The translations under genes were made by a program, and so were the position numbers. From a virus, in the IMG/VR virus record IMGVR_UViG_3300033150_001258, positions 1 to 28,204 of that record: a stretch of DNA of 28,204 bases; one strand, 5' to 3'. This document shows positions 1 through 28,204 of the stretch, piece after piece (within the stretch, counting starts at the first letter, position 1; each line of letters starts with the position of its first letter). The notes beneath the pieces are model-generated. The model was not told the origin of the DNA and made no database searches. It saw only the letters and a list, made by a program, of their open reading frames with translations.

Positions 1-118
1 TAGAATCGAACAAAGATGAAAAAGGTCCTTGACAATAGAATACAGCCCACCCGACCTCCACCAAGGGGCTTTCGAAGGAAAGCGTACGGCGGGTAGGGAA
101 GGGTGAGGTGTGGAGAAC
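1..118 (+). other. Unresolved GC-rich leader at window edge
   Basis: No convincing gene. A 26-codon ORF (16-96, Pro/Arg-rich) has no ribosome site. A perfect 6-bp hairpin with a GAAG loop lies at 68-83. The stretch contains CCACCCG near 51 and CGGGT near 89, resembling the stems of the leaders downstream, but the pairing is imperfect. A TTGACA hexamer at 29-34 lacks a matching -10 box, so I do not call a promoter. It may be the tail of a structured leader or of a gene cut by the window edge. Confidence 0.3.
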
Positions 119-127
119 GAAAATAAA

Positions 128-218
128 TCCTCGGGTCCGCGAGCCCACCGCCCGAGGATGGGATAAAAAATAATACAGGAGGTGAACCCCCTGCGGGAAG
201 GTGGGCAGGGGAGGGAAA
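128..218 (+). promoter_or_regulatory. Structured leader element 1 (putative pseudoknot)
   Basis: A perfect 8-bp stem (128-135 with 151-158) closes a 15-nt loop that starts TCC. Loop bases 143-149 (GCCCACC) are the exact complement of 200-206 (GGTGGGC), about 42 nt beyond the stem, so a pseudoknot can form. An A-rich linker and GGAGGTG (178-184) lie between. A second hairpin, 188-194 with 205-211, competes for bases 205-206 and, when folded, would put GGAGGTG about 10 nt from the ATG at 219. The same architecture recurs at 587-669 and 725-808. Function unknown; a cis-regulatory RNA is inferred. Confidence 0.6.
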
Positions 219-548
219 ATGTTTGATAAAATGAGATTCGTAAAATCAATGGCACACTTGGCAATTGATTTTGTAAATAAGCATGTAAATGCTAAACTTT
301 CAAATGAAATTTATAAACCCTCTCTGCATGAAGCCGCTCGGGCGGCTCGAAAGGTAGAGAGGGAATTTAAGTATCGTCCTAAGCTCCAAAAAATCGTGAT
401 CGCATATTCTCGATTCATCAATAGACCCCAAGGGCTTCAAGGCTCTTGGGGAATTGTGATAGACCGTGATGGGTCTATTACGTTTAAGAGAATTTATGGA
501 AAATGGGGCTGTGTCTGGACGTGGGCACAGCTCCTTGGGGAGGAATAA
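219..548 (+). CDS. Hypothetical protein, 109 aa
   Basis: I do not recognise this protein. The start chosen is the ATG at 219, preceded by AGGGGAGGG; an in-frame GTG at 201 has no close ribosome site. The product is basic at the N-terminus and ends in a Trp-rich segment (GKWGCVWTWAQLL). No membrane segment or catalytic motif is evident. The gene sits between structured leaders 1 and 2 and carries several perfect inverted repeats inside the coding sequence: 318-325 with 356-363, 420-428 with 471-479, 426-432 with 445-451, and 505-513 with 526-534 (one G-U). Its mRNA is therefore expected to be highly folded. The stop codon lies in the loop of a terminator-like hairpin. Confidence 0.6.
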   Translation: MFDKMRFVKSMAHLAIDFVNKHVNAKLSNEIYKPSLHEAARAARKVEREFKYRPKLQKIVIAYSRFINRPQGLQGSWGIVIDRDGSITFKRIYGKWGCVWTWAQLLGEE

Positions 549-559
549 TCCTCCCCTTT
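537..559 (+). terminator. Terminator-like hairpin over the stop codon
   Basis: GGGGAGG (537-543) pairs perfectly with CCTCCCC (550-556) across an AATAAT loop that contains the TAA stop of the preceding gene. A short T run follows. The weak T tract means it may only stabilise the 3' end. Confidence 0.5.
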
Positions 560-586
560 GTTTGGTAAGAACCATAGTGGGATAGA

Positions 587-669
587 CCTGCCGGTCCTCT
601 CACTCCACCGCCGGCAGGAAATAAAAAAAATATTAAAAAGGAGGTGGAGCGCCCGAGGGATGGTGGGAG
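587..669 (+). promoter_or_regulatory. Structured leader element 2, no proper gene behind it
   Basis: A perfect 8-bp stem (587-594 with 611-618) closes a 16-nt loop starting TCCTCTCA. Loop bases 603-609 (CTCCACC) are the exact complement of 643-649 (GGTGGAG). They can also pair, with one bulged base, with 662-669, which is the position equivalent to element 1. An A-rich linker follows the stem. Only an 18-codon ORF (660-716) follows, and it runs through a terminator-like hairpin. This copy may therefore be an attenuator, or the relic of a lost gene. Confidence 0.55.
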
Positions 670-671
670 TT

Positions 672-701
672 AAGGGATTAGGGCTTTGCCCTATCCCTTT
701 T
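672..701 (+). terminator. Terminator-like hairpin between leaders 2 and 3
   Basis: Bases 672-684 pair with 688-699 with one bulged T, giving a 12-bp stem and a TTT loop, followed by TTG. It directly follows leader 2 and has no gene of its own, so premature termination controlled by leader 2 is possible. Confidence 0.5.
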
Positions 702-724
702 GTAGCTTACCTATGAGGGATTAA

Positions 725-808
725 TCCACCCGTCCTCTTAGCGTCCCGCGGGTGGAAAAATAAAAAATAAAGGGAGGTGGAGCCCCCCGAGGAAAGGGAC
801 GCGGGGGC
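725..808 (+). promoter_or_regulatory. Structured leader element 3 (putative pseudoknot)
   Basis: A perfect 8-bp stem (725-732 with 749-756) closes a 16-nt loop starting TCCTCTTA. Loop bases 741-747 (GCGTCCC) are the exact complement of 796-802 (GGGACGC), 40 nt downstream. GGAGGTGG (773-780) is 34 nt from the ATG at 815, too far to work directly. Folding the hairpin 782-787 with 803-808 removes the intervening bases and leaves about 7 nt. Structure-assisted initiation is inferred. Confidence 0.6.
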
Positions 809-814
809 AAAGGG

Positions 815-1456
815 ATGTACGATCTCGAATTAGTCAAATTTGCAGAGGTGGAAGAAATCAGTTTAAAGATTGGAGGAAAAAATTATATTTTTCCGACTGT
901 TGTTCGAAGAAACCATTCATTTTTAAGAGGTGTGAACTCAGAAGGGGACGGAATTTTCATCTTATTTAGAGAAGAGAACAGCTCTGAAGTAGAAAGACTA
1001 TACTTTGGCGCAAAAGAAATTAAAGAAGCCGGGCTTAAACCCCGCTTGATCCTTTGGGAATCGGGTGGAGGATATTCAAACACAGGGAGTGCTCAAATTA
1101 TATGTGGTCTCAAAGGTGAGCCATTAAAGCCCTCGTATATTCGTACAAGAGGGCACCGAGCCTGTGCTGAACACGCAAAGTTTAGCATTTGGCCCGGGAA
1201 TAAATTCATTAAGGTTTACGCCTCTCAATGGAGAGGCGATTATAAAGTAGTTATAAGTGAAATTAGCTTTTCAGAGGACGATTTTGTTATTACAGAAGTT
1301 GTCCTCTGGGAAGCAGACGAGCTTCATAAGGGAGATATTGAGGAAATTCTTCCTGTGAAGCTCGATCGATATATGGCAGCAGTTAAAGCTGCTATGTCAA
1401 AAGCATTTTGTTACCATTGCAGGACTCCGCATTACATCAAGGAGGTGGGAGCATGA
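815..1456 (+). CDS. Hypothetical protein, 213 aa
   Basis: I do not recognise the family. The protein looks soluble and mixed alpha/beta. The last 20 residues hold CYHC, which could be half of a zinc site, although no second Cys pair is evident. The start at 815 has only AAAGGG directly before it, so translation probably depends on the GGAGGTGG further upstream in leader 3. The coding DNA contains perfect hairpins at 1129-1154, 1219-1238 (8 bp, 4-nt loop), 1272-1308 (8 bp) and 1318-1364 (9 bp). The stop overlaps the next start as ATGA, suggesting coupled translation. Confidence 0.75.
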   Translation: MYDLELVKFAEVEEISLKIGGKNYIFPTVVRRNHSFLRGVNSEGDGIFILFREENSSEVERLYFGAKEIKEAGLKPRLILWESGGGYSNTGSAQIICGLKGEPLKPSYIRTRGHRACAEHAKFSIWPGNKFIKVYASQWRGDYKVVISEISFSEDDFVITEVVLWEADELHKGDIEEILPVKLDRYMAAVKAAMSKAFCYHCRTPHYIKEVGA

Positions 1457-1740
1457 TACCCGCCTTCTTGAACAAAAGAATAGGACTATCTATTTGGGCG
1501 GCAAAGAAATATCTACCTAGTGATGTTTGGGTAGATATTTTAAAGAATGCCTTTGAAGACCTTAAGCAGGAAATTATTCTGCAGGTTTTTGAAGGCAAAG
1601 ATCTCAGTCCAGCAGGGTTCAGAAGAGCTGGTGGTCGTGCCGCATATAAAATCGCAAAACAGCTTGGATGGCAAAAACAAAGAAAGGGTGGTTATCGACG
1701 CGCCCTTTATATTGGAATAGAAGGGAGGAATGTTGCATGA
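1453..1740 (+). CDS. Hypothetical protein, 95 aa
   Basis: The start at 1453 is chosen because GGAGGTGG sits just upstream and the ATGA overlaps the preceding stop; a longer in-frame reading from 1408 has no ribosome site. The product is basic toward the C-terminus (RRAGGRAAYK, KQRKGGYRR), so nucleic-acid binding is possible but not shown. The coding DNA has an 11-bp perfect inverted repeat (1507-1517 with 1530-1540), a nested set at 1548-1597 and an 8-bp pair at 1683-1690 with 1701-1708 (one G-U). It lies directly before, and overlaps, the Csx16-like gene, so the two are probably made together. Confidence 0.7.
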   Translation: MIPAFLNKRIGLSIWAAKKYLPSDVWVDILKNAFEDLKQEIILQVFEGKDLSPAGFRRAGGRAAYKIAKQLGWQKQRKGGYRRALYIGIEGRNVA

Positions 1741-2042
1741 TCACGATTATTACTCGACACCCAGCAACTCAAGAAATTATAGCAAAGTTGCTGGGTAGTA
1801 AAAAAACAGTTGTCGTCCCTCATTGGGATGGTAATTTGGATAGTTTAGGTGAAGAGGTAGTGGGGGTTTTACCACTACCGATGATAAAGCAAATCTTGGA
1901 TTCAGGGCGAAAATTTTATCTCTTCGCCTTGAATCCAGTCCCTCAAGAAATGAGGGGTAAAGAATTAAGTGAAGATGATATTAGAAATATCGGCTTTAAG
2001 CTCTACGAGGTCAGGGATGTAGACCTCGTGGAAATTGAATAA
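1737..2042 (+). CDS. csx16: Csx16-like protein (putative ring nuclease)
   Basis: The 101-residue product matches the Csx16 (VVA1548) family pattern: an N-terminal strand then TRHP (residues 6-9), a central VVGVLPL, a segment equivalent to RG-RYFHLSL (here GRKFYLFAL) and the hallmark RGKELSEDDI. This family normally sits in type III CRISPR-Cas loci. As I recall, members were recently reported to be ring nucleases that degrade cyclic oligoadenylate messengers. No cas genes lie nearby, so in a phage the likely role is blocking host type III CRISPR signalling (inference). The start overlaps the previous stop as ATGA. The gene is almost tiled with hairpins, the largest being 15 bp with one G-U (1897-1911 with 1923-1937). 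Confidence 0.7.
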   Translation: MITIITRHPATQEIIAKLLGSKKTVVVPHWDGNLDSLGEEVVGVLPLPMIKQILDSGRKFYLFALNPVPQEMRGKELSEDDIRNIGFKLYEVRDVDLVEIE

Positions 2043-2061
2043 AAAAGGAGGAGGAAATAAC

Positions 2062-2325
2062 ATGTTATTTTTTGAAAACAGGAAGAGGGCTTTTGGCCCT
2101 CTTGATAAAAAAGAGTTGAAGGAAAAATTAAGGGAGTACAGGGAGTTGTTTATACGTACTCCCTCAATGATTATAGAGTATAAGTATGATCCTAGTGATA
2201 ATTTTGTCACTAGGGTTGAATGGTACCCGAGACAGGACACTAATTTCTGTGCCCAAGGATATCGGGAAACCGCTCAAATTAATGAGATTGGTTTCCCGTC
2301 TATAGGTTACATTTTACCTCAATAA
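2062..2325 (+). CDS. Hypothetical protein, 87 aa
   Basis: Not recognised. The start at 2062 has AAGGAGGAGG nine bases upstream, far better than the TTG at 2035. The N-terminal half is charged and probably helical (KKELKEKLREYRELF). The C-terminal half looks like strands. It is the last gene of the left cassette and ends just before a strong terminator. Four perfect inverted repeats lie in the coding DNA: 2083-2090 with 2096-2103, 2131-2139 with 2156-2164, 2191-2198 with 2207-2214, and 2263-2271 with 2290-2298. Confidence 0.65.
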   Translation: MLFFENRKRAFGPLDKKELKEKLREYRELFIRTPSMIIEYKYDPSDNFVTRVEWYPRQDTNFCAQGYRETAQINEIGFPSIGYILPQ

Positions 2326-2332
2326 TCCGCAC

Positions 2333-2412
2333 GGGCTAGGGCGCAAGCCCACCGCCCCCGCGGGTGTTAGGGAATCTTAAAACAATCCCTAGCACCTGCG
2401 GGGGCTTTTTTT
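2333..2412 (+). terminator. Strong terminator with upstream GNRA hairpin
   Basis: The arm 2354-2373 pairs with 2386-2405 (about 19 bp with minor irregularity) and is followed by seven T residues, a classic intrinsic terminator closing the left cassette. A second hairpin upstream, GGGC-GCAA-GCCC at 2339-2350 flanked by 2333-2336/2354-2357, shares bases 2354-2357 with the terminator arm. Confidence 0.85.
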
Positions 2413-2443
2413 ATTGCAAAAATTCAAAAGGAGGGAGATTGAA

Positions 2444-2698
2444 ATGGATTTGAGAGACATTGACAGATGGTATGCGGAGGAAATTATTGGGGAGATTGAG
2501 GAGCCTGAAGTGAATGAGGAAAGAGATATTCTTTTAGAAAGCAAGGTGCAGGGAATAATGGGATTGTTGGTTCTCGCACTTGCAGAATGCAAGAATATAA
2601 AAAGCATGGATGGGCAAACGTGGGTGAAATTTCATGAATTAAAGTGTAGATTTGAACAATTATTAAGAAAGGAGATGATCAAAGATGAAAGACTTTAA
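2444..2698 (+). CDS. Hypothetical protein, 84 aa
   Basis: Not recognised. A small acidic, mostly helical protein with no clear motif. The ATG at 2444 follows GGAGGGAGATTGAA, a good ribosome site; the in-frame TTG at 2414 lies on the edge of the terminator and is unlikely. It is the first gene after the strong terminator and so probably begins the early/replication operon. I could not see its promoter. The 3' end overlaps the next small ORF. Confidence 0.65.
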   Translation: MDLRDIDRWYAEEIIGEIEEPEVNEERDILLESKVQGIMGLLVLALAECKNIKSMDGQTWVKFHELKCRFEQLLRKEMIKDERL

Positions 2699-2786
2699 CT
2701 CTCTTAATCTAGAAGCTCAGCTATCAATCGCTTATGTGAGGCTCTTAAATAAGTTTCCAATAAGATATTGGATTGAAAATGACTAG
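2685..2786 (+). CDS. Small hypothetical ORF, 33 aa
   Basis: A 34-codon frame (MKDFNSLNLEAQLSI...) starts 10 nt after AAGGAG and overlaps both neighbours, ending in TGACTAG over the next ATG. It could be a real micro-protein or a coupling ORF that delivers ribosomes to the next gene. No function can be suggested. Confidence 0.4.
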   Translation: MKDFNSLNLEAQLSIAYVRLLNKFPIRYWIEND

Positions 2787-3018
2787 AGGTGAAATTAAAG
2801 AGCGACTTTTAAAAGAATGTATGGTTATGGATGATGTTGAGTTTGAAGTATTTACCGAAAAATATGTGTATGAAGAAGTTGGGGAAATAGATAATCTAGT
2901 TGATTTTATTATAGAGAATGAAGAAAGATTTACACTAGACGAGTTTCTTGAAGGAGCAGATAAAGTGTTTGTGGCTAAGTTTAACGGCAAGTTTTATGTG
3001 TTCTATCTTAACAAATAA
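2779..3018 (+). CDS. Hypothetical protein, 79 aa
   Basis: Not recognised. A very acidic protein rich in Glu and Val, reading like a small alpha/beta domain and ending in strands (KVFVAKFNGKFYVFYL). The ATG at 2779 overlaps the stop of the preceding small ORF and lacks its own strong ribosome site, so translational coupling is likely. Small acidic early phage proteins often act as inhibitors or DNA mimics, but nothing here shows that. Confidence 0.6.
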   Translation: MTRGEIKERLLKECMVMDDVEFEVFTEKYVYEEVGEIDNLVDFIIENEERFTLDEFLEGADKVFVAKFNGKFYVFYLNK

Positions 3019-3033
3019 GAGGAGGGAGATTTG

Positions 3034-3450
3034 ATGTTGTTTTTGAAAAATCTATACGAGATCTTAGATTATGTTTTGAAATTAAGTGCTGAGGAAGTTT
3101 TACCAGAGGTAAGAATATCAGCTTTTCAAGATTTTAATATTAGAGCATTAGAAAATATAGAATTAGAAGGAGGAAAATTGGTATTAAATAATAGTAGAGA
3201 TTATTCAATTGTGCTTAAAGACAGCTTTTTTGAGACATTTCAACGAATTGAGAATATTCAAATTGAGACTTCGCCAGCTAAGTCAAAGATATATTTTACG
3301 CTAACAATAGAGTTTAAAGGATATTATCCGCCAGATGACTATAACATTTGCAAAATAAAGATACATGCTTACTTTAAAAGGAATTGTGAAAATCAACTAT
3401 TTTTAAAATTATTTCAAAAAATTAAAGAATTACTGGAGGTGGAAAAATGA
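3034..3450 (+). CDS. Hypothetical protein, 138 aa
   Basis: Not recognised. The protein alternates predicted strands and helices, with no Cys cluster, Walker motif or signal. The ATG at 3034 has GAGGAGGGAG at good spacing; the TTG three bases earlier is the alternative. The stop overlaps the next start (ATGA at 3447), which links it to the small HTH protein downstream and to the nuclease after that. Confidence 0.65.
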   Translation: MLFLKNLYEILDYVLKLSAEEVLPEVRISAFQDFNIRALENIELEGGKLVLNNSRDYSIVLKDSFFETFQRIENIQIETSPAKSKIYFTLTIEFKGYYPPDDYNICKIKIHAYFKRNCENQLFLKLFQKIKELLEVEK

Positions 3451-3641
3451 CTGTCCGAGAGATAGCAAAGAGATTTAAAGTCCGTAAATGGCTTGTTTAT
3501 GATGTTATTGATTATATCGAAACTGTGCAGGGATATAACTTTAAACGGGAAGGAAACCGGCTAGTGATAGATGATAAAGCTTATCAAAGAATTACAAAAG
3601 AATTAGAAAGAAGAGGCTATTATGAGAAGGTGAAACTATGA
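3447..3641 (+). CDS. Small helix-turn-helix protein, 64 aa
   Basis: The first 25 residues (VREIAKRFKVRKWLVYDVID) fit a helix-turn-helix of the MerR/excisionase kind: a first helix, a tight turn at FKV, and a basic recognition helix. The remainder is basic and helical. It starts after GGAGGTGG and overlaps both neighbours by four bases, so it is made together with the PD-(D/E)XK exonuclease. A local repressor or a DNA-binding accessory factor is plausible. The family is not certain. Confidence 0.6.
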   Translation: MTVREIAKRFKVRKWLVYDVIDYIETVQGYNFKREGNRLVIDDKAYQRITKELERRGYYEKVKL

Positions 3642-4651
3642 AATATGCGCCCTATAGTTTTTCGCGGCTCTCTGAGTATCAGAGATGTCCGCGGAAGTTT
3701 TATTTTAAATACATTGAACGACTCCCGGACTTGTTACAGGAAGCTGGGCGATTCGGAAAGATTGTTCATGAGCTTATTAGCTATGCGCTAGAAAAGCAAA
3801 CATTTAATCAAGCTATCCTTGCGAGATTATCTCCAGCGGAAGCGAACGAGGCAATTGATATGTTAGAGAAGGCTCTTCAATTTAAACAAAATATTCCACT
3901 ACTTGAAGAATATGGAACCGAAATTCAATTCGCGATAAAGGCTAGTGGTGAACTTACAGACTTCAATGATTCAAATGCACTTCTACGGGGAGTGATAGAC
4001 TATGCGATTTTAATTGAGGGGATTGATAGACAAATTAAAATGCTGGTGGACTGGAAAACGGGGCATAACCCACCAGACCCGTTACAACTTCAAATTTATA
4101 TGCAAGCTATCAGGGATGACAATGTTCAAGGCGTTTTTGTGATGTTGAGGACTGGAAAAATAATAATCGTAGATAAAGATGAAAAAGCTAAAGAAAAAAT
4201 CCTAAGAATGATTAAAACTATTGAACAAGATAAAGAGTTTGAACCAAAGCCGGGAATGCATTGTTCATTCTGTTCTTATCTCTCGATGTGTCCACTTGCT
4301 AAATCTATCCAAGAAAAAGATATCCCGGCTATTCGAACACTTGAAGAGCTTGACAAAGCCTACAAAGAACTATCAATCTTGCAGATTAAACAAAAGCGAT
4401 GGAAAGAAGCTATTAAACAGTATTTAAAAGCTATAGAAAAACCGATTGATTATAAAGGTCTTACTTACCGAATTGGTTATTCTCAAGTACATAAAGTCAA
4501 GCCCGACAAAGCAGCAGAGCTATTCGGTAAACTTTTAGAAGAAAAACCTGACGCTTTAAAGATTGATAACAAAAGAGCTTTTGAAGCTTTTCCGGAGTAT
4601 TTTGATATATCTTATCAGGAAAAATTGATAGTTGAAGGAGGGGAAAAATGA
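3638..4651 (+). CDS. PD-(D/E)XK exonuclease with Fe-S cluster (Cas4/AddB/RecB-like)
   Basis: A 337-residue RecB-family nuclease. Motifs in order: S9-x-L-x3-Q15-x-C17, G40-x3-H44, E95, G118-x2-D121, the catalytic D138-x-K140, and Q150-x3-Y154. Four cysteines (C17 and C209, C212, C218) match the 4Fe-4S site of Cas4 and AddB. Such enzymes resect DNA ends and in phages usually pair with a single-strand annealing protein; a candidate partner lies 0.7 kb downstream. The C-terminal 110 residues are charged and helical. Cas1 and Cas2 are absent, so it is a recombination rather than an adaptation enzyme. Start and stop overlap the neighbours by four bases. Confidence 0.85.
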   Translation: MKYAPYSFSRLSEYQRCPRKFYFKYIERLPDLLQEAGRFGKIVHELISYALEKQTFNQAILARLSPAEANEAIDMLEKALQFKQNIPLLEEYGTEIQFAIKASGELTDFNDSNALLRGVIDYAILIEGIDRQIKMLVDWKTGHNPPDPLQLQIYMQAIRDDNVQGVFVMLRTGKIIIVDKDEKAKEKILRMIKTIEQDKEFEPKPGMHCSFCSYLSMCPLAKSIQEKDIPAIRTLEELDKAYKELSILQIKQKRWKEAIKQYLKAIEKPIDYKGLTYRIGYSQVHKVKPDKAAELFGKLLEEKPDALKIDNKRAFEAFPEYFDISYQEKLIVEGGEK

Positions 4652-4839
4652 ATGAGATTCTGATATCTTTTGATAAGCTTGAAAGGCAAATAGCTCAGTG
4701 TGAAGCTGAATTAAAACTTATAAAGTCATCTGGAAAGAGTGATTGGAAAAAACTAATTCATTCAGAGAAAGCCAAAAACAAACTTAATTGTCTTAAAAAG
4801 TTTAAAAGAGAAATAACAAAATTAATTGGGAGGGATTAA
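4648..4839 (+). CDS. Small coiled-coil protein, 63 aa
   Basis: Not recognised. A Lys/Glu-rich helical protein with heptad-like spacing (LERQIAQCEAELKLIKS), so a coiled coil is likely. It starts inside the stop of the exonuclease gene (ATGA), downstream of GGAGGGG. It lies between the exonuclease and the annealing protein and could be an accessory factor for recombination, which is inference from position only. Confidence 0.6.
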   Translation: MNEILISFDKLERQIAQCEAELKLIKSSGKSDWKKLIHSEKAKNKLNCLKKFKREITKLIGRD

Positions 4840-4841
4840 AA

Positions 4842-5360
4842 ATGTCTATTTTTTTAAAAAAAGTTTCTGATATTTGGAATAAGCCACAAAATTGTATGAA
4901 AAAAGAAGAAATCAATGATAATTGGGTAGATACAAAGGAGCTAATGAAAAATCTAAGTGAAAATTATGGAATTATACGCTCCTATGGGTCAATTCTACGG
5001 GATATTTATTTTTTAGCTGCAAGAGAAGTAATTATAGTTAAACGTGTTATAGATGATAGAAATAAGATATATGTAAGAAAAAAAGATGTTGAAAAAATTG
5101 CTATGTTTATAAAATATTTATTATTTTCCAGACGAATTAAAAGCGCTTATAATTTATTTGCAAAAGCTATAGGTATTAAAGAAATCGCTAATATTCAAGA
5201 TTCCCAAGCTATATCCTATTCTAAGAATGAAGATACTGCAGAAATATATATGAATTCACGAAAAAATGCTTTTGTTATTCAAATGAATGATAAGTTAGTT
5301 TTAATCAGAGACTCCGAAATTAAATTTTTCTATCCGCTTGGAGGTGTTGAAAATGAGTAA
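4842..5360 (+). CDS. Hypothetical protein, 172 aa
   Basis: Not recognised. Residues about 25-85 (WVDTKELMKNLSENYGIIRSYG onward) could be a winged-helix-like segment ending in a strand pair (VIIVKRVIDDRNKIYVRKKD). Tyr, Ile and Lys are abundant. The ATG at 4842 follows GGGAGGG at 8 nt. The 3' end overlaps the annealing-protein gene, whose ribosome site lies within its last codons. A DNA-binding role is possible but unproven. Confidence 0.65.
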   Translation: MSIFLKKVSDIWNKPQNCMKKEEINDNWVDTKELMKNLSENYGIIRSYGSILRDIYFLAAREVIIVKRVIDDRNKIYVRKKDVEKIAMFIKYLLFSRRIKSAYNLFAKAIGIKEIANIQDSQAISYSKNEDTAEIYMNSRKNAFVIQMNDKLVLIRDSEIKFFYPLGGVENE

Positions 5361-6132
5361 GGAAAAACTGTTTGAAAATTCTGAGATTCAAAAAGTTGAA
5401 ACTCAGAAAACAGAAAAAAACAACTTAAACTTACTTAAGGCTGCAAATGTGAATGAAATGTTATCAATAGTAGGATTAGATGATCCAGCAGTAAAAGACG
5501 CTTTAGTCAAGCTAAAACGAAGTACCATTTATGGAACAATCGATGGGTACACTTATGAAATGTTGATCAAAGCAAAGATTTATGAGTATTTGAGATTAGG
5601 TATTGCAAGAAGAATCTATAACATGATGGTGGAGCAAGCTTCAAGAAACTCTAATCTCAAAGCCACAAATGAGGATTTACTTATTATGTTATCCGAGATG
5701 GCACGGCTTGAAATTGAGTTTGGATTAAAGCCGATAATACATGTCATCCCAGTCGCAAACCAGCCATACGTGAAAGCAGATGGATATCTCTACTATGCAA
5801 AACAATCTAAGCAACTTAAAGGAATGGTTTGGGAGGATAAAGAACTTGATGGTGGCGGATGGCAAAGTGTTTGTAGGATAACCTTAGTGACAGGCGAAAC
5901 TTATGAAGGAATAGCCTCAGCAAAGCCAAACCCTAGAGTTCCTTCAGACGACCCAAGAGAAAAGGCTAGGACTAAGGCAATGAGGAGAGCACTTAGAAGA
6001 GCATTTGCAATAGGAGTAAGTGATGAACCTCTCGAAGAAATTCCTGAAGAATCTGAAGAAGCTAAAAGCCTTATTGAACAGCTTAAAACAGATGAAGAAA
6101 TTGAATTTAGTGAAGAAGATTTAGGAAATTAA
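5353..6132 (+). CDS. Putative single-strand annealing protein (RecT/Erf-like)
   Basis: The 259-residue product has a central domain with predicted beta strands (LKPIIHVIPVANQPYVKADGYL), aromatic residues, and then the basic repeat EKARTKAMRRALRRAFAIG. The last is typical of RecT/Erf/Sak-type phage recombinases, where a helix rich in Arg and Ala follows the DNA-binding core. The C-terminus is strongly acidic. Position supports this: it is three genes after a RecB-like exonuclease and before the replication genes. The exact superfamily cannot be fixed by eye. The ATG at 5353 has GGAGGTG at 6 nt. A terminator follows. Confidence 0.65.
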   Translation: MSKEKLFENSEIQKVETQKTEKNNLNLLKAANVNEMLSIVGLDDPAVKDALVKLKRSTIYGTIDGYTYEMLIKAKIYEYLRLGIARRIYNMMVEQASRNSNLKATNEDLLIMLSEMARLEIEFGLKPIIHVIPVANQPYVKADGYLYYAKQSKQLKGMVWEDKELDGGGWQSVCRITLVTGETYEGIASAKPNPRVPSDDPREKARTKAMRRALRRAFAIGVSDEPLEEIPEESEEAKSLIEQLKTDEEIEFSEEDLGN

Positions 6133-6146
6133 AAAAATCTAAATGA

Positions 6147-6174
6147 GCCTGCGGTAGCCCGCAGGCATTTATTT
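6147..6174 (+). terminator. Intrinsic terminator
   Basis: GCCTGCGG (6147-6154) pairs with CCGCAGGC (6159-6166) across a 4-nt loop, followed by ATTTATTT. It separates the recombination genes from the initiator/helicase pair. Confidence 0.75.
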
Positions 6175-6190
6175 AAAAGGAGGGTAGAAA

Positions 6191-6244
6191 GTGAGCTACC
6201 AAGGTATATTATATCATTTAATGAGCTTAAAAGTCAAGGAGTGA
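6191..6244 (+). CDS. Possible 17-aa leader peptide
   Basis: GTG at 6191 sits 6 nt after AAGGAGGG and opens a 17-codon frame ending TGA at 6244, four bases before the next ATG. The good ribosome site and the tight placement suggest a leader or coupling peptide for the initiator-like gene. It could also simply be an unused site. Confidence 0.35.
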   Translation: MSYQGILYHLMSLKVKE

Positions 6245-6248
6245 TAGA

Positions 6249-7502
6249 ATGTTTAAAGAAGAGTTAGGAAAGTTTAAAACTAAGAATGAAAAGATAGTTT
6301 ATATGTTTTTGAAATTAGTAGATGAACCAGTCAAGCTAAAGGAACTCACGGCTTTATTAGAAATTAATTACCACACTCTATATGGTATTATTAAAGGATT
6401 CGAGAAGAAAAATTTAGTATCATTAAACAAAAGAGGAAAAACTGTTTGGATAGAGAACAATTTGATTTTTGGAAATACCCCCGAAAATAAGGGTTTTTCA
6501 AAAAATGTTTCAAAAAATCTATCAAAAAATCCTGACAATAGTCAAGCACTCTCCAAAACATCATTAGCGAATTTGTTTGACATCCAAACTCAAAAAATGT
6601 TTCAAAAAATCCATAAAAATTTCGAACCCAAGATATCGAACGCTCAGAAAAATGCACGAAATATCGAAAATACCGATTCCAAAGTCTTTATTCAAAATCA
6701 TTACAGCGATTGTAAAGTGATACTAAACTTAATTGGTTGGGCTCTTGTGAAAAAAAAAATACTTATTCTCTCAAACCTGCATAAATCCTATACTTTCGCG
6801 GTAGGGCGGCGAGATATGAATGGATTGATGATTCTCAAGAAAAATATTGATAAAACTATCGAATCGTTGGAAAAACAACTATTAATCAAGGTTTCAGAGC
6901 TTTTTAAAGAAAGAAAGAAAGAAAAAGAAAAAGAAAGGATCAAAGAAAAAGAAAAAGAAAGAAAGAAAGAAAAAGATTTATATATATATATCTTCTCTTC
7001 TCAATCGTTAAGGGATAACCATAAGTCTATGGTACTACCTATACGATTAGAGAGAAAAATAAATATCTTTAATAGAGATATTGCTTTTATATATAAATAT
7101 TTTATAATAGCGAAACGATTGTTTATAAAGCAACTACCTCAAAATATTCCTAAACAGAAGGAGTTCCTAACCGCAAAAGATATGATAGAGATAATTAAGA
7201 GTCAATTTTTAAATCAAACCTCTAGTGTAGATTGTATAGATAAATTTATTAAACTCTTTAAACGACTGCCTAAGAAAGAAATGAATGCGATTATCACTAA
7301 AATCTATCAAGTTATTGATGAATATAAATGCTATCAAAATTTTGAAAAATTTATGTATGATTTTATAAGTCCGCGGGCTCAATCAATTATTGAAGCGTGG
7401 ATACCAATTAAGTATCTCGAAGGTATTCTCAATAAAGTAAATCTCCATTATGAATATAACGAATGGGTGAAAGGGAGGGCGATATATGCCGTTGATAAGT
7501 GA
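6249..7502 (+). CDS. Winged-helix replication initiator/helicase-loader-like protein, 417 aa
   Basis: Residues 1-75 read as a winged helix (KLVDEPVKLKELTALLEINY, then a wing ending KTVWIEN). A low-complexity middle holds repeated SKN peptides and, near residues 218-245, a run of Lys/Glu. The C-terminal part (DMIEIIKSQFLNQTSSVDC...) is helical. It lies immediately before, and overlaps, the DnaB-type helicase, the usual place for a phage initiator or helicase loader. The repeat-bearing DNA inside it may be the origin. No known loader motif is clear. Base composition is extremely AT-rich, and the purine tract at 6905-6976 is odd. Confidence 0.6.
   Translation: MFKEELGKFKTKNEKIVYMFLKLVDEPVKLKELTALLEINYHTLYGIIKGFEKKNLVSLNKRGKTVWIENNLIFGNTPENKGFSKNVSKNLSKNPDNSQALSKTSLANLFDIQTQKMFQKIHKNFEPKISNAQKNARNIENTDSKVFIQNHYSDCKVILNLIGWALVKKKILILSNLHKSYTFAVGRRDMNGLMILKKNIDKTIESLEKQLLIKVSELFKERKKEKEKERIKEKEKERKKEKDLYIYIFSSQSLRDNHKSMVLPIRLERKINIFNRDIAFIYKYFIIAKRLFIKQLPQNIPKQKEFLTAKDMIEIIKSQFLNQTSSVDCIDKFIKLFKRLPKKEMNAIITKIYQVIDEYKCYQNFEKFMYDFISPRAQSIIEAWIPIKYLEGILNKVNLHYEYNEWVKGRAIYAVDK
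6498..6611 (+). repeat. Iteron-like repeats inside initiator gene
   Basis: The 9-mer TCAAAAAAT occurs at 6498, 6510, 6522, 6590 and 6602. The first three and the last two are each spaced 12 bp apart. Bases 6498-6519 and 6590-6611 are identical 22-bp direct repeats. Repeats inside a replication initiator gene are typical of phage origins such as lambda ori within gene O. Origin function here is inferred. Confidence 0.55.
6905..6990 (+). repeat. Purine tract followed by AT tract
   Basis: About 70 bases of tandem GAAA/GAAAAA units encode an almost pure Lys/Glu/Arg segment. TTTATATATATATATC (from about 6977) follows. On the + strand this is an all-purine tract next to an easily melted tract. It could be the unwinding element of the origin, or simply an alpha-helical linker coded by slippage-prone DNA. 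Confidence 0.5.
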
Positions 7503-8688
7503 TGATATAGTTGAAAGTCTTTTAGGCGGTTTCATGTTATATCCTCAATATCGCTATTATGCTTATTCAGTTGAAGTTCCGGGACATTTTAAAAAAGCTT
7601 TAAAAGCTATCCAAGAGAATCCAAATGCTGGTTATGAAACAATAGTGCTTGAGCTTGAAGAAAAATATCCAGACATCTATCAATGGATAGACCTTGCACC
7701 GCAGGAGTGGGATTTTGAAAATTTTATCCAGACATATATAGAGCAATATAAGAGGGCAAAATTGGTGGAAAATATTAAGTCGTTGGCTACAAGAATTGAA
7801 AAACTAGAATCATCTACTATCCAAATGGAGCTGAACAAAATTGTGAGAGCAACTCTTGATAGCAATGTGGAAGTGCGGCATATCAAGGATGTAATTTCAG
7901 AGTTGATAGAGGATTTACACCGAATTAGAAAGGAGGGGGGAATACGGATACCGTATCTTTGGAAATTGGTAAACGATTTATTTGGTGGTGAATTAATAGT
8001 TTTGGCTGGACGTCCAGGGATGGGAAAAACAACATTGATGGTAAATATGGCAGAGCAATTTGCACGACAAGGGGCAACGGTGGGATTTATAACGCTGGAA
8101 ATGCCTGATAAATCACTAACTTTAAAGCTAGTTCAACGGTTCTGGAATATTTCACTTTTTAGGCAAGCTAAAGAGCTTTCAGATGAAGATGTGAGCTTAA
8201 TAGAAAAACAATTTTCAGATTTTATGGAACTTCCGATTTATTTTTCCACAAGAACGACTACACGGATAACTAGTGTTTTGGCAACTTTGAAATACTTTGT
8301 AACGATGTTTGATGTAAAGATATTTTTTATCGATTATCTCCAATTATTAAGAGCTCGATTCGGAAATAGAGTTGAAGAGCTTGCATATATCACAAGAACT
8401 CTTAAAGAGTTTGCAATTGAAAATAATGTGTCGATCTTTCTGGGATCACAGCTTAATAGAAATGTAGAATACAGAGAAGACAAAATGCCGACCTTGGCAG
8501 ACTTAAGGGAGTCTGGAGCAATTGAGCAAGACGCTGATGTGGTAGTGATGTTGTATCGGCCGTGGTATTACGATAAGAACGAGGATAAATCAAAGCTGAT
8601 TTTAAAGATAGCTAAACAGCGAAATGGGGTTATTGGTTCAATAGTGGTTAGGTATGAGATGGATAAGCACCTTATTTTGGATGAATGA
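7486..8688 (+). CDS. dnaB: DnaB-type replicative DNA helicase
   Basis: A 400-residue RecA-fold helicase. Walker A is GRPGMGKTT at about residues 175-183, Walker B is IFFIDYLQLL near 280, and the DnaB-specific block GSQLNR...PTLADLRESGAIEQDADVVVMLYRP follows, with the arginine-finger region near the C-terminus. The N-terminal 110 residues correspond to the DnaB N-domain, somewhat short. It unwinds DNA at the replication fork. The ATG at 7486 follows GGGAGGGCG and overlaps the preceding gene by 17 bases, so helicase and putative loader are co-translated. Confidence 0.95.
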   Translation: MPLISDDIVESLLGGFMLYPQYRYYAYSVEVPGHFKKALKAIQENPNAGYETIVLELEEKYPDIYQWIDLAPQEWDFENFIQTYIEQYKRAKLVENIKSLATRIEKLESSTIQMELNKIVRATLDSNVEVRHIKDVISELIEDLHRIRKEGGIRIPYLWKLVNDLFGGELIVLAGRPGMGKTTLMVNMAEQFARQGATVGFITLEMPDKSLTLKLVQRFWNISLFRQAKELSDEDVSLIEKQFSDFMELPIYFSTRTTTRITSVLATLKYFVTMFDVKIFFIDYLQLLRARFGNRVEELAYITRTLKEFAIENNVSIFLGSQLNRNVEYREDKMPTLADLRESGAIEQDADVVVMLYRPWYYDKNEDKSKLILKIAKQRNGVIGSIVVRYEMDKHLILDE

Positions 8689-8691
8689 AAA

Positions 8692-8868
8692 ATGATTTAT
8701 AACCTATGTAAAATTTCTTCTCAGAATGATTCTAATAGGGTAAATTTTAATTTAAATGCCTTGGGATATATCTTAATATATCCTGAGGATTTTGAAGCGA
8801 AATATGGACAAATAAATAATTCTTATATTTATCTAAAACTAACGAAAGGGAGTGATATTCTTGAGTAG
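8692..8868 (+). CDS. Hypothetical protein, 58 aa
   Basis: An open frame of 59 codons starts three bases after the helicase stop, and its TAG overlaps the TTG start of the next gene. The coding-like overlap and filled spacing support it, but no ribosome site is visible. The protein (MIYNLCKISSQ...) has no known motif. Confidence 0.45.
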   Translation: MIYNLCKISSQNDSNRVNFNLNALGYILIYPEDFEAKYGQINNSYIYLKLTKGSDILE

Positions 8869-9187
8869 CGAGATTCTTTCGAAGTTTTCAAAGTTCTTGA
8901 TGACAGCCGAACCTGCTAGGATTGCGTTTAAAGCTGATAGTATTGTTCAGATGGTTTTGTGGGAAAAAGAGAAAAAGAAAGGGGAGGAGCCAACTTTTGA
9001 AGAGCGAGGGACGAGCTATAAGCTTTGGTTCAGTAGTGATAAGTTTGCATTGGCACTTGATTTGAAAGCTATGAAGGTTACACTTAAAACTTATCATGAT
9101 AATAAGGTGGTTTCTAAAGAGTTAGCTGATTTAAAAGATAAGCTAAATGAATTGAAAGAATTTTTAGATAATCAATTAAGGAGGTAG
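8861..9187 (+). CDS. Hypothetical protein, 108 aa
   Basis: Not recognised. The TTG at 8861 is preferred because AAAGGGAG lies 8 nt upstream; the GTG at 8852 sits inside that site. The product has a helical N-terminus, a central sheet-like part (YKLWFSSDKFALALDLKAMKV) and a long C-terminal helix. It resembles other small phage proteins next to replication genes, but I cannot name a family. Confidence 0.65.
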   Translation: MSSEILSKFSKFLMTAEPARIAFKADSIVQMVLWEKEKKKGEEPTFEERGTSYKLWFSSDKFALALDLKAMKVTLKTYHDNKVVSKELADLKDKLNELKEFLDNQLRR

Positions 9188-9192
9188 GAAGC

Positions 9193-9393
9193 ATGTGGGA
9201 AACTAAGGTCAAGCTGATAACTGCTAAAAAGATTCTTGATGTGATGAAAAGTGAGTGTGATTCGGGCTTGGATTGGTTTGAACAGGATGATGAGTATTCG
9301 GCGCTAATTCACTTCAAGAAGGCTAGAGGTCTCTTAGACACTTTAATAGGAAAGATTGAAAGAAGTGTGTGGGAGGGTGATAAATTTGTTTGA
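9193..9393 (+). CDS. Hypothetical protein, 66 aa
   Basis: Not recognised. Mostly helical and acidic. The start follows AGGAGGT at good distance. The 3' end overlaps the next gene, whose ribosome site GGGAGG lies in its last codons. Confidence 0.65.
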   Translation: MWETKVKLITAKKILDVMKSECDSGLDWFEQDDEYSALIHFKKARGLLDTLIGKIERSVWEGDKFV

Positions 9394-9556
9394 TTGGAAT
9401 AGCTTTATTAATGATATTTCAAGAATTTATTCTAAACTCTCACAACGTCAAAAAGAGAAACTACATAAAGCTATCGATGTGATGGAGCAATATGATGATG
9501 AAAGTATCTTGAATAAATGGAAAGAAACAATATTCAAAAATCTAGTAAAGGAGTGA
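9386..9556 (+). CDS. Hypothetical protein, 56 aa
   Basis: The TTG at 9386 lies 8 nt after GGGAGGG; earlier in-frame starts at 9356, 9365 and 9377 have no ribosome site. The product is one long helical bundle-like peptide (IYSKLSQRQKEKLHKAIDVM). Placed directly before SSB, possibly a replication accessory, with no direct evidence. Confidence 0.6.
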   Translation: MFDWNSFINDISRIYSKLSQRQKEKLHKAIDVMEQYDDESILNKWKETIFKNLVKE

Positions 9557-9560
9557 TAAA

Positions 9561-9965
9561 ATGCCATATTTGAATAAGTGTTTGTTGATGGGATATGTTC
9601 GCAAAGGAATAAAGGTAAAGGAAACTAAGACGAATAAAAAGATTTATTCTTTTACTCTATATCATCGGCAAGGAGAGGCTAAGAATTATATCACAATCAA
9701 GGCATTTGATAAGACAGGGGAACGTGTTAAAGAGGGTGATTTGATATTGGTTGATGGGACTATTCAAGCTCAGAGCTATAACGGGAAATTTTTTAATAAT
9801 GTTCTCGCAAATAGAATTTATATTATCCAGCGTCAAGAAGAACAAGAAACTAAACAAGAAAGTGATGAGTTTCCCGGAGTGACTGAAAGTGATTTTCTAG
9901 AGCCTGAAAACGATAATATAAACTTTGAAGAAGAATTTGAAGATATCTTTGGTGATGATAAATAA
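9561..9965 (+). CDS. ssb: Single-stranded DNA-binding protein
   Basis: The 134-residue product has an OB-fold pattern: MPYLNKCLLMGYVRKGIKV, a middle strand YSFTLYHR, KNYITIKAFDKTGE, then DLILVDGTIQAQSYNG and NNVLANRIYIIQ, followed by an acidic tail ending EEEFEDIFGDDK. SSB coats single-stranded DNA in replication and recombination and recruits partners through its acidic tail. The tail here lacks the exact DDDIPF tip. Context (helicase, exonuclease and annealing protein) agrees. Confidence 0.85.
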   Translation: MPYLNKCLLMGYVRKGIKVKETKTNKKIYSFTLYHRQGEAKNYITIKAFDKTGERVKEGDLILVDGTIQAQSYNGKFFNNVLANRIYIIQRQEEQETKQESDEFPGVTESDFLEPENDNINFEEEFEDIFGDDK

Positions 9966-9982
9966 CTAGGGAGGGGAGGTGA

Positions 9983-10321
9983 ATGAAAGAGATATATGTG
10001 ATAAATTGGCTGTATTCAAATGGAGCTCAAAAATATAATGCGGTGGTCTTTGTATCAGATAAGTTTGAAGAAGCTCAAAAACATTGGTTAAGGCTATGCA
10101 AAATCGCTGTTGATAGCTATGAAAGTTTCGAACTTGTTCGACGCAAAATAGATGATACAAGTATTGTTGATACAATTATTGAAGTAGCCAATAATTCACA
10201 GGGATTTGCAATCCGTCAAAGAGGTAGAAAGCCGAGCAGAGCGTTAAAGAAAGTTAATGATGATAATATTATGAAGAATTATTTTAAAATCTTAGAAAGA
10301 ATATGGAGGGGGAGAAAATGA
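9983..10321 (+). CDS. Hypothetical basic-tailed protein, 112 aa
   Basis: Not recognised. Residues 1-75 look like a compact alpha/beta domain. Around residue 78 is RQRGRKPSRALKK, a basic linear motif similar to, but not the same as, an AT-hook (RGRP), so nucleic-acid binding is plausible. The start has GGGAGGGGAGGTG. The gene overlaps the next by four bases (ATGA), so it is probably co-translated with the TasA-like protein and could be a partner. Confidence 0.65.
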   Translation: MKEIYVINWLYSNGAQKYNAVVFVSDKFEEAQKHWLRLCKIAVDSYESFELVRRKIDDTSIVDTIIEVANNSQGFAIRQRGRKPSRALKKVNDDNIMKNYFKILERIWRGRK

Positions 10322-10926
10322 GTGAAGCCAAGGTTTTGATTCCCGAGGAATTGAAAAGACTTGCGTCATTAGTGAAACTTTATGATACTTTTCAGGATTT
10401 ACGAATAGTGCTAAATAATAAGGTCAGAACACTAGATATTGAGAGTGAGGCTCTTGATACAATACCAGTTATTGCAAATAATATGCTCTTATCTGAAAAA
10501 ATCATTGCAAAAGAGATTGAGAGAGAGGTTAGGCAAATTGATGTTTATCGAGAATATCTTAGATATGTTAAAGGGCTGGGAGCTGTTTTATCAGCGAAGT
10601 TAATTTGCTATATTAAAGATATTGAAAGATTTGCAACAGTAGCCAAATTGTGGAGATATGCCGGGCTTGGAGTAGTTGATGGCAAAGCAGAGAGAAGAAG
10701 AAGAGGACAAAAAGCAAACTATAATACAAGATTTAAAGCATTAATGTATGTGATAGCTAACTCGTTCTTGAAAACAGGCTCAAAATATCGAAGAATGGAG
10801 AAACTCTTCTTAGCGCATGTTTGGGAGAAATGGCGAGAGATAGAGGGACTTCCAACAAGAGAGCCCTACCCAATTGAATATCTCGGCCATATAACGAAGC
10901 TAGAGCCAGAGGAGTTCATGGGATAA
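10318..10926 (+). CDS. tasA: TasA-like protein: IS110-type C-terminal (Nop-like) domain without nuclease
   Basis: Of 202 residues, about 80-165 match the C-terminal domain of IS110/IS116 transposases (Tnp_20): the helix-hairpin-helix YVKGLGAVLSAKLICYI, then ERFATVAKLWRYAGLG, then a very basic RRRRGQKANYNTRFKAL and a final helix. Residues 1-80 are a helical, coiled-coil-like arm. The DEDD RuvC-like domain of IS110 and the catalytic-serine segment are absent, so this is not a transposase. The Nop-like domain alone beside a 36-bp-periodic array is the arrangement described for TIGR-Tas (TasA class). The array begins 12 bases after the stop. It probably binds processed 36-nt RNAs and would bind, not cut, DNA (inference). 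Confidence 0.8.
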   Translation: MSEAKVLIPEELKRLASLVKLYDTFQDLRIVLNNKVRTLDIESEALDTIPVIANNMLLSEKIIAKEIEREVRQIDVYREYLRYVKGLGAVLSAKLICYIKDIERFATVAKLWRYAGLGVVDGKAERRRRGQKANYNTRFKALMYVIANSFLKTGSKYRRMEKLFLAHVWEKWREIEGLPTREPYPIEYLGHITKLEPEEFMG

Positions 10927-10937
10927 CTAAGGTCTTT

Positions 10938-11873
10938 GAAAGCCAATTTTGATGTTGGGCACGGAATATAATTGCGAGCCTAAACATGATGTAACCCTTG
11001 ATTGTATTGCGAGCCAATGCTTTATGAGTTCCAAGTCACAGTTGCGAGCCTCGTTAAAATTTAAATCCTTGGTTATGTATGCGAGCCTGTATTTTGATGA
11101 TGTCCGTGTAATGGTTGCGAGCCCGTGTGCATTTGAAACCTAGGAGATAAACGCGAGCCATTCGGAGGGTTGGCTATATTGGTAAAATGCGAGCCTTATT
11201 TACTGTGAGAATCTCAATTTAAGTGCGAGCCGTGGATATTCTGAGCTCCATATTGCCTTGTGAACCAATAATGGATTATAAACGCAAAAAATTTGTGAGC
11301 TTTTGTCCTAATGATATCCACTATCGTATTGCGAGCCCAAGGTAGTCTTAGTTTCAGTCTCACCGTGCGAGCCGGTTTCCTTTTTGTTACAGAGTAACAA
11401 TGCGAACCTAAAATAGGTGGAGTACCGCAAGGAAAATGTGAGCCGGGTTAAACATGATACCAATGTTATGTTGCGAGCCATTGACATTTTCGGATACATA
11501 GGGACTATGCGAACCGAGTTGTATGTGATAACCTTAAAAAGGTTGTGAGCTATACGGAATATGTTACCCGTAGTCCGACTGCGAGCCTAAACCCAAGTTA
11601 GAAACTGAAAAGAATTGCGAGCCTATCCCCCAATGTATCTCGAAAATATATGCGAGCCTAAAACAAAATGATATCCTGTGAATCAAATGCGAACCGAAGC
11701 CTAAATGAGTGCCCTAAAAGGTATGTGAACCAGCCCGGTGTTGAGTACCATATTTTACGTGTGAACCAATAAATTCTTGATTTCTAGATGAAATGTGAGC
11801 CTTCACCCCCAGTGGTTGCCGAAGGAGTATTGCGAGCCAAAAATGGTTGAGAACCATATATAAAATGCGATTT
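10938..11873 (+). repeat. TIGR-type array, 27 edge repeats, 26 units of about 36 bp
   Basis: The 7-mer GYGARCY (mostly GCGAGCC, usually preceded by T) starts at 10974, 11009, 11044, 11081, 11117, 11153, 11189, 11225, 11260, 11295, 11331, 11367, 11402, 11438, 11473, 11509, 11545, 11581, 11617, 11652, 11689, 11725, 11761, 11795 and 11832. Degenerate end copies are at 10938 (GAAAGCC) and 11867 (GCGATTT). Spacing is 34-37 bp, mean 35.7. Halfway in each unit, usually 17-18 bp after the edge, lies a second weaker motif, TGNNNNCC (often TGATATCC or TGAGTACC). Each unit therefore holds two different 9-10-nt spacers. No long ORF or ribosome site explains it. Confidence 0.85.
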
Positions 11874-11876
11874 TAT
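11860..11876 (+). other. Hairpin closing the repeat array
   Basis: ATAAAAT-GCG-ATTTTAT is a perfect 7-bp hairpin over the last degenerate edge. The preceding unit also folds (ATGGT at 11843-11847 with ACCAT at 11853-11857). It may mark the array 3' end or aid processing; the lack of a T run argues against a terminator. Confidence 0.45.
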
Positions 11877-11905
11877 TATTCCAATATGGATAGGAGGTAG
11901 GTACT

Positions 11906-12033
11906 ATGTGGTATCTTGAAAGCGTAAACAGCTAGAAGATGAGCTGAGAGAAACAAAGCAAAAACTTTTATTCTACAAGGCACAGACTCAGAGGTATGAG
12001 AGCATATTAAGGATTGATAAGTGGAGAATTTGA
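11906..12033 (+). pseudogene. Small coiled-coil protein gene with a -1 frameshift
   Basis: A perfect AGGAGGT precedes the ATG at 11906, but the frame stops after nine codons (TAG at 11933). Reading one base back at the AAA in GAAAGC continues as KRKQLEDELRETKQ and so on to the TGA at 12031, giving a 42-residue helical, coiled-coil-like protein. One missing A would explain it. No canonical slippery heptamer is present, so an indel (real or sequencing) is more likely than programmed frameshifting. Confidence 0.5.
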
Positions 12034-12048
12034 AAGGGAGGGGTTAAA

Positions 12049-12465
12049 ATGCTAAAAAAAGGTCAATGGTTTGAAGATGATGCTTATGTGAATTATGATG
12101 ATGTTGAAGAGCTGATTAATGACCTCGGACTTGATGACCAAAAAGCATTTGAGCTATATCGATGGATTGTAGAAGAGAGAATGCGAATGCTTGAAGCACT
12201 CGGATTAAATGATTATTTCCATCGCAAGTCTTATGACCCAATTACAATAGAAATTGATGAAAATGGTCATATAATCATCCACAGCTATTTGTTTAACCTT
12301 TGGGATGGCGAAAGGCATCATTACAGAGATGATTTGAATATTAAAAATTATCCAACGATGGCAAAACTTCTTGGTTATTTGGATGAATGGATTCTGAAAG
12401 AATTAATTGAGGATGGTAAGGAAGCTATTAATGATTTAAAAGATGATAATGATAAGGAGGGGTAA
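12049..12465 (+). CDS. Hypothetical protein, 138 aa
   Basis: Not recognised. An acidic soluble protein with a helical first half and a short beta hairpin (PITIEIDENGHIIIHSYLF), then an acidic helical tail. Good ribosome site (AAAGGGAGGGG). First intact gene after the TIGR-like array and the start of a run of small accessory genes. Confidence 0.7.
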   Translation: MLKKGQWFEDDAYVNYDDVEELINDLGLDDQKAFELYRWIVEERMRMLEALGLNDYFHRKSYDPITIEIDENGHIIIHSYLFNLWDGERHHYRDDLNIKNYPTMAKLLGYLDEWILKELIEDGKEAINDLKDDNDKEG

Positions 12466-12467
12466 AA

Positions 12468-12794
12468 ATGTCTTGGAGAATGGCGATGGTTCAGTTAGGT
12501 TTAAGTCTTATGTTATTCTTCTCTGGCTTTATGTATAACGCAGTTGTGCGCCTTGCAACTTACGATGATATGCTTGGTGGGGGGCTTATAATCATAGCAA
12601 TTATATCACTTTTTATGATTTTGATTAAGTTTGAAAGTTTATGGGGAATTATGGTTTGTGCATTTAATTTACTTGTGGGAATTGGACTAACTAAAAAAGG
12701 ATTTAATTTAAATGCTGATGGTTTGGTGTTTTTTGGAATAGCTTATATAGTTCTTGGATTAGTTCAGGTATATTTGAAGGAGGGGGATGATTAA
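12468..12794 (+). CDS. Small integral membrane protein, 108 aa
   Basis: Four hydrophobic segments at about residues 8-26, 38-54, 58-75 and 85-104 predict a four-pass membrane protein with very short loops. Family unknown. It does not look like a holin by context (no endolysin adjacent). It could be a superinfection-exclusion or envelope protein, which is speculation. Starts after GGAGGGG and ends within the ribosome site of the next gene. Confidence 0.7.
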   Translation: MSWRMAMVQLGLSLMLFFSGFMYNAVVRLATYDDMLGGGLIIIAIISLFMILIKFESLWGIMVCAFNLLVGIGLTKKGFNLNADGLVFFGIAYIVLGLVQVYLKEGDD

Positions 12795-12795
12795 T

Positions 12796-12984
12796 ATGTT
12801 AACAATGAAAGAATTTATAAAGTGTGATATTTTGCCTGATACAGTGGTGTCTAATTTGAAACCGCGAAGAAGAACATTTGCAGATATGGTTGATCCTATT
12901 CTGTATTCCATGAAAGCAGATGAAGACCTGATGAAAGAAATTGAAAAGCAAAAGTACAATAAATATTTGCAAATAGTTTTTTAG
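12796..12984 (+). CDS. Hypothetical protein, 62 aa
   Basis: The ATG at 12796 is preferred: AAGGAGGGGG (12777-12786) is too close to the ATG at 12787, and the neighbouring gene at 13000 uses the same GGATGATTAA-ATG arrangement. The product is basic in the middle (LKPRRRTFADMV). No recognised domain. Confidence 0.55.
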   Translation: MLTMKEFIKCDILPDTVVSNLKPRRRTFADMVDPILYSMKADEDLMKEIEKQKYNKYLQIVF

Positions 12985-12999
12985 AGGAGGATGATTAAA

Positions 13000-13356
13000 A
13001 TGGCAAATATTAAAAAGCTTTGTGAAGAGTATAAAGAATATATTCTTCAAACCAGAAAAGCTGGTGAAAAGCTAGGAGAGCTTATTGTAAGTGTTTTAAA
13101 GGATATTATGCCGGACATTGAATATTCATTGGGCTGGGCGGAAGCCGGAATGGATACCTTGTGTTTTTGGGCATATTCAAGAGATTGTGATAGTAGCTTT
13201 ATAGTGCGACTTGAAGAAGAAGGAAAAGAAAGAGTAAATTTAGAAGATATATTAGATAAGTTTATCTATAAAGAAATTTTTAAATTACCAGAACCAGAGT
13301 GGCCAGATGATTACGAAGATAGAGCATTTTATATAGGAAGAAGCAGAAGAAATTAA
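13000..13356 (+). CDS. Hypothetical protein, paralogue of next-but-one frame, 3' frameshifted
   Basis: Shares a pattern with the gene at 13393: G-x3-GE-x-IV-x2-V-x-D-x2-PDI-x-Y, then AG-x4-CF-x-A-x-S. As given it ends at 13356, but the DNA that follows, read in another frame, encodes EAEEIKRRLEKLLEEG, matching the paralogue C-terminus EAEEIRRRLRKLIEEG. Removing one A near 13341 restores this frame and moves the stop to 13394-13396, overlapping the next start as ATGA like other genes here. The frameshift is therefore recent or a sequence error. Function unknown. Confidence 0.65.
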   Translation: MANIKKLCEEYKEYILQTRKAGEKLGELIVSVLKDIMPDIEYSLGWAEAGMDTLCFWAYSRDCDSSFIVRLEEEGKERVNLEDILDKFIYKEIFKLPEPEWPDDYEDRAFYIGRSRRN

Positions 13357-13392
13357 GAGAAGACTAGAAAAATTGTTAGAGGAGGGGGAGAA

Positions 13393-13764
13393 ATGAATTT
13401 AAAAGAGATTGTTAAAGCGTATAATAATCTTATTGAAACTTATTGGAATATAGAATTTGGAAAACGTTTTGGTGAGATAATTGTTGAAGCCGTCAGGGAT
13501 GTGATACCAGATATAAAATATGATTTTGACCATTTTGATGCAGGACCGGAAAGAGTGTGTTTTTTCGCTGAATCACATGAAGCAGATAATATTGGACTTG
13601 ATAATATAAAAGCTTTGTTCGATGATGTGATAGAAGATTTTATATCTAAAGAATTAGGAATAGAGCTACATTTCTCTATTGATTGTCCGTATGGGATAGG
13701 GCTTACAGCAGAAGAAGCCGAAGAGATACGAAGAAGATTAAGAAAGCTTATTGAGGAGGGATAA
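13393..13764 (+). CDS. Hypothetical protein, tandem paralogue, 123 aa
   Basis: The intact copy of the duplicated family described for the gene at 13000. Helical N-terminus, a central block ending PDIKYDF...AGPERVCFFAES, then an acidic region and a C-terminal charged helix (TAEEAEEIRRRLRKLIEEG) whose codons also provide the ribosome site of the next gene. No known domain. Tandem duplication in a phage accessory region suggests a host-interacting protein under diversifying pressure (inference). Confidence 0.7.
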   Translation: MNLKEIVKAYNNLIETYWNIEFGKRFGEIIVEAVRDVIPDIKYDFDHFDAGPERVCFFAESHEADNIGLDNIKALFDDVIEDFISKELGIELHFSIDCPYGIGLTAEEAEEIRRRLRKLIEEG

Positions 13765-13765
13765 T

Positions 13766-14050
13766 ATGATTCGAAGAATTTTCATAAATAATGAGATTGT
13801 TGGTTGGATTGCTGGAAAGGTAGAGGACGTCTATATTTTGGAATTAGATTTTGAAATGGTGGAGAATCTTCCAGCTAAATATGATGATTTTGAAGTAAGA
13901 AATATACTTAAAAATTTTGGTTTTGAAAATCCTGTTTCTAAAGAGTATTTTAAGGAGTATGAGAGGTTTGATGATATTGTAGAAGACCTTGAAAAACTAT
14001 TCAAGAGAATATTTAAAGATGATGTTTCAATGATGATTAAGGAGGGATAA
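13766..14050 (+). CDS. Hypothetical protein, 94 aa
   Basis: Not recognised. The ATG at 13766 lies 7 nt after GAGGAGGG; the in-frame start at 13751 falls inside the previous gene. N-terminal strands (IFINNEIVGWIAGKVEDVYILEL) then helices. Acidic overall. Ends in codons that form the ribosome site for the next gene. Confidence 0.65.
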   Translation: MIRRIFINNEIVGWIAGKVEDVYILELDFEMVENLPAKYDDFEVRNILKNFGFENPVSKEYFKEYERFDDIVEDLEKLFKRIFKDDVSMMIKEG

Positions 14051-14051
14051 T

Positions 14052-14477
14052 ATGAGTGTTGATGCTCTGTTTGAAGGCTTGAAGAATATTTTTGAAACTA
14101 TGAATAATCTTGTTGATTGGGGTTGGAGTGTTGAGTCGAATCTATTGGGCTTTTTGTTTAAAGTTAAAGGTGGCTGTTCGTTTAAAGCAACTAACTATGA
14201 ATTAATATTTACAGACCCAACTGATGATATTAGCAAAGCCCCAAAATTGGCTTTTTGTATAACCCAAAACCTTTTGGCATATCTATTAAGTGAAGGTTTG
14301 GAAATTAAATTTAAACAAATCTATCGTGCATCTGTTGTTGATTTTGTTTTCATATTGACTTGTAAAGATGATTATTTGAAAATCAAAGTATATGATATTG
14401 ATTACGATGTTGCTGATAAAGCAATAAAAAAGATTATGAAGGAGATATATAGAATTAGAGGAATTAGAGAAGAGTGA
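14052..14477 (+). CDS. Hypothetical protein, 141 aa
   Basis: Not recognised. Alternating strands and helices with several aromatic residues, no membrane segment. Starts after AAGGAGGGATAAT. Its TGA overlaps a GTG (14474) that is one of two candidate starts for the HTH gene. Confidence 0.65.
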   Translation: MSVDALFEGLKNIFETMNNLVDWGWSVESNLLGFLFKVKGGCSFKATNYELIFTDPTDDISKAPKLAFCITQNLLAYLLSEGLEIKFKQIYRASVVDFVFILTCKDDYLKIKVYDIDYDVADKAIKKIMKEIYRIRGIREE

Positions 14478-14491
14478 GAAGGGATGATAAG

Positions 14492-14767
14492 TTGAAGGAC
14501 ATTTTTGATTTAATAAGTGAATTGAGGGGTGAGACCCTAAGCAAAGCGGAAAACCTGATCCTTGATATCAGAGCTGATATTGCTGGCAAATTGTTAGCAT
14601 ATAGCAAAGAACATAACCTAACGCAAGAAGAATTAGCCAAAAAACTTGAAATGCCTTTGGAGTACGTTGATGGAATTGAATCAGGAATGGTTAATCTTTT
14701 GATAGGAGAACTTGTTGATATTGCAGTGAAGCTTGGGGGTAGTTTGAAAATAGAATTAGATATATGA
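14492..14767 (+). CDS. XRE-family helix-turn-helix regulator, about 91 aa
   Basis: Residues about 40-80 form a Cro/C1-type HTH (LLAYSKEHNLTQEELAKKLE, then LEYVDGIESGMVN). Such small HTH proteins act as phage regulators or as antitoxin-like repressors, binding DNA as dimers. The preceding Glu/Lys-rich helix may aid dimerisation. The TTG at 14492 is favoured by AAGGGATGAT upstream; the GTG at 14474, overlapping the previous stop, would add six residues. No toxin partner is evident next to it. Confidence 0.7.
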   Translation: MKDIFDLISELRGETLSKAENLILDIRADIAGKLLAYSKEHNLTQEELAKKLEMPLEYVDGIESGMVNLLIGELVDIAVKLGGSLKIELDI

Positions 14768-14778
14768 TAGGAGGTGAG

Positions 14779-15059
14779 ATGATGGTAGATTTTTAGATAG
14801 AGCATTTGATGGATTAGAAAAATTTTTTATGATTTTAAGGTTATTGTTTAGAAAAAGATTTTTGAAGAGGTTCAAAGCCATTGATTCAACATGTGATAAA
14901 TGTGGAAGAAAGATACATGATTTTATTGTCGATGATGAGATTTGGGATGAAGTTATAGGCACTGAGAACATAGTTTTATGTTACGATTGCTTTTGTGAGG
15001 AATGCGAGAAAAAAGGCGTGTTTCCTGTGTGGAAATTAGAAAAATTGAGGGAGGAGTGA
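14779..15059 (+). pseudogene. Zinc-ribbon-like small protein gene with frameshift in a T run
   Basis: AGGAGGTGAG precedes ATGATG at 14779, but that frame stops at once (TTT-TAG, 14791-14795). One extra T in the T5 run (14790-14794) would join it to the open frame that continues LDRAFDGLEKFF and then MILRLLFRK. The body carries CDKC and CYDC-F-CEEC, two or three Cys pairs suited to zinc binding. As given, translation could also begin at the ATG at 14829, giving 76 residues, but that ATG has no ribosome site. A -1 slip on TTT-TAG is possible, an indel simpler. Confidence 0.6.
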
Positions 15060-15063
15060 TATT

Positions 15064-15336
15064 ATGTTGAATTTTAGAAAAGCGAGAAAGAAATCTATTG
15101 TGGAGGCTGTGCAGATAACTGATGAAGTTTTGAAGGAAATGAATGGTAAAGAAATTGTTGGTGGACACGATACTGAAGCAATATTCTCTCCTAAAGGTTT
15201 TATTGTAATAACGAAAGAAGGTATTGTTGAAGGTAAGGTCGATGACTATTTAATGAAAGGGGGAGAAGGAGAATTATATGTATGTGATAAGGAGATTTTT
15301 GAAAAGTCATACGAGTTTATTAACGGTGAAGGGTGA
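15064..15336 (+). CDS. PGDYG-like phage protein, 90 aa
   Basis: The ending VDDYLMKGGEGELYVCDKEIFEKSYE closely follows the widespread phage pattern PGDYIIKG-x-GEFY-x-C-x-PDIF-x-x-TYE, and the start (KARKKSIVEAVQIT) matches its KKP-x-x-IEAVQ opening. The family occurs across many phages and its function is unknown. GGGAGGAGTG precedes the ATG. Confidence 0.75.
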   Translation: MLNFRKARKKSIVEAVQITDEVLKEMNGKEIVGGHDTEAIFSPKGFIVITKEGIVEGKVDDYLMKGGEGELYVCDKEIFEKSYEFINGEG

Positions 15337-15341
15337 GAAAG

Positions 15342-15464
15342 ATGTCAAAAAGCATTTATCTGTGCGGCCGAGTGTGGGGCTGGACTGCAAATCCAGCTCC
15401 CACGAGTCGAGGATATCCCTGGCTCGTTATAATTCATAGAGAGAGGCGATTGAAATGGCTATAA
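15342..15464 (+). CDS. Possible 40-aa ORF over GC-rich hairpins
   Basis: An ATG at 15342, 8 nt after GAAGGG, opens a 40-codon frame with four Trp residues that ends ten bases into the next gene. The DNA is much more GC-rich than its neighbours and folds into two strong hairpins, so a non-coding reading is at least as likely. I list it as a doubtful alternative. Confidence 0.3.
15374..15427 (+). ncRNA. Tandem hairpins, first with tRNA-Cys-like loop
   Basis: Hairpin 1 (15374-15403) has 11 base pairs with one bulged T and the 7-nt loop CTGCAAA, which equals a tRNA-Cys anticodon loop. Hairpin 2 (about 15403-15426) has about 9 pairs including G-U and one A-C mismatch. Upstream GCCGAGTGTGGGGC resembles a tRNA D-arm. 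No T-arm with TTCRA or acceptor stem can be drawn, so it is not a functional tRNA. It may be a regulatory leader of the gene at 15455. Confidence 0.45.
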
Positions 15465-15844
15465 ATTCCAAAATCGAGTGGACTGAAGCGTCTTGGAATC
15501 CAGTAACAGGTTGTACTAAATATAGCTTAGGATGTTTAAATTGCTATGCTGAAAGAATGGCTAAAAGGCTTCAAAAAATAGGGGTGTCCAAATACAAAAA
15601 TGGTTTTGAGATAATACTTCATCCGGAGGAATTGAAACTCCCATTCAGATGGAAAAAAAGCAGGATAATATTTGTTGCTTCCATGAGTGATCTTTTCCAT
15701 GAAAAAGTACCTTTTGAATTTATTAAGAAGGTATTTGAAGTAATGAACAAAGCACATTGGCATACATTTCAAGTTCTTACTAAAAGAGCTGAAAGACTGG
15801 CAGAACTCAGCTCGCAACTCAAAATGCAAGAGTATCTTGAATAA
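15455..15844 (+). CDS. Truncated three-Cys-motif protein (Gp37/Gp68, DUF5131)
   Basis: The N-terminus is diagnostic: [15 protein letters not shown], then C-x6-C-x2-C followed by [10 protein letters not shown], later [12 protein letters not shown] and [15 protein letters not shown]. This family is widespread in phages and is usually about 230-260 residues; three cysteines near the N-terminus suggest an Fe-S, radical-SAM-like site. Here only 129 residues remain: the sequence stops just after the TKRAERL segment, where the C-terminal half (normally continuing LGVSVE) should begin. The next gene starts at once, so the end was lost by deletion or recombination rather than a frameshift. Activity is doubtful. 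Confidence 0.8.
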
Positions 15845-15857
15845 GGAGGGAGAGAAG

Positions 15858-16100
15858 ATGATAATTCCAGCGTCAAAAATTAAGCGTCCCGGTGAGCATT
15901 TGGATGTGATTTTGGAGAAGTTGTTTAATGAAATCAATAAGGTTTATGTTTTGAAACCTAAGGATATTGAGCTAACATTTGAAGTTGAATTGCCATATTT
16001 GTTATCAGAAAAAGCTATTGAAGACGTTAAAAATATTTTTAAAATGAATGGTTTTGAAATAATTGCAATAGAGCCAAGAGGATATATCAAGTTTAAGTAA
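15858..16100 (+). CDS. Hypothetical protein, 80 aa
   Basis: Not recognised. The ATG at 15858 has AAGGAGGGAG upstream; the frame extends back to a TTG at 15837 within the previous gene, which is less likely. Alternating strands and helices (IELTFEVELPYLLSEKAI, then GFEIIAIEPRGYIKFK) suggest a small alpha/beta fold. Followed by a structured RNA region. Confidence 0.65.
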   Translation: MIIPASKIKRPGEHLDVILEKLFNEINKVYVLKPKDIELTFEVELPYLLSEKAIEDVKNIFKMNGFEIIAIEPRGYIKFK

Positions 16101-16107
16101 TATCTAG

Positions 16108-16184
16108 CTCCTGCACTCCTGCTGAATATCTGCCCCAAAGGTGGGATAAGCTCGGCATTCGTGCCGATTAGGCAGGAGGCGGAG
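16108..16184 (+). ncRNA. Three-way-junction RNA element, riboswitch-like
   Basis: A closing stem pairs CTCC (16108-16111) with GGAG (16181-16184), GC 16113-16114 with 16179-16180 and CTCCTGC (16116-16122) with GCAGGAG (16172-16178), with two bulged bases. Inside are a hairpin built on TATC 16127-16130/GATA 16145-16148 plus CC/GG, and a perfect 6-bp hairpin with a TTCG tetraloop (16152-16167). It ends 19 nt before the ATG at 16203. The shape suggests a cis-acting leader, but I match no known class. Confidence 0.6.
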
Positions 16185-16202
16185 TTTGAAAGGAGTGAAA
16201 GA

Positions 16203-16394
16203 ATGAAAGAAAATATCAAAAAACTCGGCAAAATAGCTAGTGATCTATCTGAAATAATCAATAAGCGAGGGTGGTTTACGAAGGGAGAAAAAGCTAAGCT
16301 AAAGCAAGCGCTGGACTTATTAAATGACGTGCTCGCCCGGAAAATCGAGCAAACTCTGGAGGTGAAGAAAAATGATAGTGTACAATCAGAATGA
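16203..16394 (+). CDS. Small helical protein, 63 aa
   Basis: Not recognised. Lys/Glu-rich, almost wholly helical (LGKIASDLSEIINKRGWF, then EKAKLKQALDLLNDVLA), perhaps a dimerising or nucleic-acid-binding helix bundle. The ATG at 16203 follows AAAGGAGTG. Expression may be governed by the structured element just upstream. It overlaps the next gene by 23 bases. Confidence 0.6.
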   Translation: MKENIKKLGKIASDLSEIINKRGWFTKGEKAKLKQALDLLNDVLARKIEQTLEVKKNDSVQSE

Positions 16395-16578
16395 GAAAAA
16401 ACTAGTTTTTGTGAATACTTCTGTCGAAGATGTGAGTAATATATTAGATACTGTATCTGCTATAATGAGAGTAAAATCGTTCGTATTCATTCACGAACAA
16501 AAAAATTATATGGCCAAAAATATTAAACCAGTAAGTATTAAAGTTGAATTTGAAGTTGAAAAGATTGAAGAGCTTTAA
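16372..16578 (+). CDS. Hypothetical protein, 68 aa
   Basis: Not recognised. Predominantly strand-forming (MIVYNQNEKKLVFVNTS at the start, SIKVEFEVEKIEEL at the end). Good ribosome site GGAGGTG 9 nt before the ATG. Overlaps the preceding gene in another frame. Confidence 0.55.
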   Translation: MIVYNQNEKKLVFVNTSVEDVSNILDTVSAIMRVKSFVFIHEQKNYMAKNIKPVSIKVEFEVEKIEEL

Positions 16579-16884
16579 ATGTATAAATATTGTGATTTAA
16601 TAAGGTTGTTGTATAATATACTCGGAATTAAGCGGAAAGCTATGAATACATTCTTTTGTTCAGTAGAAAGACCTTTTATGTTTTTAGGTAGAATAAATGA
16701 AGACGTAAACACTTACGTTCTTTTAGGGATACGTGGTAAATTATTCTTTATGATAGGTAATATATATATTAAACAAAAAACTACACAACAAAATCCCGGA
16801 GGATTAACTGATATATATCTAGATCTCAGTACTTATGTTAAATTATTTTATACAGTTATGTATGCTCTTCATGTACTAAGATAA
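16579..16884 (+). CDS. Doubtful hypothetical protein, 101 aa
   Basis: An open frame starts directly after the previous stop, with no ribosome site and very AT-rich codons. A downstream ATG (16642) also lacks a clear site. The protein has hydrophobic stretches (TYVLLGIRGKLFFMIGNIYI) but no recognised domain. Its continuity argues for coding; the missing ribosome site argues against. Confidence 0.4.
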   Translation: MYKYCDLIRLLYNILGIKRKAMNTFFCSVERPFMFLGRINEDVNTYVLLGIRGKLFFMIGNIYIKQKTTQQNPGGLTDIYLDLSTYVKLFYTVMYALHVLR

Positions 16885-16889
16885 CGTTG

Positions 16890-16988
16890 ATGGGTAATAA
16901 ATATTATAGATTACATCATAAGATATTATGGAATAACTGCTTACCTAAAATTTTAGATGAAAAATATAAATATAATGATAGTGGGTGA
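16890..16988 (+). CDS. Doubtful 32-aa ORF before terminase
   Basis: A short frame (MGNKYYRLHHKILWNN...) with no ribosome site fills the gap between the doubtful gene upstream and the small terminase. The AT-rich gap otherwise shows no promoter I can defend, although a promoter for the structural operon would be expected here. Confidence 0.25.
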   Translation: MGNKYYRLHHKILWNNCLPKILDEKYKYNDSG

Positions 16989-16993
16989 TAAAT

Positions 16994-17410
16994 ATGCCTA
17001 GAAAGTTAAAATTAACTGAAGAATTTATAAAAAAAGCAGTTAAATATTTAGAAGCTGGTAATTATCAAACCCATGTCGCTCAGGCGCTAGGTGTTTCACA
17101 TGAAACGTGGTTTAGGTGGCTGCGTGAAGGACAGCAGGAAGGAAAAGGGATTAAGTATGAGTTCTATGAAGCGGTAAAAAAGGCTGAAGCGCGAGCGGCG
17201 ATAAGAAATGTTGCGATAATCCAGAGAGCGGCGCAAGACAATTGGCAGGCGGCTGCATGGTGGCTTGAAAGGAAATTCCCGGAAGAGTGGGGTAGAAAAG
17301 ATAAATACAATGTTGACGTTGGTGGAGAATTTATGTTTGAAATTATTGAAGTAGATGGTAGGAGCGGAGATGATGAAGCTGATGAAGGTGGCGAAAAAGA
17401 AGAAGATTAA
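16994..17410 (+). CDS. terS: Terminase small subunit
   Basis: The 138-residue product begins with an HTH for recognising the packaging site (TEEFIKKAVKYLEAGNYQTH, then VAQALGVSHETWFRWLREG), followed by a helical oligomerisation part (RAAQDNWQAAAWWLERKFPEEWGRK) typical of small terminases, and an acidic tail. It binds phage DNA at the start of packaging and hands it to the large subunit, whose gene overlaps it. The ATG at 16994 has only a weak GGGTGAT ribosome site. Confidence 0.85.
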   Translation: MPRKLKLTEEFIKKAVKYLEAGNYQTHVAQALGVSHETWFRWLREGQQEGKGIKYEFYEAVKKAEARAAIRNVAIIQRAAQDNWQAAAWWLERKFPEEWGRKDKYNVDVGGEFMFEIIEVDGRSGDDEADEGGEKEED

Positions 17411-18566
17411 AGTTATTAAACGTATTTGGGACTTTTTAAAGCAGTCAACGTTTAAGGTGAATGTGATCTATGGTGGTGCAGGTTCAGGGAAGAGCTATAC
17501 AGTAGCTCAGTTTTTGATTTTTTATAAGATTCTGAAGTATAGAAATAAACGCATTTTGATAACACGTAAAACGAACCCTAGCTTGAAGCATTCAGCAATG
17601 CGGCTGATAAAAGAGCTATTGGATGAGTATGAGATACCGTATGAAGAATTTAAATCAGACCAGATTTTTAGGTTTCCGAATGGTTCGGAAATAATATTCC
17701 GAGGGCTTGATAACCCTGAAAAAATTAAATCGCAGGAATTTAACTATATTTGGATGGAAGAGGCTTCTGAGTTTAGCTTAGAAGATTACTACCAGCTACG
17801 ATTGAGGTTAAGGCGTCCAGCGGCAGGAAATAGGAATCAGATGTTTTTGACGTTTAATCCCGTCGGACGTACGAATTGGGTTTATAAGGAATTTTTTGAG
17901 CAGAAACAATATGATGTTGGGATTTTACATACAAACTATAAAGATAATCCTTTCTTGAATGATGATTATATTAAGATTTTGCTTAACCTTAAAGAGAAGG
18001 ATGAAGCTTTTTATAAGATTTATACGCTTGGGGAGTTCGCGGATATTGAACACTTGATATACAATAACTATCAAATTGATTCGGAATTTCCGGAAAGTTT
18101 CGATGAAATAATCTATGGCTTGGACTTTGGCTTTAATAATCCCACAGCGCTTGTGAAAATTGGTATTAGAGATGGTGAATATTATATCTTTGAAGAGCTA
18201 TATCAGACAAGATTAACTAATTCTGATTTAATAGAATATTTGAAACAACTAAATATTGATGGCATAATATATGCTGATAGTGCAGAGCCAGCAAGGATAC
18301 AAGAAATTCAGGCTGCTGGTTTTATGATTTATCCATCTGAGAAAAATGTCCGAGATGGGATAGATTTTGTTAAACGGCAAAAACTTCATATTCATCCTAG
18401 TGCAGCAAATATTATCAAAGAGCTCCAGAACTATAAGTGGAAAGAAGACCGGAACGGTAATATTCTTGATGAACCTGTCAAATTCTTAGACCATGCCTGC
18501 GATGCAATAAGATATGCAATTTACACTCATAGTAGAGGTCAGCAAGTCGGAATTCAGTTTGTGTAG
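17370..18566 (+). CDS. terL: Terminase large subunit (PBSX-like)
   Basis: ATPase and nuclease that drives DNA into the capsid. Walker A is GGAGSGKSYT (about residues 35-44), Walker B with catalytic glutamates is YIWMEEASEF (about 126), and the RuvC-like nuclease has YGLDFGFNNPTAL (about 249), YADSAEPAR (about 300) and DHACDAIRYA (about 374). Length (398 aa) is normal for the PBSX/phage_term_2 group. The ATG at 17370 (or 17373) is chosen for the TAGGAG upstream; a start at 17355 is also open. It overlaps the small subunit by 41 bases. Confidence 0.95.
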   Translation: MMKLMKVAKKKKIKVIKRIWDFLKQSTFKVNVIYGGAGSGKSYTVAQFLIFYKILKYRNKRILITRKTNPSLKHSAMRLIKELLDEYEIPYEEFKSDQIFRFPNGSEIIFRGLDNPEKIKSQEFNYIWMEEASEFSLEDYYQLRLRLRRPAAGNRNQMFLTFNPVGRTNWVYKEFFEQKQYDVGILHTNYKDNPFLNDDYIKILLNLKEKDEAFYKIYTLGEFADIEHLIYNNYQIDSEFPESFDEIIYGLDFGFNNPTALVKIGIRDGEYYIFEELYQTRLTNSDLIEYLKQLNIDGIIYADSAEPARIQEIQAAGFMIYPSEKNVRDGIDFVKRQKLHIHPSAANIIKELQNYKWKEDRNGNILDEPVKFLDHACDAIRYAIYTHSRGQQVGIQFV

Positions 18567-18577
18567 AGGTGATAAAA

Positions 18578-19820
18578 TTGGCAAAAAGAATGAATTTTTT
18601 TAAGAGAATTTGGAAGTCATTTTTTCCTTCTGTTGGAGGAACAAATATCTTGGGTTTATTCATCGGTGAAGTTGATAGCCCAGACAATTGCGGGGGTAAC
18701 ATGGAGGCTTTATGATACATCAAAAGATAATTGGGAAGAGCTTTCAGAGCACGAATTTCTTGATTTAATAAATAAACCGAATAAGTTTCTTTCTAGGTAT
18801 GAGCTGTTTATGTTAACGGTTTCGAGTCTCGAATTGACAGGCGAGGCTTTGTGGTATTTAGTGAGGCGAGGCAATAAAATTATTGGGATTTTCCCGTTAA
18901 ATCCGATAAATCTTGAGATTGAAATATCTAATGGTCTCCCAAAGCGATATCTTTATCGAGTGAAGGGACAGAAACAAGTCTTAGATGAAAATGAGATTGT
19001 CTTCTTTAAATATCCAAACCCGTCAAACCCATATCGTGGAGTTTCCCCGCTTAGAGCAATAGCAGTGTCGGCAGACGCTGATTATTATGCAGCCCAATGG
19101 AACAGGAATTTCTTTCAGAATGCCGCGACACCTGCGGCTGTTCTTGAAAGCCCGGTAAAACTTCCACAGCAGGAAGTGGAACGTCTTAAAAACATGATGA
19201 GGCAATTCTATTCAGGAATTGATAGAGCCCATGAAACTATTATTCTTCATGGAGGGCTTCAATTCAAGCCGATTCAATTATCACAGAAGGACATGGAATT
19301 TCTTGAGCTGAGAAGATTCACACGTTCTGAGATTGCGGCTGCATTCGGGGTTCCACTGAGCAAGCTTGGAATTTCTGAGGAAGTTAATCGAGCCACGGCT
19401 TATATTAACGACTATACATTTGCTAAGAATACAATTACTCCGAAATTGATAATGATTCGAGATAGCTTAAATACATTTCTTTTAAAGCATTTTGGTGAAA
19501 ATCTTTATTACGATTTTGATAGTGTTATCCCGGAGGATGAAGAATATCAAACACAAAAATATATTAATTTCGTAAAGCTTGGAATAATGACAATAAATGA
19601 AGTCCGTGAGGAGTTGGGATTACCCGAGGTTCCTTGGGGAGATACACCGTTCAATCCGCAGATGTTAATCAATTACGGTTTGAAAGGTCAAGAGGAAGCC
19701 AAACCAAAAAGTGTTTTCAAATCACAGTTTGAAAGAATAGCTTATTGGAAGGCAATAGTGGAAAAGAAGCAGAAAGTAGAGGATAACTTCAAAGGTAAGA
19801 TAAGTGGAGAAAATCCTTGA
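18578..19820 (+). CDS. Portal protein (HK97-like) with apparent 5' frameshift
   Basis: The body reads as an HK97-type portal: SWVYSSVKLIAQTIAGVTWR, PNKFLSRYELF, then EALWYLVRRGNKIIGIFPLNP, VFFKYPNPSNPYRGVSPL and the clip/crown region RSEIAAAFGVPLSKLG. A start with a good ribosome site (AGAGGTGAT, TTG 18578) encodes LAKRMNFFKRIWKSFF, a typical portal opening, but in a different frame. Removing one T from the T6 run at 18620-18625 joins it to the body. As written, the body frame begins only at a TTG (18633) with no ribosome site. Because portal is essential, a sequence error is the simplest explanation. Confidence 0.85.
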
Positions 19821-21087
19821 TGAGCTTCTTGCATTTCTTTATGCAGATGAAACAATGCAGGATTTGAATAATATTTATATCTCGGAGCAAACTAAGAACT
19901 TTATTAATTCTTCGATGGACTTTGCAAGTGATTTTGGACTTGCTATGTTTTTTGCAAATGAGAACCCGTTATTGCGCGAATTGATGGAGGAAAGAACTAA
20001 GAAATTTTCTGTATATGTTGAAGATACGACATATAAACAGCTTAAAGAAAGCTTGATGGAAGGTTTCCTCGCTGGTGAAAGTGAAACCGATTTAGCGAAG
20101 AGGGTTAATGATGTGATGTCATTAGCAAAGCGGCAAAGGGCAGCGACTATCGCGAGGACAGAGACTTTTTCGGTTGTGAATCAGGCACATCTAGAAACAA
20201 TGCGAATGAACGGAATTGAATGGAAAGAGTGGTTGACGGCAGGAGATGAAAAAGTACGAGAAAATCATAGAGCAGCTAATGGTCAAATTGTGAGAGTAGA
20301 TGAGTATTTTATAGTTGGTGGTGAATATTTAATGTATCCCGGAGACCCGCGGGGAAGTGCCGAAAACGTAATATCGTGTAGATGCCTCAATATCCCCGCT
20401 ATATATACAAAGCAAGTTAACGAGAGCAAAAGAACTTTAATAGGTGTTGCCTCTACGGAGGTAGTTGATCGATATAACGACATAATTAAGCAGGACGGTT
20501 GGATACTTGATAACTTTAGGAAAAATCCGGTGATGTTATGGTCGCACAATTATAATGAGCCACCCATCGCTAAAATTACCGATATCAGAATCGAGAATAA
20601 CCAATTGATTTTTGAGGCTCAATTTCCTAAAAAAGGGGTTAATGAGCTAAGTGATAAGATATTTGAGTTTTACAAAGAAGGTCTTCTTAATGCTTTTAGT
20701 GTCAGCTTTATACCTATAAAATATGAGCATAACGAATATGGCGGCTATACATATACACAACAGGAGTTATTAGAGATATCTGCTGTTACAGTCCCAGCTA
20801 ATCAGGAGGCTCTTGCGATGGCTTTTAAATCTATGGATGAAGAGAGCCAATATAAATTACTTAAAAGCCTCGGAATTAAAACTTTAAATCTTGAGGAAGT
20901 GTTTAAGGGTGCTGTTCCTTCTCATGAATCCCAAAAACTTGATGAAAATAGCGCTTGGGATGCAACGGAAGCGGTTACAAAGCTGAGAAAGTGGGCGTCT
21001 TCTGATGGAACAGGTGATAAAGATACAATTGATTGGGCAAAATACAAATGGGGCTTTGCTTGGTATGAGATGATAATGGAGTGTTAG
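19804..21087 (+). CDS. MuF-type head morphogenesis domain fused to HK97 prohead protease
   Basis: Residues about 1-205 match Mu gpF/SPP1 gp7-type proteins (ARTETFSVVNQAHLETMRMN, then EWLTAGDEKVRENHRAANGQ and the Cys-containing ENVISCRCLN). Residues about 210-350 match the HK97 prohead protease (ASTEVVDRYNDIIKQDGWIL, MLWSHNY with the catalytic His, FSVSFIP with the catalytic Ser, LLEISAVTVPANQEAL). The last residues (WDATEAVTKLRKWAS...WAKYKWGFAWYE) belong to a domain that continues in another frame in the next entry, so a base is probably missing near 21067. Starts with GTG at 19804, overlapping the portal. Confidence 0.85.
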   Translation: MEKILDELLAFLYADETMQDLNNIYISEQTKNFINSSMDFASDFGLAMFFANENPLLRELMEERTKKFSVYVEDTTYKQLKESLMEGFLAGESETDLAKRVNDVMSLAKRQRAATIARTETFSVVNQAHLETMRMNGIEWKEWLTAGDEKVRENHRAANGQIVRVDEYFIVGGEYLMYPGDPRGSAENVISCRCLNIPAIYTKQVNESKRTLIGVASTEVVDRYNDIIKQDGWILDNFRKNPVMLWSHNYNEPPIAKITDIRIENNQLIFEAQFPKKGVNELSDKIFEFYKEGLLNAFSVSFIPIKYEHNEYGGYTYTQQELLEISAVTVPANQEALAMAFKSMDEESQYKLLKSLGIKTLNLEEVFKGAVPSHESQKLDENSAWDATEAVTKLRKWASSDGTGDKDTIDWAKYKWGFAWYEMIMEC

Positions 21088-21527
21088 TAACCGTTTGGCG
21101 TGGTGTTTCTGCAGCTATGGCGGCTTTGATGGGTGCTCGTGGTGGTGTGGATATTCCTGATTCTGATTTCGATAAAGTTTACAATCATTTAGCAAGACAC
21201 TATAGAGAATTTGATAAAGAGCCACCCGAAAAAGAATTTGTCTTTGCTTTACGAAGATGTTTCAAAGAGTTGAATGTTGTAGAAGGAGCGTTAATGGATG
21301 TCATTATCGAAAGGAAAAAAGATGCCAAAAAACTTGAAGAATTAGTAGAAGCGTTTAAAAATTTCATGGAGTTACATGAAAAAATGACTCCGGAAGAAGA
21401 AGCGGAAGCTGATCACAATGGTGAAGAAGTCCCGGAATTTGATGAACCTGAAGGAGAAGAGAATTTGAGTGAAAAATTAATCGAAGAATTAAGAAATTTT
21501 GTCAAGGAGGTTGAGAACAATGAGTGA
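21081..21527 (+). CDS. Protease C-terminal/scaffold-like region, out-of-frame continuation
   Basis: The frame includes DDNGVLVTVWRGVSAAMAAL, then GARGGVDIP and KVYNHLARHYREFDKEPPE. This block normally follows the ...WAKYKWGFAWY segment that ends the previous gene, so the two were one reading frame. Adding one base near 21067 gives WYE(D)DNGVLVTVW. The rest is an acidic coiled coil, as expected of a scaffold (delta-like) domain cut off by the protease during head maturation. No independent ribosome site precedes 21081. The repaired protein would run from 19804 to 21527. Confidence 0.8.
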   Translation: MLVTVWRGVSAAMAALMGARGGVDIPDSDFDKVYNHLARHYREFDKEPPEKEFVFALRRCFKELNVVEGALMDVIIERKKDAKKLEELVEAFKNFMELHEKMTPEEEAEADHNGEEVPEFDEPEGEENLSEKLIEELRNFVKEVENNE

Positions 21528-22596
21528 AGTTAGAACTGCATTGAAAGAATTCTTTGAAAATGAAGGTGCCGCTATAATAAAGAAAATTACTCAGAAAGAG
21601 CTTGAAAGAGTAATTAAAGAAGCCGCGGACGTGAAAGTTCCGGAATATACTTCAGACGTAAAGAAAGACGCAAATGAGTTCTTTAGAGCTTTAATAGATA
21701 GGGACAGTGTAGCTTTAAAGGCTCTTTCTGAGGGCGTTGATAGCGCAGGCGGTTATTTCGTTCCAGAAGAGTTCTTAGCAACCGTGTTGGATATAGCTAA
21801 GGATGTTGGCTATGTTAGAAAATACGGTACTGTTATTAAGATGAGCTCGGATACATTGAATATACCAAAACTAGCTTCTAAGCCAAGTGCTGTTTGGGTT
21901 TCCGAAGGTCAGGCAATTTCTACAGGTCAGCCGGTAATTGGACAGGTCAAATTGGTAGCAAAAGAAACTGGCTTGATAGTCCCGGTTACACGACAGCTTA
22001 TTATGGACAGTAAAGTTGATGTCCAGCAACTTATAGCCAAGATAATCGCTGAAGCAATAGCAGAGGCCGAGGATACTCAAGGATTTACCGGTGATGGCAC
22101 GGTGTTTACTGGAGTTTTGAATGATACAAACGTAAACGTTGTCACAATGCCTGAAACCAAAATTGGCTTTAGCGATATAACAGCTGATGACTTGATTAAT
22201 CTTATTTCTGCGGTTCCATCTAAAGTAGCGGATAAAGGCGCATTTGTAATGCATAGAAGCATTCTCGCCACAATTAAGACACTTAAAGATGGTAATGGAG
22301 CTTACCTCTTTAATCCCGTCGATAAAACAATTTGGGGTTATCCGGTTTATACAAGTGATGTAATGCCCGCACTTGCGGATTCTGCAGCTGATACTAAATT
22401 CATAATCTTCGGTGATTTGAGCTATCTCTATCTTGGAGATAGAGAACAGATTAGTGTTGCAGTAGCTGACCAAGCAACTGTCGGTGGAACAAATCTCTAT
22501 GAAGCTAATATGCTTGCAATAAGAGTCATTGAAAGAGTCGGACTTGCAGTTGCAATGCCGAGTGCATTCGCAGTCTTGAAGACAGCTGCAGCCTGA
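21520..22596 (+). CDS. Major capsid protein (HK97 fold)
   Basis: The 358-residue product has an acidic, helical N-terminal delta segment (to about residue 60) and then the HK97 core: DSAGGYFVPEEFLATVLDIA, VRKYGTVIKMSSDTLNIPKL, TGLIVPVTRQLIMDS, FTGDGT, then WGYPVYTSDVMP and FGDLSYLYLGDR. It builds the icosahedral shell. The ATG at 21520 has AAGGAGGTTG upstream. Followed by a terminator, as often seen behind highly expressed capsid genes. Confidence 0.95.
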   Translation: MSEVRTALKEFFENEGAAIIKKITQKELERVIKEAADVKVPEYTSDVKKDANEFFRALIDRDSVALKALSEGVDSAGGYFVPEEFLATVLDIAKDVGYVRKYGTVIKMSSDTLNIPKLASKPSAVWVSEGQAISTGQPVIGQVKLVAKETGLIVPVTRQLIMDSKVDVQQLIAKIIAEAIAEAEDTQGFTGDGTVFTGVLNDTNVNVVTMPETKIGFSDITADDLINLISAVPSKVADKGAFVMHRSILATIKTLKDGNGAYLFNPVDKTIWGYPVYTSDVMPALADSAADTKFIIFGDLSYLYLGDREQISVAVADQATVGGTNLYEANMLAIRVIERVGLAVAMPSAFAVLKTAAA

Positions 22597-22607
22597 TGAT
22601 AATAATT

Positions 22608-22632
22608 AGCTCCCGCGTGAGCGGGGGCTTTT
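22608..22632 (+). terminator. Intrinsic terminator after capsid gene
   Basis: AGCTCCCGC pairs with GCGGGGGCT (one T-G) across GTGA and is followed by TTTT. Confidence 0.8.
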
Positions 22633-22651
22633 AACCTTAGCGGAGGTGGAA

Positions 22652-23080
22652 ATGATGAAAAGAGCAAGTTTATATATTTTGATATATGCGTTAATGATTG
22701 TAGGGGCATTAATATTTTCAGCTTGGAGTGTTCTTGATAATACGAAGACTTTCTTAATCTTAGAACCTCAGCAAATTACAGCAGCAGCTTCTTCGAGTGC
22801 AATATCTTTAAAAGGCTATGAAAGAGCACATATATTGATAGCCGTGAATGCTTCTCCAGCTGCAACTTTGACAGCTAAAATTTATGAATCCATAACTGCG
22901 GCTGGGACTTATACTTATTCTCAAGAAGCGTCTGTAACGAATATCACTACCGGAGTATTGGAACTTGAGGTTGTGAAGAATATGGATGCTCCGTATATTA
23001 AGCTTGAGCTTACTCCTACAGGTACGATGACAATATCGGCTGTTGGAGTTTACTATGAGGCAGCAAACGCACCATTCTGA
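22652..23080 (+). CDS. Structural protein with N-terminal membrane-like segment, 142 aa
   Basis: Residues about 6-28 form a hydrophobic segment (ASLYILIYALMIVGALIFSA) after two basic residues, like a signal anchor. The remainder is a Thr/Ala-rich all-beta domain of the kind seen in phage head decoration or neck proteins. The ATG at 22652 follows CGGAGGTGG; the ATG at 22655 is equally possible. A membrane-like start is unusual for a gene between the capsid and connector genes. Exact role unknown. Confidence 0.6.
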   Translation: MMKRASLYILIYALMIVGALIFSAWSVLDNTKTFLILEPQQITAAASSSAISLKGYERAHILIAVNASPAATLTAKIYESITAAGTYTYSQEASVTNITTGVLELEVVKNMDAPYIKLELTPTGTMTISAVGVYYEAANAPF

Positions 23081-23092
23081 GGAGGTGGAATC

Positions 23093-23305
23093 GTGAAAGT
23101 CAAACTCAAGCATGCACTCTTTTATGGCAAGAGATATGAAATAGGTGAGGAAGTGGATTTACCTGAATGGTTGATTAAGGCTTTAGGGGATGACTATTTG
23201 GAGGTTCTTGAAAAAGAATCCGAGGTGAAAGAAAATGCTGGTGACTCTTCAGGAGCTAAAGGATTATCTAAAAATAAGCGACACGGAAAACGACACAAAG
23301 CTTAA
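23093..23305 (+). CDS. Small head-associated protein, 70 aa
   Basis: Starts with GTG after GAGGAGGTGG. The first 45 residues (KVKLKHALFYGKRYEIGEEVDLP) are the short beta-rich segment common just before connector genes. The C-terminus is Lys/Arg-rich and overlaps the connector gene by 71 bases, so it could be a shadow extension. Function unknown. Confidence 0.6.
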   Translation: MKVKLKHALFYGKRYEIGEEVDLPEWLIKALGDDYLEVLEKESEVKENAGDSSGAKGLSKNKRHGKRHKA

Positions 23306-23735
23306 TTTGGTGCTTACACAGGCAGATGAATATATTAAATCCCAGTGTGAGAGGAATTTTGAATACGGGACTTATACCGAGAAGGTTAGAATAGCCAATG
23401 GAGTGCTTTTCTTGAAAGAAAGACCGGTTGAATCAATTACTGAGGTTATTGATGTTAGCGGGTATGAATATAGCGTTTGGGATTTTAACTCTGAGACAGG
23501 AGAAGTTTATCTTGAAGAGCAAATAGATTCAATAGCTGAGGTTACCTATGTTGGAGGTTATCAATCAATCCCAAATGATTTAAAAATGGCTGTTATAAGA
23601 CTTGCGGAATATCTTTTTAATAATCCGGAAGGAGTCAAAAATGTCAACTTCGAAGGAGTTACCGTAGCTTATACAGATACTTTAGTACTAGTCCAGCAAG
23701 TGATTTACCGATATGGAGGGTTCCCAATTGTTTGA
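23235..23735 (+). CDS. Head-tail connector (HK97 gp6-like)
   Basis: The opening MLVTLQELKDYLKISDTEND, then LVLTQADEYIKSQCERNF is the classic Phage_gp6-type start (LEEVKEYLRID-x-x-EDD), followed by strands, YVGGYQSIPNDLKMAVIRLA, EYLFNN and a C-terminal strand. It forms the ring that joins portal to tail. 166 residues, a little longer than usual. Ribosome site GAGGTGAAAG. Confidence 0.85.
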   Translation: MLVTLQELKDYLKISDTENDTKLNLVLTQADEYIKSQCERNFEYGTYTEKVRIANGVLFLKERPVESITEVIDVSGYEYSVWDFNSETGEVYLEEQIDSIAEVTYVGGYQSIPNDLKMAVIRLAEYLFNNPEGVKNVNFEGVTVAYTDTLVLVQQVIYRYGGFPIV

Positions 23736-24066
23736 TTTGAAGAATATTAATTTATTTTACGTGGATAAACTTGCAACAAAGCTAATAACAGTGAAAGTTC
23801 CTTCGGGAACGTCTTTAGACCCGAATACCAATAAAGTCGTGCAAACCTTTACAGAATATCAAATCAAAGCATTTGTAAGACAATTTAGTGTGGATACAGT
23901 ATCGCACTCGAATAACTTCTTAACTCAAGAAGCACGCAGAGTGATTTTTCAGAACACATTTGATCTAACAATGGATAGTATAGTTGTAATTGACGGCCAT
24001 GAGTACAAAATAAAGCAGATGTCTATTAAGAATGGATACTATGATTTGGCAGTTGATAAGAAATGA
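23728..24066 (+). CDS. Head-tail joining protein (head closure-like), 112 aa
   Basis: The TTG at 23728 is chosen because GGAGGG lies 7 nt before it; the ATG at 23713 overlaps that site. Mostly beta strands (TKLITVKVPSGTSLD, then TFTEYQIKAFVRQF and DGHEYKIKQMSIKNGYYDL), as expected for a head closure/stopper protein. Identity rests on position between the gp6-like and gp10-like genes and on the fold pattern. Confidence 0.65.
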   Translation: MFDLKNINLFYVDKLATKLITVKVPSGTSLDPNTNKVVQTFTEYQIKAFVRQFSVDTVSHSNNFLTQEARRVIFQNTFDLTMDSIVVIDGHEYKIKQMSIKNGYYDLAVDKK

Positions 24067-24578
24067 AGAAGATTGTTGATACAAGGCTCATTGAAATAAG
24101 AAGCAATATTGATGAGTTTAATAAGAGGCTTCAAAAGCTAAGAAAGTTGACACCACAAGCAGCAAACTATGTTGTTAAGAAAATTGCGTTTGGTCTTTTC
24201 CATGATTTAATAAAACGGTCACCGAGGCAGACAGGGCGATTACAACATGGATGGGATATTAGAAAGATTGATGAATATACTTATAGAATTTTTAACCCAA
24301 CGCATTATATCATCTATGTGGAATTTGGAGTGAAAGGGCATCCACTTAGTCAGGATAAAGAGAAACGTAAGAGGTCTTTGAGATATTTGTTCGCTAAAGG
24401 AATTTTGAAGAGTGTTAAGGTAGATAAAGGAAAATATACAATCGAATATTACTATACTCCTAAAGTGCAAAAGGTGGCGTTCATTCGTAATACTATCCGA
24501 GAATGGGCGCAAAAAACGCCAAAACTTGTTAGGGATTATCTGAGGGAATTTATAATTAAAACCATGTCAGGAAAGTGA
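24063..24578 (+). CDS. HK97 gp10-like tail-joining protein
   Basis: Matches the gp10 pattern: an N-terminal helix, VKKIAFGLFHDLIKRSPRQTGRLQHGW (start of the core), strand pairs, then HYIIYVEFGVKGH and a C-terminal helix (FIRNTIREWAQKTPKLVRDY). Length 171 is slightly long because of a basic insert near residues 100-130. Connects head and tail. Overlaps the previous gene by four bases. Confidence 0.85.
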   Translation: MKKIVDTRLIEIRSNIDEFNKRLQKLRKLTPQAANYVVKKIAFGLFHDLIKRSPRQTGRLQHGWDIRKIDEYTYRIFNPTHYIIYVEFGVKGHPLSQDKEKRKRSLRYLFAKGILKSVKVDKGKYTIEYYYTPKVQKVAFIRNTIREWAQKTPKLVRDYLREFIIKTMSGK

Positions 24579-24584
24579 TGTGAA

Positions 24585-24986
24585 ATGACACAGAAATTTT
24601 ATCTTAATATCATCAGGAGTTTAAGAGCATTTTTCTATAATATTGATAGCTCGGTTAGATGGTATATTGATACCGAAAATGAAAATATGCTTGATGACGA
24701 GTTTGTGGAGGTTTTAACCTCTACAAGAATTATTGAAGATGAGATTAAACCTAGCTTTGGAGATTTGATAAATTTAAATGTATATTCAAAGAATGATATT
24801 GATGTTCTTGTAGGAAAAATCTATGAGGCTTTAGATAATAGATTCATTGATATTCTCAATTATGTAGATGGCACTCTGGAAAAAGTTGGCTCTATCTATG
24901 TGAAACGAATCGACATAACTAATTTAGGCTCGATTAGTGGGTATTATGTGAAGAATTTAAGTATAGTAATTGAATGTTATTATTGA
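24585..24986 (+). CDS. Tail terminator-like protein, 133 aa
   Basis: Position (after gp10-like, before the tail tube) and size fit the tail terminator or completion protein that caps the tail tube. Alpha/beta pattern with a hydrophobic C-terminal strand (YYVKNLSIVIECYY). No specific motif. The start follows a weak site (GGAAAGTGATGTGAA). Confidence 0.6.
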   Translation: MTQKFYLNIIRSLRAFFYNIDSSVRWYIDTENENMLDDEFVEVLTSTRIIEDEIKPSFGDLINLNVYSKNDIDVLVGKIYEALDNRFIDILNYVDGTLEKVGSIYVKRIDITNLGSISGYYVKNLSIVIECYY

Positions 24987-25001
24987 CAGGAGGTGTGAAC
25001 G

Positions 25002-25637
25002 ATGGGTAAAACTTTCCCATTGAAGCCAAATACGGCAGGATATATAAGAGTGCAGTTTTACGACGGTAGAGATGCAACAGATTGTACAACGGGTGATTAT
25101 TACCCCGCTTTGATTGAATTGAAATACTTCGGTGAATTACCAGAATTGAAAGAACCAAAAATTAGAGCAGAGTTGAAACAATTCAATGATAGAGGAGCCT
25201 TCCACGGGTTTGAATTTGATGATGATTCAATCGATATTCCAGAGGTAACATTTGAGGTTGACATCGTAGATGACCAAGTTTCAACAAACGAATATGCTTT
25301 GAGAAAATGGTTCCAACAATTAAAATCCACAGACCAGTATGGTACAACTCCTACTGATGCTTTGATATCTACCAACGATGGCAATGCACAGGTAAGAGCT
25401 CAGGATGGTTCTTTACAGAGTATAAACCTTCCGACTGGTTTATTTACTCTTGGAATGGTTGTGCTCTTTGATAATGGAGACGTGAACACAAAATTTGGGC
25501 TTGACTTTCCGTACGTGGAAATAAGAGACTCTAGCTTTAGCTCCGGTGATGGTCGCGGCAAGTTTAGCTTTACAGTAAGAATCTGGGGTGTACCAACAGA
25601 CGTGACAGAACTCAAGACACAGACTCAAGTAACGTAA
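25002..25637 (+). CDS. Major tail (tube) protein
   Basis: 211 residues, mostly predicted beta, with the acidic and aromatic composition and long middle loop of siphovirus tube proteins (for example DFPYVEIRDSSFSSGDGRGK followed by FSFTVRIWGVPTDVTEL). Strong ribosome site CAGGAGGTGTG. It is placed between the tail terminator and the tail assembly or baseplate genes. Fold assignment is by context. Confidence 0.7.
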   Translation: MGKTFPLKPNTAGYIRVQFYDGRDATDCTTGDYYPALIELKYFGELPELKEPKIRAELKQFNDRGAFHGFEFDDDSIDIPEVTFEVDIVDDQVSTNEYALRKWFQQLKSTDQYGTTPTDALISTNDGNAQVRAQDGSLQSINLPTGLFTLGMVVLFDNGDVNTKFGLDFPYVEIRDSSFSSGDGRGKFSFTVRIWGVPTDVTELKTQTQVT

Positions 25638-25648
25638 GGTGATTGGTG

Positions 25649-25945
25649 ATGGATAAATTTAAATGGAAGATTATCAGCTATCAGCTTGCTGGAGCACATA
25701 TAAAATTGGTCGTGGATTTTGGGTATGGATGGAAAGAGATCACGGAGACTCTTGAAGACGGTACTGTTCAAACAAGATATGAGGGACACGTTGAAAGAGA
25801 GATAATAGAGCTTCCATTCTTGATGACGACAGAGCAGATTCAAAAGTATTTAGATTTGTATTGGTCAAACAAATATGGTCCATTAGATACGTATTACACG
25901 ACTCTGAATGACTTGGATTCTATAATCGGTTTAAGCAGTCAATAA
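25649..25945 (+). CDS. Hypothetical tail protein, 98 aa
   Basis: Not recognised. Beta-rich (WKIISYQLAGAHIKLVVDFG, then TVQTRYEGHVEREIIELPFL) with a helical end. Directly after the tail tube and ended by a terminator. It could be a tail assembly chaperone or a small tube-associated protein. No frameshift product or tape measure follows, unlike the usual chaperone arrangement. Confidence 0.6.
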   Translation: MDKFKWKIISYQLAGAHIKLVVDFGYGWKEITETLEDGTVQTRYEGHVEREIIELPFLMTTEQIQKYLDLYWSNKYGPLDTYYTTLNDLDSIIGLSSQ

Positions 25946-25968
25946 GCGGGGGCTCGGCTCCCGCTTTT
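25944..25968 (+). terminator. Intrinsic terminator
   Basis: AAGCGGG pairs with CCCGCTT, with extra GC/GC pairing inside, followed by TT. It overlaps the stop of the preceding gene. Confidence 0.7.
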
Positions 25969-25982
25969 AAGGAGTGAAAGCG

Positions 25983-28016
25983 ATGGCGAGATTGATTAAT
26001 AAACGTGATGTGGCTTTGTATGTAGAGGAGCTTACAGAACAGAAGAATCATGGAATACCTTATATCAAGCTTAACCGAACTAACAAAGGAAGGGGTAAAG
26101 GCAAGATTGAGCTTTATCCTATCACGATTGTGAATCTTCTTGGCAAATACGGTAATTTTGAGGTTGATTCAAACGGCGATGGATTGGCTGATGGTTGGAG
26201 TGTTTCCTCAGGCGTAACATCACAAGCATTATCAACATCCTCTGTTTTTGGTAGTTACTCTCAACAAATTAGTACAGATGGTGCGGCATTGCGATATTTA
26301 GATTATATTTATCGAAATTTTGGTAGTGTTCAATCTGGAGATATTCTTTTTGCTTCCGTTTTTTTAAAAGTTACTGCTACAAGTGCAAATGTGTTGCCTT
26401 ATTTAACGATAAATACGGGAAGTAATATTTGTTCAAAAAGTGGGACTCAACAAAATGTTTTTGAGCATTTATATCTTAGTATTGTAGCCGGGGACTTAAC
26501 ATCATCTATAATAGCAGCAGGTATGAAAGATACTACTTCAGCTGCATTGCAAGCAGGAGATACAGCATACATTGATGGCTTTATGTTAATTAATCTTACA
26601 TCGATGGGACAACTTCCGTTACCACTAAAAGAATTTTTCCAAAATCAGGTAACGAATTGGGAAGACTTAGCAACAACAAGCAATATAACTGCAGTTGACG
26701 GTAGAACCCAAACAGGTGAGGATTGGCTTGCGGAGCTGTTGCCCTACTGTGATTCAGTAGCTACGGCAGGATACAGTTTGATTGATGGGCAGTTGAATGT
26801 GATTGTTAAAAACAAAGGAGGAAATTTATTAAATGTTACATGGTTGCCATCACTATGCAATAATGAACGTGGTTATTATTCGCCAGCTTGGGGTGCGAGA
26901 ATTATTTTAAGTTCTACTAAGAAAGTAATCGCGGAGGTATGGGCAGATGCCTCTGGAATTGGACAGGTAGCCAAAATAATACCAAACAAAACATATTATT
27001 TATCTGCAACTAATGTAGGAGAGCAAACTATTAATTTAAGAGTAACCGAGCGCCCAACCGCTAATTATAATGTTTTCTCAACATACCCGTATTACAAAAC
27101 AACCGTAGCGCCAGGTCAGCGAGGAGTATTAAGTTTTTCATCTGACAGTCCATTTGTGTGGATTTCAATTGACCAATTAAACTCAGGGATATTAAGCGTT
27201 GAAAATATCATTCTTTCAGAACAGCAAACAGAATACACTCCACCACGCAAAAGTAAAATAGAGTTAGATACGGAGTTGTGGGGTTTAAATGGAGTTTACG
27301 AATTTCTTTTTGATGATAATAAACAACTTAAAAAAATTAAACGCTTTGAAAGGGTGTTAAAAGTTTCTGATGGCTCTGGAAATATTACCTTGTCTGGATA
27401 TCAAAGTGGAACAAAGTGTATTTTGATTAACGAAGATAACGGTGAAACTAAGATTGTTGATGTAGGAAGCACGATAGCAACAGGATGGAATAATGCGAAT
27501 GTTACGGTGATTTATAGAGTTTCAACCCCGACGATCGAAGAGCTGGGAACTAATGAACTTAGATTGTTCAGGAATGATAACTATATTTTGGTTTCACATG
27601 TTGTCAAAGATACCTTTACTGGCGATGGAATTACAACAACCTTTAATCTTTCGAGGACAGCTAACAATACTTATTATCAGGTTTATGTGAATGGCGAGGC
27701 TATTACAGAAAGAATAACAAAAACAACCACGAGCATTACTTTCGATAATCCACCAAAGAACGGGGCTTTGATTGAAGTACCCACAGGCAATGAGGAATTA
27801 TTAGACTTCATAACTAATCTTTCAATCAACGTTCAAAATAGCTCACGAGCAGTTACGAATGTTTTTGGTGAACAAGAAGTTAGAGCCCTTAATGAAGTTT
27901 ATCAAATTAGATTTACACGAAACTTATTAGAGAATATAGATGATTTTTACCAACAGTATAAAGACAAGACTTTCAGGCTGAAGATATTAAATACTTCTAC
28001 GAATGACACCTTGTAA
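25983..28016 (+). CDS. Large tail/adhesin-like protein with apparent 3' frameshift
   Basis: 677 residues. The N-terminal 60 residues (MARLINKRDVALYVEELTEQ...) resemble a tail-attachment domain. Then comes a carbohydrate-binding-like beta sandwich opening NLLGKYGNFEVDSNGDGLAD, a second sandwich near 260-420, and repeats such as DTFTGDGITTTFNLSRT typical of tail fibres. Likely host binding. The final residues FRLKILNTSTNDTL continue, in another frame, as KIVSADKDYFGRVENLTIIA and on to a TAG at 28093-28095, a sensible C-terminus just before the next ribosome site. Removing one base near 28014 restores it. The ATG at 25983 follows AAGGAGTG. Confidence 0.7.
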   Translation: MARLINKRDVALYVEELTEQKNHGIPYIKLNRTNKGRGKGKIELYPITIVNLLGKYGNFEVDSNGDGLADGWSVSSGVTSQALSTSSVFGSYSQQISTDGAALRYLDYIYRNFGSVQSGDILFASVFLKVTATSANVLPYLTINTGSNICSKSGTQQNVFEHLYLSIVAGDLTSSIIAAGMKDTTSAALQAGDTAYIDGFMLINLTSMGQLPLPLKEFFQNQVTNWEDLATTSNITAVDGRTQTGEDWLAELLPYCDSVATAGYSLIDGQLNVIVKNKGGNLLNVTWLPSLCNNERGYYSPAWGARIILSSTKKVIAEVWADASGIGQVAKIIPNKTYYLSATNVGEQTINLRVTERPTANYNVFSTYPYYKTTVAPGQRGVLSFSSDSPFVWISIDQLNSGILSVENIILSEQQTEYTPPRKSKIELDTELWGLNGVYEFLFDDNKQLKKIKRFERVLKVSDGSGNITLSGYQSGTKCILINEDNGETKIVDVGSTIATGWNNANVTVIYRVSTPTIEELGTNELRLFRNDNYILVSHVVKDTFTGDGITTTFNLSRTANNTYYQVYVNGEAITERITKTTTSITFDNPPKNGALIEVPTGNEELLDFITNLSINVQNSSRAVTNVFGEQEVRALNEVYQIRFTRNLLENIDDFYQQYKDKTFRLKILNTSTNDTL

Positions 28017-28102
28017 AATTGTTAGTGCAGATAAAGATTATTTCGGAAGAGTGGAGAATTTGACTATAATAGCGTTAGACTATTATAAATTATAGGAGGG
28101 AT

Positions 28103-28204
28103 ATGATGAGTAAGAAAGTTTTGAGACTTAAGGAAATTCTTAAAGAAAAGAATAAATATAAGGGGTATTTTAGGTCAAGAGGAATATCGGAGATTAAAAT
28201 CACA
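28103..28204 (+). CDS. Partial tail-region gene, cut by window end
   Basis: ATGATG at 28103 follows ATAGGAGGG at ideal distance. The 34 visible codons (MMSKKVLRLKEILKEKNKYK...) are basic and helical. No identification is possible. Confidence 0.6.
   Translation, partial: MMSKKVLRLKEILKEKNKYKGYFRSRGISEIKIT

What the first reader, a model, noticed from the sequence alone, without database searches (positions are those of the whole stretch)
10318..11873. TIGR-Tas-like locus in a phage: nuclease-free Nop/IS110-domain protein plus 36-bp-periodic dual-spacer array
Seen: 27 edge repeats (GYGARCY) with 34-37 bp spacing start 12 bp after a 202-aa gene whose only recognisable domain is the IS110 C-terminal domain. 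Known: TIGR-Tas systems, described in 2025 as I recall, combine a Nop-like domain derived from IS110 with arrays giving 36-nt dual-guide RNAs; TasA members lack a nuclease. Inference: this is a TasA-type system that would bind rather than cut its targets, possibly to silence host, rival-phage or own genes.
Basis: partly seen in the sequence, partly recalled or inferred. Interest (0 to 1): 0.95.

Follow-up and report, generated by a model that had tools for sequence, protein, structure and literature searches.

The report
Phage TIGR-TasA guide-RNA locus
A tailed phage carries a nuclease-free TasA protein gene next to 26 tandem two-part RNA guides, a recently described kind of RNA-guided DNA-binding system; this is a new, slightly unusual member whose targets are still unknown.

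Summary
There are 25 intact edge repeats (TGYGARCC) plus one degenerate and one truncated, 34-37 nt apart, starting 10 bp after a 202-aa gene; shuffled sequence never chains more than 2. The interpretation also holds: this is a TIGR-TasA locus (Faure et al. 2025, PMC12045711). The protein matches TasR (PDB 9mty, E=1e-25) and TasH by sequence, and its confident model (pLDDT 92) matches both by fold (Z 16-19). Loop repeats (TGANNNCC) and roughly 9-nt spacers are present. Both base pairs known from the TasR structure show up as covariation. The edge pair forms between successive edges (position 6 of one, 3 of the next), not within an edge: 25/25 in the window, 240/242 over 28 arrays. That places each RNA unit from mid-edge to mid-edge, as in processed tigRNAs. 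At least 22 phage contigs and 4 bacterial contigs carry the same array type. The window's TasA lacks a helix and part of the next, about 25-28 residues present in every relative, TasR and TasH; its loop repeats also drift more. It may be a trimmed or decaying copy. No spacer target was found in its own genome, in 21 related contigs, or (with limited sensitivity) in phage databases. Known kind, new member; biological role unresolved.

The parts
10318..10926 (+). tasA gene, 202 aa, Nop/IS110 C-terminal domain, no nuclease domain
   Evidence: PF02371 2.5e-7; PDB 9mty TasR E=1.3e-25, TasH 4e-9; AlphaFold pLDDT 91.6 and Foldseek top hits TasR, TasH, IS621; VIA Z 19.5 to TasR
10786..10797 (+). site in tasA where relatives, TasR and TasH carry a further ~25-28 residues (one helix and the start of the next); absent here, reading frame kept
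   Evidence: protein alignment A2; L005 model helices 155-168 and 173-199 against window helix 161-176; block aligned in 9mty and TasH
10937..11870 (+). TIGR dual-repeat array, 26 units of 34-37 nt: edge, spacer A, loop, spacer B
10937..10944 (+). first edge repeat, degenerate at its 5' side (TGAAAGCC)
   Evidence: sequence; register
10973..11838 (+). 25 intact edge repeats TGYGARCC; position 6 of each pairs with position 3 of the next
11866..11870 (+). last edge, 3'-truncated (TGCGA), followed by T-rich sequence; no terminator met the scan's criteria
9983..10321 (+). upstream ORF (112 aa, no family) overlapping the tasA start by 4 bp, suggesting one transcript
   Evidence: no Pfam match
9561..9965 (+). 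SSB-like protein; early/replication module next to the locus
   Evidence: PF00436 9.6e-8
7486..8688 (+). DnaB-like replicative helicase
   Evidence: phrog_19 1.1e-64
3638..4651 (+). Cas4-like PD-(D/E)XK exonuclease (phage replication type, not an adaptation module)
   Evidence: PF12705 2.9e-22

Best explanation
It is a dual-repeat TIGR-TasA system of a tailed phage. Shown by sequence: a solo Nop-domain Tas protein gene followed directly by a 26-unit array whose edge and loop repeats keep the box C/box D motifs and the two base pairs seen in tigRNA structures. Inferred: gene and array are transcribed together with the phage's early genes; a host RNase, helped by TasA, cuts in the middle of each edge to give about 36-nt tigRNAs; a TasA dimer holds each RNA by the edge pair and the loop pair; spacer A pairs with one DNA strand and spacer B with the other next to it; and the complex opens and bends the site without cutting. 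The most likely use is blocking transcription or replication of competing mobile DNA. The missing conserved block in this copy leaves open whether it is fully active.
For: Protein: TasR and TasH are the only significant PDB sequence matches and the top fold matches. Array. Edge pair covaries only between successive edges: Fisher 5e-5 in the window, against 0.2-0.9 at other offsets; 25/25 canonical; 240/242 over 28 arrays with 0 of 5000 permutations as good. Loop pair G-C to U-A covaries, p about 1e-4. Relatives: 48 loci in IMG/VR, same array type beside TasA in 21 of them plus Microcystis phage Mvi-JY20 and four bacterial contigs. No nuclease domain (202 aa, all Nop). Published TasA binds processed 36-nt RNA (PMC12045711). 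No self-targets, which fits outward action.
Against: The block of about 25-28 residues missing from TasA is present in every relative compared, and in TasR and TasH. Loop boxes depart from G-C more often than in other arrays (7/25 against 12/195, p=0.002). No target was found. No terminator met the scan's criteria after the array. Expression, processing and DNA binding were not testable here.
Confidence: 0.8

Rival explanations
1. It is a TIGR-TasA locus in decay: an in-frame deletion removed a helix and part of the next from TasA, the protein no longer supports tigRNA processing or DNA unwinding, and the array is drifting.
For: The block is conserved in all other members, TasR and TasH. Loop boxes drift more here than elsewhere. 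Unit lengths are more variable (34-37).
Against: The frame and the rest of the protein are conserved and fold confidently. Edge pairing is perfect, 25/25, and most of the loop boxes that no longer read G-C still pair, so selection on the RNA was intact until recently. The segment varies in length across the family.
Confidence: 0.25
2. The array regulates the phage's own genes: tigRNAs direct TasA to sites in the same genome.
For: The locus sits in the replication module. TasA could act as a programmable repressor (inference).
Against: Own-genome A + rc(B) matches at up to 3 of 18 mismatches are no more frequent than in wrong arrangements or swapped partners, over 220 units in 22 contigs; none with 0 or 1 mismatch in the window. 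The window and its close relative G001 share no detected spacers although the structural genes are 64-77% identical.
Confidence: 0.07
3. A remnant or relative of an IS110 transposon and its bridge RNA.
For: PF02371 match; fold match to IS621.
Against: No DEDD catalytic domain (202 aa). TasR and TasH match far better than IS621 (E 1e-25 and 4e-9 against 1.2). A 26-unit dual-spacer array is not a bridge RNA.
Confidence: 0.01
4. A non-RNA periodic element, such as protein-binding iterons near the replication genes.
For: Periodic repeats beside helicase and SSB genes.
Against: Base pairing between successive edges at one offset only, and loop pairing, are RNA features. The same array type accompanies TasA in otherwise unrelated phages.
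Confidence: 0.01

Closest known systems
TIGR-TasA dual-repeat systems (e.g. Flavonifractor plautii FpTIGR; Faure et al. 2025, PMC12045711)
   Same: Solo Nop protein, downstream array, edge/spacer/loop/spacer units near 36 nt, truncated first and last edges, phage location
   Different: 26 units (5-15 typical); third base of box C (CCA) not kept; TasA ~25-28 residues shorter inside the C-terminal part than its relatives; no scored terminator
TIGR-TasR (PDB 9mty)
   Same: Nop fold, UG/CC boxes in both repeats, edge G-C pair, loop pair
   Different: No RuvC nuclease domain; lacks the helix and half-helix segment
TIGR-TasH (PDB 9vzx, 9w04, 21kl)
   Same: Nop fold, Z 16-19
   Different: No HNH domain; lacks the helix and half-helix segment
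IS110/IS621 bridge-RNA recombinases
   Same: C-terminal RNA-binding domain (Z 13-14)
   Different: No DEDD domain, no bridge RNA; a guide array instead

Membership tests
TIGR-Tas (dual-repeat) | Tas protein with Nop domain | tested here: met
   Sequence match to TasR/TasH; fold match, also to Nop5 and Prp31 at Z 8-9
TIGR-Tas (dual-repeat) | Adjacent array of alternating edge and loop repeats with ~9-nt spacers (up to 12) | tested here: met
   Edges; loops against shuffles; mostly 9-11 nt between boxes (8 in one place)
TIGR-Tas (dual-repeat) | Box C/D motifs shared by edge and loop, with the C/D pair and the edge pair across a processed unit | tested here: met
   UG...CC in both; covariation of loop 2-7 and edge 6-3 at lag 1
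TIGR-Tas (dual-repeat) | Truncated first and last edge | tested here: met
   TGAAAGCC at 10937 (degenerate 5' side) and TGCGA at 11866
TIGR-Tas (dual-repeat) | Rho-independent terminator after the array | tested here: inconclusive
   Scan found none, but the criteria are simple; T-rich sequence follows
TIGR-Tas (dual-repeat) | Processing into 36-nt tigRNAs and RNA-guided DNA binding | not testable with these tools
   Needs expression; covariation predicts cuts within the edge
TasA subtype | No nuclease domain | tested here: met
   Whole 202 aa is the Nop part; no HNH or RuvC match
TasA subtype | Complete C-terminal helical part as in relatives (an observed family-wide trait, not a published criterion) | tested here: not met
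   ~25-28 residues absent
TasA with tasParB | ParB-like partner in the operon | tested here: inconclusive
   The immediately flanking ORFs 9983-10321 and 12049-12465 have no Pfam match
IS110 transposase | DEDD catalytic domain plus C-terminal domain | tested here: not met
   Only the C-terminal domain is present

The most novel reading that the evidence does not exclude
This TasA is a natural minimal form: it lost the helix and half-helix segment found in all other Tas proteins compared, yet still works with its array, perhaps as an RNA binder or weaker DNA binder, making it one of the smallest RNA-guided DNA-binding proteins.
Probability: 0.2. Interest if true: 0.55.

Novelty: new member of a known kind. 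Interest (0 to 1): 0.45.

Why it matters
TasA is described as the commonest TIGR effector, and its function and targets are unknown (PMC12045711). This locus and its relatives give (a) an independent, purely genetic demonstration that the edge pair of tigRNAs forms between neighbouring edges, (b) a related phage pair (window and G001) that kept the locus but share no detected spacers, which argues for changing external targets, and (c) culturable relatives: Microcystis phage Mvi-JY20, Ornatilinea apprima, and cluster A mycobacteriophages, in which the question of TasA targets could be tested directly.

Tried and rejected
Self-targets: none above control arrangements in the window or over 220 units. 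Cross-targets among 22 contigs: 2 hits with one mismatch against 0-1 in control, not significant. Target strings against phages by blastn: nothing, but by my estimate only matches of about 20 bases or more would reach E 10 at that query length. Four exact 18-mer scans of IMG/VR: 0, 0, 0 and 2 (the two contigs are 99.9% identical, so one site), which chance allows. Hairpins inside units: no excess over shuffled spacers. Rfam: no match. Plasmids: no TasA. Duplicated half-units: 4 spacer pairs at 8/9 or better against 1.3 expected, p=0.03, not pursued. Mycobacteriophage stem-array targets: none convincing.

Full report
What was checked. The window is the whole of a 28,204-base virus record. It encodes an HK97-type tailed phage: terminase, portal, head proteins, and an early module with a Cas4-like exonuclease, DnaB-like helicase and SSB. 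The finding lies between the SSB and the terminase. The 202-aa ORF 10318-10926 is real; its start overlaps the previous ORF by 4 bp.

The array. Twenty-five edges match [TC]G[CT]GA[AG]C[CT] from 10973 to 11831, with spacings 34-37, mostly 36. A degenerate edge precedes them at 10937 and a truncated one follows at 11866, so 26 units lie between 27 edges. Shuffled windows gave chains of at most 2. A gap-free EM search between the edges finds a second motif, TGANNNCC (score 168; shuffled segments 103 +/- 6.5, maximum 121). About 10 bases separate each box C (CC) from the next box D (TG), as in the clean relative L018, where the unit reads TGCGAGCCA-9-TGAAAACCA-9.

RNA-level evidence. In the TasR structure the loop repeat holds a box C/D pair, and the edge holds that pair plus one more, formed across a processed tigRNA (PMC12045711). 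In this array, edge position 6 is A in six edges and G in the rest; position 3 is T in seven. Every A6 is followed by T3 in the NEXT edge. Fisher p is 5e-5 at lag 1 and 0.19-0.91 at lags -2, -1, 0, 2 and 3. All 25 successive pairs in the window are G-C, A-U or G-U. Over 28 arrays, 240 of 242 are; permuting position 6 within arrays gives 15 non-canonical pairs on average and never fewer than 8 in 5000 trials. In the loop, positions 2 and 7 change together from G-C to U-A or G-U (p about 1e-4; blind test over all position pairs 0.0006, the best of 28). These are the pairs expected of mature tigRNAs cut in mid-edge. They do not show that the RNA is made.

The protein. Pfam finds the IS110 C-terminal domain. 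The only convincing PDB sequence relatives are TasR 9mty (1.3e-25) and TasH (4e-9); IS621 scores E=1.2. An AlphaFold model built with 21 relatives has mean pLDDT 91.6 and pTM 0.87. Foldseek ranks TasR first, then TasH, then IS621/ISCro4. VIA gives Z 19.5 to TasR, 16-19 to TasH, 13-14 to IS110 recombinases and 8-9 to Prp31/Nop5. No nuclease domain is present. This is TasA.

A peculiarity. Every other TasA aligned has a segment after the conserved Y157 (in L005 about IYDKAKEYYQANRDWTKSHIHLAAMRK), and TasR and TasH have it as well. In the L005 model it is helix 155-168 plus the start of helix 173-199. The window goes straight from YRR to MEKLFL. The loss is in frame, and the rest of the protein is conserved and modelled confidently, partly because the alignment guides the model. 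Agreement with TasR is Z 24.2 for L005 and 19.5 for the window. The junction reads cgaagaatg; recombination between short repeats could explain it, but that is inference, and an assembly error cannot be excluded. Loop boxes also depart from G-C more often than in other arrays (7/25 against 12/195, p=0.002). Either the copy is a functional short form or it has begun to decay; perfect edge pairing argues that any decay is recent.

Relatives. A profile-guided scan of IMG/VR found 48 loci; 21 of them and Microcystis phage Mvi-JY20 carry arrays of the same kind next to TasA (L018 and L019 are near-identical copies). Bacterial contigs of Ornatilinea apprima, a Cloacimonadota, a Yanofskybacteria and a Bacteroidetes MAG carry them too. 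Most related contigs share little beyond TasA with the window, so the system appears in unrelated phages. One, G001, is a true relative: 17 ORFs shared, MCP 77%, portal 71%, TasA 47%, same position. No unit is shared between any two different contigs at 15/18 or better, although G001's array was only partly parsed.

Targets. From the published cut geometry (8-nt 3' overhangs, C-5 rule) I derived that a target reads spacer A then the reverse complement of spacer B, gap 0-2. Searching each phage's own genome this way gave no more hits than wrong arrangements or swapped partners. Searches outside found nothing convincing, with limited sensitivity. So self-regulation is disfavoured; external targets are the default, unproven.

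Verdict. It is a new member of a known kind, with an unusual internally shortened TasA.

Noticed in passing
L003:2129-2450 (Mycobacterium phage HermioneGrange) and same place in L114-L117, L033-L044: Upstream of the tasA homologue (matched in 75 mycobacteriophages, mostly annotated hypothetical or transposase) lie about five unannotated stem units: stem, CCA, 9 nt, CG...CCA, 9 nt, CG, stem. Across phages the stems and boxes are nearly invariant while the 9-nt spacers differ, in exchangeable cassettes. This fits a TIGR stem-loop array in a culturable phage group; no convincing targets found.
   Followed up: partly
L005:1104-1185: Two adjacent ~37-nt units in the array of the related phage are near-identical, suggesting growth by tandem duplication; elsewhere a few half-units repeat with a different partner, e.g. 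L104 2678 and 2858 share spacer B exactly (p=0.03 overall).
   Followed up: partly
L018 4589-5528 and L019 868-1807: Two contigs from different metagenomes carry the same ~26-unit array, 3 substitutions over 4,754 bases, so arrays can be stable over some time.
   Followed up: no
L002:3661-3961 (Microcystis phage Mvi-JY20, PP438412): Unannotated TIGR array of 9 edges next to a hypothetical TasA gene in a phage with a named host.
   Followed up: partly
window 15455-15844: DUF5131 fragment (129 aa matching the first half of a 243-position profile); also matches PADLOC candidate families PDC-M41B and PDC-M30B.
   Followed up: no
L049:5716 region: A 36-nt periodic repeat with a different motif (TTCGTGCC) near a 467-aa Tas-like protein, possibly a divergent TIGR array type.
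   Followed up: no
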